DNA from: Duncaniella sp.
GTDB taxonomy: Bacteria; Bacteroidota; Bacteroidia; Bacteroidales; Muribaculaceae
Reading direction: 5' to 3'
Assembly (NCBI GenBank): GCA_029056055.1
Contig: JAIDCC010000014.1
Coordinates: 1-64,000, forward strand
Length of the DNA stretch: 64,000 nt
A program made the position numbers and the translations under genes. Below, one piece after another: positions 1 through 64,000 of this stretch. The notes under the pieces are model-generated. The model was not told where the DNA came from. It made no database searches and was given only the letters and a program-made list of their open reading frames with translations. Position 1 is the stretch's first letter. Each line of letters opens with the position of its first letter.

Positions 1-68
1 TTCAACCAGAAGAAGGACTACGCTCTGTCCTATTGTCTAGTGTGCTTGGATATGTTTATAAGAGACAG
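1..68 (+). other. Probable sequencing-adapter remnant (Illumina P7 + 8-nt index + Nextera Read 2 / Tn5 mosaic end), not genomic
   Basis: Bases 35-68 gtctagtgtgcttggatatgtttataagagacag match GTCTCGTGGGCTCGGAGATGTGTATAAGAGACAG at 29/34; bases 3-26 match P7 CAAGCAGAAGACGGCATACGAGAT at 17/24; exactly 8 nt lie between them. Confidence 0.88.
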
Positions 69-231
69 TATTAGATGTGTGAACTTTTTGAGGGGGTGGG
101 GTGTTTTAGGGTAAAGGCACGGACTTCGGCTTGATGGGATGACCCGGCGGGTCGGGGGTGTGTCGGAGCAGAAACATGATTTCTGACATAAGTAGGAACA
201 CTATTTCTCACATTAAAAACGATATTTGTTT

Positions 232-516
232 ATGAAGTCTTTAGGTAAAGGAATTTTTTGGCTGGGTTTCATCCTCCTTATGGGTGTGGTGATGGCTTAT
301 CTGATAATTATGATGGCGCATATCGCGGCGTTTGCCATTACGTCGGTTGCTCTGACAATGTGTGTGATAATTTTGGTTGCAGGTCTGCTGATGCTTCTCG
401 GGCGCGTGTATGAGCGCAAGGGTGAGGCTAAGGATTTGGAACGTGCCCGGTCGAAGGTCGACGAGCTGACTCACGCTTCGGAGAAGCCTCAGGAGGCTGA
501 GGCGGTGGAGCAGTAG
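232..516 (+). CDS. Small hypothetical membrane protein (two hydrophobic segments, charged C-terminus)
   Basis: ORF; hydrophobic N-terminal half; ATG at 232 (ORF track starts at an in-frame TTG). Confidence 0.55.
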   Translation: MKSLGKGIFWLGFILLMGVVMAYLIIMMAHIAAFAITSVALTMCVIILVAGLLMLLGRVYERKGEAKDLERARSKVDELTHASEKPQEAEAVEQ

Positions 517-550
517 CCATCCGACGACTTGCAATATTGAAGAAATGACA

Positions 551-590
551 ATCCCTTGCCTGCTCTCTCTAAGGGGAGCGGGCAAGGGAT
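551..590. terminator. Bidirectional hairpin terminator between convergent genes
   Basis: atcccttgcc ... ggcaagggat 10-bp perfect inverted repeat. Confidence 0.6.
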
Positions 591-619
591 TGGTGTGTGT
601 CTATGTGCGAGGGGAGTGG

Positions 620-2638
620 TTAGCGCAGGGTGCGGTAGTCACGCGAGTAGCGGAGCACCTGGGGAAGGAATTCTTCGCCGTAGGAGATGGTGACGTCGGT
701 GATGCGGCCGTCGGCATCGGTGACGGGGGTGTAGATGGGGTTGACGAAGCCGCGGTAGGGGGCGATGTCGAGGGTGGCGTAGCGTTCGAGCACTTCGCGA
801 TGGAGGTCGGGATTGACTTTAACGGCGTATTTTTCTACGAGGTCGGCGCCGGCCTGGTAGTCGCCTGTGCTCTTGATGCGCTGAATTTCAGCGAGGAGCT
901 GCCCGAAGAGGTCGCGGAGGCGTGCGTAGTCGTTAATCTGAATGAAGGTTTTGCCGTCGCGTTTGACGAATTCTACAACGTTGTCGGGGGCACCCTTTTC
1001 GACCACCCAGTTGGAGATGAGCTGGCGATTGCGCATGTGGGCTTCTTCGATGTCTTTACCCGGCTCGATACGCACGAGCTGGGTCATGAGGCCGTTGAGA
1101 AGGTATTTGTAGTATTGAGCCTTGTAGGCATCGGGATTGTCGAGCAGGCCGAGTTCGAGGAGTTTGGGGTCGGCCAGATAGTAGAGGGCGAAGAGGTCGG
1201 CGCGGGTTTCCTCAAGTGTAGAGCCGTGGGCTTTGAGGGCATCGGGGTCGACACCGGGGAGGAGTTTGCCAGAGGCGTGGCCGAGACATTCGTGAAGGTC
1301 GGTGTGGAGGTTGTCGGTGATGAAGAGATATTTGTCGAGGAGCTCGGAAGTGGGAGCGTCGATGACAAATTCTTCGTTGAAGCCGTTGCCGTGGTTGGCG
1401 CCGTCGTAGGCTTCAGTGATATTTTCAATAGTGACCGACTTCGAGCCGTGGGCGGCGCGAATCCAGTTGGCGTTGGGGAGGTTGATGCCGATGGGAGTAG
1501 CGGGGTAGGAGTCGCCGGCGAGAATGGCGGCAGTGATGACTTTGGCCGAAACGCCCTTGACCTTGTCTTTGCGGAAAGAGGGGGCGACGGGGGAGTGGTC
1601 TTCAAACCACTGGGCGTTGTTTGAGATAACCTCGGTGCGGTGTGAGGCATCGTTGTTGCGGAAGTTGACAATAGATTCCCAAGAGCCTGTCATTCCGAGG
1701 GGGTCACCGTAGCTTTCGATGAAACCGTTGATGAAGTCGACCTGCGAGGCGGTGTCTTCAACCCACGCGATAGAATAGTCGTCGAAGGCGCGGAGGTCGC
1801 CGGTGGTGTAGAAATTGATGAGTTTTTCGATGATGGCCTTCTGGGCATCGTTTTCGGCATACTCCTTGGCCTGACCGAGGAGGCCGACGATGCGAGAGAT
1901 GGGCTCGGAATAGAGACCACCGACGCGGTAGACCTCTTCGACAACCTTGCCGTCGCGCTTGACCACCTTGGAGTTGAGACCGTATGAAACGGGGTCGGGG
2001 ATGGTGGTGTCTTTGATGGCATTGTAGTAGGCCTCGACTTCGGCTTGAGTGACACCTTCGTAGAGGTTGTTGGCCGAGGTGAGGATGAGGTCGGCACCCT
2101 CAGCCTGATTGACGCGCTTGGGCATCACCGCTGGGTCGAAGATTACGGAGAGGAGCGTCTCAACCTCAGCGGGCTGCTTGTCGGCGGGGAGTTTGGCTAT
2201 CTCTGCGGTGAGGAAATCGCGCGAGAAAGCGGGGATGAACTTGTCGCATGAATAGTGGTGGTGAATACCGTTGGCAAACTCCACCTGCTTGAGATATGTT
2301 TCGAAAGCCTTGAAGTCGGGGGTGTCTTTGGCGCCGTCGTAGTTGAGGTAGACGTTTTCGAGGAGGTCGCGGATGGCGAGGTTGTATTTGCCGTTCTGGT
2401 CCCAGAGGATGTCGCGGCCGGCGAGAGCGGCTTCAGTGAGATAGTAGATGAGGATGCGCTGACGTGGGGTGAGGTCTTCGAAACCGGCCACCTGATAGCG
2501 GAGCACCTCGATGTCGGCGAAGCGGTCGACTGTGTAGTCGAAATCTTCTTCGGTCTTGTCGGCAGCCGATTTGTCGGCGGAGCAAGCCGAGATGGCGAGA
2601 GCGGCCATAGCTGAAGTGAGATATTTTGAGAGGTTCAT
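620..2638 (-). CDS. Dipeptidyl-peptidase III family (M49) zinc peptidase, probable lipoprotein
   Basis: HECLGH (HExxGH) motif, downstream EETRAD, lipobox-like ISAC signal. Confidence 0.92.
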   Translation of the reverse strand: MNLSKYLTSAMAALAISACSADKSAADKTEEDFDYTVDRFADIEVLRYQVAGFEDLTPRQRILIYYLTEAALAGRDILWDQNGKYNLAIRDLLENVYLNYDGAKDTPDFKAFETYLKQVEFANGIHHHYSCDKFIPAFSRDFLTAEIAKLPADKQPAEVETLLSVIFDPAVMPKRVNQAEGADLILTSANNLYEGVTQAEVEAYYNAIKDTTIPDPVSYGLNSKVVKRDGKVVEEVYRVGGLYSEPISRIVGLLGQAKEYAENDAQKAIIEKLINFYTTGDLRAFDDYSIAWVEDTASQVDFINGFIESYGDPLGMTGSWESIVNFRNNDASHRTEVISNNAQWFEDHSPVAPSFRKDKVKGVSAKVITAAILAGDSYPATPIGINLPNANWIRAAHGSKSVTIENITEAYDGANHGNGFNEEFVIDAPTSELLDKYLFITDNLHTDLHECLGHASGKLLPGVDPDALKAHGSTLEETRADLFALYYLADPKLLELGLLDNPDAYKAQYYKYLLNGLMTQLVRIEPGKDIEEAHMRNRQLISNWVVEKGAPDNVVEFVKRDGKTFIQINDYARLRDLFGQLLAEIQRIKSTGDYQAGADLVEKYAVKVNPDLHREVLERYATLDIAPYRGFVNPIYTPVTDADGRITDVTISYGEEFLPQVLRYSRDYRTLR

Positions 2639-2660
2639 GTGAGAAGAATTGTGTGGGAGA

Positions 2661-3842
2661 TTATTCTACGTAGAGCACCAGCCCCTTGAGGTATTCGCCC
2701 TCGGGATGGTAGATGTTGATGGGGTGGTCGGCGGGCTGAGTGAGCTGATGGAGGATGCGCACCTTTCGGCCCGACTGGGCGGCGGCGGTGAAGACCGCGA
2801 GGCGGAACTGCTCCTTGGTGATGGCCTGCGAACAGGAGAAAGTGAAGAGGATGCCGCCCGGGGCAATCTTGCGGAAAGCGGCCGCATTGAGGCGCCGGTA
2901 GCCAATCATGGCGTTCTTGATGGCGGAGCGGTGTTTGGCGAAAGCGGGAGGGTCGAGCACGATGAGGTCGTAGGCCCCGTCGGGCATTTCGGCGAGATAC
3001 TTGAAGGCATCGAGCGCGAAACTCTTGTGGCGCGTGTCGCCGGGGAAATTGAGTTCGATGTTGGCGTCGGTCAGCGTAATGGCCTTGGCCGAAGAGTCGA
3101 CCGAATGAACGAGCATCGCACCGCCGCGCATGGCATAGACTGAGAAGCCGCCGGTGTAGCAGAACATGTTGAGCACTTTGCGGCCCGGGGCGAAACGTTC
3201 GAGCAGCGAGCGGTTGTCGCGCTGGTCGACGAAGAAGCCGGTCTTCTGACCCTTGAGCCAGTCGATGTTGAACTTAAGACCGTTCTCGGTGGCCACGTTG
3301 CCCTCGTAGTCGCCGATGATGTAGGCGTTGACGGGGTCGAGACGAGCCTTGTAGGGGAGAGTGGTCTCGCTCTTGTAGTAGACGTTGCGAATGCCGGCGT
3401 CGGGGAGGTTGACCAGAGCGCGGGCAATGATGTCGCGGGCGTAGTGCATACCGGGGCTGTGGGCCTGAAGCACGGCGGTAGGACCGTAGACGTCGATGAC
3501 GCACCCCGGCATGAAGTCGCCTTCGCCGTGGACGAGACGGTAGGCATCGTTGTCGGGACGGGCGAGACCGAGCGAGAGGCGCAGGGCGTAGGCGTGGGCC
3601 AGACGGGTGGCGAAGAAAGATTCGTCGATAGTCTCGTTTTCGTCGGCCGTCAGAATTCGCACTGCAATCGAACCGATTTCGTAGTGCCCGAAGCCGAGGA
3701 AGCGACCGTCGGCCGCCTGCACGCGCACCACTTCGCCTTCTTCAAGGCCTTCGGGGAGGCGGGCTATAGCCCCGGAGAACACCCAGGGGTGGAAACGGAG
3801 GAGCGAATCCTCCTTGCCACGTTTAAGAGTCAGAGTTTTCAT
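2661..3842 (-). CDS. Class I SAM-dependent rRNA methyltransferase, RlmI-like (PUA + MTase)
   Basis: MKTLTLKRGKE..HPWVFSGAI PUA start, VLNMFCYTGGFSVYA, VLDPPAFAK. Confidence 0.87.
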   Translation of the reverse strand: MKTLTLKRGKEDSLLRFHPWVFSGAIARLPEGLEEGEVVRVQAADGRFLGFGHYEIGSIAVRILTADENETIDESFFATRLAHAYALRLSLGLARPDNDAYRLVHGEGDFMPGCVIDVYGPTAVLQAHSPGMHYARDIIARALVNLPDAGIRNVYYKSETTLPYKARLDPVNAYIIGDYEGNVATENGLKFNIDWLKGQKTGFFVDQRDNRSLLERFAPGRKVLNMFCYTGGFSVYAMRGGAMLVHSVDSSAKAITLTDANIELNFPGDTRHKSFALDAFKYLAEMPDGAYDLIVLDPPAFAKHRSAIKNAMIGYRRLNAAAFRKIAPGGILFTFSCSQAITKEQFRLAVFTAAAQSGRKVRILHQLTQPADHPINIYHPEGEYLKGLVLYVE

Positions 3843-3852
3843 TTGCACTTGC

Positions 3853-5208
3853 TTATTTGAGGAAAGCACGGAAAATGTCGTTGCCGTTAGCATAGAGCAT
3901 GAGGAAAATTATGAAAGCCATGCCGACGTATTGCGCGCCGAGAACCACCTTTTCGGGAGCCGGTTTTCCGGCAATCATTTCGTAGAAGAGGAACATGACG
4001 TGACCGCCGTCGAGACCGGGGATGGGCACGATGTTGATAAACGCGAGAGCCAGCGAGAGGAAAGCAGTGATTTCCCAGAACGAGAGCCAGCTCCAGCGTG
4101 AGGGGAACATGTTGCCGATGGCACCGAAACCGCCGAGGCTTTCGGCTCCTTCCTTAGAAAAGACGTGCTTCATCGAGCCGACGTAGTTGGTGAGGGTGGA
4201 GGTTCCGAGATTCCAGCCCTTGGGAATGGCCTGGAAGAAATTGTAGTGTTCGGTGACGGTGGGATAGACATCGGTGAGGGGACGGAGGCTGAAGCCGAGT
4301 TTGCCAAACTCGTTGGGCACGGCCTTGAGGGTGATGAGTTTGCCTTCGCGCTCAACTGTGACAGAGGTTTCGCGGCCGGCGGCTTTGACGAGAGCCGGGG
4401 TAAGCTCGGTGTAGGAAGGCGTGGCGACGCTGTCGACAGCCACGATGTGGTCGCCCTCCTTGATGCCCGCTTTCACGGCAGCTTCGCCGGGCACGAGACG
4501 GTCGACGTAGACGGGGAGACGGTAGGCCAGGAAACCCTTGTCTTCGTTGATGCGGAAGATGAAGTTTTCGGGGATGGCGATAGAGACGGTGTCGCGATGG
4601 TTGCGGAGCACCTTGACTTCCTTGGCTTCGGCCATGCGTAGGGCGTAGTCGGGCTTCGAGGCATCGAGCTTGACGCCGTCGGCGCTGAGGGGAATGTCGC
4701 CGTTGCGGAAACCGGCTTCGATGGCCGAGGGGACGAAGTCAAATCCTTCGCGAGCATCGTCGAAAGCGATGTACTGAGTGCCCCAGTGCATGGCGATACC
4801 GGCATAGATGATGATGGCGAGAATGAAGTTGAAGAGCACGCCGCCGGTCATGACGAGGAGACGCTGCCAAGCGGGTTTGGTGCGAAATTCCCACGGTTTG
4901 GGCTCTTGCTTGAGCTGCTCGGTGTCAAGGCTTTCGTCAATCATTCCGGCAATCTTGCAGTAGCCGCCGAGCGGAATCCAGCCGATGCCATACTCGGTGT
5001 CGCGCCACGAAGTCTTGTCGGGGTCGGCGTCCGGTTTCTGTTTGGGTTTCCATTTGAAGAGCGAGAAGTAGGGGTCGAAGAAGATGTAGAACTTCTCGAC
5101 CTTGATGCCGAAGATGCGGCTGAAAATGTAGTGGCCGAACTCGTGGATTATCACCAGAAGGGCGAGGGCCACGATGAGTTGAGCCGCTTTGATAAGGATT
5201 TCTTCCAT
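3853..5208 (-). CDS. rseP: RIP metalloprotease RseP / site-2 protease (M50) with PDZ
   Basis: HEFGH motif near N-terminus, PIPGLDGGH near C-terminus; start trimmed from ORF track. Confidence 0.92.
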   Translation of the reverse strand: MEEILIKAAQLIVALALLVIIHEFGHYIFSRIFGIKVEKFYIFFDPYFSLFKWKPKQKPDADPDKTSWRDTEYGIGWIPLGGYCKIAGMIDESLDTEQLKQEPKPWEFRTKPAWQRLLVMTGGVLFNFILAIIIYAGIAMHWGTQYIAFDDAREGFDFVPSAIEAGFRNGDIPLSADGVKLDASKPDYALRMAEAKEVKVLRNHRDTVSIAIPENFIFRINEDKGFLAYRLPVYVDRLVPGEAAVKAGIKEGDHIVAVDSVATPSYTELTPALVKAAGRETSVTVEREGKLITLKAVPNEFGKLGFSLRPLTDVYPTVTEHYNFFQAIPKGWNLGTSTLTNYVGSMKHVFSKEGAESLGGFGAIGNMFPSRWSWLSFWEITAFLSLALAFINIVPIPGLDGGHVMFLFYEMIAGKPAPEKVVLGAQYVGMAFIIFLMLYANGNDIFRAFLK

Positions 5209-5239
5209 AGGATTTTTAGTAAATGAATGAGGAGAAGCG

Positions 5240-6394
5240 TCAGAGGCCGATGCGGGAGGCGGTGTGGGCGATGGTGGCGTGATGGGTGGCCACGTAGTCG
5301 TCGAGCGTGGGCGACGCGATGAATGGGATAGCCGAAAGGGCCTCGGTGATGGTGTCGTAGATGGCAGGGAACGAGATGCGCCCCTTGAGGAAAGCGGCGA
5401 CAGCCACCTCGTTGGCGGCATTGATGATGCAGGCCGTGTTTCCGCCGTCTGCGAGCGCCTTGCGCGCCAACGTGAGGCAGGGGAATTTCTCTTCGTCGGG
5501 ACGTTCGAAGGTGAGCGAAGCGTAGTCGGCGAGCGTGAGGGGCGGTTCGGCAGACGGCAGACGCGAGGCGTCGCCGAGAGCGAAGCGTATGGGGAGGTGC
5601 ATGTCGGGGATGCCGAGCTGAGCTTTCACGGCACCGTCGACAAATTCCACCATTGAGTGGACGATAGACTGGGGATGAACCACAGCCGTGATTTTTTCAG
5701 ACGGAACGTCGAACAGCCAGCGGGCCTCGATGATTTCGAAAGCCTTGTTGAGCATCGTGGCCGAGTCGATGGTGATTTTCGCGCCCATGTTCCAGCGCGG
5801 ATGGCGGAGCGCCTGCGCGGCCGTCACGTTGGCAATCTCTTCGGCCGACTTGGTGCGGAAGGGGCCGCCGGAAGCGGTGATGATGAGACGCGACACCGTA
5901 GCGGGGTCTTCGCCAATCAGACACTGATAGATGGCCGAGTGTTCGGAGTCGACGGGCACGACCTTCGTGCCATGCTCCTTGAAGAGTTTGCTGACCAGCT
6001 CGCCGGCCACGACAAGAGTCTCTTTGTTGGCGAGCGCGATGGTCTTGCCGGCACGTACGGCGCGGATGGTGGGGAGCAGGCCGGAATAGCCAACGGAGGC
6101 GGTGACGACCGTGTCGAAGTCGTCGCGCTCCATGGCATCGGCAATGGCGCTGTCGCCGGCGGCGGTGGCAATGCCGAGGGGCTCGAGGGCGTCGCGCAGA
6201 GCAGGCCACTTCGATTGGTCGGCAATCACTGCCAAAGCGGGCCGGTGACGCCGGGCCTGCTCGATGAGGAGGTCGACATTGCTTCCGGCGGTGAGCACCA
6301 CGGCCTTGAAGCGCTCCGGGAATTGAGAAATGATGTCGAGGGTCTGAGTGCCTATTGAGCCTGTCGACCCTACAATTGCTATATTGTGAGGCAT
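5240..6394 (-). CDS. dxr: 1-deoxy-D-xylulose 5-phosphate reductoisomerase
   Basis: IAIVGSTGSIGTQTLDI, LANKETLVVAGELV, ASGGPFR, HPRWNMGAKITIDSATMLNK. Confidence 0.97.
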   Translation of the reverse strand: MPHNIAIVGSTGSIGTQTLDIISQFPERFKAVVLTAGSNVDLLIEQARRHRPALAVIADQSKWPALRDALEPLGIATAAGDSAIADAMERDDFDTVVTASVGYSGLLPTIRAVRAGKTIALANKETLVVAGELVSKLFKEHGTKVVPVDSEHSAIYQCLIGEDPATVSRLIITASGGPFRTKSAEEIANVTAAQALRHPRWNMGAKITIDSATMLNKAFEIIEARWLFDVPSEKITAVVHPQSIVHSMVEFVDGAVKAQLGIPDMHLPIRFALGDASRLPSAEPPLTLADYASLTFERPDEEKFPCLTLARKALADGGNTACIINAANEVAVAAFLKGRISFPAIYDTITEALSAIPFIASPTLDDYVATHHATIAHTASRIGL

Positions 6395-6448
6395 ACTTTT
6401 GTCGGTGTTTTCGGAAATGCAAAGTTACGAAATTTCCTTGACTATTTA

Positions 6449-6652
6449 AGAAGTTGTTTAAACTTTTTTACGGTAAAGATAATCATTAAGGTAGAAGTTG
6501 AAAATGACCTCTTTTCGGGTCTTTCATCATCTTTTTGGCCGATTTTCCGCCTCTCATCGGTCGTGTAGCACGCTACACTCCCTCTTCGATGCGGAAAATC
6601 GCCTCAAAAATCTGATAAAATCTCCGAAAAGAAAAAAGTTTAAACAACTTCT
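6449..6652. repeat. MITE-like palindromic element, family B (204 bp)
   Basis: Perfect 21-bp TIRs agaagttgtttaaactttttt / aaaaaagtttaaacaacttct; nested inverted repeats gattttccgc/gcggaaaatc and central gtgtagc-ac-gctacac. Confidence 0.75.
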
Positions 6653-6787
6653 AAAACTTAGCGGGATGAAGTTATAACAACAAACCGTATGGCGGGGAAA
6701 TTTCATTAAGCGAACGCCGAAAACGGCCGGCGAGGGGAGGGGGAAGATGAGACGTAGAGGCGGCTTCGGGCTGGGTAAACAAAAAGT

Positions 6788-6826
6788 CTCCGGGCTTCAT
6801 GGGCGAAAAGCCATGACAGCCCGGAG
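6788..6826 (-). terminator. Terminator hairpin downstream of rng
   Basis: ctccgggct ... agcccggag stem, T-run on the minus strand after the stem. Confidence 0.6.
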
Positions 6827-6837
6827 AGTAAGAGGCT

Positions 6838-8466
6838 TTAATCTTCGTTTTGCCGGTCTCGGGAACTATTGCGTTGTTTCTGCTTGGTGGCCGAGGAGGC
6901 CATGTCTTTTTCCTCCTTGAGGTCTATCTCGTTGCGTTCGGCATCGAGCACCTTGTAGGCAAGGTAGGCGAGCGACTCATCGGGGAGTATTCGGAACCTG
7001 AACCCGAATTTCATCTGCCAGCGACGGTAGAGCGACGGGAAGCCTTTCTTAAGGTAGGCCGAAACGTAGGGATGGACGTAGAGAACGAAATTTTTCACGC
7101 CGAGAGTGTTGACGAGATAGTCGAGTTTCTCGTAGAGGGTGTCGGTGAAAAGGAGCGAAGGCTGCACCTCGCCTTTTCCGTGACACGACGGACACTCTTC
7201 GGAAGTGATGATGTCGAGAGCGGGACGCACGCGCTGGCGCGTGATTTGCATGAGTCCGAATTTGCTGAGCGGCAGGATGTTGTGTCGGGCGCGGTCGTTG
7301 GCCATGACTTCGCGCATATGCTCGTAGAGCTTCTGGCGGTGTTCGGCCTTGTTCATGTCGATGAAGTCGATGACGATGATGCCGCCCATGTCGCGCAGAC
7401 GCAGCTGTCGGGCTATCTCGTCGGCCGCGCGGAGGTTGACCTCGAGGGCGTTGGTCTCCTGGTCGGCTGATGCTTTCGAGCGATTGCCAGAGTTGACGTC
7501 AATGACGTGGAGCGCTTCGGTGTGCTCGATGATGACATATGCGCCACTCTTGAACGACACGGTTTTGCCAAACGACGACTTAATCTGGCGCGTGATGCCG
7601 AAGTGGTCGAAGATGGGCTGGTCGCTGTCGTAGAGACGTACGATTTCGCCGCTCTCGGGAGCGATGAGCGAAACGTATTTCGAAATCTGCGAGTGGATTT
7701 CCTTGTCGTTGACATGGATGCTCTCGAAATTAGGCGAGAAGACGTCGCGGAGCATACCGACGATACGGCTCTCTTCCTCGAAGACGAGAGCGGGGGCGGT
7801 AGCGTTGCGCGCCTTAGCGATAGTCTCGTCCCAGCAGCGCAGGAGGGTTTTGAGCTCGTGATGGAGCTCGCGGACGCTTTTGCCTTCGGCCGACGTGCGG
7901 ATGATGACACCGAAATTCTTTGGCTTGATGCTCTCGATGAGCTGCCGCAGGCGCAGTTTCTCCTCGGTGCTCTTGATTTTCTGAGAGATTGAGATTTTGT
8001 CGCCAAAGGGGATAAGCACCATGTAGCGGCCCGTGAAGGTGATTTCGGTGGTGAGGCGGGGGCCTTTCGACGAAATCGGTTCCTTGACAATCTGCACGAG
8101 CAGCTGCTGTCCGGGCTTGAGGATGTCGGCTATCGAGCCGTGCTTGTTGATGTCGGGTCGGCGTTTGATTTTAGAGACGGCGACGTCGGTCTTTTTCTCG
8201 CCGACAGCCTCGCTCACAAATTGCTCGTAGGTGTTGAATTGTTGTCCGAGATCCAAGTAGTGAAGAAAAGCGTCTTTTTCATAGCCTACGTTGACGAAGG
8301 CGGCATTGAGTCCGGGCATCAGTTTCTTGACCTTTGCCAGATAGATGTCGCCGACGGCGTAAGCTATCCCGCGCGCCTCTTTCTGTAGCGAAACGAGGCG
8401 CGAGTCTTCAAGGAGGGCAATCGAGACCTCCTTGGGCTGTACGTCGACTATTAGTTCACTTTTCAT
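6838..8466 (-). CDS. rng: Ribonuclease E/G family
   Basis: KVKKLMPGLNAAFVNVGYEKDAFLHY, GGIIVIDFIDM, CPSCHGKG zinc-link motif. Confidence 0.94.
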   Translation of the reverse strand: MKSELIVDVQPKEVSIALLEDSRLVSLQKEARGIAYAVGDIYLAKVKKLMPGLNAAFVNVGYEKDAFLHYLDLGQQFNTYEQFVSEAVGEKKTDVAVSKIKRRPDINKHGSIADILKPGQQLLVQIVKEPISSKGPRLTTEITFTGRYMVLIPFGDKISISQKIKSTEEKLRLRQLIESIKPKNFGVIIRTSAEGKSVRELHHELKTLLRCWDETIAKARNATAPALVFEEESRIVGMLRDVFSPNFESIHVNDKEIHSQISKYVSLIAPESGEIVRLYDSDQPIFDHFGITRQIKSSFGKTVSFKSGAYVIIEHTEALHVIDVNSGNRSKASADQETNALEVNLRAADEIARQLRLRDMGGIIVIDFIDMNKAEHRQKLYEHMREVMANDRARHNILPLSKFGLMQITRQRVRPALDIITSEECPSCHGKGEVQPSLLFTDTLYEKLDYLVNTLGVKNFVLYVHPYVSAYLKKGFPSLYRRWQMKFGFRFRILPDESLAYLAYKVLDAERNEIDLKEEKDMASSATKQKQRNSSRDRQNED

Positions 8467-8787
8467 TTAACTTACTTGATGAAGTGGAGATTTTGACGCG
8501 GTGCCTACCGGGAAGGGAAAGCCTCGGAGGTGCACCGGCGTGGAGGGGGAGAGCAGCCTGAAGGCTGCACGGGCTTCACAGCGGGAGCTATGACGAAACA
8601 AAGAACAAACTTGTCGTTCCCCGGGAGAGAAGAAAAACGTCTTTCGGCGGTAAGCCTCACCGGGTAGGAAAGTCTGTTCTTTCGAGTGGAGCAAACGGGG
8701 AGTCGTTTCTCCAACCTAAGAAGAGTGGGGAAAAGCGAGACATCGCGATGAGGCGTTGTCTCGTCTTCCCGCTAAAAGAGGTGACTC

Positions 8788-8877
8788 TTATTTCTTCTTG
8801 TGACGATTCTTGCGAAGACGTTTTTTACGCTTGTGTGTAGCCATCTTGTGGCCTTTACGCTTTTTTCCGCTGGGCAT
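8788..8877 (-). CDS. 29-aa basic AURKAIP1/COX24-domain (bS22-like) ribosome-associated protein, absent from supplied ORF track
   Basis: Minus-strand translation MPSGKKRKGHKMATHKRKKRLRKNRHKKK*, typical of the DUF1713/COX24 family in Bacteroidetes. Confidence 0.75.
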   Translation of the reverse strand: MPSGKKRKGHKMATHKRKKRLRKNRHKKK

Positions 8878-8993
8878 AGTGAGTCAGGGATTATGGGGTT
8901 TAACAATAGGGTTAAGATTATGCTTTTGACGGGGGCGAGGGCAGACGTGCTGCGAGGCCTCCACCGGGATTGCGATAGACGACGGGAGGGAGC

Positions 8994-9284
8994 TTACTCC
9001 TTGACCTCGCGCTCTTTCACCTCTTCCATGAACACGCGGGCGGGCTTGAAAGCGGGGATGCGGTGTTCGGGGATGATGATGGTGGTGTTTTGCGAGATGT
9101 TGCGGGCGGTCTTTTCAGAGCGCACCTTGATGATGAAGCTGCCGAAGCCGCGGAGATAGACGTTTTCACCGTTGATGAGTGAATCCTTGACGGTCTCCAT
9201 GAATTTTTCGACAGTGACGAGAACGACGGCACGCTCAATGCCGGTCGACTTGGAAATCTCGTTGACGATGTCTGCTTTAGTCAT
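8994..9284 (-). CDS. HU/IHF family DNA-binding protein
   Basis: MTKADIVNEISKSTGIE, GFGSF, P-rich beta arm. Confidence 0.92.
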   Translation of the reverse strand: MTKADIVNEISKSTGIERAVVLVTVEKFMETVKDSLINGENVYLRGFGSFIIKVRSEKTARNISQNTTIIIPEHRIPAFKPARVFMEEVKEREVKE

Positions 9285-9511
9285 TGTCGGGGATTAGTTT
9301 TTGTATTATATTAATAGTATCTGAACTGTGTTAACGTTCGGTATTTTCGGGGTCGTTCGCACAATGAAAAACCACTTCGGGGAGGGACCCTCGCGGTTTT
9401 GTGAGTGCAAATATCGTAACTTTTTTTGAATTGACCAATAAAAAAGCGAATAATTTTGCATAAACCCCACTTTTTCACCCCTTTAGAGGGATAAATGGGC
9501 AAAAAGCGGGT

Positions 9512-10267
9512 CTAAATGAGTCGGGAAAGCTCATCAAGACGGGCGATGCGACACTCGGCCGGAGGGTCGGCGGGAGAGGAGGGCGCGGTGTCGCGAGGGG
9601 CGAAAAACAGGTGTTTCCAGCCGGCGGCTTCGGCCCCCTTAATGTCTGTGGCGAGGTTGTCGCCTATCATCAGATGAGCGTCGGGACGGAGATTGTTGAC
9701 GCGCGCCATGGCGTAGAGGTAGAGGCGGGGGTCGGGCTTCGCCACGCCGATGTCGTCGCTGAGCACCACGGTGTCGATGAGGTCGTCGAGGCGGGCCGAA
9801 CGGATTTTGCGATGCTGAACGGATGAGAACCCGTTGGAGAGCACACCTATTTTGTATCCGCGCGCGCGGGCGAGGAGAAGCGCTTCGCGCGCCCCCTCGA
9901 CAAGCTGCTTCTGCTCGGCAAGGAGGTCGAGGTAACGAGTGTCGAGGTAGCGGCAGAGGGTTTCGAGCGCCTCGGAGTCACCGCGCCATTTCAATGCGAG
10001 AGGGGAGAGGAAGCGGTCGAGACGCAGGAAATCCTGCGAAATCTCGCCCGCGGCATAGCGGCGCCAGAGCTCGGCGTTGTGTGTCTCGTAGGCGTGAAGC
10101 CACTCGACGAAATCGTCGTAGGTGGAGTCGAAACCGTTCTGCTCGTCGAAAAGCAGACGATGCGCGCGCCGCGAATTGGCGTGGAAATCAATCAGCGTGT
10201 CGTCGAGGTCGAACCATATCCATTCCACGCCGCTGAAAAGGGGAGAGGGGGCCGGGGAAGTCTGCAT
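9512..10267 (-). CDS. HAD family YjjG-type nucleotidase
   Basis: WFDLDDTLIDF, GVLSNGF, MIGDNLATDIKGAEAAGWK; ATGA overlap with upstream gene. Confidence 0.85.
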   Translation of the reverse strand: MQTSPAPSPLFSGVEWIWFDLDDTLIDFHANSRRAHRLLFDEQNGFDSTYDDFVEWLHAYETHNAELWRRYAAGEISQDFLRLDRFLSPLALKWRGDSEALETLCRYLDTRYLDLLAEQKQLVEGAREALLLARARGYKIGVLSNGFSSVQHRKIRSARLDDLIDTVVLSDDIGVAKPDPRLYLYAMARVNNLRPDAHLMIGDNLATDIKGAEAAGWKHLFFAPRDTAPSSPADPPAECRIARLDELSRLI

Positions 10268-10980
10268 CAGTCGAGGTCTTTGAAGTTCCACCATTTGTAG
10301 GAAGCGGGCTTGGAGGTGTCGAGGTCGCCTTCGTGGCGCATGAGCAGGCGCACCACGCGCACCGTGACGGGGAGAATGATGAGCTCGTAGAGAGTTTTCA
10401 GAAGTGTCTGCACGAGAATCAATCGTCCTATCAATCCCCAGGACAACACGCCCGCGAAAGCTATCGGGAAAAAGATGAGCGAGTCGACACCCTCGCCGAA
10501 GAACGTCGAGAGCATGGCGCGGAACGAAAAGCTGTGGCGCAGGCGCGAACCCTTTTCAGGGTCGGCATGTTTGAGCCGCGACATGACGTAGGCGTTGACC
10601 ATCGAGCCGCAAAGAAAAGCGATGAAGCTCGCTATGAAAATGCGGGGCACGGCACCGTAAATCATCTCCATGGCCGCCTGTCCGTGCCACTCCTCGCTGC
10701 CGGGGAGCAGGATGGCGAGCTGGAGCAGCAGAGCCACGAGGAGGTTCATGGCAAACCCGAGCCAGATGACCATGCGGGCTTTGGCAAAGCCGTAGACCTC
10801 GACGATGCAATCGTTGAGGATGTAGCTGATGGGGAAGACAAACATTCCGGCCGTGACCGAAAAGAGTTTTCCGATTTCTACGGTCTTGATTTCCACGAGG
10901 TTGCTCACGATGATGCAGACGCAGAACGTGACGCTCAGGAGCATGAACGTCACCGAGACGTGACGCGACGGTTTAGACAT
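10267..10980 (-). CDS. Queuosine precursor transporter family (YhhQ/VUT)
   Basis: SNLVEIKTVEIG, FPISYILNDCIVEVYGFAKARMVIWLGF. Confidence 0.87.
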   Translation of the reverse strand: MSKPSRHVSVTFMLLSVTFCVCIIVSNLVEIKTVEIGKLFSVTAGMFVFPISYILNDCIVEVYGFAKARMVIWLGFAMNLLVALLLQLAILLPGSEEWHGQAAMEMIYGAVPRIFIASFIAFLCGSMVNAYVMSRLKHADPEKGSRLRHSFSFRAMLSTFFGEGVDSLIFFPIAFAGVLSWGLIGRLILVQTLLKTLYELIILPVTVRVVRLLMRHEGDLDTSKPASYKWWNFKDLD

Positions 10981-11491
10981 CGGTCACCTCCTTGCAGAAG
11001 TAATCGTCGGCGTCGAGGAGGAAATGATTAATCCACTCCCTGACGCACCCTTCGCCTCCCCGCAGAGACATGACGTGTATGCCGGGGATTGCCTTGACCT
11101 GAGGCATGGCGTCGGCGGGACACGCTTTGAAACCTGCGGCTTCGAGAAGAGGAGCGCAGTTGACGTCGTCGCCGATGTAGGCCACCTCGTCGAGCGATAT
11201 GCCGAGCGAGCGGCAGATTTCCTCGGTAGCCGCCAGTTTGCCACCGTAGCGTTTGCCTTGCACGAGGAAGTCAAGGCCGAGTTTGAGAAAGCGGCGATGA
11301 ACGATTTCGGTGTCTTCGCTCGTGATGATGCCGGTCTTGACACCTTCTTTCATCAGAAGCTGCAGACCCATGCCGTCGCGGGTGTTGAATTTCTTCATCA
11401 CGTCGCCCTGGGCGGAGTAATACATTCCGCCGTCGGTCAGAGTGCCGTCGACGTCGGTGAGAAAAAGTTTTATCGGAAGAGGTCGATTCAT
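10973..11491 (-). CDS. kdsC: 3-deoxy-D-manno-octulosonate 8-phosphate phosphatase KdsC-like (HAD-IIIA)
   Basis: FLTDVDGTLTDGGMYY, FNTRDGMGLQLL, AYIGDDVNCAPLL. Confidence 0.92.
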   Translation of the reverse strand: MNRPLPIKLFLTDVDGTLTDGGMYYSAQGDVMKKFNTRDGMGLQLLMKEGVKTGIITSEDTEIVHRRFLKLGLDFLVQGKRYGGKLAATEEICRSLGISLDEVAYIGDDVNCAPLLEAAGFKACPADAMPQVKAIPGIHVMSLRGGEGCVREWINHFLLDADDYFCKEVTDV

Positions 11492-13534
<2,043 letters not shown>

Positions 13535-13596
13535 CTACAAAGTTACATCAAAATAGCTCGTCATGCAAAAAACTTGAGTGAAAATATCGAAACCGT

Positions 13597-13627
13597 TTGA
13601 CCGATAACAATTTTTATCTTACCTTTG
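13597..13627 (+). promoter_or_regulatory. Bacteroidetes-type promoter of the GH5 gene
   Basis: TTTG at 13596-13599, 20 nt, TACCTTTG at 13620-13627. Confidence 0.6.
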
Positions 13628-13660
13628 CAACAGAAAAATCTGTATTCAATGCAATTAACC

Positions 13661-15466
13661 ATGAAACACTTAATGCTCTCTCTCTGGGCTATCATCCTCG
13701 GGTTGATAGCCACGGCCGGATGCGTAGGCTGCTCCGATTCGAAAACAGACAGCCCCGACCCTGGCATACCCCTTTCGGTGGTAGACAAACGTGTGGTGGA
13801 AAACGGAATCGTCTGTCAGAAGGAAGCCACTTCGACCTACTTCAATGTGGTCAGCGGGCACGATGTCACGGCCGTGTCGTCGGCCGAATGGATAACGGTA
13901 TCCGTCGGCGAACGCACCAAGGTCAATTCCGTGACGCGCATATCGCTCGACATCGCGGCCAACACCGGAACGGATACCCGCGTGGCCACGGTCACGGTGT
14001 CTACTCCGACCGAGAAAGTATCTGTCACCGTGTCGCAGGGCGAAGCGGCCGGGCTCGTCGTCAGCAAGGTCGAGGGTGTGCCAGTCAGTGCCGAAGGCGG
14101 AAAGGTGACGGTGACGCTCGCTTCGACAGAAGCTCCCAAGGTTGCGGCTTCCGCGGCATGGATTCAGGCCGATGAGTCGCGCGCGATGACCGAGCGGACA
14201 ATGACCTTTACCGTGGCTGCAAATCACTCCACGTCCCCGCGTGAAGCGGAGCTGACGTTCACGGTTGACAATCTCACCGAGAAAGTTGCCGTGATGCAAA
14301 ACGGCGCCGAAGTTTCCGAGACAGGAGGCATCGGAGGCAACACCCCCGAGGAAATAGCCCTCTCGATGGGAATGGGGTGGAACCTTGGCAATCAGATGGA
14401 TGCCTATAATAACAACGTGGCTTCGGAAACCGCGTGGGGCAATCCCAAGGCCACGCCCGAACTATTCGTGAAACTCCGTGAAGCCGGAATCTCAACCGTC
14501 CGCATCCCCGTGACCTGGCTCGGAAAGGTGGGGGCCGCTCCCGACTACAAAATCGAGGCGGCATGGCTCGACCGTGTGGCCGAACTCGTGGGCTACGCGC
14601 ATGCGGCCGGACTCAACGTCATCATCAACATTCACCACGACGGCGCCGACTCGGCGCACTGGCTCAACATCAAACGGGCGGCGACCGACGAAACCTTCAA
14701 TGCCGCTGTCGTGGCTCAGCTCACCGCAATGTGGCAGCAAATAGCCCGCCGCTTCTCGACGGAAGGGTCGTATCTCATGTTTGAGGCCTTCAACGAAATC
14801 CATGACGGCGGCTGGGGCTGGGGCGACAACCGCAAGGATGGCGGTAAACAATATCTCACGCTCAACGGATGGAATCAGGCCGTAGTAGACGCCATACGTT
14901 CGGCAGGTGGCGAGAACGCAACCCGCTGGATTGGTGTGCCCGCCTATTGCACCAACGCCGACCTGTCGTTTGACTCACACTTCAAAATGCCTGCCGACCC
15001 GGCGGGACGTCTGATGCTCGCGCTCCACAACTATGACCCTTACGACTACACTCTCGAAGCGAAGTTCTCGGAGTGGGGGCACACCGGAAAGGATGTGGCT
15101 TCCTACGGAACCGAAAAAGACATCGAGCAGACGTTCTCGAAAATCAAGACTTCATGGATTGACAAGGGTGTGCCCGTCTATTTCGGCGAAATGGGGTGCG
15201 TTCATCGCTCGGCAAGCCGCGCCGAGGCATTCCGTCTCTACTATCTCGAATACTTCTGTAAAGCGTGCCGCCAGTACCTGATTCCCCCTGTCTACTGGGA
15301 CAATGGTTCGACCGGGGCGGGACGCGAATGCTCCGGCCTCTTCAACCGCACTACCGGCGACTTCGTCAACAACGCCGCCGACGTCGTGGCCGTGATGGTG
15401 AAGGGCTTCACCTCGTCAGACCCGTCGTACACCCTCTCATCAGTCTACGCTTCCGCCCCTCTTTAA
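13661..15466 (+). CDS. GH5 family cellulase/endoglucanase lipoprotein with tandem BACON domains
   Basis: Signal/lipobox region, two SSAEWITV / SAAWIQA BACON-like repeats, FEAFNEIHDGGWGWG and YFGEMGC catalytic motifs. Confidence 0.88.
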   Translation: MKHLMLSLWAIILGLIATAGCVGCSDSKTDSPDPGIPLSVVDKRVVENGIVCQKEATSTYFNVVSGHDVTAVSSAEWITVSVGERTKVNSVTRISLDIAANTGTDTRVATVTVSTPTEKVSVTVSQGEAAGLVVSKVEGVPVSAEGGKVTVTLASTEAPKVAASAAWIQADESRAMTERTMTFTVAANHSTSPREAELTFTVDNLTEKVAVMQNGAEVSETGGIGGNTPEEIALSMGMGWNLGNQMDAYNNNVASETAWGNPKATPELFVKLREAGISTVRIPVTWLGKVGAAPDYKIEAAWLDRVAELVGYAHAAGLNVIINIHHDGADSAHWLNIKRAATDETFNAAVVAQLTAMWQQIARRFSTEGSYLMFEAFNEIHDGGWGWGDNRKDGGKQYLTLNGWNQAVVDAIRSAGGENATRWIGVPAYCTNADLSFDSHFKMPADPAGRLMLALHNYDPYDYTLEAKFSEWGHTGKDVASYGTEKDIEQTFSKIKTSWIDKGVPVYFGEMGCVHRSASRAEAFRLYYLEYFCKACRQYLIPPVYWDNGSTGAGRECSGLFNRTTGDFVNNAADVVAVMVKGFTSSDPSYTLSSVYASAPL

Positions 15467-15490
15467 CCGACCGAGCGGAAAGACACCATC

Positions 15491-15529
15491 AGGCAGTCTC
15501 CCCGGGATGCGGGGAGGCTGCCTGCTTTT
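15491..15529 (+). terminator. Rho-independent terminator of the GH5 gene
   Basis: aggcag-t-ctccccg ggatg cggggag-g-ctgcct followed by gctttt. Confidence 0.8.
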
Positions 15530-15623
15530 GAAGATAAACGTAAAAAAGCATACACTTTTTTGCGTTTTCGCACTATTCACGTATGATTTTATCGTATCTT
15601 TGCAAGTGAAAATTCATAGAGCA

Positions 15624-17711
15624 ATGGAAAAAATCAAATTGAACAATTCGCAACAGAACGCAGCATACGCATTCAAAAATTTCTTAAACAGCAACGAGCA
15701 GGTGATGATGCTGAAGGGAGCCGCGGGAACCGGTAAGACCACGCTTGTCAAAGAATTTCTGCGTATCCTCGGCGAGGCCGGGAGAGGATGTGTGCTGATG
15801 GCGCCGACCGGGCGCGCCGCCTTTATCATCGGGAGCAAGACGGAGCAGGCGGCGAGTACGATTCACAGGGCCATCTATTCGCTTCGCGGCATCCGTCCGG
15901 CGGTCAACGGCGTGGACGATGAAAACTCCGACGTCGACCTGCACTCGAGATTTACACTTCGCAAAAACAAAGATACGCACGACACGGTCTACATCGTAGA
16001 TGAGGCTTCGATGGTTTCTGACACATTTGCCGACAACGAAGCATTTTCGTTTGGCTCGGGGAGACTTCTTAACGATTTGATGGAGTATGCCGGCGGAAGA
16101 AAGGTGGTATTCGTGGGCGACTACGCCCAGTTGCCTCCGGTGGGGATGAACTTTTCGCCGGCACTGGATAAGAGTTACGTCGAGGATATGTTTAATTGCG
16201 AGGTGGTCGAGGTCACGCTCCGCGAAGTGCTTCGACAGGCTGAAGGAAGCATGATGCTTGAAAATGCCGACAGAATCAGGGAAAGTATCGAAAAGAAGAC
16301 GTTCATAGAGTTCGGACTGCGCGACGGAAACGACACAGAGGCGGTTGAAGATGACATACTTCGCCCATACTATGCACAGTCGGCGACCGCTCCCGACATT
16401 CATTCGGCAATCATCACTTACAGCAACCGTCAGGCGTTGTATTACAATCAGGCTATCCGTCGGCATTACTTCGGCGAAGATGCCGAAAGGCTGCAAGAGG
16501 GAGATTTGCTTATGATAGCGCGCAACAATTATGCATACCAACATGAATTGTTTAACGGCAATATCGTCAAGGTTGCTTCGTGTGCGCCCGACGATGAGGT
16601 GGAAAGCCGGACGGTGAGGGTGAAAATCGGAGCAGACCGTGTGGAGAGCGTAGAACTGAAATTCAGGAAAGCGGTCATCATGTTTAATGCGTTCGGCCGG
16701 CGCGTCGAACTCTCTGTAAAATTGTTGGACAATTTCCTCGATGAAGCGGGGAGCGCGTTGGGCGGCACACTTGCCCGCGCCCTGATGGTGGATTTCGAGC
16801 GGCGTCTTCCCAAGGACATCCAAGACAATCTCCCGAGGCTGAAACGCCTCTTGCGAGGCAAAGCCCCGCTGTCGGTCGACGACAGTCAGATGAATGAACG
16901 ATATCTCAAACTGCTCCTGACCGACGAATACTACAACGCCGTTGTGTGTAAGTATGGCTACGCACTGACCTGTCATAAAGCCCAGGGCGGAGAGTGGAAA
17001 AAAGTATTTGTAGATATGAGCAGGTTTGGAGGCACGGCCAACGAAGACTACTTCCGATGGGCCTACACAGCACTGACGCGAGCATCGGAGAAAATTTGGC
17101 ACTACCGTTCGCCCGACTTCAACTACATCAGCAGTCTCGTGGTGGAAAAGATTCAAAAATCAGACAACATCAGAGTGAGCACCTACGCCGAAAGCGGGAA
17201 AGATTTCATGACAGCCCGTTTTGAGCGAATGGCACAATTGGTCGCTCAAAACTCAATAGAAGTGTCGCAAGACCTCAGTTGTGAATATCAACACCGCGTC
17301 ACCTTCACCGCCGCCGACGGGCAATCGGCCACATTCTCGCTTTGGTATAATAAAAAAGGATACAGCAACAAAATGACGTTGCTCAAGGCATCGTCGGAAG
17401 AATTTGCAGGAGTGGGACGAGAGATTATCGACAGGTCATACGTGCCGCTGGAGGTGCCCTTCAACGCTGCGGGCAGGCCGTTTGCCGAGAAACTCACGAG
17501 CTATCTCAAAAGTCTTTTCGAGGAACTTGACATACGTCTGCTCGACATAACGCAGGAACATTATCAAGACGTTTTCCATGTGAAAACCGACGGAGTTGCG
17601 AAAATATGTTTACATTTCACCGATAAAGGGAATTACACATATATGAAGCTAATCAGTTCGCTCGGCGAGTCCGATGAAAAACTGGAAGCATTCAGAAATC
17701 ATTTTGTCTAA
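15624..17711 (+). CDS. AAA/RecD-like superfamily 1 helicase
   Basis: LKGAAGTGKTTLVKEF Walker A, VYIVDEASMVSD Walker B, GYALTCHKAQGGEW and YTALTRASE motifs. Confidence 0.85.
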   Translation: MEKIKLNNSQQNAAYAFKNFLNSNEQVMMLKGAAGTGKTTLVKEFLRILGEAGRGCVLMAPTGRAAFIIGSKTEQAASTIHRAIYSLRGIRPAVNGVDDENSDVDLHSRFTLRKNKDTHDTVYIVDEASMVSDTFADNEAFSFGSGRLLNDLMEYAGGRKVVFVGDYAQLPPVGMNFSPALDKSYVEDMFNCEVVEVTLREVLRQAEGSMMLENADRIRESIEKKTFIEFGLRDGNDTEAVEDDILRPYYAQSATAPDIHSAIITYSNRQALYYNQAIRRHYFGEDAERLQEGDLLMIARNNYAYQHELFNGNIVKVASCAPDDEVESRTVRVKIGADRVESVELKFRKAVIMFNAFGRRVELSVKLLDNFLDEAGSALGGTLARALMVDFERRLPKDIQDNLPRLKRLLRGKAPLSVDDSQMNERYLKLLLTDEYYNAVVCKYGYALTCHKAQGGEWKKVFVDMSRFGGTANEDYFRWAYTALTRASEKIWHYRSPDFNYISSLVVEKIQKSDNIRVSTYAESGKDFMTARFERMAQLVAQNSIEVSQDLSCEYQHRVTFTAADGQSATFSLWYNKKGYSNKMTLLKASSEEFAGVGREIIDRSYVPLEVPFNAAGRPFAEKLTSYLKSLFEELDIRLLDITQEHYQDVFHVKTDGVAKICLHFTDKGNYTYMKLISSLGESDEKLEAFRNHFV

Positions 17712-17730
17712 CCAACTTACCCCCCACGAC

Positions 17731-19350
17731 ATGACCCTCAACGAAATCACCGCGCTTCGCAAATCAGGACGACTGAGAGAAGCCCTGGACGCTGCCGAAA
17801 TCGAGTTTAAGAAAAATCAAAACGTCTACACGGCAAGCGCTTTGTTCTGGTGTCTTCATGCAATGTGCAAGACACTTCGCGGCGAGGACGCCGAGGCCTG
17901 CGTGGAAATAATGCGCAAGTTGCATGAGGCATACGGCCAAGGAGACAAATTCATGACGCGAGCCATGACCCGCTATTCCTCGCTGTCACAGGAACTTCAA
18001 AAGGCCTCGAACGACGCGAAAAGCGGGGCGGACGTCAAGGAAGTCTATACGAAAGTGCTTGACCTTTTCAGAAACGGAGAACTTGAGGCGGGACTGCATG
18101 AGGACTTCGGATGGTTAATTTACCACAGACTGAAAATGTCGCGTCCGGACGACGCGTTGGGAAGGAAGCGTATGCTCAATTACTATCTTCAGCTCAACGT
18201 TGAACGTCCCTCGATGCTCCATTCCCTGATACTGGCAATGGCCATAGAGCTTGAGAAATCGACTCCACTCGAATTCAGAATGAGAGATTTCATCAGATTG
18301 TGGGGTCTCGAAAACCTGCGCGAAGAAGATTGGCAACAATTCAAGACAGACGAAGGTCACACAGCCTCCTCGAACGTGGAAAAATTGATAAAAGTCTACG
18401 CGACAGAATTGAAAACCGACAAGGTTGAAGCGCCCGACGAATTTGTCGACCTTGTAGACAAGGCGCTTGAAAAGTTTCCGAACAATCAGAATTTGCCCTA
18501 CTACAAGGCCCTGACCCTCATCTCGAAAGGAGAGCGCGAAGAGGCCACGAAGTATTACAGAGACCTGATGCAGAAATATCCTGCGAAGCACTATCTGTAT
18601 CACCACACGATGACGCTCGTCGACAATCTCGACCTGAAAATCGGACTTCTCGCGAAGGCACTGACCTTGGGTGTAGACGAGCAGTTTCTGGGCAAAGTGC
18701 GCATCGCCATGGCAAAACTTCTGATTGAAAAAGGATTGCCTCAAAACGCGAAGGCCGAGCTGAAGCTTCACGGCGATTTCTATAAGAAAAACGGCTGGCA
18801 CCTCAGCAATGATTTTCAGACACTCTGGAACCAGTTGGGAAGCGTCAGCCCCGTTGAGAACAATAAGGCACTCTACAAAGAATACATCCCCATTGCCGAT
18901 GACTTCATCCTTGGCGACCTGCCCACGATTACGGCGGTGAAGGTGGCTGAACGCGAACAAGAGGACAAACTTCGCCCCGGAAAGAAAAACCTCGTGTGGG
19001 TGTTGAAAACCGAACAAGGCGTGCTCCGTCTCAAAAAGCCTTCGAAATTCGGGTTGCCGAAGAGGCTGAACAACGGGGCGGTGCTGGATGTGAAAGTCAG
19101 CGGCAGGAAAATCGTGGGCGCCAAGATGGCGATGGCAGTTCCCGCGCTGAACTGGCTCAAGGAAGCGGACGGCATCGTGAGAATACGCATCGACCGCAAC
19201 GGGAAGCGTTATGCTATTCTGGCCCACACCTATGTGCCCGAAACGCTGCTTACCGGAGTGAATGAAGGCGAGCGAATCAAAGTGACTTGTGTCATGGGCG
19301 AAGACGGGAAGTGGAAAGCGCTTGCGTTGAAGAGGGTAGAGGGCCGTTGA
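17731..19350 (+). CDS. TPR-repeat protein with OB/S1-like C-terminal region
   Basis: Helical repeats; C-terminal beta-rich GVLRLKKPSKFGLPKRLNNGAVLDVKVSGRKIVGAKM and YAILAHTYVPETLLTGVNEGERIKVTCV. Confidence 0.65.
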   Translation: MTLNEITALRKSGRLREALDAAEIEFKKNQNVYTASALFWCLHAMCKTLRGEDAEACVEIMRKLHEAYGQGDKFMTRAMTRYSSLSQELQKASNDAKSGADVKEVYTKVLDLFRNGELEAGLHEDFGWLIYHRLKMSRPDDALGRKRMLNYYLQLNVERPSMLHSLILAMAIELEKSTPLEFRMRDFIRLWGLENLREEDWQQFKTDEGHTASSNVEKLIKVYATELKTDKVEAPDEFVDLVDKALEKFPNNQNLPYYKALTLISKGEREEATKYYRDLMQKYPAKHYLYHHTMTLVDNLDLKIGLLAKALTLGVDEQFLGKVRIAMAKLLIEKGLPQNAKAELKLHGDFYKKNGWHLSNDFQTLWNQLGSVSPVENNKALYKEYIPIADDFILGDLPTITAVKVAEREQEDKLRPGKKNLVWVLKTEQGVLRLKKPSKFGLPKRLNNGAVLDVKVSGRKIVGAKMAMAVPALNWLKEADGIVRIRIDRNGKRYAILAHTYVPETLLTGVNEGERIKVTCVMGEDGKWKALALKRVEGR

Positions 19351-19434
19351 GGCTTTTTAACGCAGAACAGGTGCCTCCGGAGCAAACCAACCGACGGGTC
19401 AAGCGTTATAAAAGCAAACATAAACTTTAAGACT

Positions 19435-19740
19435 ATGGCAACTTATAACGATTTGATTAAGGACAACAAGGTGGTAATGATAGAATTTTTCGCGACATGG
19501 TGTCCTCATTGCAGGAGGATGGAACCGGTCGTGGAACAGGTGCGCGAACTTGTAGGCGACAGCGCCAAAATCTATCAGCTCGATATCGACAAGAACTCCG
19601 AGGCCGCCGACAACGAGCAGGTGACCGGCACGCCGACATTCATTCTCTACGCCAATGGTAAAGAGGTGTGGAGATACAGCGGCGAGATTGACGGAAACGT
19701 CTTGCTTCAGAAGATTGAAAATGTAGTGGCTGCCGTATGA
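19435..19740 (+). CDS. Thioredoxin family protein
   Basis: FFATWCPHCRRMEP active site, GTPTFILY cis-Pro. Confidence 0.88.
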   Translation: MATYNDLIKDNKVVMIEFFATWCPHCRRMEPVVEQVRELVGDSAKIYQLDIDKNSEAADNEQVTGTPTFILYANGKEVWRYSGEIDGNVLLQKIENVVAAV

Positions 19741-20726
19741 CAATACTCTCCGATTTCCTCCGGGCTTTAGAGGTGCCCTATACCGAGCGCTATGCCGACG
19801 AACAATTCGAGGGGATGACGTTCAAGTCGCTCTTCGGATTGTCGAAGGAATTGCAAAAGTATGGCGTCGAAACGGAGGCACTTCGGTTGGCCGACAAGGA
19901 GGCGGATTTGGCTCTTCTGTCGCCTCCGTATCTCGCCCACATGCGCGATTGTTTCGCCGTTGTCGAGGAAGTGACACCCTCCGAGGTGGTCTTTACCGGC
20001 TACGACGGAGCACGCTCGAGCATGGAGCGCGGAAAATTTGTGGAAGCGTGGGACGGCGTGGTCCTGTTGGGTTTTCCGAAAGCTGAGGCTGCCGAGCCCG
20101 ACTACGCCGTGCATCGTCTGGCAGATTTCGCGCGAGCCGTGCGACCGTGGGTGTTGGGAGGTGCGCTGTTGTTTCTCTTCGCATTCTTCTATATAACCAA
20201 CGGCTTGTGGAGCAACCTCTGGCTGAACGCGTTGATTCTGATAACCCTCGCAGGCATCTACGTGACATTTCAGCTCGAGCTTAAGACGATAGGAATTCAC
20301 ACGGCGGCGGCCGATTCGATATGTGGAGTCATCGACCGAGGAGGTTGCAACTCAATTCTCGAGACATCAGCCTCCAAATTTCTCGGCGTTTTCAGCTGGA
20401 GTGAGATTGGACTGACATACTTCACGGTCAGCCTGGCCGCGATGGTGATATTTCCTCAGACGTTAGGATGGCTCGCACTCATCAACGCGCTCTGTTGCCC
20501 CTACTCGTTCTGGAGTGTGTGGTATCAGAAATTTCGCGCCCACAAATGGTGTACGCTTTGTCTGATAACGCAGGCATGCCTCTGGTTGTCGCAGGGATGC
20601 TACATCCTCATGGGCGCATGGCACGCGACATTTCCCATCGGTTGGGGTGCGTCTGTCCTGGTAGCGGTCTACGCCGCGGTGTTCATGACTCTGAATATGT
20701 TGAATCCTTATCTCACACGCAAATGA
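19737..20726 (+). CDS. VKOR family membrane oxidoreductase with N-terminal C39-peptidase-like domain
   Basis: DSICGVIDRGGCNSIL, KWCTLCLITQA CxxC in a four-helix membrane region; ATGA overlap with thioredoxin. Confidence 0.8.
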   Translation: MTILSDFLRALEVPYTERYADEQFEGMTFKSLFGLSKELQKYGVETEALRLADKEADLALLSPPYLAHMRDCFAVVEEVTPSEVVFTGYDGARSSMERGKFVEAWDGVVLLGFPKAEAAEPDYAVHRLADFARAVRPWVLGGALLFLFAFFYITNGLWSNLWLNALILITLAGIYVTFQLELKTIGIHTAAADSICGVIDRGGCNSILETSASKFLGVFSWSEIGLTYFTVSLAAMVIFPQTLGWLALINALCCPYSFWSVWYQKFRAHKWCTLCLITQACLWLSQGCYILMGAWHATFPIGWGASVLVAVYAAVFMTLNMLNPYLTRK

Positions 20727-20848
20727 AAAAGATACCTCGTCCGGACATAAAGGATGCCACACCTCTCACACCTCTTGAAATGAACAATCTCCATTTCAAG
20801 ACCCCATCCACCCACAGTCCGGTAAAGACCGAAAAAGAGTTGAAATGA
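20723..20848 (+). CDS. 41-aa peptide, translationally coupled to VKOR
   Basis: MKKIPRPDIKDATPLTPLEMNNLHFKTPSTHSPVKTEKELK; ATG overlaps the VKOR stop (ATGA). Confidence 0.5.
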   Translation: MKKIPRPDIKDATPLTPLEMNNLHFKTPSTHSPVKTEKELK

Positions 20849-20966
20849 TAGATTTGAGCGGACAATGCTTTACCGGCATTGCCCGCTTAGCTTTTTTCAG
20901 AAAAAAGCTGGGGAGTGTCGTAAGAAATCGCTATCTTTGCCATTACAACTAAAAAGATTATCGAAG

Positions 20967-22541
20967 ATGGCAAATTTGAATAGAATACGGAGACAACGTT
21001 CATGCTTGGCGGGGTTAGGTTTACTGACCGCGGCGCTCGCGTTTGGTGCCAATCCGCGCGTGGAAACTCTATCAGGCACGGTTGAAGGTGTAAGCCTCGA
21101 AGGGGTGGACGCCTTCAAGGGTATTCCGTTCGCAGCTCCGCCCGTGGGCGAATTGCGTTGGAAAGCTCCGCAACCCGTTGAAAAATGGGACACTGTCAGG
21201 GCGGCTCACGAGTATGGACCGAGCCCGATGCAATATGACGTCTACGGCGACATAGAATTCGGGCCGGCGGGTGTGAGCGAAGACTGTCTGTATCTGAACG
21301 TATGGGTGCCGTCGGAAAAGAAGACGGCCGACCTCCCCGTGCTCATCTACTTCAACGGAGGCGGTTTGATTTGCGGCAATGGAGCCGAGCCGCGTTATGC
21401 CGGCGAATCGCTGGCGCGCAAAGGTATAATCGTGGTGACCGCCAATTATCGCGAAGGAATTTTCGGGTTTTATTCTCATCCGCAGTTGTCATCAGAGACG
21501 ACTTATGGCGGTTCGGGAAATTACGGACTGCTCGACATGGTGGCCGCTATCGAATGGGTGAAAAACAATATCGCGCAATTCGGAGGCGACCCCGACCGAA
21601 TCACCATAGCAGGCGAGTCAGCAGGGTCAATTTCGGTGAGCGCTCTGACAATGTCGCCCCTCAGCCGCGGATTAATAGCGGGAGCAATAGGGTCGAGCGG
21701 CTCGACATTGTTTTCCGGCGGTATCATGGATTTGGCTACGGCAGAAAAGGAGGGCGAGGAGAAGATGCGACAGATGGGATGCGAAAGCCTCGACCAGATG
21801 CGAGCCATGGATGCAGACGAGCTTCTCGAAAAATCGCAGAGTTTCGGACTCATGCCGTTTGTTGTCGACGGGTTTTTCATGGCCGAGCAACCGCTTGAAA
21901 TTATGAAAGCGGGCGCACAGGCAGATGTGCCGATGCTGATAGGCTGGAATTCGCTTGAAGCGGGTCCCTCTTTTCTGTTGAGAACGGAGGAGCCTACGCT
22001 TGAGAATCTGAAAAAGGTGCTTGGCGATACGTTCGGAGATGAAACCGACGAGGTGCTCAGACTTTACGGGATAACTACAGACGCAGACGTGACCGGGCCC
22101 GGTGCGACGCAATTAGCTTCCGACCTTTTCATCGGATACATCACATGGAAATGGACCGACCTTCAGGGAAACACTGCGAAGAGTCCGGTCTATCGCTACC
22201 GCTACACCCATCCGCGCCCTTGGAAGAAGGGCGACGAACACCGGCGGGTTGCCGAAGGGGCGGTTCATGCGGCTGACATCGAATATGCCATGGGCAATCT
22301 CGACACCAATACCGTCTACGACTGGCAACCGGATGATTACAAAGTGTCAGAGGTTTTTCAGGACATCTATTTGAATTTCGTGAAAACCGGAAATCCTAAT
22401 CCGTCGGACGCTCAAAGCTGGACACCGATAAACGGGAAGGATGTACCTCCGGTGATGCAGATAAGCGGGCAGCCCGAAGTGACTTCCGACAGCCTGCTTC
22501 AGACCCGCTACAAGTTTATCGACAAGGCGATGAAGAAATAA
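20967..22541 (+). CDS. Type-B carboxylesterase/lipase family, secreted
   Basis: EDCLYLNVWVP, GESAGSISV nucleophile elbow, signal peptide. Confidence 0.92.
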   Translation: MANLNRIRRQRSCLAGLGLLTAALAFGANPRVETLSGTVEGVSLEGVDAFKGIPFAAPPVGELRWKAPQPVEKWDTVRAAHEYGPSPMQYDVYGDIEFGPAGVSEDCLYLNVWVPSEKKTADLPVLIYFNGGGLICGNGAEPRYAGESLARKGIIVVTANYREGIFGFYSHPQLSSETTYGGSGNYGLLDMVAAIEWVKNNIAQFGGDPDRITIAGESAGSISVSALTMSPLSRGLIAGAIGSSGSTLFSGGIMDLATAEKEGEEKMRQMGCESLDQMRAMDADELLEKSQSFGLMPFVVDGFFMAEQPLEIMKAGAQADVPMLIGWNSLEAGPSFLLRTEEPTLENLKKVLGDTFGDETDEVLRLYGITTDADVTGPGATQLASDLFIGYITWKWTDLQGNTAKSPVYRYRYTHPRPWKKGDEHRRVAEGAVHAADIEYAMGNLDTNTVYDWQPDDYKVSEVFQDIYLNFVKTGNPNPSDAQSWTPINGKDVPPVMQISGQPEVTSDSLLQTRYKFIDKAMKK

Positions 22542-22563
22542 TCTTAACGCGGAAGAAGAAAAA

Positions 22564-22600
22564 AGCGGCTCTCCGATTGATGCGCCATCGGAGAGCCGCT
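22564..22600. terminator. Bidirectional terminator between convergent genes
   Basis: Perfect 14-bp stem agcggctctccgat / atcggagagccgct, A/T tracts on both sides. Confidence 0.85.
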
Positions 22601-22618
22601 AAACTTTTGCGTGGCCGC

Positions 22619-25057
22619 TTACTTGGAAGCGGGGATGCGGAGCACGGTGAATGAGTAGGGAGGGAGTGTGGCGTGAGGGAGGGTCACATTGATTTCCTCA
22701 GGCGTGACTGTGCTTTGAGTAGGTGTTCCGGAGATGCGGAGAGCCTTTGCCGAAGCGACCGGAGCCGAAAGTAACGCGCTGAGGTCGACATCGACGTTGG
22801 CTTCTACCGGCAGAAGGTTGGCGAGTTTGACGATGAGGTCGCCATTATCGGCATCGGTGACGACGGAAACCCCGATGCGGGCGGTCACGTCGCTATTGCC
22901 CTGAGCATCAACCTTGATGTCGGAAGGATGGTAGAGAGAGCCGGAGTTGTTGCCGAAAAGGCGTTGCACTTCGTAGTCGGGAGTAAGACGAATCGAATCG
23001 TTGTCGAAGTAAATCATGTCAGGACGCCACTGCGTGTGTCCGCGGCGAGCCAGAAGAGGAGCGTAAGAACTCATCTCGACAACGTCGGCGTTGCGCTCGA
23101 CAGCGGTGAGATAGAGAGCGCCCGAGAGCGCCGTCTCCAGATTGTTGGGACGGCCGTCGAGGTGTGAAGCCCACTCGCCGAGATAGACTTTCGGCCCCTG
23201 GCGGTCGTAAGAGTCATAGAAATTCTGATTGTTGATGAGCCAACCGGGCGAAACGTAATAATGCTCGTCGACAAGGTCGACTCCTTCGCGGCGGGCAATC
23301 TCCCACCCGGCGTCGTAGTCGGAACCCTCGTAGAAAGGTCCTGCCGTGCCTACCACCTTAATCTCGGGATAGCGGGCCCGAACGGCATCGTAAATCATCT
23401 TGAAGCGCACTTCGAACACTTCCGTAATCTGGTCCTCGTTGCCTATGCCGATGTATTTCAGATTGAATGGCGCGGGGTGTCCTGCCTCGGCACGCTTGGC
23501 CGCCCAGGGGCTCGTGGAGGGGTCGCCGTTGGCATATTCGATGAGGTCGAGCACGTCCTGAACGTAGCTGTCCATCCGGTCGAAGGGAATACCGCACTGT
23601 TGCCCGTAGGTGGTGAGGGCGTCGTGGGAGTGAGCTGCGGGGCGTCCTGAGTTCTGACAGCACACGCCGGCTGCCACAACCGGCAGCGGCTCCATGCCGA
23701 GGTCTTCGCAAAAGAGGAAATATTCGTGATAGCCGAGGCCGCGGGTCTGGTGATAGCGCCAGATGTTGCGCAGCGGGCGGCGCGCTTCGAGCGGGCCGAT
23801 AGAACCTTTCCAGTCGTAGATGTTGTCGGTGCCGTTGCCATGAGCCACACAGCCTCCGGGGAAACGCATGAAGCGCGGATGAAGGTCGGCGAGAGTCTGA
23901 GCAAGGTCTTTGCGGAGACCGTTCTTGCGGCCTTTGAATGTGGCGCGAGGGAAGAGCGAGATGATGTCGACATCGGCGCGGGTGTCTGCCGCAAACGATA
24001 TTGACAGACGAGCGTCGCGAGCGGATTGCCGGGGCTTGAGCGAAGCGGTGACTTCGGTCCAATCGCCTTCTTTCGAGGGCGAAAGAGTCAGCGGTGCCGA
24101 GGCTATTACGTTCCCGGCAGAGTCAATGAGTTCGACGCGGGCTTTTGATTTTCGTGCGGTGCGTATGCGCGCCGAGAAATCGTAGGTTTCACCTTTTGCG
24201 AGGGTGAAGCCGTCCCAACCCTCGTTGATGAGACGGGCGTCGCCTGAGATTTTCAGATAGTGCGGATTGTTGGCGTGAATGGGCGAGACCGAATCTACGG
24301 TCACGGCTCCTTCGATGGTCCAGGCGGTCGTCGGCCCCCAGCCGGGTTGGTCGGTAGCGAGATATTCGAAATCGCGATTTTGCACCAATTCGCCGTAGAG
24401 ACCTCCGTCGGCACCATAATTGATGTCTTCAAAGAAAATGCCGATGAGTTTGTCGGAAATGGGGTAGGAGGGAGCGGAGCCGGCTTTGACAGTGACGTTG
24501 ACCGGCGCGAGATTTGCAAACCGTGTCGGGTCGTCGGCCATCACCTGAGCCGCCAGCGCGGCGCGATGCTGACGCTTTTCGATTTCAGCGTTGAGGCGCG
24601 CGGGGAGGGCGTCGTCGATTTCCATGCGCCAGCCCTGCATCATTTTTCCGTCAATCATCACGGAGTCGGACGTGACGGGGCGGAGGGGGCGCAGGTCGCG
24701 CGGCAGGTCTGACGGACTGGCGAAGTAGCGCTGGGGAGTCCAGCGCAGCAGGTCGGGAGACGTGGCGAGAGCCGTGACTTCACCGGCAGGGTCGGCGGTC
24801 CATACGGCCGTCCAGAGCGAGTCGGCGGCATTGAGCATGAGTTTGGGGGCGAACATCTTTTTGTGGCTGCCCCAAGGCCCGAAGTCACTGCTGACGAAAG
24901 TATGGTCGAACGGGGTCCAGGGAGATTCCGGGGTGTCGCGCCACGCGAGTTTCAGACCCGATTTGCCGTCGGGCGACGAGAAGCAGAAGAGCTCGGCTGC
25001 ACCGAGCGACTGCATTCCCAATACGGAGGCGAGCAATAGATTTATGGCTGTTTTCAT
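22619..25057 (-). CDS. GH51 alpha-L-arabinofuranosidase with additional N-terminal and CBM-like regions
   Basis: FEDINYGADGGLYGELVQNRDFE, RFPGGC, KYIGIGNEDQ, VDEHYY. Confidence 0.9.
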   Translation of the reverse strand: MKTAINLLLASVLGMQSLGAAELFCFSSPDGKSGLKLAWRDTPESPWTPFDHTFVSSDFGPWGSHKKMFAPKLMLNAADSLWTAVWTADPAGEVTALATSPDLLRWTPQRYFASPSDLPRDLRPLRPVTSDSVMIDGKMMQGWRMEIDDALPARLNAEIEKRQHRAALAAQVMADDPTRFANLAPVNVTVKAGSAPSYPISDKLIGIFFEDINYGADGGLYGELVQNRDFEYLATDQPGWGPTTAWTIEGAVTVDSVSPIHANNPHYLKISGDARLINEGWDGFTLAKGETYDFSARIRTARKSKARVELIDSAGNVIASAPLTLSPSKEGDWTEVTASLKPRQSARDARLSISFAADTRADVDIISLFPRATFKGRKNGLRKDLAQTLADLHPRFMRFPGGCVAHGNGTDNIYDWKGSIGPLEARRPLRNIWRYHQTRGLGYHEYFLFCEDLGMEPLPVVAAGVCCQNSGRPAAHSHDALTTYGQQCGIPFDRMDSYVQDVLDLIEYANGDPSTSPWAAKRAEAGHPAPFNLKYIGIGNEDQITEVFEVRFKMIYDAVRARYPEIKVVGTAGPFYEGSDYDAGWEIARREGVDLVDEHYYVSPGWLINNQNFYDSYDRQGPKVYLGEWASHLDGRPNNLETALSGALYLTAVERNADVVEMSSYAPLLARRGHTQWRPDMIYFDNDSIRLTPDYEVQRLFGNNSGSLYHPSDIKVDAQGNSDVTARIGVSVVTDADNGDLIVKLANLLPVEANVDVDLSALLSAPVASAKALRISGTPTQSTVTPEEINVTLPHATLPPYSFTVLRIPASK

Positions 25058-25136
25058 GGTGTAAGAATACGTGAGATTCTCTACAAAGTTAGCGAAAAAT
25101 GGTCAGGTATGCAAACGAAAAAATTTGCTTTCAAAA

Positions 25137-25175
25137 AATCCGGCCGACAAGCTCGACGGGCCTGTCGACCGGATT
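25137..25175 (-). terminator. Terminator of nrdJ
   Basis: aatccggccgaca ... tgtcgaccggatt stem (one mismatch), T-run on minus strand. Confidence 0.6.
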
Positions 25176-25202
25176 GTAGGTCATTTGTAGGGACGGTGAG
25201 TA

Positions 25203-27776
25203 TCAACCGCAGCGCGAAGTGCCGCAGGAGGTACAGATAAGACACCCTTCCTGATAGACGAGGGTCTCCTGACCGCAGTTGGGGCAACGCTGACCGGCAG
25301 CTTCTGTGCCTGAGGGGAGGTATTTCTTGAGCGCGCGCTGCACACCCATTTTCCACGTGTTGATGCTCTGCGAATCGAGCTCGAGGCCATTGACGAGCTT
25401 AATCACCTGATCGATAGGCATACCGTAGCGGAGCACGCCCGAGATGAGTTTGGCATAGTTCCAATACTCGGGATTGAATTTGTCGGAAAGGCCTTCGATG
25501 GTGGTCTTGTAGCCACGCTTGTTGATGAAGCGGAAATCGTAGCGCTTGTTGCCTTTTTCGTCGACTGCCTTAATAATCTGGCCTTTGGTGACAGATTTCG
25601 GACAGAAGATGCCATCTTCATCGTCGGCAAGACCGGTGAAGATTTCGTAGGGACGACCGTCTTTGAGGCCGACGAAAGCAATCCACTTCTCCTTATTGTT
25701 CTGGAAGCGCACCACGTCGGCATCGAGTTCGTCGGGGCGGACGAGTTTCACGGGCGTGGCGGGGCCGGCGGCAGCCTCGGCTACCTTCGCAGCCACTTCG
25801 GCCGAAGTTTTCTTTTTCTTGTTGTCGGTGGCAATCAGGACACCCGAACGCGAGCCGTCGCGATAGATGGTGCAACCCTTGCAGCCCTCTTTCCAAGCCT
25901 GAAGGTAGAGCTGACCCACGACGTCGACGGTCACATCGGAGGGGAGGTTGATGGTGACGGAAATCGAGTGGTCGACCCACTTCTGGACCGCACCCTGCAT
26001 CTTTACCTTTTCGAGCCAGTCGATGTCGTTGGCAGTGGCTTTGTAATAGGGAGAGCGTGCCACGAGGTCGTCGATTTCGGCCTGAGTGTAATTGTCGTGA
26101 CGTGGAATGCCGTTGACCTCCATCCAAGTGATAAACTTGGGATGATAGACGATGTATTCTTCGAAAGCGTCGCCCGACTCATCGACGTAATCCACACGCA
26201 CGTCGGCATCGTTGGCGTTGACCTTACGGCGACGCTTGTAGACGGGCATGAACACCGGCTCGATACCCGAAGAGGTCTGGGTCATCAGCGATGTGGTGCC
26301 GGTCGGTGCGATGGTGAGGCAGGCAATGTTGCGGCGTCCCTGCTTCTCCATCTTCTCCACGAGCGCCGGGTCGGCCTCGGCGAGACGGTTGCGGTAGGGA
26401 TTGTTGCGTTCGCGCTCGGCATCATAGACAGAGAAAGCACCGCGCTCGGCAGCCATTTCAACCGATGAGGCATAGGCAGCGAGAGCAAGCGCGCGATGCA
26501 CGCTCACCGACATGGCCGTCGCTTCCGGCGTGCCGTAGCGCAGACCGAGAGCCGCTATCATATCGCCCTCGGCGGTAGTACCAAGACCCGTGCGTCGGCC
26601 CTGAATGGTTTTGTCGCGAATCTTTTCCCAGAGATGAAGCTCTGTGGCCTTCACTTCGTCACATTCGGGGTCGGCTTTGATTTTGGCGATAATCGCCTCG
26701 ATTTTTTCCATTTCGAGGTCGATGATGTCGTCCATGAGTCGCTGGGCCTTCATGACATGCTCGCGGAGCAAATCGAAATCAAATTCAGCCTCGGGGGTGA
26801 AAGGATTTTTGACGTAGCTGTAGAGATTGATGGCGGCGAGACGGCACGAATCGTAGGGGCAGAGTGGAATTTCGCCGCAGGGATTGGTCGAGACCGTCTG
26901 AAAGCCGAGGTCGGCGTAGCAGTCGGGGAGCGACTCACGCAGGATGGTATCCCAGAAGAGCACACCCGGCTCGGCAGCTTTCCATGCGTTGTTGACGATT
27001 TTCCCCCAAAGGGCGCGGGCATCAATCTGTTTAGACACCTGCGGGTTGGTGGAATCGATGGGGAACTGAGTGGTGTAGGGTTCGCCCGACTCTACGCATT
27101 TCATGAACTCGTCGTCGATTTTCACCGAGACGTTAGCTCCGGTGATTTTCCCCGCTTCGAGTTTGGCATCTATGAAAGCCTCCGAATCAGGGTGTTTGAT
27201 GGCAACCGACAGCATCAGCGCGCCGCGGCGACCATCTTGTGCCACCTCGCGGGTAGAGTTGGAGTAACGCTCCATGAAGGGAACGAGGCCGGTAGAAGTG
27301 AGTGCGGAATTCTTGACGGCAGTGCCTTTCGGGCGAAGGTCGCTCATGTCGTGGCCGACACCTCCGCGGCGCTTCATGAGCTGCACCTGCTCCTCGTCAA
27401 TTTTGGCTATCGCACCATAAGAGTCGGGATGTCCGTCGAGACCGATAACAAAGCAATTGCTGAGCGACCCTATCTGGTAATTGTTGCCGATGCCGGCCAT
27501 AGGGCTTCCCTGAGGCACAACATATTTGAAGTGCGACAAAAGCGAGAAGATTTCCTCTTCGGAGAGCGGATTGGGGTAGCGGGCTTCAACACGCGCCAGT
27601 TCGGAAGCGATGCGATGGTGCATATCGTCGGGGGTCAGCTCGAAGATGTTGCCGTCGGAATCCTTCAAAGCATATTTGCTCACCCACACTTTAGCCGCGA
27701 GCTCGTCGCCGCCGAAGTAGTCGCGTGAGGCCTTAAACGCCTGGTCGAAGCTATAAACAGGATGTGTCATGGTCAA
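25203..27776 (-). CDS. nrdJ: Adenosylcobalamin-dependent (class II) ribonucleotide reductase
   Basis: GSPMAGIGNNYQIGSLSNCFV, STNPCGEIPL, CLTIAPTGTTSLM, C-terminal CPNCG..CTSCGTSRCG. Confidence 0.93.
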   Translation of the reverse strand: MTMTHPVYSFDQAFKASRDYFGGDELAAKVWVSKYALKDSDGNIFELTPDDMHHRIASELARVEARYPNPLSEEEIFSLLSHFKYVVPQGSPMAGIGNNYQIGSLSNCFVIGLDGHPDSYGAIAKIDEEQVQLMKRRGGVGHDMSDLRPKGTAVKNSALTSTGLVPFMERYSNSTREVAQDGRRGALMLSVAIKHPDSEAFIDAKLEAGKITGANVSVKIDDEFMKCVESGEPYTTQFPIDSTNPQVSKQIDARALWGKIVNNAWKAAEPGVLFWDTILRESLPDCYADLGFQTVSTNPCGEIPLCPYDSCRLAAINLYSYVKNPFTPEAEFDFDLLREHVMKAQRLMDDIIDLEMEKIEAIIAKIKADPECDEVKATELHLWEKIRDKTIQGRRTGLGTTAEGDMIAALGLRYGTPEATAMSVSVHRALALAAYASSVEMAAERGAFSVYDAERERNNPYRNRLAEADPALVEKMEKQGRRNIACLTIAPTGTTSLMTQTSSGIEPVFMPVYKRRRKVNANDADVRVDYVDESGDAFEEYIVYHPKFITWMEVNGIPRHDNYTQAEIDDLVARSPYYKATANDIDWLEKVKMQGAVQKWVDHSISVTINLPSDVTVDVVGQLYLQAWKEGCKGCTIYRDGSRSGVLIATDNKKKKTSAEVAAKVAEAAAGPATPVKLVRPDELDADVVRFQNNKEKWIAFVGLKDGRPYEIFTGLADDEDGIFCPKSVTKGQIIKAVDEKGNKRYDFRFINKRGYKTTIEGLSDKFNPEYWNYAKLISGVLRYGMPIDQVIKLVNGLELDSQSINTWKMGVQRALKKYLPSGTEAAGQRCPNCGQETLVYQEGCLICTSCGTSRCG

Positions 27777-27982
27777 GGGGGGAGTGTTGTTGAAAGCGAA
27801 ATCGGGTGCAAAGTTAGGGAAATTTTCTGCAACTTCCTAAAGTTTTCGCAATCATTTTTTCAAGCTTTTGGGGCTGCGTCATTGCGCCGGACTGCAAGCC
27901 ACCATGCAACGCAAACCGGCATGGCATAGGCGGAGGAAATGAGCCACGGCATCCTGATGTGCGTGCACGTCGGATGGAGAAA

Positions 27983-29860
27983 TCAGAATTTAAATTCCAC
28001 ACCCCCGAGCACTGTGCAGCCGGGCATGGGGCATCCGTAGATTATCTGATAATCGCGGTCGGTGATGTTGTCAACCTTCACCGAGAAAGTAACGGGCACG
28101 CGGGCAGCCAACGTGTAGGCGGCGCGCAGATTGATGAGGGAGTAGGAGGTGTTTCCGTCATTTGGTGCGCCGTTATACATGTGCAGAATAGAAGTTTCGT
28201 CGAGGGTGAAGCTCCATTGACCGGGGGAGTAGGTTACCTCTGTATTCACCTTGTGACGGGGTGCGTAGAGTATCGGCGCATCGGTGTGGAGGTAGCTGAA
28301 GTTGGCGTTAGCAGTGAGATTGTGCCCGAAGTCGTAGGCAGCCTCAAGCTCGAATCCTTTGTTGATGAATTTTCCGGTGTTGACGTTGAGGGGGCGGCCG
28401 TTTTCTCTTACTGTCTGAATCATGTTCTTGCCGTCGATGAAGAAGAGGGCGGCGCCGACCATCAAACGGTTGTTGACGAAGAATTGACGGTAGCTCAGCT
28501 CATAGTTGAGCATGTATTCCGGTTTCAGGTCGGGATTTGCGGGCTGATAGAGGTAGAGTTCGCGGATGTTGGGCGCGCGGAAGCCTTTGCTGAACGAGGC
28601 CTTGATTTGAGCCTCATGGCCGGGGCGCAGAATGAAACCGGCCTGAGGCACCCAGATGTTGCCGTAGGTCTCGCCGTGCTGCAGACGCACTCCGGCGTTG
28701 ATGTTGAGGAAGTCCTTGAAAAATCCCTGCTGCATCATTGCATAGCCGGCGACTTCGTTGACCTTGTGGCGCGCTTCCGCGGAGCGTTCTGCGGGGTCGG
28801 CTTTTCCCGTGTTCCAGACGTGTCCGCCCCAGTGTTGGAAATCCAAGCCGGCCGAGAGGGAATTTGCCTCGAAAAGGTAAAGGGTTTCGTAGAGGGTGAA
28901 GCCCATGTTATAATCGGTGGAATGGAAAATGTAGTCGCGCGGTGTTTCGCCGGGAGTGTTACCGTCGTCTACGTTGTTGCGTCCCCAGTTGATGTAGGCT
29001 TGCATTCCGCCCTCGACTTTTGTGTAGCTGTTTTTGACATAGACCGAACCTGTGCCGCGCTTGACGTCGGTCCACATGTTTTCGAGAGGGGCCTGCAGCG
29101 TACCGGGGTTGTTGGCTTTGGTCTGCGTCATGTCGAGAGTTCCGCCCACGGCCCAATTGCGCGAGGCTGCATATTTGATTTGCGCAAATTCGTTGGCGAG
29201 CCAGAACTCGCTTCGGGCGCGCGAGCCGTTGCTGCGGTCGAGCTGACCGGCCAGAGTGGCCGTAATTTTGCCTTTGCGAATGCCGGTGGAAAGTGCGAAC
29301 TTCTGTGTGTCAAACGAGCCGAACATGGCGCGCGCACGCCCCGTGACACCCTCGGTGCGTTGGCGGTGGGTGATGATGTTGACCGACCCACCCATGGCAT
29401 TCGACCCATAGAGAAGCGAAGAGGGGCCTTTGACCACCTCGACGCGCTCCACGCCATTGGCCACGTAAGTGTCGGCGAGCGAATGGCCGAACACTCCGGC
29501 CCACTGAGGCTGACCGTCAATCATAAACAACACTTTATTGCTTTGCCCGACCCCTCGGATGTTGACCGTGCCTGCCGCGCCTCCGGAGACGCCATAGCCT
29601 GCGAAGCCGCGTTCGGAGACGAAGAGCCCCGGCACTTTGCTGACGAGCACGGGGAGGAGCGAGGTTTCGCCCGACTTCTCGATTTCTGTGGCCGTGACCT
29701 GAGTGACGTTCAGAGGTATGAGTTCAGGGTCGGTTTTCAAAGGTGCTGTCACCATCACTTCGTGAAGAGACAAGGTGTCGGCGGGTGTGGCGGCATAGGC
29801 CGACACGGCGGCGGAGAAACCGCACAGAGAGATGGTCAGAAATTGTAAATAGTTGCGCAT
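27983..29860 (-). CDS. TonB-dependent outer-membrane receptor, candidate cobalamin (BtuB-like) transporter
   Basis: Plug domain GQSNKVLFMIDGQPQWAG, GPSSLLYGSNAMGGSVNIITH, beta-barrel with terminal F; riboswitch-like leader upstream. Confidence 0.9.
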   Translation of the reverse strand: MRNYLQFLTISLCGFSAAVSAYAATPADTLSLHEVMVTAPLKTDPELIPLNVTQVTATEIEKSGETSLLPVLVSKVPGLFVSERGFAGYGVSGGAAGTVNIRGVGQSNKVLFMIDGQPQWAGVFGHSLADTYVANGVERVEVVKGPSSLLYGSNAMGGSVNIITHRQRTEGVTGRARAMFGSFDTQKFALSTGIRKGKITATLAGQLDRSNGSRARSEFWLANEFAQIKYAASRNWAVGGTLDMTQTKANNPGTLQAPLENMWTDVKRGTGSVYVKNSYTKVEGGMQAYINWGRNNVDDGNTPGETPRDYIFHSTDYNMGFTLYETLYLFEANSLSAGLDFQHWGGHVWNTGKADPAERSAEARHKVNEVAGYAMMQQGFFKDFLNINAGVRLQHGETYGNIWVPQAGFILRPGHEAQIKASFSKGFRAPNIRELYLYQPANPDLKPEYMLNYELSYRQFFVNNRLMVGAALFFIDGKNMIQTVRENGRPLNVNTGKFINKGFELEAAYDFGHNLTANANFSYLHTDAPILYAPRHKVNTEVTYSPGQWSFTLDETSILHMYNGAPNDGNTSYSLINLRAAYTLAARVPVTFSVKVDNITDRDYQIIYGCPMPGCTVLGGVEFKF

Positions 29861-29884
29861 AAGTAGCGTGAGTTACTTAATGTG

Positions 29885-30002
29885 TTATGCCTTACACCGC
29901 CCATTTCGGCGAGTGGCTTTTGGATGATTCCTTTTAGTCGGCGGAGAGAGGAGAGGCCGATTTCGCTCACCGGCGCGGAGGGTTTTTGATGGATTTCACC
30001 TA
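29885..30002 (-). ncRNA. Divergent cobalamin-riboswitch-like leader upstream of the TonB receptor
   Basis: Minus strand TAGGTGAAATCC..GCCGGTGAGCGAAATCGGC..CTCTCTCCGCCGACT..AAAAGCCACTCGCCGAAATGGGCGGTGTAAGGC resembles the RF00174 core; canonical GGGAA segment not obvious. Confidence 0.55.
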
Positions 30003-30010
30003 CAAAGTTA
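30003..30010 (-). promoter_or_regulatory. -7 box (TAACTTTG) of the TonB-receptor leader
   Basis: caaagtta on + strand, directly before the riboswitch-like RNA. Confidence 0.5.
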
Positions 30011-30046
30011 CAAAAAACCGAGAAAATTTGCTAACTTTGCAGGAAA

Positions 30047-30232
30047 TAAGTAAGTGAGAAAAATAAATGAACAAATAAAAGGAAGTGATTTTTGAGATGA
30101 TTTGGGGCTTGAGTGAAAAAGCATAGCGAGCTATGCGCCTGAACGAAAGACACAAAGCATCCAAAAAGAACGAGTTTTACTGTTCAAGAATTTTTCTTTA
30201 CATATCATCGTTTTAGTTTTAGAACTTACTTA
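30047..30232 (+). repeat. MITE-like palindromic element, family A copy 1 (186 bp)
   Basis: taagtaagt ... acttactta ends, central gcatagc-ga-gctatgc hairpin; homologous to 56499-56683 (inverted) and 39946-40039 (internally deleted). Confidence 0.85.
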
Positions 30233-30245
30233 AGTGTTCTTCGTT

Positions 30246-31007
30246 ATGTCACTCCCCGTCAATACATATTTCACGTCGCGCGCCACGGTGCGTAAGTTCG
30301 ACCACACCCGTCAGCTCTCCGCCGAGATGCTCACGACACTTCTTGCCGCGGCCTCGCACGCCCCCAACACCGGCAATATGCAGACATATTGCGCCATCGT
30401 CTCAGCGACGCCCGAGGAAGTGGCTGCGCTTGCACTCGCTCACTTCTCGCAACCTGCGGCGAGCGGCGCCCAGGCTCTTGTGACATTCTGCGCCGACCTC
30501 AACCGTTTCAACCGCTGGTGTCGCCTCAACAACGCCGAGCCCGGACTTGACAATCTTCAGGGCTTTCTCTGGGCTGCGATGGATGCCACAATCTTCGCCC
30601 AGCAGTTTGTGACTGTGGCCGAACAAGCCGGCCTCGGCACTTGCTATCTCGGCACCACCACCTACAATGCCGCACAGATAGCCGAGACGCTCGACCTTCC
30701 GGTCGGAGTGGTTCCCGTTATTAGCGTGGCTGTCGGTTGGCCCGCGGAGATGCCTCAGCAATCTACCGAGCGGTTGCCCCTCGAAGCGGTGGCGCATGTC
30801 GGCAAATACCGTAACCCCTCCGATGGAGAAATTCGCGAAATGTATGCCGAAGAGGAGGCACTCCCGGCCAACCGCGAGTTTGTGGCTGCCAACGGCAAGG
30901 AAAACCTCGCGCAGGTTTTCGCTCAAATCCGTTACCCGAAGGAGGCCAACGAGCACTTCTCGCGCGTCTATCGCGAATTTATCAAGAGCAAAGGGATAGA
31001 AATCTAA
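30246..31007 (+). CDS. Nitroreductase family protein
   Basis: RATVRKFD, AASHAPNTGNMQTYCAIV, GLGTCYLGTT; ATG at 30246 preferred over GTG at 30234. Confidence 0.87.
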   Translation: MSLPVNTYFTSRATVRKFDHTRQLSAEMLTTLLAAASHAPNTGNMQTYCAIVSATPEEVAALALAHFSQPAASGAQALVTFCADLNRFNRWCRLNNAEPGLDNLQGFLWAAMDATIFAQQFVTVAEQAGLGTCYLGTTTYNAAQIAETLDLPVGVVPVISVAVGWPAEMPQQSTERLPLEAVAHVGKYRNPSDGEIREMYAEEEALPANREFVAANGKENLAQVFAQIRYPKEANEHFSRVYREFIKSKGIEI

Positions 31008-31074
31008 AAAAAATCCGTAACTTTGCACATTGAAACACGAAGTGTAACCTATTCCTATCACATCCTCACGCAAG

Positions 31075-31698
31075 ATGCCATCATCAGCAATTGCTGCCAA
31101 AACCCGTGAACGTCTGCTCGACGTGGCGCGTCAACTCTTCGCCTCAAACGGCGTGGAGCGCACCACCATGAACGACATTGCCGCGGCTTCCGACAAGGGG
31201 CGACGCACCATCTATACTTATTTTAAGAATAAGAAAGAGATTTACGATGCCGTCGTCGAGCGCGAAGCCGAGTCGATTGTCGCGCGGTTTCGCGATATCG
31301 TCGAGAGCGATATGCCCGCCCGCGACAAGCTGCTGCACTATCTTGAGGTGAGATTCGACATCGTCGACGAGACTATCCGCTCCTCGTCGTCGGTCTCTTC
31401 GGGACTGCTGTCGTTTTTGAGCCTCGACCATGTGAGGCTCGAACGCATCCGCGTGCTGGCCGTCGAGAAAGAGCGTCATCTCTTCAACCGCCTGATTGCC
31501 GAGGGAATTGCCTCCGGCGACTTCGACGAAGTGCGCGCTTCATCGCTGCCCGCTGTCTATCAGATGGTGTTCAAAGGCGTCGACTTCACCCATGCGCACG
31601 ACAATTTCGCCGAACTCGGCCTCACCCCTGAAGCCATCCGCCGCGACGTGATAGCCCTGATGTGCTCACACGTCAGTCCGCTGCCTCCGGCGCAATAA
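31075..31698 (+). CDS. TetR/AcrR family transcriptional regulator
   Basis: TRERLLDVARQLFASNGVERTTMNDIAAASDKGRRTIYTYFKNKKEIY HTH. Confidence 0.9.
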   Translation: MPSSAIAAKTRERLLDVARQLFASNGVERTTMNDIAAASDKGRRTIYTYFKNKKEIYDAVVEREAESIVARFRDIVESDMPARDKLLHYLEVRFDIVDETIRSSSSVSSGLLSFLSLDHVRLERIRVLAVEKERHLFNRLIAEGIASGDFDEVRASSLPAVYQMVFKGVDFTHAHDNFAELGLTPEAIRRDVIALMCSHVSPLPPAQ

Positions 31699-31753
31699 TC
31701 CTCCCGCGAATATTTCTCAAACTTTACAATACCATATTCACTTACTCCGAATT

Positions 31754-32500
31754 ATGAAATTACTCGAAGGAAAAGTAGCCCTTATCACCGGCGCTTCGCG
31801 CGGTATCGGCAAGGGCATAGCTCTCAAATTTGCTCAGGAAGGCGCTGATATCGCTTTCACCGACCTCAACCGCGACGAAAACATGGAAGCCACCGAGCGC
31901 GAACTCGAAGCTCTCGGCGTGAAGGCTAAAGGCTATGCGTCAAACGCAGCCGACTTCGCCCAGACCGAAGAGGTCGTTGCAAAGGTCAAGGAAGACTTCG
32001 GTCACATCGACGTGCTCGTCAATAACGCAGGTATCACCAAAGACGGTCTGATGATGCGCATGAGCGAAGGCCAGTGGGATGCCGTCATCAACGTCAACCT
32101 CAAGAGTGCCTTCAACTTCATCCACGCCGTCCTCCCCATCATGATGCGTCAGCGCTCAGGCTCCATCATCAACATGGCCTCTGTTGTCGGTGTCCACGGC
32201 AACGCAGGACAGGCCAACTATGCTGCCTCTAAGGCCGGCCTCATCGCTCTCGCCAAGTCAATCGGTCAGGAAGTGGGCTCGCGCGGCATCCGTGCCAACG
32301 CCATCGCCCCCGGCTTCATCGAAACTGCCATGACCGCAGCTCTCCCCGAGGATGTCCGCAAGGAGTGGGCGCAGAAAATTCCTCTGCGTCGCGCCGGTCA
32401 GGTGGAAGACATCGCCAACGTGGCTACCTTCCTCGCTTCCGACATGAGCTCGTACGTCTCCGGCCAGGTCATCCAGGTCGACGGCGGTATGAACATGTAA
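31754..32500 (+). CDS. fabG: 3-oxoacyl-[ACP] reductase
   Basis: TGASRGIGKGIA, NNAGITKDGLMMRM, YAASKAGLIAL. Confidence 0.95.
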   Translation: MKLLEGKVALITGASRGIGKGIALKFAQEGADIAFTDLNRDENMEATERELEALGVKAKGYASNAADFAQTEEVVAKVKEDFGHIDVLVNNAGITKDGLMMRMSEGQWDAVINVNLKSAFNFIHAVLPIMMRQRSGSIINMASVVGVHGNAGQANYAASKAGLIALAKSIGQEVGSRGIRANAIAPGFIETAMTAALPEDVRKEWAQKIPLRRAGQVEDIANVATFLASDMSSYVSGQVIQVDGGMNM

Positions 32501-32586
32501 TATCCCTCCGACGTTTATATTGTATGTGACCGGCGTGAGGCGGCGGCAAGAATGCTGTCGCCCCGCTCGGCCACCTTTCAACGTTT

Positions 32587-33177
32587 ATGCTGACTTACAA
32601 CACCTACAACCCTACATTGAAAATGCCCCAGTATGGTCGCACCATACAGGACATGGTCAATTACTGCCTCACTATCACCGACCGCGAGGAGCGCACCGTC
32701 TGCGCCCATTCCATAATCAACGCCATGGCACGCATTCTGCCCAAAGTGCGCGAGGAGGAAGACTACAAGCAGAAACTTTGGGACCATCTCGCAATCATGG
32801 CCGATTTCAAGCTCGACATCGACTGGCCTGTCACTCCCGCCACACCCGAGAAGTTTGCCGGCCGTCCAGAACATGTGAGCTACGGACACAACTTCATCCG
32901 TCAGCGTGTCTACGGCAAGGAAATCGAGAAAATGGTGGAGCATGCCCTGACCATGGACAACGGCCCCGAACGCGACGAGCTCGTTTTCCTCATTGCCAAT
33001 CATCTCAAGAAGACTCTCCTCGCCAACAACAAGGATGGAGTGCGAGACGAGCGTGTGTTCAAGGACCTCGCGGAGATGTCGCATGGTATGATTGACCTGA
33101 CACATGCCGATATCCGTCTGCACGACTTCAAAATCGTTGCGCCTCCCACGACGGGAAAAAAGAAGAAAAAGAAGTAA
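32587..33177 (+). CDS. DUF4290 domain-containing protein
   Basis: MLTYNTYNPTLKMPQYGRTIQDMVNY, typical start of the Bacteroidetes DUF4290 family; lysine-rich tail. Confidence 0.85.
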   Translation: MLTYNTYNPTLKMPQYGRTIQDMVNYCLTITDREERTVCAHSIINAMARILPKVREEEDYKQKLWDHLAIMADFKLDIDWPVTPATPEKFAGRPEHVSYGHNFIRQRVYGKEIEKMVEHALTMDNGPERDELVFLIANHLKKTLLANNKDGVRDERVFKDLAEMSHGMIDLTHADIRLHDFKIVAPPTTGKKKKKK

Positions 33178-33204
33178 TCGCTTCCATACACTCAATCGCT
33201 GCAC

Positions 33205-33756
33205 ATGATAAAACGAACCGAACTGCTCGAAGCCGGCCGCTTCAACAAACCTCACGGCATAAAAGGTGAGATATCCGTCACGCTCGATATCGATGCCGAC
33301 CTGAGCGCCGTCAAATGTATCGTAGTTGAGATTGAAGGGCTTTTCGTGCCTTTCTTCATAGCCTCGGTACGTCCGAAGACCGCCGATACTTCACTCGTGT
33401 CAATTGACGGCATTGACTCTGACGAGCAAGTGCGCGAGTTTGTCAACCGCACTATCTATCTCCTTCGCGATGACGAAGCTTTGCAGGAGGACGACGACGA
33501 TGAAGACGGCGATTATGAAGATGATGGTTTCTATGCCTCCGACCTGATTGGTTTTAAAGTGATTGACGATGAACAAGGTCAAATCGGCACTATAACAGAC
33601 GTTAACGACTCGACCGCCAACATTCTTTTCGTAATTACCGACGAGAATGGCCGTGAAATTCTCGTGCCTGTGGCCGACGAATTTATCACTTCCGTCGACC
33701 CTGAAACCGAAATCCTCACCACCAGTATTCCCCCCGAGATTCTGAACCTCAATTAA
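33205..33756 (+). CDS. rimM: Ribosome maturation factor RimM
   Basis: GRFNKPHGIKGEISV, PRC-barrel DLIGFKVIDDEQGQIGTI, ILVPVADEFI. Confidence 0.92.
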   Translation: MIKRTELLEAGRFNKPHGIKGEISVTLDIDADLSAVKCIVVEIEGLFVPFFIASVRPKTADTSLVSIDGIDSDEQVREFVNRTIYLLRDDEALQEDDDDEDGDYEDDGFYASDLIGFKVIDDEQGQIGTITDVNDSTANILFVITDENGREILVPVADEFITSVDPETEILTTSIPPEILNLN

Positions 33757-33767
33757 CACACGAGACT

Positions 33768-34061
33768 ATGAAAGAATACAACGAAACCGACGCCGTCAAG
33801 GCTATGCTTGCTGCCCTTCCTGAAACTTCGCGCGATACGGTCTCCGAAGACGAGATGCTCAACGTGCTCGACATCATCTGGGATTGGTATGAAGACAACG
33901 GGCAGCTTGACCTTGATTCCGACGAGGAACTTGACGTCGATGCGCTTACGGCCCACATCATAAAGCTGCTTGCCAAAGACAAGGAGTCGCCCATCACCCG
34001 CGAAATGGTGCCTGCGATAGTCGAAGCCGAAATTGCTTACGAAGCCACCCTTGACGAGTGA
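33768..34061 (+). CDS. Hypothetical acidic 97-aa protein
   Basis: ORF 12 nt after rimM, overlapping frame with next gene. Confidence 0.6.
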   Translation: MKEYNETDAVKAMLAALPETSRDTVSEDEMLNVLDIIWDWYEDNGQLDLDSDEELDVDALTAHIIKLLAKDKESPITREMVPAIVEAEIAYEATLDE

Positions 34062-34108
34062 ACTCCAACCGCTCCGCTTTCCTTCCAAATCATCCAAAAT
34101 CCATAGTC

Positions 34109-34729
34109 ATGTTGCGCCCTCTCTTCTCGATTCTCTCTCTTCTCGCTCTGAGCCTCTCATCTGTGGCGGCTCCGAAAGCCCCCGACCCTCTCAAAGATTA
34201 TGACGAGACCATATTCATGGATATGGAGCTCGACCAGAACATTGATACCCCGGAGGTGCCTCAAAAGGTCCAGTCGGCTGTCTCGTCCAAAATGACTGCG
34301 CTCTACAAGAGGCTGAAAGATAAGAAATACGACGTCGAGTTGATGCGCAATAATGATGTCGTGTTGGTGACTGTGCCGTCCGACCGTCTGTTTCAGCCCA
34401 ACGATACGCTCCTCTCGCCTGAGGCTGCCCCTCTGCTGACTCCGCTGATTGCCGAACTTGAAGGCGACCCTATGAACTACAAATTCGTCTACGCCGTCCA
34501 CACCGACAACACCGGCTCCGAATTCTACAACAATCTTCTCTCGCAGCAGCGCAACAACACCATCTACGACTTTCTCCTCGAACGTCTCCCGGAGGAACTG
34601 ATTATCATCCCCTACGAAATGGGCGACGGTTCGCCCGTCGACAGCAACGAAACACGTAAAGGCCGTGCCGCCAACCGCCGCGTCGAATTCTACTTCATCC
34701 CCGGCCCCGCCATAATAACGGCGAAATAG
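34109..34729 (+). CDS. OmpA-family C-terminal-like periplasmic/outer-membrane protein
   Basis: Signal peptide; VHTDNTGSEFYNNLLSQQRNNTIYDFLLER..RAANRRVEFYF. Confidence 0.72.
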   Translation: MLRPLFSILSLLALSLSSVAAPKAPDPLKDYDETIFMDMELDQNIDTPEVPQKVQSAVSSKMTALYKRLKDKKYDVELMRNNDVVLVTVPSDRLFQPNDTLLSPEAAPLLTPLIAELEGDPMNYKFVYAVHTDNTGSEFYNNLLSQQRNNTIYDFLLERLPEELIIIPYEMGDGSPVDSNETRKGRAANRRVEFYFIPGPAIITAK

Positions 34730-34750
34730 CTTTGCAGAGATATGATACAA

Positions 34751-34782
34751 CACCCCGATACTCGTTTACGAGTGTCGGGGTG
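34751..34782. terminator. Bidirectional terminator hairpin
   Basis: caccccgatactcg tttA cgagtgtcggggtg stem with flanking T-tracts. Confidence 0.75.
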
Positions 34783-34807
34783 GTTTCGTTTTTGTCCGGT
34801 GAGTGGC

Positions 34808-35902
34808 TTACTTGGCTCCGTTTGCGCGGCGGCGCCATTTGTCGATGAGCTCGGTCATGTCGGGGGGAACAGGAGCTGAGAAAAACATTTCCTCTCCGGT
34901 GCGGGGATGCACGAAGCCGAGCGTGCGGGCATGGAGTGCCTGGCGCGGGCAGATTTCGAAGCAGTTGGCTATGAATTTCTGATAAGTCGACGAGCGTTCG
35001 CCGCGCAGAATTTTGTCGCCGCCATAGCGCGCGTCGGCAAAAAGTGGATGTCCGATGCGGGTCATGTGGACACGTATCTGATGCGTGCGGCCCGTCTCAA
35101 GTACGCATTTCACGAGCGCCACATGCCCGAAATCTTCGAGCACCTCGTAATGCGTGACGGCATGTTTGCCCGTAGGGTCGTCGGGAGGCAGCACCGTCAT
35201 TTGCAGGCGGTCTTTGGGATTACGTCCGATGTTGCCTTCGATGCGTCCTTGCGCGGGCGAGGGCACTCCCCACACGAGGGCGTTGTATTCGCGCTTCGTG
35301 GTTTTGTTGAAAAACTGTTTCCCGAGGTGCGTCTTCGCATCCGGTGTTTTTGCCACCACGAGAAGCCCGCTCGTATCTTTGTCAATACGATGCACGAGTC
35401 CCATGCGGGGGTCGCTGACATCATAGTCGGGATTGTCGCGGAAGTGCCAAGCAAGGGCGTTGACCAACGTGCCCGAATAGTTGCCGTGTCCGGGGTGCAC
35501 CACGAGTCCCGCGGGTTTGTTGACTACGAGCAGGTCGGCATCCTCATAGACTATATCCAAAGGTATATCTTCGGCGATAATCTCAAACTCATATCGCGGG
35601 CGGTCCATCACCACTTGCACCACGTCAAGAGGCTTCACGCGATAGTTTGATTTGACGGCCTTCCCGTTTACGAGTATACACCCGGCGTCGGCTGCCTGCT
35701 GTATGCGGTTTCGCGACGAATGTTCGAGTCGGCTTACGAGAAACTTGTCTACCCTCAGCAATTGCTGGCCTTTGTCGGCTACGAATCGGAAGTGCTCATA
35801 GAGGTCTTCGCCGTCCGCTCCCGTTCCCACAGGCACACTTTCGGCCGGCATTGTCGCTTCAAGTTCCGGGTCGTAATATTCTTCTTGTTCGTTATTGTCC
35901 AT
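34808..35902 (-). CDS. RluA/RluD family pseudouridine synthase
   Basis: S4 domain, GLVHRIDKDTSGLLVVAKT, ETGRTHQIRVHM. Confidence 0.94.
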   Translation of the reverse strand: MDNNEQEEYYDPELEATMPAESVPVGTGADGEDLYEHFRFVADKGQQLLRVDKFLVSRLEHSSRNRIQQAADAGCILVNGKAVKSNYRVKPLDVVQVVMDRPRYEFEIIAEDIPLDIVYEDADLLVVNKPAGLVVHPGHGNYSGTLVNALAWHFRDNPDYDVSDPRMGLVHRIDKDTSGLLVVAKTPDAKTHLGKQFFNKTTKREYNALVWGVPSPAQGRIEGNIGRNPKDRLQMTVLPPDDPTGKHAVTHYEVLEDFGHVALVKCVLETGRTHQIRVHMTRIGHPLFADARYGGDKILRGERSSTYQKFIANCFEICPRQALHARTLGFVHPRTGEEMFFSAPVPPDMTELIDKWRRRANGAK

Positions 35903-37271
35903 TTCTTTTCGTGTCAAGTTTGAGTTTGATGATTTCTCTCACCTCCTTGCGCATCAGCAGCAGGGTTATCATGGTGGGAAATGCCATGAGAGCATAAAAC
36001 AGGTCGCAGAACCCCACGGCAACGCCGAGCGGAATTACTGCGAAAACCACCAGTGTGGCTATGAAGAAAAATGTGTATAGTCGCGAGCGTCGTTCGCCGA
36101 ACAGGTAGGCCGCGCACCGCGTGCCGTAGAAGCTGTAGGAAAACATAGACGAAAGCGCGAAGCATGTTACTATTATCAGCAGCAGGTATTCTCCCCACGG
36201 CACTCCGCGGCCGAACGCATCCATCGCCACTTGCAGACCTTTGACGCCCTCGACAGTATCGAAATCGGCGCAGAGAAGGAGCGCCACGGCTGTCAGCGTG
36301 CACACCATTCCCGAGTCAATGGCCGGGCCGAGCATGGCAATGAGACCTTCCCTCTCAGGGGCGGTGTTCGACGATGCTCCGTGCATTATCGTTGCCGTTC
36401 CTACGCCGGCATCGTTTACGAGCATGGCTCGTCTCGCTCCGATAATAGCAATGCCGGCCAGTGCGCCCCATCCGGCTCTCAGATTGAATGCTTCCGCGAA
36501 AATGCGGCCAAACACTCCGGGCACTTCGTCGATGTGGGTGACGATAATCCAAGCCACGAGCAGAAAGTAGAGCCCTACCATGAACGGCACGAGCCAACCT
36601 GCCACAGAAGCAATGCGTCTGATGCCTCCGAGCGTCACGAGCGACACCACAACGGCTATCGCCAGTCCGATTGCAAGCCGGAGGGTCGACTCCCGGTCAA
36701 GACCGAAGAGAGGCGAGGGGAGTGGCAGGTGCGTCTGCCAGGCGGTCGACACTGCTTCCGTCAGCTGGTTGGCATTGATGATGCAGAGCGTTCCGAGCAT
36801 CCCGGCGAAAGCAAAGGTCACGGCGAGCCAGTGGGCACGTCGCCCGAGTCCGCGGTCGATGATGTGCATTGTCCCGCCCTCCGCTCGACCGTCGGAATGG
36901 AAAATCTTGTATTTTGTCGCCAGAACTCCTTCGTGAAATTTTGTAGACATTCCCACTACGGCGCTCACCCACATCCAGAACACAGCCCCCGGTCCGCCCA
37001 TGACGAGTGCTATGGCAACTCCCGCGATATTGCCCATCCCTACGGTTGCCGCCACTACCGAGACCAATGCCTGAGCCGACGAAATGTTTCCTCCCGAGGT
37101 GTCGCTGCGCGACCTCCGCAACTCGCGTATGGCATCGGGCAATCTTCTCACCGACACCATTCCCGAATAGACAAAGAGAAACAATCCCCCTCCTATAAGA
37201 AGCAGAAACAGTGGATAGCCGCAGATGAAGTCGGCTATCTCTCCTATGAGTTCTTCGAAACGTGTCACCAT
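35892..37271 (-). CDS. Sodium:alanine/glycine symporter family (AGCS)
   Basis: GMGNIAGVAIALVMGGPGAVFWMWVSAVVGMSTKFHEGVLA, NDAGVGTATIMHG. Confidence 0.93.
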   Translation of the reverse strand: MVTRFEELIGEIADFICGYPLFLLLIGGGLFLFVYSGMVSVRRLPDAIRELRRSRSDTSGGNISSAQALVSVVAATVGMGNIAGVAIALVMGGPGAVFWMWVSAVVGMSTKFHEGVLATKYKIFHSDGRAEGGTMHIIDRGLGRRAHWLAVTFAFAGMLGTLCIINANQLTEAVSTAWQTHLPLPSPLFGLDRESTLRLAIGLAIAVVVSLVTLGGIRRIASVAGWLVPFMVGLYFLLVAWIIVTHIDEVPGVFGRIFAEAFNLRAGWGALAGIAIIGARRAMLVNDAGVGTATIMHGASSNTAPEREGLIAMLGPAIDSGMVCTLTAVALLLCADFDTVEGVKGLQVAMDAFGRGVPWGEYLLLIIVTCFALSSMFSYSFYGTRCAAYLFGERRSRLYTFFFIATLVVFAVIPLGVAVGFCDLFYALMAFPTMITLLLMRKEVREIIKLKLDTKRNGQ

Positions 37272-38572
37272 CCGCCTCGCGCGCCTCCGCCGCCAGTTCT
37301 CCCGCCGCCAAACGAACCTCCTCCGAATCCGCCGCCAAAGCCTCCGCCGCCAAACCCGCGACCCATGCGGCGACTGCGCCGACTCGCTATCGTGGCTGCT
37401 GCCGCCGCTGCGGCCAATGCGTCGGTGTCGGGTTTACGCGCTATCTTGAAACGTCGTTTCTGTGAGTGTCCGCACGCACGGCAATACCATGTGTCCTCGC
37501 CTTCACCCTCGCTGTGTGTCGTGGCGGGGGTGATAGTTTGGCGGTCGGAGAGACTCATAGCGCGCGTATGGCACACGGGACATTCTTTGTACGCGCTTTC
37601 GGGATTGACGTAGGGGCGGATGTCGGTGTGATTGCAGTGCGGGCAGAGCCATACGTCGTAATCCACCGAATTGAGTTTCTCTTCCAGGTCCTGCTGCGCG
37701 TTGAGGTAATTGTTGTCGGTCTGCTCGTCAAGGAGCTTCATGCGCGTGCCGCATTCCGGACAGTTCCTCTTGTGGCGGCGCAGGCGGCGCTCACTCCAAA
37801 GAAGCATGAGAAGTGCCGGCACAGCCATACCGAGCGTGATGAAGGCCATCACATAGAAAAACGTATTGTTGCTGCGGAGCGCGCGCCATCGTGCCACTTC
37901 GTCTGTCCCGAATTTCCTCCGGGCTCTCACTCTTACGACGATTACCCACACAATCATACCCACCGAAATTGCAGCAGCCAGTCCGATGTAGAGACTGAAC
38001 ATTTCCTCGCCGTAGTCGTCTCCGGCTCCCGCGAGGCTGTCGTTCCTCTGCTTAGATTTGATTTCCTCGGCATACGAGGGGTCGGAAAGAATACGGCTGA
38101 TTTCCGTTACTCCGTCATACACACCAAGGTCATAATTTCCCTGTTTGAACGACGGAAACATTTTGTTTCTCAGTATCCGGCCGCACACCACGTCGGGCAA
38201 TACGCCCTCCATGCCATAGCCGGTGCGTATCACTGCTTCGCGGTCGTCGAGCGACACCACTACGAGCACACCGTTGTCATTGTCAGATTTTCCGATGCCC
38301 CACTTGTCGAAGATTCCGGTGGCAAATTCGTCGATGTCGGTGTCGGCTTTGTCGACCACCACCACCGCCACTTCGGCCGAAGTCTTGGCCCGCAACTCGC
38401 GCAGTCGCGAATTGATGGTGCGTACTGCCGAAGCGGAAAGCACTCCTGAGGGATTCGACACGAATGCGGTGCTGTCCGAAAGGTGCACGTTTGGCACTTC
38501 GTCTACCCCTATGGCCAGGGAGGAAAGAAATGCCGGAAGCAAAAATAATATGGTGAGAAATTTCCTTGTCAT
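37265..38572 (-). CDS. TPM-domain membrane protein with zinc-ribbon CxxC pairs and Gly-rich tail
   Basis: DSTAFVSNPSGVLSASAVRTINSRLRELRAKTSAEVAVVVVD, four CxxC motifs, GGGGFGGGFGGG tail. Confidence 0.87.
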   Translation of the reverse strand: MTRKFLTILFLLPAFLSSLAIGVDEVPNVHLSDSTAFVSNPSGVLSASAVRTINSRLRELRAKTSAEVAVVVVDKADTDIDEFATGIFDKWGIGKSDNDNGVLVVVSLDDREAVIRTGYGMEGVLPDVVCGRILRNKMFPSFKQGNYDLGVYDGVTEISRILSDPSYAEEIKSKQRNDSLAGAGDDYGEEMFSLYIGLAAAISVGMIVWVIVVRVRARRKFGTDEVARWRALRSNNTFFYVMAFITLGMAVPALLMLLWSERRLRRHKRNCPECGTRMKLLDEQTDNNYLNAQQDLEEKLNSVDYDVWLCPHCNHTDIRPYVNPESAYKECPVCHTRAMSLSDRQTITPATTHSEGEGEDTWYCRACGHSQKRRFKIARKPDTDALAAAAAAATIASRRSRRMGRGFGGGGFGGGFGGGSFGGGRTGGGGARGGW

Positions 38573-39927
38573 TAGTTTTCGATTTTTAGACTCATTCCGT
38601 TCAGTCGCCTGTAAAGGTCGAGGGCGTAGACATCGGTCATCCCCGAGATGTGGTCGAGCACTCCCAAAAGCCTTCTGTAGAGAGTTGGCGCGTCAGTTTC
38701 ATATTGGCTTGGAATGCGGGCCAGAAGAAGTTGCGAGTAGTTGAGCGACGGCTCGGTGACCGCTTTCACAAGCTCGTGCATCAGAAACGATATGATGCGT
38801 GTGCCTGCCAGCTCGAGGTCCACCACGTCTGGGGCACTGTAGAGTTTCCGCCACGAAAGTGCCTCACATTCCTTGTAGGCTTTGCGCTCGCGCTCGGGGA
38901 TTCTCTCCATCAGCGTGCCTTTGAACGTCCCTTCGAGTATCGCGTCTTCATTCTCGACAAACGTCTCGGCACATCGCTGCACGAGAATGCCGATGATTGA
39001 CGAGCGAAGATAGGAAATCTTTTCGTGAGGGTCGTCCACCATTTGCATCACGCGCTCCAGATGGGCGCGCCTCGCTTCGTCAAAGAAACTCAGAAAGAGC
39101 GGTATTACTTCCTCGGTCGACAGAATGCCCAGTTTGTGGGCATCCTCGATGTCCATTATCATATAGCAGATGTCGTCGGCCGCCTCTACGAGATAGACGA
39201 GCGGGTGACGGGCGTAGCGCACCTTTCCATCCTCGACGTCAAGTCTTATCATTCCCACTTCGTCGGCTACGCGTATGAAGTCTTCCTTCTCGGCGGTGAA
39301 AAATCCCGATTTTCCTTTTGCCGTGGCGAGCGAGGCCTCGAAAGGATATTTCACGATTGAGGCGAGCGTCGAATAGGTCATGGCAAATCCTCCGGGGCGT
39401 CTCCCTTTGAATTGATGTGTGAGCAGGCGGAAGGCGTTTGCGTTTCCTTCGAAGTGGGTCAGGTCTGCCCATTCCTCTTCGGTCAGCTGACAGCGGAATT
39501 TCGCCCCCTCGCCTTCGCTGAAATAGGCCGAGATGGCGCGCTCTCCCGAATGTCCGAAGGGCGGGTTGCCGAGGTCGTGAGCCAGACAGGCGGCCGCCAC
39601 GATGTCGGGGATGTCGGTCAGACTTCTCCTCACCTCTTCCGACTCATGTCGGGCCCTCAATCCATTGACCACCTCGTCGGCCAGACTGCGCCCCACGCTG
39701 GCCACCTCAAGACTATGCGTCAGGCGGTTGTGGACGAAGATGCTTCCCGGAAGAGGAAACACCTGCGTCTTGTTCTGGAGTCGTCTGAAGGGCGACGAAA
39801 AAACGAGCCTGTCGAAATCGCGGCGGAAGTCGCTGCGTATTCCGGGCTTCGTGTCGTGATAGTGCTCAAGCCCGAATCGTTTGTCGGTTATCAGGCGTTG
39901 CCATGACATTTTTGGGGGCGTAGTCAT
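38572..39927 (-). CDS. dgt: dGTP triphosphohydrolase
   Basis: RSDFRRDFDRLVFSSPFRRLQNKTQVFP, NRLTHSLEVASVGRSL, AHDLGNPPFGHSGE HD motif. Confidence 0.94.
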   Translation of the reverse strand: MTTPPKMSWQRLITDKRFGLEHYHDTKPGIRSDFRRDFDRLVFSSPFRRLQNKTQVFPLPGSIFVHNRLTHSLEVASVGRSLADEVVNGLRARHESEEVRRSLTDIPDIVAAACLAHDLGNPPFGHSGERAISAYFSEGEGAKFRCQLTEEEWADLTHFEGNANAFRLLTHQFKGRRPGGFAMTYSTLASIVKYPFEASLATAKGKSGFFTAEKEDFIRVADEVGMIRLDVEDGKVRYARHPLVYLVEAADDICYMIMDIEDAHKLGILSTEEVIPLFLSFFDEARRAHLERVMQMVDDPHEKISYLRSSIIGILVQRCAETFVENEDAILEGTFKGTLMERIPERERKAYKECEALSWRKLYSAPDVVDLELAGTRIISFLMHELVKAVTEPSLNYSQLLLARIPSQYETDAPTLYRRLLGVLDHISGMTDVYALDLYRRLNGMSLKIEN

Positions 39928-39945
39928 AATGAGGAGTTCTGATTG

Positions 39946-40039
39946 AAGTAAGTGAGAAAAATAAATGAACAAAAATAACGAGTTTGATTGTTCAAGAATT
40001 TTTCTTTACATATATCGTTTTATTTTTTGAACTTACTTA
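39946..40039 (+). repeat. MITE-like palindromic element, family A copy 2 (internally deleted, 94 bp)
   Basis: aagtaagtgagaaaaataaatgaacaaa and ttgttcaagaatttttctttacatat..acttactt ends shared with copy 1. Confidence 0.8.
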
Positions 40040-40042
40040 CAA

Positions 40043-40050
40043 CAAAGTTA
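40043..40050 (-). promoter_or_regulatory. -7 box (TAACTTTG) of dgt, separated from dgt by the family A element
   Basis: caaagtta on + strand, 3 nt beyond element end. Confidence 0.5.
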
Positions 40051-40094
40051 CGAATTTTCTCTGTAATATCCTACCGTCGAACGTCGAATTTCAC

Positions 40095-40592
40095 TTATCC
40101 TTTCAGACTGTCCAAAACATCGGCCGAAAGCTCGTCGCCGAGTATGGCTCTTTTGCGTTCGATACCCGCGTTGAAGCCGCCCATACCCCCTGAGGCAACC
40201 ACTCGATGACACGGCACGAATATCGCAAGAGGATTGGCCTTCAATGCCTGCGCTACAGCCCTGAACGCTGTCGGCTTTCCGATTTGACGCGCTATCTCGC
40301 CATAGGTCGCCACGCGCCCTTTGGCAACGTTCCGCGTGGCTTCATAGACGGCTTTCTGAAACGTTGTGCCTGTGATTTCGAAGGGTGGTGCGGGAATGTC
40401 CCTGCCTCCGAAGAGAAAGTCATACCATCTGTCGTTAAGCTCCGATGGCTTTTCTGTCACATTTTTGCGGCGGAGCACCGGTGGCTGCACGTCATCCCAG
40501 TAGGCTGCGATAACGGCTTCTTCGTCGCGGTTGACAATTGTAAATCTCCCGTATGGAGAGGCGTAGACTGTCGAGATGTATCGTGTCGTCAT
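40095..40592 (-). CDS. ogt: Methylated-DNA-[protein]-cysteine S-methyltransferase
   Basis: VPCHRVVASGGMGGFNAG. Confidence 0.93.
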   Translation of the reverse strand: MTTRYISTVYASPYGRFTIVNRDEEAVIAAYWDDVQPPVLRRKNVTEKPSELNDRWYDFLFGGRDIPAPPFEITGTTFQKAVYEATRNVAKGRVATYGEIARQIGKPTAFRAVAQALKANPLAIFVPCHRVVASGGMGGFNAGIERKRAILGDELSADVLDSLKG

Positions 40593-41284
40593 AGGGTCAG
40601 CGAAAGGGTGTAGACTGAAATCACCACCGATGGCTCGGCGGCTGAGAGGGTGGTCATGGCGTTGTAGACGGTCGAGCCGGTGGTCACCACATCCTCCACG
40701 AGAAGTATGTGCTTCCCGGCGAGGTGGGAGGGATTTCGCACGGCGAAAACGTCTACTACGTTGTTTCTGCGGGCTTCGGCGTCAAATTGCGTCTGCGACG
40801 TGTGCCGACGCTTCGCATAAAGGTTTCGCGCCACGGGTATGCCGGTCTTTCTCGACATTTCGCGGGCCAGGATGAGGGTCTGCGAATAGCCGCGCGAAAG
40901 CAGGCGCGTCCAATGCTGCGGCACGGGCATCAGCAGGTCGATGCCGTCGAAAAATCCTTCGCTCTTCAACCTCGGAACGTGATAGTCGAGTATGGGCATC
41001 ATGGCCGACGGCCGCTTGTTAAACTTGATTTCCTGTATCAGTCGGGCCGAATGGTTTCCTCGCTCGTAGTGCATGAACGCCACGCCGCGTCTCACGTCGG
41101 CCCGAAGTGTGGCAAGCCGTTCCGTTAGCTCGTTGTCGGTGTAAGGTGGCAGAAAGTTGGTCACCGACAGCTTCAACACGCAGTTCAGACAGATTTTCTC
41201 TTCGCCTTCTATCAGGGAGGTGCCGCAGAGCAGACAGAGGTCGGGACACACCACGCTCAGCAGCGCGCTTACGAGCTTATTCAT
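40589..41284 (-). CDS. ComF family phosphoribosyltransferase
   Basis: CLLCG..CLNC zinc site, ILLVEDVVTTGSTV PRPP motif; ATGA overlap. Confidence 0.9.
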   Translation of the reverse strand: MNKLVSALLSVVCPDLCLLCGTSLIEGEEKICLNCVLKLSVTNFLPPYTDNELTERLATLRADVRRGVAFMHYERGNHSARLIQEIKFNKRPSAMMPILDYHVPRLKSEGFFDGIDLLMPVPQHWTRLLSRGYSQTLILAREMSRKTGIPVARNLYAKRRHTSQTQFDAEARRNNVVDVFAVRNPSHLAGKHILLVEDVVTTGSTVYNAMTTLSAAEPSVVISVYTLSLTL

Positions 41285-41798
41285 CTTCGGCTTCTGCTTC
41301 AGCCTCCTCGGCTTGTTCGGCTGCGACGCGCGCCACAATGCGCGAGACAAGCGATGTCTCAAACCCGCGCGACATGGCGAAACGATAGACTTTGGCCTTG
41401 GTCTCATAGTCTGACAGCGGCGCCTTCATGCTCCTGACTTTTGCCCTCACCACTCTGAGCGCCACCTCTTCGTATTCGTCCTCATCTACGTCGTCAAACG
41501 CACATTCCACGGCCTCGCGGGGCAGCCGCCGCGCAGCTAATGCCGCCGCGATTTTGTGCCGTCCCCAGCCTGAATAGCTCACTTTGTCGTGGGCGAACGC
41601 GCGGGCATAACGAGTGTCGTCCACCCAACGCAGTCGTTTCAATTCGGTTATCAATCGGTTTGCGTCACCCTGCGACAGACCCCACGTCTGAAATTTTTTC
41701 AGAAGGTCGGGCGAACATTGCTCACACCGCGAGCACAACGCCCCCGCCCGGGCTTTGGCCTCTTCGTAGCTTATAGGTCGTTTGCTTCGCATCTTCAT
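41277..41798 (-). CDS. recX: Regulatory protein RecX
   Basis: ELKRLRWVDDTRYARAFAHDKVSYSGWGRHKIAAAL. Confidence 0.85.
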   Translation of the reverse strand: MKMRSKRPISYEEAKARAGALCSRCEQCSPDLLKKFQTWGLSQGDANRLITELKRLRWVDDTRYARAFAHDKVSYSGWGRHKIAAALAARRLPREAVECAFDDVDEDEYEEVALRVVRAKVRSMKAPLSDYETKAKVYRFAMSRGFETSLVSRIVARVAAEQAEEAEAEAEDE

Positions 41799-41812
41799 TT
41801 GGCGTTATACTT

Positions 41813-42661
41813 TTAGACCTTACATATGGCAAATCTATCTTTGCCATACATATCCTTTTGAATGCTGATGTCGTCAAACCCCTCCGCGGCGAGCATCTTT
41901 CTCATCTCTCCTGCGCAAAGAGGGTTGATTTCAAAAAACAGATATCCGCCCGGTTTGAGCAGTCGCGACGCCTCACGCGCTATCGGTGTGTAAAACCGCA
42001 GCGGGTCGTCGTCGGGCACGAAAAGTGCGAGGGCCGGCTCGTGGGCTTCAACATGTTCCTCCATCTCTTTGCGCTCGCTTTCGAGCACGTAGGGCGGATT
42101 GGCCACGATTACATCCTGCGTGCCGTCGGGTAGTGGCAGCGGCAGCCTGACGTCACATTCGAAAAAGTTGATTTTGGTTTTGGTCAATTCCGCGTTCTCG
42201 CGGGCCACTTCTAACGCTTTCGTCGAGATGTCTCCCGCCGAAACTTTGGCAAATGGCAATTGCCGCGCGAGAGCCACGGCGATACACCCTGACCCTGTGC
42301 AGAGGTCGAGCACGTTGAGGTCCGAGCGGCCTCCTACCGTGTCGGTGATGATGTCTACGAGCATCGAGGTCTCCGGACGCGGGATGAGCACGTCGGGTGT
42401 CACCTTCAGTTTCAACCCGTGCCACTGTGTCTCGCCGAGTACGTATTGTATGGGTGTCCCTTCGGCACATTTCCACGCGATTTCGGTGGTTTGCTCCACC
42501 ACAAAATCGCTCGCTTCGTCGTCGGCATGCACGAGCATATCCGTGCGCGTCCATCCCTTGACTTGCTCAAAGATGATGCGCGCAATCCATGGAGCTTCCT
42601 CCTTGTCGTAGCGTGGAGTGAGGAGTGTTGTAATCTGCTTAGATAGCTCGTTTACGGTCAT
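41813..42661 (-). CDS. prmC: Release-factor glutamine N5-methyltransferase
   Basis: IPRPETSMLVD, VLDLCTGSGCIAVALA, VANPPYV. Confidence 0.95.
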   Translation of the reverse strand: MTVNELSKQITTLLTPRYDKEEAPWIARIIFEQVKGWTRTDMLVHADDEASDFVVEQTTEIAWKCAEGTPIQYVLGETQWHGLKLKVTPDVLIPRPETSMLVDIITDTVGGRSDLNVLDLCTGSGCIAVALARQLPFAKVSAGDISTKALEVARENAELTKTKINFFECDVRLPLPLPDGTQDVIVANPPYVLESERKEMEEHVEAHEPALALFVPDDDPLRFYTPIAREASRLLKPGGYLFFEINPLCAGEMRKMLAAEGFDDISIQKDMYGKDRFAICKV

Positions 42662-42787
42662 TTTTGTGTCGTTCAGTATGAGGATGAAATTTTGCATTCG
42701 GCTGAAGGCGTTATGGGGTTCCATAACAACTGAAGTCGAATTAAAAAGTACTCCTCAGAATTCATGAGCCAATGCATTAAATAATTT

Positions 42788-43996
42788 CTAACGCATACTT
42801 AAGAGGGGAATTTCTACAGTAAACGTCGTGCCTGCCCCGGGGGTTGACGATTTTACGAAAATTTTTCCCCCGTGATACTCTTCTACAATTCTCTTGGCAA
42901 GCGTCAGTCCCAGACCCCAACCGCGTTTCTTGGTCGTGAAACCGGGATTGAATACATTCTTGATGTTTTTTCTGGAAATGCCTTTGCCTGTGTCGGTCAC
43001 GTCGATGACAGCTTTCTGCGCGTCCTTCGACAGTTTCACCCTGATGTCGCCGCGCCCTTCCATGGCGTCTACTGCGTTTTTTATCAGGTTTTCCAGCACC
43101 CACTCGAGCAGCGGCTGAGACATGGCTACGACGACAGGCTCTCCGTCTGACTCAAGTGTCAGGTTGACGGTCTTGGCCACACGCGTCGACATGTATCTCA
43201 CCGACCCTGCCGTCATTTCAGTCAAATCGGCCTCGTCAAGTGTGGGGCGCGAGCCGATTTTCGAAAATCGCGAGGCTATTGTCGAGAGTCGGTTGACGTC
43301 CTTGTTCATTTCCGTCACGGTGTCGCTGTCCACGCCGAGCGCCGGGAGCAATTCCATCCATGCCATGAGCGATGAAATCGGGGTGCCGAGCTGATGCGCG
43401 GTCTCTTTCGAGAGGCCTACCCATACCTTGTTCTGCTCCGCGCGTTTGGTCGACGATACGGCGTAGTAGACGATGAGGACGAATGCCAGTAGCACCGCCA
43501 CCTGCACATAGGGAAAGTAGCTCAGTGTCCGCAGCAACTTCGAATCTTCATAGTAGAGATACTGCACGTCGCGGTCGGCCACGCGGATTTCTATCACGTT
43601 GGGCGTCTCGCGCATCTTGGCGAGTTTCTTTTCGAGATACCGGGCGTTGGTCGTCGAAAGGGCGAACGGTACGGTTTCGTCCACCTGCTCCGGCAGTCGG
43701 AAGTTGCGGTGGTTCAGAATGTTGCCTTCCGCGTCGGTGAGAAGCACCGGAATCGAATGATTGTCTTCGATTATCGACAGAAGGAAATCCATCGTGGTGC
43801 CCGACCCGTCGGTTTCCGAGGCGGCCATGTTGGCTATCTCGGTTGTCGCGTCGGCCCAGATTTGCATCCTCGACCGCTCCTGCGCCGACAGTTCGGCCAC
43901 GAGCGAATCCGAGTAGGCCAGAAAACCTGCGACAACGACGATAGACATCACCAGAAAACTGATGATGCCATATCGTCGCAGGTCGTAGATGTTCAC
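42788..43996 (-). CDS. Orphan membrane sensor histidine kinase
   Basis: KETAHQLGTPISSLMAWMELL H-box, ENLIKNAVDAM N-box, DTGKGISRKNIKNVFNPGFTTKKRGWGLGL. Confidence 0.92.
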   Translation of the reverse strand: MNIYDLRRYGIISFLVMSIVVVAGFLAYSDSLVAELSAQERSRMQIWADATTEIANMAASETDGSGTTMDFLLSIIEDNHSIPVLLTDAEGNILNHRNFRLPEQVDETVPFALSTTNARYLEKKLAKMRETPNVIEIRVADRDVQYLYYEDSKLLRTLSYFPYVQVAVLLAFVLIVYYAVSSTKRAEQNKVWVGLSKETAHQLGTPISSLMAWMELLPALGVDSDTVTEMNKDVNRLSTIASRFSKIGSRPTLDEADLTEMTAGSVRYMSTRVAKTVNLTLESDGEPVVVAMSQPLLEWVLENLIKNAVDAMEGRGDIRVKLSKDAQKAVIDVTDTGKGISRKNIKNVFNPGFTTKKRGWGLGLTLAKRIVEEYHGGKIFVKSSTPGAGTTFTVEIPLLSMR

Positions 43997-44024
43997 CTAA
44001 GTAGGGTTAAGCGATTTCGACTGT

Positions 44025-45686
44025 TCAATGCTTGTCGTCAGAGGCGATGGCGCAGCCGAGACACTTGTTGGTTATCTCGGTGAAGAAGTCATTGCCTTTG
44101 TCGTCTACGAGGATGAAGGCGGGGAAGTCTTCCACCTCGATTTTCCAGATGGCTTCCATGCCGAGTTCGGGATATTCGAGGAGTTCTACCTTCTTGATTG
44201 AGTTCTGCGCGAGCACGGCTGCGGGTCCGCCTATCGAGCCCAGATAGAAACCGCCATGCTTGTGGCAGGCATCGGTCACCTGTTTCGAGCGGTTGCCCTT
44301 GGCAATCATAATCATCGAGCCGCCTGCGCTCTGGAACTGGTCTACATAGCTGTCCATACGGCCTGCCGTGGTGGGACCGAACGAGCCTGAGGGCATGCCT
44401 TCGGGGGTCTTGGCGGGGCCGGCGTAGTAGATGGGATGGTCTTTGAGATACTGGGGCATGGGCTCGCCGCTGTCGAGACGCTCTTTGATTTTGGCGTGGG
44501 CTATGTCGCGGCCTACGATGATGGTGCCGTTGAGCGAGAGGCGGGTCGAGACGGGATATTTCGTGAGTTCGGCCAGAACTTCTGCCATGGGGCGGTTGAG
44601 GTCGATTTTCACCACTTCGCCCTCGCCTGCGTTGCGGTATTCTTCGGGGATGAGTTCGCCGGGGTTCGAGTCGAGTTTCTCAATCCAGATGCCGTCGCGG
44701 TTGATTTTCGCCTTGATGTTGCGGTCGGCCGAGCAGCTCACGCCGATACCGATGGGGCACGATGCGCCGTGGCGCGAGAGACGTATCACGCGGATGTCGT
44801 GGGCGAAGTACTTGCCGCCGAACTGCGCGCCCAGTCCGAGACGTTCGGCCTCTTTCTTGAGCAGCTTCTCGGTTTCTACGTCGCGGAAGGCGCGGCCATA
44901 TTCATTGCCCGTGGTGGGAAGGTTGTCGTAATACTTCACGGAGGCCTTCTTGACGGTTTCGAGGTTCTTCTCGGCCGAGGTGCCGCCTACGACGATGGCG
45001 ATGTGGTAGGGAGGACATGCTGCCGTGCCGAGCGAACGCATCTTCTCTACGAGGAAGGGGATGAGGGTCTTGGGGTTGAGCACGGCCTTGGTCTCCTGAT
45101 AGAGATAGGTCTTGTTGGCCGAGCCGCCGCCCTTGGCCACGAAGAGGAAGCGGTATTCGTCGCCTTCGGTAGCGTGGATGTCTATCTGTGCGGGGAGGTT
45201 GGTGCCGGTGTTCACCTCGTCATACATGGTGAGGGGGGCGTTCTGCGAGTAGCGCAGATTGTCGGTGGTGTAGGTGAGGTAAACGCCCTTGGCAATTTTC
45301 TCTTCGTCGTCGCAGCCGGTGAATACGTTCTGTCCTTTTTCGCCGTGGCAGATGGCTGTACCGGTGTCCTGACAGAAGGGGAGCTGTCCCTTGGCGGCTA
45401 CCTCGGCGTTGCGGAGCATCGTGAGGGCCACGAACTTGTCGTTTTCAGATGCTTCGGGGTCGGCAAGGATGTTGGCCACCATCTGGTTGTGCTCGCGACG
45501 CAGCATGAACGCGTTGTCGTGGGTGCAGGCGCGGGCCATCACGGTGAGGGCTTCAGGGTCGATTACGAGAAATTCGTGACCGCCCCAGTTTTCTACCTTG
45601 ACGTAGTCCGAGGTGAGCTTGTAGTATTCGGTGGTGTCTTCGCCGTGGGGAAACATCGGCTGATAGACGAAAGGTTTTGTTGCCAT
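44025..45686 (-). CDS. Class I (Fe-S) fumarate hydratase
   Basis: [63 protein letters not shown]. Confidence 0.95.
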
Positions 45687-45829
45687 AGTTTTATGTTTAT
45701 CGAAACAAAGTTTTTTAGTTCGCTGGTCAAGCCTTCGGGGCTTGATTTTGCAAAGTTACAAATTCTATGTCGAAAAACAATGTCATTACGACGAAAATCT
45801 TTCTCGCGCCGCGCGTTTTTCCTCGTGTT

Positions 45830-46603
45830 TCACTCTTCGAGGCCGAGGGTCTTGAGAAGTGTACGCGTCGGGTCGGGCGTGGCAAGGGCCTTGATGAACA
45901 GCGACCCCACGATTGCCCCCGATGAATAGGTCTGCGCGTCGGCGAGTGTCTCGGGGTTGGAAATGCCGAAACCTATGAGTCGCGGATGTTTGAGGTCGAG
46001 CGCGTCGATGCGCTTGAAGTAGTCTGTCTGCTCCGGGCCGAAGTTTGAGCGTGTGCCTGTGGTCGATGCGGCCGAGACCATGTAGATGAATCCGTCGCAG
46101 TTTTCGTCAATCAGCCTGATGCGTTCGTCCGACGTTTCGGGGGTGATGAGCATAATCATCGGGATGCCGTAGCTTTGGCATAGGCTGCGGAAGTCGCGCA
46201 TGTATTCGTGGAATGGTAGGTCGGGGATTATCATTGCGTCTATCCCTGCTTCGCGGCACGCTTCAAACAAGTTTTCTATCCCGAATTGTATCATGGGGTT
46301 GAGGTATCCCATCAATACCATTGGCAGGTCGGGGCAAAGTCGCCGCGCCTCGGCGGCCTGTCCGAGCAGAGTTTTCAGGGTCATTCCGTTGCGAAGTGCC
46401 TGAGCCGACGAGGCCTGAATCACGGGGCCGTCGGCCATCGGGTCGGAGAATGGCACGCCGAGTTCTATCATGTCTACCTTTCCGCTTGCTGCGAGACTTT
46501 GGATGAGGGGTACGGTTGAGTTTAGTTCCGGATAGCCTGCCGTGAGGTAGACCGAGAGTATGTTGCGTGGTTTGCGTGCGAAGAGTGCGTCGAGTCGTGT
46601 CAT
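45830..46603 (-). CDS. trpA: Tryptophan synthase alpha chain
   Basis: YLTAGYP, ELGVPFSDPMADGPVIQ, GFGISNPE. Confidence 0.96.
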   Translation of the reverse strand: MTRLDALFARKPRNILSVYLTAGYPELNSTVPLIQSLAASGKVDMIELGVPFSDPMADGPVIQASSAQALRNGMTLKTLLGQAAEARRLCPDLPMVLMGYLNPMIQFGIENLFEACREAGIDAMIIPDLPFHEYMRDFRSLCQSYGIPMIMLITPETSDERIRLIDENCDGFIYMVSAASTTGTRSNFGPEQTDYFKRIDALDLKHPRLIGFGISNPETLADAQTYSSGAIVGSLFIKALATPDPTRTLLKTLGLEE

Positions 46604-47217
46604 GTTCTGCGAATCTTTGAGATGAAATGTTTAATTGCTTGAATGTCTTTGCGCCCGGGCGAGATTTCAAAACGGGAGTTGATGTCAAATCCTGCGAGCA
46701 TCGGGTGGTCGATTTCGAGAAGCCGCGTTGCATCCGCCTCTGCTATGCCGCCCGCGAGCATGAACGGGACGTCGAGGGTGTAGGCGTCAATCAGCCGCCA
46801 GTCGAATTGCCTTCCGCTCCCGCCGTGCCCCTCACATCGCGTGTCAAAGAGAAATCTTGCCACGATGCCGCGATAGGCCTTCAGCGCGTCAAACGAGTCT
46901 GCCCCTGCGACGGCTGCGGCTTTCCACACTTCAAATCCTCTTGCGGCTACGGCGGCGCAGTCGTCTGGCGTTTCGTTGCCGTGCAGTTGCACGATTTTTG
47001 CCCCGACCTTCTGCGCCTGCTCTACAATCCTCTCCACGCTGGCGTTGACAAACACGGCCACGCGCGGCGTCACGATGTCGTCAGGAATGCTCTCGGCGTC
47101 GTAGTGTCGCGGCGAGGCCGGGTGAAAGATTACGCCTAAGAAGTCGGGGCGACAATCGTCAACCTCGGCTATGTTGTGGCGGTTCCCGCAAACCTTTATG
47201 TCATAATGTCTTCCCAT
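46600..47217 (-). CDS. trpF: Phosphoribosylanthranilate isomerase
   Basis: IKVCGNR, IVQLHGNE, FMLAGGI, GFDINSRFE; ATGA overlap with trpA. Confidence 0.95.
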   Translation of the reverse strand: MGRHYDIKVCGNRHNIAEVDDCRPDFLGVIFHPASPRHYDAESIPDDIVTPRVAVFVNASVERIVEQAQKVGAKIVQLHGNETPDDCAAVAARGFEVWKAAAVAGADSFDALKAYRGIVARFLFDTRCEGHGGSGRQFDWRLIDAYTLDVPFMLAGGIAEADATRLLEIDHPMLAGFDINSRFEISPGRKDIQAIKHFISKIRRT

Positions 47218-47962
47218 CGAGAAAGACTCTTAGCGCGACGCCCGGGGAGGCTGCGCGCATGAATGTTTCGCCAATCAGAAATCCTCGGTAACCGAGGCTG
47301 CGCAGACGTCTCACTTCCTCAAACGATGTCAGCCCCGATTCCGCCACTTTCACGATGTTTTCAGGAAGTGCGTCGGCCACCTTCTCCGAAAGTGTCGGGT
47401 CGGTGTGAAATGTCGTGAGGTCGCGGTTGTTGACTCCTATCATGTCGACACTTTCCGTGAAGCGTTCCAACTCCCTCTCCGAATGGATTTCAAACAAGAC
47501 CTCCAGCCCCGCCTCATGCGCCGCGGCGGTCAGTTCCTCCACCCTCGTGCGCTCCAGCAGGGCGGCTATCAGCAGCACGGCGTCGGCTCCGGCAAGTGCC
47601 GCCTCGGCTATCTGGGTTTCCGCTATCACGAAATCCTTTCTCAGCAGGGGGAGCGTTGTCACGCTTCGGGCCACGGCGAGGTCGCTCAGCGAGCCGCCGA
47701 AGTATGGGGTGTCGGTCAGCACGGAGCAGCAGGTCGCACCCGCGCTCTCGTAGGCCGGGATTACCTCCTCGGGCAACGCGCAGGGGTGGATTTCTCCTTT
47801 CGAGGGGGAGCGGCGTTTGAATTCGGTTATGATGCCGGTCGGTGAGGCTGCTAACGCCTGCGAGAATTTCCGCGTCATCGGTCGCGACGGGAGCGCGAGG
47901 CGTGGGGTCGCGCGCAGTATGGCTGCCTTGTGTGCGGCGATGTGTTTCAGAATGTCGGCCAT
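47201..47962 (-). CDS. trpC: Indole-3-glycerol-phosphate synthase
   Basis: IITEFKRRSPSKGEI, LLRKDFVI, GVNNRDLTTF, AESGL. Confidence 0.96.
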   Translation of the reverse strand: MADILKHIAAHKAAILRATPRLALPSRPMTRKFSQALAASPTGIITEFKRRSPSKGEIHPCALPEEVIPAYESAGATCCSVLTDTPYFGGSLSDLAVARSVTTLPLLRKDFVIAETQIAEAALAGADAVLLIAALLERTRVEELTAAAHEAGLEVLFEIHSERELERFTESVDMIGVNNRDLTTFHTDPTLSEKVADALPENIVKVAESGLTSFEEVRRLRSLGYRGFLIGETFMRAASPGVALRVFLDGKTL

Positions 47963-47966
47963 GATT

Positions 47967-48962
47967 TCACGAGTTGAGGGTTACGAATTTCCTGAACACT
48001 TCCGAGGCGCGGCCCGACTCGAGGGCTTCGCGCGCCATGCCGAGCGCGTCGGCAAGCGTAAGCTCCGGGCGCACGGTGAGAATGGCAAACGCGGCGTTGG
48101 CCACTACGCAATTTCGCTGCGCCTCGCTCCCGCGCCCTTCGAGAACGTTGTCGAAAATCTTCGCGGCTTCCTTCACTGTCTCGCCTCCCGAAAGCTCTTC
48201 GGGCTGCGCTTTCTCCATTCCGAGGTCGGCGGGTGTCAGGACAGCTTCGCGCTCTTTCGAGGCAACCTTGAACGGCGCGGTAAGCGAGATTTCGTCATAG
48301 CCGTCGAGCGAGTGGATTACGGTGCAGTCTATCCCTTCGCGTTCGGTGATGTAGCGGTAGAGGCGGAGGAGTTTGAGGTTGTAGACTCCGAGCAGCTGGT
48401 AACGGGGCAACGTTGGGTTGACCATCGGACCGAGCATGTTGAAGAAGTTTCTCACTCCGAGGGCTTTCCTCACGGGTGCTACTGTCTTGAGCGCGGGGCT
48501 GAAGAAGGGTGCGTGAAGGTAGGCCACGCCGCTCTCTTCGAGCGAACGCCGCAGCCGCCCGCTGTCGGCGGTGAATTTCACTCCGTGTTCTTCGAGCACG
48601 TTCGAGGCGCCCGACACCGACGAGGCGCCGTAGTTGCCATGTTTCACCACCGGAATACCTGTTGCCGCCACCACGAAGCAGGTTGCCGTAGAGATGTTGA
48701 ATGTGTTCTTTCCGTCGCCTCCCGTTCCCACGATGTCGATGGCGTCGGGGCAACCGAGGTCGAGGGGCGTGCGCAGTTCGAGTAGGGCGTCGCGAAATCC
48801 CGCCAGTTCGTCAAGCGTGATGGCGCGCATCAGAAACACGGTCATGAAGGCCGAGAGTTGCGCGTCGTTGTAGCGCCCCGCTGCGGTGTTGAGCAGCACC
48901 TCCCGCGCTTCCCCGCGGGTCAGGTTCTGATGCTCGAACATTTTGTTTAGTATCTCTTTCAT
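47967..48962 (-). CDS. trpD: Anthranilate phosphoribosyltransferase
   Basis: DIVGTGGDGKNTFNIST, VKHGNYGASS, NMLGPMVNP. Confidence 0.96.
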   Translation of the reverse strand: MKEILNKMFEHQNLTRGEAREVLLNTAAGRYNDAQLSAFMTVFLMRAITLDELAGFRDALLELRTPLDLGCPDAIDIVGTGGDGKNTFNISTATCFVVAATGIPVVKHGNYGASSVSGASNVLEEHGVKFTADSGRLRRSLEESGVAYLHAPFFSPALKTVAPVRKALGVRNFFNMLGPMVNPTLPRYQLLGVYNLKLLRLYRYITEREGIDCTVIHSLDGYDEISLTAPFKVASKEREAVLTPADLGMEKAQPEELSGGETVKEAAKIFDNVLEGRGSEAQRNCVVANAAFAILTVRPELTLADALGMAREALESGRASEVFRKFVTLNS

Positions 48963-49534
48963 TGCTGCGTTGAGTCAATCCAGTTCTTGATTATCGTTAT
49001 GCCTTGGGGCGTCAGCACCGATTCGGGGTGAAATTGCACGCCCCACACCGGCAGACGCCTGTGTGCCATGGCCATGATTTCTCCGTCGGGGCTTAGGGCC
49101 GTGATTTCAAGCTCCTCGGGAAATTCCTCGCGCGAAACCACCCACGAGTGATACCTTCCCGCTTCTACCTCGCCCCGCAGTCCGTCGAACATCGGATGCC
49201 CCGGGGTGGTGATGATGAGTGGTGAGGCCACTCCGTGCCACACTTCGTCGAGATTGCGGAGCTTGGCGCCGAAGTGTTCGCCGAGCGCCTGATGGCCGAG
49301 GCACACGCCGAGGATGGGACGCTTGTCGGCATACCGCGCGAGCATTTCCATGAGTATACCTGCTTCCGAGGGTATGCCGGGGCCGGGCGAGATGATGATG
49401 CGGTCGTAGGCCGCGACTTCGTCAAGGGTGATTTGGTCGTTGCGCACCACGTCGTGCTCCACTCCAAGCTCGCGCAGGCAATGGGCGATGTTGTAGGTAA
49501 ACGAGTCGTAGTTGTCGAATATAAGGGTCTTCAT
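48959..49534 (-). CDS. trpG: Anthranilate synthase component II (glutamine amidotransferase)
   Basis: IFDNYDSFTYNI, GVCLGHQALGEHFG, VQFHPESVLT; start trimmed. Confidence 0.95.
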   Translation of the reverse strand: MKTLIFDNYDSFTYNIAHCLRELGVEHDVVRNDQITLDEVAAYDRIIISPGPGIPSEAGILMEMLARYADKRPILGVCLGHQALGEHFGAKLRNLDEVWHGVASPLIITTPGHPMFDGLRGEVEAGRYHSWVVSREEFPEELEITALSPDGEIMAMAHRRLPVWGVQFHPESVLTPQGITIIKNWIDSTQQ

Positions 49535-49548
49535 AGTTACGTAGGCGA

Positions 49549-50937
49549 TTAGAAGTCTTTGGCACGTTCGATGGCTTTCATCAGCGCGCCGAGTTTGTTG
49601 CGGGTCTCCTGCAATTCGCTTTCGGGGTTGGAGCGCGCCACGATGCCGGCTCCGGCCTGTGAGTAGAGCCGTCCGCCGAGCGACAGAAACGAGCGGATGG
49701 TGATGGCTTGGTTGATGTCGCCGTTCAGTCCGAGGTAGCCTATGCAACCGCCGTAGACCACGCGGCTGTGGGGCTCAAGCGCGTTGATGATTTCCATCGC
49801 CCTCACTTTGGGCGCGCCCGAGAGTGTCCCGGCCGGAAATGTCGCGGCCATCAGACGGTAGTGGTCGGCGTCGGCGGGGAGCGTGGCCTTCACTCTCGAA
49901 ACCATGTGGATTACGTGGCTGTAATATTGTATCTGTTTGAGAAACTCTATCTTGACTTTGCCGCCGGAGCGGCTCAGGTCGTTGCGCGCGAGGTCTACGA
50001 GCATGATGTGTTCGGCGTTTTCCTTGGCATCATCGAGCAGGGCTGCCGCGAGCTTTTTGTCGCGTTCGTCGTCGCCTGTGCGCCTGAATGTTCCGGCTAT
50101 CGGGTCGATGAAGGCGGTGTTTCCCTCGATGCGCAGATGGGTTTCGGGCGACGAGCCGAACACTCTGAAATCTCCGAAATCGAAGTAAAACAGATAGGGC
50201 GAGGGGTTGATGCACCGCAGCGCGCGATACACGCAGAAATCATCTCCCGAGAATCCTTGCGAGAAGCGGCGCGAGGGCACAATCTGAAATATGTCGCCGC
50301 GGCGGGCGTGACCCACGCACTGCGCTACGATTTGTTTGAAATCCTCGTCGGTCATCGACGATTCCACGTCGTCCGAGGCTTCGAAGGGATACTGCGCGAT
50401 GTTGTTGTTGTGGAGCACGGCGAGCAGGCGGTCGGTGGCCGGCTCTTCTCCTTCCGGGCAATTCTCTACAATCGTCAGTTCCGAACGGTAGTGGTTGAGC
50501 ACTATCAGAAAACGGTAGAAAATGTAGAGCATGTCGGGCACGGCGGCCATCTCCGGCTCGCGGGGTTGGATTTCGATGCGCTCGAAATACCTCACCGCGT
50601 CGTAGGCCGTGAAACCGAGCAACCCGTCGGCCACGTCGGCGCGCGCGTTCTCGATTTTGAGTGCGGCGATGTAGTTTTTGAGTTCCTCCACGGGGTCGGC
50701 TCCGTCGGCGGTGCGCAGGGTAGTGGTGTCCATCCCCGGCCCGGACATTCTGATTTCGCCGGCCGCGACGCGAAATTCTCCTATCGGGTCGACGCCGACG
50801 ATTGAGACTGAGTTTTGCGACGTGTGGTAGTCACTGCTCTCGAGCAGGGCCGAGCAGGGGTAGAGGTCGCGTATTTTCAAGTAGATTCCGACAGGTGTCT
50901 CGAGGTCGGCCGGAATGGTGCGGGTCAGCTGTTTCAT
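49549..50937 (-). CDS. trpE: Anthranilate synthase component I
   Basis: [55 protein letters not shown]; start trimmed, ATGA overlap with trpB. Confidence 0.96.
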
Positions 50938-52118
50938 TTGTAGGCGTTGAGATAGGTGTGAAGGTCTTTGTCGCCGCGTCCCGAGAGGTTGACCACGACG
51001 ATTTCTTCCGGCGAAAAGTGCATCATGTCGAGCACGGCGAGCGCGTGGGCGCTTTCGAGAGCCGGGATGATGCCCTCCATGCGGGTCAGCCGCAAGGCTG
51101 CGTCGAGTGCCTGCGAGTCGCTGACGGCCACGACTTTCTCCCGTCCCGTGGCTGCCAGGTGGGCGTGGAGCGGACCGATGCCGGGATAGTCGAGTCCGGC
51201 CGAGATGCTGTAGGGTTCCACGATTTGGCCGTCTTCGGTCTGCATCACGAGCGTGCGCGCTCCGTGGATGATGCCTTCCGTGCCGCAATGTATCGTGGCG
51301 GCCGTTTCTCCGCTCTCCACTCCGTGCCCGGCGGCTTCGGCGGCTATCAGTCTCACGCCGGGCGAATCGATGAAGTGGTAGAACGCTCCTGCCGCATTGC
51401 TCCCGCCCCCGACGCATGCTATCACCGCGTCAGGCTCCTCGCGCCCGGTGTGCTCTTTCAACTGGCCCCGCATCTCGCGCGAGATGACCGACTGAAATTT
51501 CGCCACCATTTCCGGATAGGGGTGCGGGCCTACCGTACTCCCGATGATGTAGAAGCTGTCGGGATGACAGCACCAGTGGCGTATAGCCTCGTTTGTCGCG
51601 TCTTTTAGTGTCTTGTTGCCGCTCTCGACAGCCACCACTTTCGCGCCGAGCATCTTCATGCGCTCCACGTTGGGTTGCTGCCGCGCAACGTCGGTCGCAC
51701 CCATGTAGACGGTGCAGTCCATTCCCAACAGGGCGCACACCGTGGCCGTGGCCACTCCGTGTTGTCCCGCTCCGGTCTCGGCTATGATGGAGGTCTTGCC
51801 CATACGTTTGGCCAGGAGTGCCGAGCCGATGGCGTTGTTGATTTTGTGCGCACCGGTGTGGTTGAGGTCCTCGCGTTTCAGATAGATGTTCGTGCCGTAG
51901 TAGTCGGAAAGACGGTCGGCGCGGTAGAGGGGCGACGGCCTCCCTACGTAGTCGCGCAGCAGTCTGTCCATCTCGGCATTGAAGTCGGCGTCTTCCGAAT
52001 ACTTTTCGAACGCTTGCCGCAATGCCTCTACGTTTCTGTGCAGAATTTCCGGAATGTATGCGCCTCCGAAGCGGCCGTAATAGCCTTCGGCGTCTATGTG
52101 GAGCGGTGAGTTATACAT
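50934..52118 (-). CDS. trpB: Tryptophan synthase beta chain
   Basis: [38 protein letters not shown]. Confidence 0.96.
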
Positions 52119-52271
52119 GTGATGCGGATAAAAATTTAGCCATCTGGCGGCGGATTGCCGAGGCATTCCTCCGGGAGATGGCATACTGATTAAGTAGTTA
52201 TGTGTAGTTGCGTATAGTTGCCGTGAGCGTGGTGGCGATGCGTCCGTCTCGTTCTTGCGGGGTGCCTTGGG

Positions 52272-52370
52272 TCAGACATCTCCCTGTGAGACGGATTTCG
52301 TGCGGTGCTTCGGCCTAATCAGTAGCCCGAAGCGACGCCATCGCAGATAATATGAAGCGTTCTGTTTCAT
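52272..52370 (-). CDS. Candidate trp-operon leader peptide (32 aa)
   Basis: MKQNASYYLRWRRFGLLIRPKHRTKSVSQGDV*, begins 8 nt after a -7 box and overlaps competing stems. Confidence 0.45.
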   Translation of the reverse strand: MKQNASYYLRWRRFGLLIRPKHRTKSVSQGDV

Positions 52371-52378
52371 AACGTCTG

Positions 52379-52409
52379 CAAAATTACAACAAATATTTTA
52401 TTCTGCAAA
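52379..52409 (-). promoter_or_regulatory. Promoter of trp operon
   Basis: Minus strand TTTG (52406-52409), 19 nt, TAATTTTG (52379-52386); matches TTTG-N19-21-TAnnTTTG. Confidence 0.75.
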
Positions 52410-52639
52410 CATTTTGCAAGAAAAATTTCAAAAATCATTGCAAAATGCTTTCAGAGGGCGCTGTTTCCCGATTTCTGTCGTCTCATGACTGATGTTTTCA
52501 TTGCGCGCTGCTGCGATTATGACTATCTTTGCAAGAACTTTTTTTGCCGTCCTTGTCACCTTCCGGCCCTTTTCTGTGTCATATTGACGAGACGCCTCAA
52601 AAATCACGTTACCATTCACCAAAAAAACAATCTTCAAAA

Positions 52640-53020
52640 ATGGAAGACCTCCTACCCATCATGGTGTGCGTCGTTTTGCCCGTGGCAATCGTCGCTATCG
52701 TTTTCGGAGCGCGAATTTTCAGTGAGAATCGCCGTGCTCAAGTGCTCATGAAAGCTATCGAGACAAGCCCCGACATCGACTTTGAAAAGCTCGCCGTCTC
52801 GCTGGGCACTCCGCGTAAGACCCCGTGTCAGATGCAGTCAGGCCGCTTGCTCCGCGGCTGCGCTTTCTCGCTCGTCGGCCTCACCTTCATTCTCTGGGGT
52901 GTGTTGTCGTCGGCCCCGTTGACCCTGGTCGAATTCTACTTCCTCCCCGGTGGCATCTGCCTTTCGATAGGCATTAGTTACCTGATTGTGTTTTACATCA
53001 ACCGTCAGAAGGAAATTTGA
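52640..53020 (+). CDS. Small membrane protein, DUF6249-like
   Basis: MEDLLPIMVCVVLPVAIVAIVFGAR..IETSPDIDFEKLAVSL; two or three TM segments. Confidence 0.62.
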   Translation: MEDLLPIMVCVVLPVAIVAIVFGARIFSENRRAQVLMKAIETSPDIDFEKLAVSLGTPRKTPCQMQSGRLLRGCAFSLVGLTFILWGVLSSAPLTLVEFYFLPGGICLSIGISYLIVFYINRQKEI

Positions 53021-53508
53021 CACGCGCCGTTACAGAGAGTGAGTTTGCTCTGTTGGTCAGAGCCACGGAGAAGGAGCTGAGGCACTTTCTCCGGGCTCTC
53101 ACCTGCGGCGATGCGAGCTTTGCCGACGATTTGGCCCAGGAGTCCTATGTGAAGGCCTATCTCTCTCTTGCCTCGCTCGACGACAGCCGCAAGTTCAAGT
53201 CATGGCTCTTCCGCATCAGCATCAACACCTATTTCAATCATCTCCGCTCCCTACGTCCCCATTCCGCTCTTTCGGAAAACCTCGTGGCTCCCGCTGAACC
53301 ATGCCGCGAGTACGAGAGCCTCTACGCGGCGCTCGACGGTTTGAGCGGGAGCGAACGCCTCGCCATTCTGCTTCACTACATGGAGGGTTACAATATCCGT
53401 GAAATCGCGGCTATCACCGACGCGTCGGTCGATGCTGTGAAAAAACAACTCTCGCGCGGTCGTATGCACCTCCGGCACCTCATCTCAAAACTTGAAAACA
53501 ATGCTTGA
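53017..53508 (+). CDS. ECF RNA polymerase sigma factor (TTG start)
   Basis: DDLAQESYVKAYLSL..FKSWLFRISINTYFNHLR (sigma2), LHYMEGYNIREIAAITDASVDAVKKQLSRGRMHL (sigma4). Confidence 0.9.
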   Translation: MTRAVTESEFALLVRATEKELRHFLRALTCGDASFADDLAQESYVKAYLSLASLDDSRKFKSWLFRISINTYFNHLRSLRPHSALSENLVAPAEPCREYESLYAALDGLSGSERLAILLHYMEGYNIREIAAITDASVDAVKKQLSRGRMHLRHLISKLENNA

Positions 53509-53899
53509 AAAGGAACTAAAACAGATTTTCGACGATTTCAAGCCCGCTCTGGGAAACAGCGACACGTTTCTCGCCGACTTGGAAAAGCATCTCGCCCTCG
53601 CGCGCCGACTGCGTGCCGAGGAGACTCGCCGTCGTCGCTTTTGCTACCGGCTGTGTGCCGCGGCCTGTCTGCTTGCCTTCATCGCCGGCTCGCTGCTGAT
53701 GTGGTTTCTCAGCTCGCACTCCGCTCCGTCGACCCTCTCGATGCCGCAATTGACGTTCCTCGCATTCGACATGGCCACGGTGGTTCAGGTGTGCCTTTAC
53801 CTCTTGGTTGCCGGGGCGGTGGTATGCGTTCCGCTCCTCCTCGTCGACCTGATTTCTGAAGCTTCGCCGCTGAAAATCCGCAATTCGGGTAGGAAATAG
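53501..53899 (+). CDS. Two-TM hypothetical protein, possible partner/anti-sigma of the ECF factor
   Basis: ORF overlapping sigma 3' end by 8 nt; two hydrophobic helices. Confidence 0.55.
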   Translation: MLEKELKQIFDDFKPALGNSDTFLADLEKHLALARRLRAEETRRRRFCYRLCAAACLLAFIAGSLLMWFLSSHSAPSTLSMPQLTFLAFDMATVVQVCLYLLVAGAVVCVPLLLVDLISEASPLKIRNSGRK

Positions 53900-54010
53900 T
53901 TGAAAATGGTAGACATTCTTTCCGCAAGTGCCACAACATTCCCGCGGAAACAAACGTTCTTAAAATATTGTGATTACTCACTGTCAACATTGGAAAAAAC
54001 ATTTTCTCAC

Positions 54011-55783
54011 ATGAACGAAATAGATTTGTCTGCCATCAAGACGCCTGCCGACATCCGCAAAATGAATCTCGGCCAACTCACTCAGCTCGCTGCCGAATTG
54101 CGAGCCAACCTGATTAAGAAACTTTCCGTCCACGGCGGCCACGTAGGTCCCAACCTCGGTATGGTGGAAGCCGTCATCGCGCTCCACTACGTCTTCGACA
54201 CCCCTGACGACAAGATTGTCTTCGATGTCTCCCACCAGACCTATCCCCACAAGATGATTACCGGGCGAATGGAAGCTTTCACAGATGCCGCCCACTACGA
54301 CGACGTGACAGGCTACACCAATCCTGCCGAAAGTCCATACGACCTCTTCTCGCTCGGACACACTTCGTCGGCCGTCTCGCTTGCCGCCGGTCTCGCCAAG
54401 GCGCGCGACCTCCGTGGTGGTAAGGAGAACGTCGTGGCCGTAATCGGCGACGGTTCGCTCAGCGGCGGCGTGGCTCTCGAGGGCCTCGACTACGGCGCCA
54501 CCCTCGGCTCGAATTTCATTGTCGTTGTCAACGACAACCAGATGAGTATCGCCGAAAATCACGGTGGTCTTTACGCCGACCTCCGTCTGCTCCGCAACAC
54601 CAACGGCACAGCAGAACCGAATCTCTTCCGCGCCATGGGCTTCGGCTACCGTTACGTCAACTACGGCAACGACCTCCGCAGCCTTATCGAAATGTTCCGC
54701 TCGGTCAAGGATATCGACCATCCCGTCGTGGTCCACATCAACACCATGAAGGGTATGGGTCTTCCCGTGGCCGAGGCCGACAAGGAAAACTTCCATTTCT
54801 CAGGGCCGTTCGACCCTGAGAACGGTGCGCCGCTCCACGAAGAAGCTCCCTCGGCTGAACCGCAAGACTATAGTTCGCTTTTCGGCTCCCTCATGTCGCG
54901 CCGCATGAAAGAAGACTCCCGCGTGGTCGCAATCACCGCCGGAACTCCCGGAGTGCTCGGTTTCGACAAGGAGCGTCGCCGTCAGGCCGGCAGTCAGTTT
55001 GTCGACGTGGGTATTGCCGAACAGACGGCCATCGACCTTGCAGCCGGTCTCGCCAAGGGCGGAATGCGCCCCGTGGCCGGATTTGTCAGCAGCTTCATCC
55101 AGCGCGCCTACGACCAAATCAGTCAGGACCTCGCTTTGAACAAGCAGGCAGCCACGCTCGTGATTTTCTACGGCTCGATGTTCGGCATGAACGATGAGAC
55201 TCACCTCGGATTTTTCGACATCGCTCTTCTCTCGAACATTCCCGGTCTGACTTTCCTCGCTCCGGCAAGCCGCGAGGAGTTTGAGGCTATGCTCGACTGG
55301 TCAATCCGCCAGACCGATGTTCCCGTAGTGGTGCGCACCCCCGGCACGATTGCAGCCACAAATCCCTCTCTCAAAATCGTCGACGATTATTCACGCCCCG
55401 TCTACGACATTGTGCGCGAAGGCGACGACGTGGCTCTGATTGGTGCCGGCGCAATGTTTGGTTTCACGCAGCAGGCAGCCGACCTTCTGGCAGCCAAGGG
55501 TGTCAAAGCCACGCTGATTAATCCGCGCAATCTGTCGGCTCTCGACACCGACGCCCTCGACAAGCTCAAATCCTACAAAGCTGTCATCACCGCCGAGGAC
55601 GGCATCATCGACGGAGGTTTCGGTCAGAAAGTGGCTTCCTATCTGGGCGACGCTTCGGCCAAGGTGGTCAATCTCGGTCTGCCCAAGGAATTCCTCAACC
55701 GTTACGACTACTCCGAGCTTCAGAAACGTTGCGGTCTCACGCCCGAGCAGATTGCTCAGACCGCTCTCGACCTGCTGAAGTAA
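54011..55783 (+). CDS. dxs: 1-deoxy-D-xylulose-5-phosphate synthase (short form)
   Basis: HGGHVGPNLGMVEAVIALHYVFD, VIGDGSLSGGVALEGLDYGA, DVGIAEQTAIDLAAGLA. Confidence 0.95.
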   Translation: MNEIDLSAIKTPADIRKMNLGQLTQLAAELRANLIKKLSVHGGHVGPNLGMVEAVIALHYVFDTPDDKIVFDVSHQTYPHKMITGRMEAFTDAAHYDDVTGYTNPAESPYDLFSLGHTSSAVSLAAGLAKARDLRGGKENVVAVIGDGSLSGGVALEGLDYGATLGSNFIVVVNDNQMSIAENHGGLYADLRLLRNTNGTAEPNLFRAMGFGYRYVNYGNDLRSLIEMFRSVKDIDHPVVVHINTMKGMGLPVAEADKENFHFSGPFDPENGAPLHEEAPSAEPQDYSSLFGSLMSRRMKEDSRVVAITAGTPGVLGFDKERRRQAGSQFVDVGIAEQTAIDLAAGLAKGGMRPVAGFVSSFIQRAYDQISQDLALNKQAATLVIFYGSMFGMNDETHLGFFDIALLSNIPGLTFLAPASREEFEAMLDWSIRQTDVPVVVRTPGTIAATNPSLKIVDDYSRPVYDIVREGDDVALIGAGAMFGFTQQAADLLAAKGVKATLINPRNLSALDTDALDKLKSYKAVITAEDGIIDGGFGQKVASYLGDASAKVVNLGLPKEFLNRYDYSELQKRCGLTPEQIAQTALDLLK

Positions 55784-55804
55784 GCAATACTTAATATCTG
55801 TCTC

Positions 55805-55853
55805 CACCGGGAGGCTGCGACACGCTTCAACACAGTGCCGCAGCCTCCCGGTG
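55805..55853 (+). terminator. Hairpin downstream of dxs
   Basis: caccgggaggctgcg-a-cac ... gtg-c-cgcagcctcccggtg. Confidence 0.65.
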
Positions 55854-55930
55854 CCATTCTCTGACGTCTCAGGTTTGACTTTCCGACGCTTTTTTGTAAT
55901 TTTGCAGCCAACTTGAAAAAACTCGTCCAC

Positions 55931-56491
55931 ATGGCTCAATTCAACTCTTTCGAAAAAGCGATAGACTTTTCATTCTGGAAGGACATTTGCGAAAAGCATG
56001 GCACGCGGCGCCACTACGCACGCGGCGATTACTTCGCCCTTTGCGGGACGATGCTCAAAGAAGTGGGCTGGATTGTGTCGGGCGGTTTCAAACACTCGCT
56101 CATCGACAATGCGGGCAATCTCAAAGCTGTCGGATTCGTATTCGAAGGCTCGGTGCTCGCCAACTACACGGCCGGCATCCTGGGGCGCGCCATGCCCACC
56201 GACATCATCGCACTTGAAGATTCGGAAGTGCTCGTCGTGCCTGTCGATATGATAAAAGAGCGATTGCACGACGACCCATCTCTCGACATCCGTTTTGCGC
56301 AGGCTCTCTTCGAGCAGGCCTACTACCACATTCTTCACGACTACCGCTTCACTCCCGCCGAACGCTATTTCCATCTTGTCGACCGCTATCCGCGCATCAC
56401 TCAGCTCGTGTCGCTCTCTGAAATAGCTTCCTATCTCAACATCTCCTACCGTCAGCTCCACCGCATCCGCTCTTCCGCACAGAAAGAATAG
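55931..56491 (+). CDS. Crp/Fnr family transcriptional regulator
   Basis: cNMP-binding-like fold region; C-terminal SLSEIASYLNISYRQLHRIRS HTH. Confidence 0.88.
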   Translation: MAQFNSFEKAIDFSFWKDICEKHGTRRHYARGDYFALCGTMLKEVGWIVSGGFKHSLIDNAGNLKAVGFVFEGSVLANYTAGILGRAMPTDIIALEDSEVLVVPVDMIKERLHDDPSLDIRFAQALFEQAYYHILHDYRFTPAERYFHLVDRYPRITQLVSLSEIASYLNISYRQLHRIRSSAQKE

Positions 56492-56498
56492 GAAGTTT

Positions 56499-56683
56499 TA
56501 AGTAAGTTCTAAAAATAAAACGATAAATGTGAAGAAAAATTCTTGAACAGTAAAACTCGTTCTTTTTGAATGCTTTGAGCCTTTCGTTCAGGCGCATAGC
56601 TCGCTATGCTTCTTCACTCAAGCCCCAAATCATCGCAAAAATAACTTCCTTTTATCTGTTCATTTATTTTTATCACTTACTTA
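56499..56683 (-). repeat. MITE-like palindromic element, family A copy 3 (185 bp, inverted)
   Basis: taagtaagttctaaaaataaaacgat..gcatagctcgctatgc..cacttactta, reverse complement of copy 1. Confidence 0.85.
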
Positions 56684-56770
56684 CGACGTCGCTGGCTCTT
56701 TCTGACATTTGTCACATTCGTTGTGGGGATTTAGTCCTACCTTTGCCGTCGAAACACCCATGACGACGAT

Positions 56771-57409
56771 ATGACTGCATTCCTCATTTCCAACACTACA
56801 TTCATTTTTCGTGTCCTGACGACAGTTCTCATCTCCGTCCTCGCCGCGGGGTGGGGCGGGGCGCTCCATGCCAAAAAGATTTATGTTTCGCAATGCGGGA
56901 TTGTCTACCTCAATTCCGGCGAAACAGTCGTGGCCGACGACACCCTCAACCTCCGGTTGCCCAAGAAGAAAGAGAAACCGGCAATTATCGCCCGTCCCTA
57001 CACTGCTGAAAATCGAATCGTGCGCCGCCTCGAGCCTGCCGCGATAGATTCGATAGTTGCATGGAGTCGCACCGCGCCCGAACGCACCCACACTTTCGTC
57101 TATCTCGACGGACGCGGTTGGTGTCATCAGGCCGAGCGGGCCGACGGCGTGGCTGTGCTCCTATATGGGTCGAAAGGCTACCGTTGTTCGGGCAACGGAG
57201 GGTTGTGGTTTTACGGAAAAGGCGACATGATTGTGGTGAAGGACGGCGTTGCCTTCAGTTTCGGCCAGCCTCACAAGAAGTTTGATAAAAAGAAGCGTGC
57301 CCGTCTGGCGGCCTTGTTCAATGGTGACCCCGCACGTCTCGAATACATCCGGCGAGCCGAGGGGCGATGCGACAAGGTTCTTCGCGGCTTGTGTTCAATC
57401 TCGGATTAG
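56771..57409 (+). CDS. Hypothetical secreted protein
   Basis: ORF downstream of TACCTTTG -7 box (56739-56746), signal-peptide-like N-terminus. Confidence 0.6.
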   Translation: MTAFLISNTTFIFRVLTTVLISVLAAGWGGALHAKKIYVSQCGIVYLNSGETVVADDTLNLRLPKKKEKPAIIARPYTAENRIVRRLEPAAIDSIVAWSRTAPERTHTFVYLDGRGWCHQAERADGVAVLLYGSKGYRCSGNGGLWFYGKGDMIVVKDGVAFSFGQPHKKFDKKKRARLAALFNGDPARLEYIRRAEGRCDKVLRGLCSISD

Positions 57410-57445
57410 TTATACACAGTTATACCTTGTAAACCTACAGCTATC

Positions 57446-58174
57446 ATGAAATTACGTTTTTGCATTACCATGATTCTCGCCGCGATGGCAGGGCTGAGCG
57501 CGTTCGGTGCCAAAGACCCCGACGAGTATCGCGCGCAACTGATTCTCGCGAACGGCGACACCATCATCGGCTACATCCACAATGACCTTAAGACCGGATT
57601 GAAAAATATGTTTTCAAAGACCGGCTCAATCCGTCAGTATGTCAATCTCGGCGAACAGCTTGACGGAGGAAAGACTAAACGCTACGGCGCGAAAGAGGTC
57701 AGGGAGTACAGGATGCTCAACTCCACCGAGGCTTTCCCCGAGGGAGAAGTGTGCGTCTCGACCATGATTAATTCCCCCGCCATGTTCAAACCCCTCAAAT
57801 ATGTGCGGGGCTTCGCCTGGGAGCGTGACAGGCGTGAGAGCGGACAGATTTTGAGATGGGATGTGTGGGAGACTACCGGCGGACAGAACAGCGTGAGCCG
57901 ACTCGTTCCGGCTATCGGGGTAAAATTCAAAGGCGCCCCCGCCGCGTTTATCCTCATGGTGAACGGGATGATGAACGATTGGTATGTGTGTCACTATCTG
58001 AAAAAGAACTATCCGGCACTTCTTGAGGCGTGGAATGCCTACTACCATGAAGGGGATGATGCCAAGGCCCACAGAAAGGAATTGACCGACAATCCCTCGA
58101 CAGCTCTGCTGTTCTACGAGAATTTCCTCCGCGACAACCCCCCGCTCGACGACGACGCCGAAGCGGGCAAGTGA
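57446..58174 (+). CDS. Hypothetical secreted protein
   Basis: ORF with signal peptide MKLRFCITMILAAMAGLSAFGA. Confidence 0.6.
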   Translation: MKLRFCITMILAAMAGLSAFGAKDPDEYRAQLILANGDTIIGYIHNDLKTGLKNMFSKTGSIRQYVNLGEQLDGGKTKRYGAKEVREYRMLNSTEAFPEGEVCVSTMINSPAMFKPLKYVRGFAWERDRRESGQILRWDVWETTGGQNSVSRLVPAIGVKFKGAPAAFILMVNGMMNDWYVCHYLKKNYPALLEAWNAYYHEGDDAKAHRKELTDNPSTALLFYENFLRDNPPLDDDAEAGK

Positions 58175-58195
58175 TAGAGACGTTTCCCGACACAA

Positions 58196-58226
58196 AGCGG
58201 GGTCATGCTCTTTGCATGACCCCGCT
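58196..58226. terminator. Bidirectional terminator between convergent genes
   Basis: Perfect 13-bp stem agcggggtcatgc / gcatgaccccgct. Confidence 0.8.
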
Positions 58227-58265
58227 TAATCGTCGTAAACCTTTGATAATGCCGTCGCTACGAGG

Positions 58266-58688
58266 TTATTCCTGCGGGATGGAGAGGGCGCGGGTAGATT
58301 CGAGGATGGGGAGGTTGGTCTCCGTGGGGACGTAAATCACGGTTTTGTTGCTGAGGTCGGATTGCTGACGCACCCAGAGGTATTGGATGTAGGTCGGAGT
58401 GATGCTTCCGTTTTCGATGCGGATAGCTTCGGCCGCGCCTTTGGCGCGTTCGATTTCGGCCTGTGCGTTGAGCTTCTCGGCTTCGAGATTTGCTTTGGCT
58501 TCCTCGATTTTGATTTTGCGGTTTTGCTCGGCCTTGGCAAATTCGGCTTTGCCTTCCATCTCCTGCGACCAGACGTTATACCAGGGGCGGATGAAGGCCA
58601 TGGCCACGAAGAAGACGATAATTCCTGCGACGCCCATGAGAACGGGCTTGATGAGATTTGTAGGTAAGTGATTGGGGTTGTTATACAT
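58266..58688 (-). CDS. Single-TM protein with prohibitin/HflC-type C-terminal tail but no SPFH head
   Basis: TM segment then coiled coil KAEFAKAEQNRKIKIEEAKANLEAEKLNAQAEIERAKGAAEAIRI and YLWVRQQSDLSNKTVIYVPTETNLPIL. Confidence 0.6.
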   Translation of the reverse strand: MYNNPNHLPTNLIKPVLMGVAGIIVFFVAMAFIRPWYNVWSQEMEGKAEFAKAEQNRKIKIEEAKANLEAEKLNAQAEIERAKGAAEAIRIENGSITPTYIQYLWVRQQSDLSNKTVIYVPTETNLPILESTRALSIPQE

Positions 58689-58727
58689 GGTTTTGTAGGC
58701 GTTTGAAAAAGGTGAGAACAGGGGTAA

Positions 58728-60209
58728 TCAGTTCTTGACGAGCTGCACCACGATGAGGCGTCCGCCGTCGGCACCTGAAAGGAGGATTTTGCGCCCCTCG
58801 GTCAGTTCGACGTATTCGCCCACTTTGATTTGCTTCTTGGGCTGCTCGGTGACGTCCCACATGTCGGGGAGGCGGCGGTTGATGAGTATCCATTTTCCGT
58901 TGTGGAAATGGAAATCGCCCACCGGCTTCTTGTCTTCCGGCTTGATGCGCTCGTTGGGAGTGACGAAACGATTGACGTGCCACATGTAGAGCGACTGTTT
59001 GTCATAGACCATCAGGCGGTAGTTTTCAGGCAGAAACCTTCCCGCGGCGGGAGAGTAGTAGAGGTTGAGCACGGGGAGCTGTCCGTGGAACTCGGTGCCG
59101 CAGAAGGGGCATTTCGGTTTCGTGGAGTTGTCGAATACAAACCAATGCGCCTCGCACGAGGGGTTCTGACAAGGCTGCATGAGGTCGGTGGTCTTGACGA
59201 GGGCGGTTTCCCACTCGTCGGCGGTGGGACGCTTAGAGGGGTCGTGCAGACCGTCGATGAAAGCGCGGTCGAAAAGCTCTTTCAGGTAGGGACCGCAGAT
59301 GGTGTAGGGAAGTTTCTCCACGTCGCCCTGAGGCAGTTCCGAGGGGGCCATGTTCTGAATCTTGGGCCGGTTGCTCTTGTCGGTGGGATGTTCGACGAAC
59401 AGAGCCTTCTCGCCCATCGAGAGTTCTTCGTCGCGAGCCGCGTCGAGGTCGTTGACCTTGCCGCCCCGCAGCGGATGACGATAGAGCAGATACATGTAGA
59501 TGAGCACCGCGAGGGCATGGCGGTCGGTCTGGATGCTCGGCAGCTTCTTGGCGGGGTCGCCGAGTTTGAGCGCGCGCGTCTGAAGCACCTCGGGAGCTAT
59601 GAAATCGGGCGTTCCCACCACGTCGGGCGGATACTTGCCGGGCACTACGAGTCCGTCGATGTCGATGACAGCGGCGTGTCCCGTCTCGGGGTCGACGAGC
59701 ACGTTCTTGTAGGAAAGGTCGGAGTGGGCGAGCCCGGCGGCGTGCAGACGGCGCACGGCGCGCGCTATTTGCAGACACATGTGATAATGGCTCAACCATG
59801 TGCCTTTCTGGGCGGGCTGAAGAAATTTGTTGCGCAGTTTGGCCGAGGCAAACCATTTGCCCTCCTTCTCCTTGCCTTTGAACATGCCGTCCTTGAAGAA
59901 AAATTCCTTATGGTAGGCGGGGCAGACTATACCGAGTTTGCCCTCCCACTCGACGAGCTTCGTGGGCCAGCAGAAAAGGTTTTCCCAGTAGTCGCCCCCC
60001 GCCTGATTGAAAATCTTCTCGCGATAGCGTCCGACGATGTTTTCGAGGCGGTCTTTGGCGTTGGCATCCTGCTTGTTGCGGAAGAACCCCACGACGTAGC
60101 TCTTGTCGGGGCTGAAATAGACATCTTTCATCGCGCCGCTGCCGATGACTTCGTCGACGAACTCGACGGTCGAGCCGTCGGAGGCTTTGAGTTTGATAGT
60201 TTTTGCCAT
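58728..60209 (-). CDS. Ser/Thr protein kinase with zinc ribbon and FHA-like C-terminal region
   Basis: HSDLSYKNVLVDP catalytic loop, VIDIDGL (DFG equivalent), GTPDFIAPEV; CQNPSC..CPFC; beta-rich tail. Confidence 0.87.
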   Translation of the reverse strand: MAKTIKLKASDGSTVEFVDEVIGSGAMKDVYFSPDKSYVVGFFRNKQDANAKDRLENIVGRYREKIFNQAGGDYWENLFCWPTKLVEWEGKLGIVCPAYHKEFFFKDGMFKGKEKEGKWFASAKLRNKFLQPAQKGTWLSHYHMCLQIARAVRRLHAAGLAHSDLSYKNVLVDPETGHAAVIDIDGLVVPGKYPPDVVGTPDFIAPEVLQTRALKLGDPAKKLPSIQTDRHALAVLIYMYLLYRHPLRGGKVNDLDAARDEELSMGEKALFVEHPTDKSNRPKIQNMAPSELPQGDVEKLPYTICGPYLKELFDRAFIDGLHDPSKRPTADEWETALVKTTDLMQPCQNPSCEAHWFVFDNSTKPKCPFCGTEFHGQLPVLNLYYSPAAGRFLPENYRLMVYDKQSLYMWHVNRFVTPNERIKPEDKKPVGDFHFHNGKWILINRRLPDMWDVTEQPKKQIKVGEYVELTEGRKILLSGADGGRLIVVQLVKN

Positions 60210-60220
60210 GAGCGGTGTGA

Positions 60221-61669
60221 TTAGTAAAGGATTGCTATCGTGCGGTCGTCGTGGTTGCCGGGACTCCAGAAGTCGAGCCAGCGCAGGAGCTGCGTCTGCG
60301 CGGCTTCGTTATCGTCGGTGAGATCGACCCCTTCGATTTCATCTTTCGGGAAACCGTTGCGGAGGGCTGAGTAAAACTCTTCCCACTTGGCGTAGTCGTT
60401 AAGGTTTCTGTCGGTCTCGAACATCGGGTCGGAAACGCCGTCGGTCATAAGGAAGAGAGCCGTGAAGTCGTCGACGATAGACATTCTGACACGTTTCGCC
60501 ACGGCATCGGTGTCGTGGAAGATTTCGGGCATCGTCAGGAAGCGGGTCTGACCGGAAAACTCTCCTTCGTCGGGAGTGCCGAGGAGTTTGACGGTTTTAC
60601 GTTCGGCATCGAAGATAGCCATGGCCCCGTCGCCCACCCAGAACGAGGCGATGAACCAACCGAAATCGTAGCGCTTGCAGACGGCAAACATCAGCGTCGT
60701 GGCGAAATCCTTAAGCTTTGACCCCTCGCAGTTTGCCGACACGCTCTTGACAGCCTCGTGAGCCTTCATGGCACCCTTGTAGACGATGTCGATGACGCCG
60801 CGTGTGAGGGCGGTGCGTTTGGCCGTGTCTTCGCGGTCGGCGGCATAGTCGAGGATGGCTTTCTCAAACTCGGGATTGTCGACGAGCAGCGATTTGCAGT
60901 GGTCTACGACGGTCTTGCAGGCCACTTCCGAACCCTTGCGCGAATACTTCGCGCTGCCCGCGCCGTCGGCCACTGCTATGACATACCAGTCGGAGTCGGC
61001 GCAATGGAAGAGGCTGAAATGGTCGTCGCGCGGACGGCCTTCCTGCGCGTGGCTGCGGCCTCGCTGACTTGCGGCCACGATGTCTTTCCTTGGCGCGCCG
61101 TCGGCTGCGGCCTCCACTTTGATGTAGGCCGTCTCGCTGTCGGGTTTGTAGTAGGGGATGTCGGAGTGGGTGGGGACGTTGCGCCAGAGGTCGCGGGGAT
61201 TCGGATTGAACGCGATAGGAATTTTCAATTCCGATTCAGGCTCGCCTTCTACAGTCTTGAATTTCAGGATGAGCGAGAAGTCGCCGCTCGTCGTGGGGAC
61301 GCCCGCGAGAGTGCCGACACCGTCGGCTGTGACAGCGAAAGTCAGTCCGACCTTCTCGGCACCTTCGAGCTGAATATCGTAAATCTTATCGGTGGGAAGA
61401 GGGAACGAGTGGGAGTAGTCCTGCTTGACGGTGCCATTTGGGAAGCGCAGTCCGAGCTGTTTCACTTCGTTTTCTATGAGAATGCGTTGGTTCATCCGTT
61501 CTTCTTTGTATGTGTTAATGAGCGACTTAATCGCCCAACCGAGGAAGCGTTCTTTTTCGGCCGCGTCGAGGCCGGCCTCGCGCATGATGCTGTCGATGGC
61601 GCGTGCCGAGGCGTTGAGGCGCACGGTGGGACGGTTGCAGCGCGCCGAGATGCGATGTTTTCTGTCCAT
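60221..61669 (-). CDS. PP2C-family protein phosphatase with N-terminal Ig-like domain
   Basis: Q(E)GRPRDDHFSLFH, VIAVADGAGSAKYSRKGSEVA, LFLMTDGVSDPMFE; N-terminal GVGTLAGVPTTSGDFSLILKF. Confidence 0.88.
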   Translation of the reverse strand: MDRKHRISARCNRPTVRLNASARAIDSIMREAGLDAAEKERFLGWAIKSLINTYKEERMNQRILIENEVKQLGLRFPNGTVKQDYSHSFPLPTDKIYDIQLEGAEKVGLTFAVTADGVGTLAGVPTTSGDFSLILKFKTVEGEPESELKIPIAFNPNPRDLWRNVPTHSDIPYYKPDSETAYIKVEAAADGAPRKDIVAASQRGRSHAQEGRPRDDHFSLFHCADSDWYVIAVADGAGSAKYSRKGSEVACKTVVDHCKSLLVDNPEFEKAILDYAADREDTAKRTALTRGVIDIVYKGAMKAHEAVKSVSANCEGSKLKDFATTLMFAVCKRYDFGWFIASFWVGDGAMAIFDAERKTVKLLGTPDEGEFSGQTRFLTMPEIFHDTDAVAKRVRMSIVDDFTALFLMTDGVSDPMFETDRNLNDYAKWEEFYSALRNGFPKDEIEGVDLTDDNEAAQTQLLRWLDFWSPGNHDDRTIAILY

Positions 61670-61678
61670 AGTCTCAAA

Positions 61679-62734
61679 TTAGCCTAAACTTCGGGTGATG
61701 TCCATTCCTCCGGGGCCGCTCTTGGTGAGCGTGCCTTGCATTCCGCACCAGGGGCAAGTGATGTCGGGGTCTTCGCCGGCGCAGAAGATGTGGCCGCAGT
61801 CGCAGGCTACGGCGCCAATCTGATTGCCGCAGCAGGGGCAGGCGGGCACTCCGATGAGTTCGAGGGTGTTGATTTTCACGCCTTCCCCTTTCGAGAGGCT
61901 TGCGTAGGTCTCACGGTCGACGGGGTAGGCTCCGACGAGCTTGAAGTCGGTGGCATGAAAGCGCTCCATTCCTTCGAGCGGACGGCGCCGGCGATAGTAC
62001 TTTATGAGATAGTCGCCGCGGGTGTGCTGGCAGCGCGCGTGGATTACGGCAAAGTTCTCGTCGACGATGTCGTGGCCGGCGAGGCCGTCGTTGCCTACTT
62101 CGATTTTTTCAAGATTGATGCCCGAGGTCGGTGCGAGCTTCACTTCGTCGGAGGCTGTGGAGGTGACGGAGACGCTGGTGGTCTTGATTGAGGCCGTAAT
62201 CCATTTGAAGAATTTGCTGAACGACTCGGCATCAGTGTCCTTGAGCAGCAGGATGTCGTCGGTGATTTTCGATAGGGTCTTCAGATTGACGTTTTCGCCC
62301 AGCGACACGGCCACGAGGTTGCAATGCGAGCGATACTTTCTGTTCCAACGTTCGAACGCAGCGTCGCAGGAGTCGGTGGGATTTCCGTCGGTGAAGAGGA
62401 AAATCACAGGTTTCCAATCACCGCGGCTCTCGAGGGTGGTCTTGACGACGTTGCGGTCAATGTCGTTCATCAGGCAGTCGAGCGCCTCGCCGAGCGAAGT
62501 GCCGCCTCCGACGGGAAAGACTGGAGGGTAGAACTTGTAGAGTTCGGTGAGGGGCGAAAGCACTTTGGCACGCCCGGCAAATGCTATGATGGAGACGAAA
62601 ACAGTTTCGAGCGCGTAGGGGTCGACGCGCAACTCCTGAATGATGGTGCGCATGCCTTCCTGCACTTGCTCAATAGGTGTGCCCACCATTGATTCGGAAA
62701 CGTCGACGAGGAAGTAGATTGGCAGTCTTCGCAT
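61679..62734 (-). CDS. vWA (TerY-like) protein with C-terminal zinc-ribbon module
   Basis: YFLVDVSESMVGTPIEQVQEGM MIDAS (DxSxS), FLFTDGNPTD; CPCCGNQIGAVACDCGHIFCAGEDPDITCPWCG. Confidence 0.88.
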   Translation of the reverse strand: MRRLPIYFLVDVSESMVGTPIEQVQEGMRTIIQELRVDPYALETVFVSIIAFAGRAKVLSPLTELYKFYPPVFPVGGGTSLGEALDCLMNDIDRNVVKTTLESRGDWKPVIFLFTDGNPTDSCDAAFERWNRKYRSHCNLVAVSLGENVNLKTLSKITDDILLLKDTDAESFSKFFKWITASIKTTSVSVTSTASDEVKLAPTSGINLEKIEVGNDGLAGHDIVDENFAVIHARCQHTRGDYLIKYYRRRRPLEGMERFHATDFKLVGAYPVDRETYASLSKGEGVKINTLELIGVPACPCCGNQIGAVACDCGHIFCAGEDPDITCPWCGMQGTLTKSGPGGMDITRSLG

Positions 62735-62756
62735 GAAAGTCCTTGGTATTAGGGTT

Positions 62757-63401
62757 TTACGATAAGTTGGGCGGAAGGAATTTTCCGGGCGAGAGGTAGA
62801 CTGTGCCGGGGCCGGTGACGCGGAGCATGCTGAGCCCTTCGCCTCCGAGCAGATTGCCGAGCGACCAGTTTGACTGCATCTGATTTTCGGCAATGTTGAG
62901 GAGGGCGATGATGTGGTCTTCGTCTACTTCGATGGTCTCGCCGTGGCGGAGGTTGATGGTGATGGGAGTGCCCTTCGTGTCGAGAAACACCGTCGACGCC
63001 CCCTGGATTTTCTGAAGAAGCAATCCCATGCCACCCGTGAGTCCGGCAAGCGACAGTTTGGTGGTGACGTTGACGCGGTTGTTCGAGCCGATGTAGACGC
63101 CGCGGTGGCAAATCATGGTCTCGCCGTTGAGCTTGACGGGCAGAATGCCGTATTGGCTGCCGATGACCACTTTGCGTGGCTGATTGGTCACGTTGAAGAG
63201 GCGGATGATGAAGAGCGATTCGCCCGAAAGCTTCGCACCGATGATGCGTCCGAGTCCCGACCCGTTGAAAGCGAGTTCCTTCTCGACACCTGCTTCGAGA
63301 TAGATGACCGCGCCCTTCTCGACAAAGAAATTCTCGCCGGGCATGAGGGTCACCTCAAGGTGTTGGACAAATTGGCCTACAAGTTTGCAATTCATAATCA
63401 A
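62757..63401 (-). CDS. AIM24 family protein
   Basis: VTLMPGENFFVEKGAVIYLEAGVE..SLAGLTGGMGLLLQKIQGASTVFL..TGPGTVYLSPG. Confidence 0.82.
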   Translation of the reverse strand: MIMNCKLVGQFVQHLEVTLMPGENFFVEKGAVIYLEAGVEKELAFNGSGLGRIIGAKLSGESLFIIRLFNVTNQPRKVVIGSQYGILPVKLNGETMICHRGVYIGSNNRVNVTTKLSLAGLTGGMGLLLQKIQGASTVFLDTKGTPITINLRHGETIEVDEDHIIALLNIAENQMQSNWSLGNLLGGEGLSMLRVTGPGTVYLSPGKFLPPNLS

Positions 63402-64000
63402 ATAATAACATTGACCTCAGCGGGAGGGGGCGGGAGTTCGATGCCGTCGGAGGCGCCCATGCTGCGGTTGCCCTCGACGATAGTGCCCGACACCCATTTG
63501 AAAAATTGTTTGAACGCGGTGCTGTCGACCGTCTCGAGCGCCACGACATCGTCGGTCAAGGCCTTGAGCGGTTCGGTGCGCGCGCTCATTCCGGCGGCGC
63601 AAGCCACGATGCCGGCGAAATTGCGTGCCTTCACTTCGGGAATCATCTCGTTGTAGAGAAGGGTGTCGGAGGGCTTGCCGTCGGTCATGATGAAAAGCAG
63701 CGGCTTCCAGTCGCCCTTGCGGTCGGGGGTGCCTTTCTGCACCTCTTTGTCGACCATCTCGCAGAGAAGTTTGAGAGCGAGGCCCGTGTGAGTGGGACCG
63801 CTTTCGGGAGTTGTGATTTCCGGAAGCTGGAGTTCGTCGAGCGGTGTGAGAGGCAGAATCTGTTTCACTTCTCGGTCGAACGTAATGATGCTGAGACACA
63901 CGGATTCGAGGGCATACGGCTCCTGGCGAAGGCTCGAAACCATAGTCTCGAGTCCCACCTTGACCGATTCGATAGGTTCGCCACGCATCGAGCCGGAGGT
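63398..64000 (-). CDS. vWA (TerY-like) protein, 5' part beyond window edge
   Basis: Frame open to the window edge reading ..TSGSMRGEPIESVKVGLETM; LFIMTDGKPSD; ATGA overlap with AIM24 gene. Confidence 0.83.
   Translation of the reverse strand, partial: TSGSMRGEPIESVKVGLETMVSSLRQEPYALESVCLSIITFDREVKQILPLTPLDELQLPEITTPESGPTHTGLALKLLCEMVDKEVQKGTPDRKGDWKPLLFIMTDGKPSDTLLYNEMIPEVKARNFAGIVACAAGMSARTEPLKALTDDVVALETVDSTAFKQFFKWVSGTIVEGNRSMGASDGIELPPPPAEVNVII

Follow-up and report, generated by a model that had tools for sequence, protein, structure and literature searches.

Genes of the ter type are common on clinical plasmids, and their function has been puzzling for decades. An operon in a Duncaniella genome raises the question of what a ter-type phosphorylation switch may control. 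The best explanation of the whole, to which we give a probability of about one half, is a phospho-switch for Ca2+ or metal stress with calcium efflux among its outputs. The clue is a calcium pump encoded beside the operon in many relatives. This linkage suggests what the ter switch may control and, with a specific small membrane partner (here named TAIL), points to a concrete, testable output, namely cytosolic Ca2+.

An eight-gene TerY-P operon

The window, i.e. the whole stretch of 64,000 nt analysed, covers the first 64 kb of a contig 121 kb long. An earlier note, made from the sequence alone, described six consecutive minus-strand genes at 58266-64000 with overlaps or gaps of at most about 40 nt. 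All six open reading frames are found there, their domain calls match Pfam, and the measured spacing is -4 to +39 nt. The full operon comprises eight genes, in the order TerD, vWA1, vWA2, AIM24, vWA-TerY_C, PP2C, kinase and TAIL; TerD and a third vWA gene lie past the window edge on the same contig. It starts ∼1.4 kb outside the window and is preceded by a divergently oriented glycoside hydrolase gene. The first gene encodes TerD (64862-65416; Pfam 1.6e-75), as the note had guessed for the sequence beyond the edge. Pfam backs every assignment apart from TAIL.

Two short TerY proteins follow TerD: vWA1 (64148-64786), the third vWA protein of the operon and likewise outside the window, and vWA2 (63398..64000 in the window, the gene reaching contig position 64033; VWA 2.8e-13). 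The AIM24 gene (62757..63395; Pfam AIM24 1.7e-36, with an NCBIfam TIGR00266 match under its cut-off) sits between vWA genes, where the note had placed it; judging by the MNCKL start of relatives, its translation most likely begins at the ATG at 63395. The next protein (61679..62734, 351 aa) is a TerY with a C-terminal TerY_C metal-binding domain (TerY_C 2.3e-38, VWA 1.6e-13). Its conserved start MRRLP lies at 62734, and a TTG at 62893 is ruled out. The extreme C-terminus of this protein (window 61679-61702) is conserved as roughly D-[IV]-x-R-x-x-G, a pattern common to Klebsiella and Caballeronia. MIDAS-type motifs are intact in the vWA proteins (DTSGSM, DVSESM and TDGxPxD), as had been observed for two of them. 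With the PP2C phosphatase (60221..61669, 482 aa; PP2C_2 7e-41) and the kinase (58728..60209, 493 aa; Pkinase 4e-12), these proteins form the TerY-P triad that the note recognized.

Structure models show folds beyond the catalytic domains. The modelled N-terminus of the phosphatase consists of helices followed by an Ig-like domain, in agreement with the first reading of the sequence. In the kinase, the usual VAIK lysine is not evident in the sequence, and four invariant Cys after the kinase domain correspond to a Zn ribbon. The C-terminal 164 residues were modelled with a pLDDT of 81. In Foldseek, nearly all top PDB matches of this model are FHA domains, with probability near 1.00 and modest TM-scores of about 0.3-0.47 by query length. 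This supports a predicted kinase-Zn ribbon-FHA architecture, of which the phospho-threonine site is putative.

The two short vWA proteins share a C-terminal tail, LPPPPxEVN plus hydrophobic residues, with nearly all complete Bacteroidales copies. The vWA C-terminal peptide of the operon is LPPPPPEVNIVI, and that of vWA2 is LPPPPAEVNVII; the tail recurs with small changes in Klebsiella, Caballeronia and Hymenobacter. Such strong conservation at the very end of the proteins suggests that the tail is a docking peptide. Proline-rich peptides are ligands of GYF domains, and it is conceivable that the tail is bound by a GYF_2-like/PrsW membrane protein encoded by relatives. In two relatives' operons (L068:12649-13683 and L078:11763-12800), this membrane protein combines a PrsW-protease domain with a GYF_2-like match at its N-terminus that falls below the cut-off.

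Distribution and linkage to a calcium pump

Dozens of Bacteroidales genomes carry these genes in one and the same order, far beyond what chance would give, and the neighbours are conserved together. The closest relatives of the kinase are from Muribaculaceae and other Bacteroidales metagenome-assembled genomes, a kinship by which the host is most likely a species of Muribaculaceae; further ones occur in records labelled Desulfovibrio, Mailhella and Akkermansiaceae. Among 53 relatives with enough upstream sequence, PP2C is present in 53, vWA2 in 52, vWA1 in 51, a TerD in 48, vWA-TerY_C in 38 and AIM24 in 23. A YggT-like membrane protein is encoded at or beside the AIM24 slot in seven of the 53, and together with AIM24 in one. 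Optional genes of relatives encode TerB (Pfam 8e-6), a PIF1-like helicase, the GYF/PrsW membrane protease-like protein and a 466-aa protein with no Pfam match. One relative's operon carries tandem duplicated TerY-P kinases (L069:10001-12960), ∼80% and ∼70% identical to the operon kinase.

At broader scale the operon is patchy. The TerY-P kinase is found in 21/297 genomes of the family, TerY_C in 3/149 genomes of the order (two above cut-off) and TerD in 4/149, a distribution like that of accessory systems that move horizontally. A phage-like contig (IMGVR_UViG_3300045743_000462, L110:6554-10137) encodes a vWA, a vWA-TerY_C, a PP2C and, at its end, the start of a kinase; its left part looks Mu-like by eye, and TerY-P is possibly phage cargo there. 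A viral scan with vWA1 gave no matches.

The recurrent partner is a P-type ATPase. Sequence reaching 6 kb or more past the kinase is available for 54 relatives' loci; 34 of them encode the ATPase within 7 kb downstream and 20 are without it. Once kinases are clustered at 90% identity, 19 of the 24 clusters have it. The solved structures closest to it are those of plasma-membrane Ca2+ ATPases, namely plant ACA8 (4e-138) and PMCA1/2. In the present genome, the pump (81% identical, with PEGLP, VNLIMD and DKTGT intact) is encoded away from the operon on contig C65, and paralogues of TerD are found on contigs C17 (with a TerB-like neighbour) and C76, with a more distant one on C61. Parts of the system are thus kept but dispersed over contigs. 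The pump occurs in 272/297 Muribaculaceae genomes, against 21/297 for the TerY-P kinase; being present in most of the family without TerY-P, it therefore has a role of its own.

Other surroundings of these genes deserve mention. On C17 (L117:7516-9698), the TerD paralogue adjoins a 479-aa TerB-like protein from a family with no Pfam match, members of which lie between kinase and pump in relatives. On C61 (L118:5613-12631), TerD is encoded beside a 197-aa CW_7 protein and proteins of 647 and 1282 aa with no confident Pfam match, possibly a separate Ter-like system. On an IMG/VR contig (L124:6510-10256), a Ca2+ P-type ATPase gene stands at the contig end after lysis-type genes, and a TerB-like gene adjoins it on the opposite strand.

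The patchy distribution (21 of the 297 family genomes) also agrees with a different function, in which the operon would serve defence against phages or xenobiotics as a TerY-P phosphorylation module, its output not calcium and the pump only a frequent neighbour. TerY-P triads are found together with CoCoNuT/McrBC restriction systems, and modules resembling TerY-P protect against phages on their own (PMC11090510); related genes on the phage-like contig, and PIF1-like helicases and TerB-like proteins in some relatives, point the same way. Against it, the Duncaniella operon neither contains nor adjoins a nuclease, restriction or toxin gene, and the pump association is both recurrent and specific. 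PADLOC gave no TerY system match, only generic kinase matches and one weak Cas8a match to AIM24, and a known defence system is rejected on the basis of that scan. On balance we regard a defence module as rather unlikely.

TAIL, a candidate partner of the pump

The last gene of the operon encodes TAIL (58266..58688), a protein of 140 aa with one N-terminal transmembrane segment (hydropathy peak near residues 13-35), a coiled coil and a C-terminal YVPTETNLPILE stretch. It is SPFH-less, as first described, since Pfam gives no Band_7 match. TAIL matches phrog_11227 (1.8e-39) and, in its C-terminal region only, phrog_200 (1.4e-6); no PDB relative was found. Beyond the partial phrog_200 match, the coiled coil and C-terminal stretch may be prohibitin-like.

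Its position links TAIL to the pump. In six Muribaculaceae TerY-P loci (L031, L037, L041, L042, L049 and L053), TAIL lies between kinase and pump, directly before the pump. Among the 297 family genomes, 41 carry TAIL and have a listed pump position; in 18 of these, TAIL precedes the pump on the same strand at a distance of 18-94 bp, and the kinase is missing altogether from 14 of the 18. On a viral IMG/VR contig (L123:4128-7218), TAIL stands directly upstream of a Ca2+ P-type ATPase, after lysis-type genes and at the contig end. Simple co-occurrence within the family is not informative, as nearly every genome there has the pump; in the order-level sample, the pump is present in all five clear TAIL genomes. 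Homologues of TAIL also stand alone in other genomes, and those of phages are ∼41-46% identical.

That TAIL is a TerY-specific part is ruled out by the homologues that stand alone or with the pump in kinase-free genomes. The earlier note had seen in AIM24 and a membrane-anchored prohibitin-type coiled coil a variant acting on a membrane or envelope sensor. AIM24 is indeed present, but TAIL is better read as a partner of the Ca2+ pump than as a TerY-specific envelope sensor, because it lies directly upstream of the pump in many genomes without TerY-P kinase. Judged from gene neighbourhood, TAIL is a likely pump partner, and it may be a regulator of the pump. TAIL could alternatively have entered the operon through a chance rearrangement and have no role in it. 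Lone homologues and TAIL-pump pairs without TerY-P would fit such an accident, which is nevertheless unlikely given that TAIL recurs between kinase and pump at the TerY-P loci of several Muribaculaceae.

The proposed phospho-switch comes from joining the literature on TerD, Ca2+ and TerY-P with the linkage of pump and TAIL. PMC8123226 cites Pan 2011 for the binding of Ca2+ by TerD and Daigle 2015 for the effect of a TerD gene on calcium homeostasis in Streptomyces; for TerY-P, a role as a metal-sensing phosphorylation switch has been put forward (PMC11090510). In the resulting model, Ca2+-binding TerD, together with AIM24, would sense a change at the membrane. The TerY vWA proteins would be MIDAS metal-dependent scaffolds that dock through their C-terminal LPPPPxEVN, the kinase/PP2C pair would set the phosphorylation state, and the FHA-like domain would read phospho-threonine. 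One output in Bacteroidales would be control of the PMCA-type Ca2+ P-type ATPase working with TAIL; in the present genome, TAIL is encoded with the switch, and the pump and extra TerD copies lie on other contigs. Counting against the model are the pump's place outside the operon here, the 20 relatives' loci without it, its wide occurrence in genomes that have no TerY-P, the Klebsiella plasmid cluster with no such pump nearby, the modest TM-scores of the FHA-like domain and the VAIK lysine that is not evident. The sequences show gene content and order, their conservation, the pump linkage, the pairing of TAIL with the pump and, by prediction, the folds; from these we infer that Ca2+ is the signal, which way signalling runs, how the pump is affected, regulation of the pump by TAIL and docking by the C-terminal peptide.

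More tentative is a further step, in which TerY-P/TerD of Bacteroidales would form a calcium-signalling circuit running from TerD through kinase and phosphatase to the PMCA-type pump, via TAIL as a new SPFH-tail subunit, and huge gut phages would override it with their own TerD and pump. Jug phages of gut Bacteroides carry TerD and Ca2+ ATPase genes (PMC12393476). This gene content fits a conflict over host calcium control, without proving it, and offers a possible reason for gut phages carrying the two genes.

Relation to known ter and TerY-P systems

The locus corresponds to the TerY-P arm of the plasmid ter cluster in the form carried on Bacteroidales chromosomes, and its core is already known. 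For a short TerY of the operon, identity to plasmid proteins reaches 72%, with matches on >2,300 plasmids, mostly of Klebsiella and other enterobacteria. In the ter cluster of a Klebsiella IncH plasmid (NZ_CP050156; terY-CYXYW-ZABCDEF), genes for vWA, TerX, vWA, TerY_C, PP2C and kinase stand in a row, nearly the order found here. Identities are 70% for vWA1, 61% for the kinase, 53% for vWA2, 42% for TerY_C and 35% for PP2C; TerD is 57% identical to its Klebsiella counterpart, with Asp-rich blocks kept. In contrast to the plasmid, in Duncaniella TerD precedes both vWA genes, AIM24 is inserted, TAIL is at the 3′ end and no ATP-grasp/PRT nucleoside genes are present at the locus. The plasmid cluster has TerC and no Ca2+ pump nearby; the pump is found at the loci of many Bacteroidales relatives.

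This likeness bears on a third explanation, that the operon is a classical tellurite/metal-resistance arm handling another metal (Zn, Mn or a Te oxyanion) through metal binding by TerY_C and the Zn ribbon. The near-identical gene order and these metal-binding domains would suit it, as would the contribution of Klebsiella terC to tellurite and zinc resistance (PMC12054061). However, this genome has no match to TerC (PF03741), close TerC matches occur in only one of the relatives' loci and the recurrent transporter is a Ca2+-type pump. A resistance arm for another metal thus appears improbable, and the calcium-linked phospho-switch is preferred.

PMC5822837 credits Anantharaman 2012 with describing AIM24 beside TerD in group I ter clusters. 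Insofar as that citation conveys them, these clusters and the present operon both encode AIM24 beside TerD-family genes; here, AIM24 lies between two TerY genes of a TerY-P operon without TerC. The earlier note had left room for an identical, already characterized Ter/AIM24 operon. The TerY-P arm and the AIM24 arrangement were indeed known, but neither a link between a TerY-P operon and the pump nor a TAIL-pump pairing was found in the searched literature, where Anantharaman 2012 is represented by later papers; as far as that literature shows, both are new.

The triad of CoCoNuT type II/III-A (PMC11090510) has in common with the operon the vWA protein, the PP2C and the kinase with its C-terminal Zn ribbon. 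Here no McrBC-like GTPase, helicase-nuclease or coiled-coil nuclease adjoins it, and an extra FHA-like domain is predicted after the ribbon. In the TerY-P-like anti-phage module of Gao 2020, the kinase has a C-terminal OB-fold, in place of which the model here shows an FHA-like domain. Jug huge phages (PMC12393476) differ in that the genes are phage-borne, no TerY-P switch is reported and the small protein upstream of the phage pump, at 77-91 aa, is shorter than TAIL; what they have in common with the Duncaniella genome is the TerD family and the Bacteroidales Ca2+ ATPase family.
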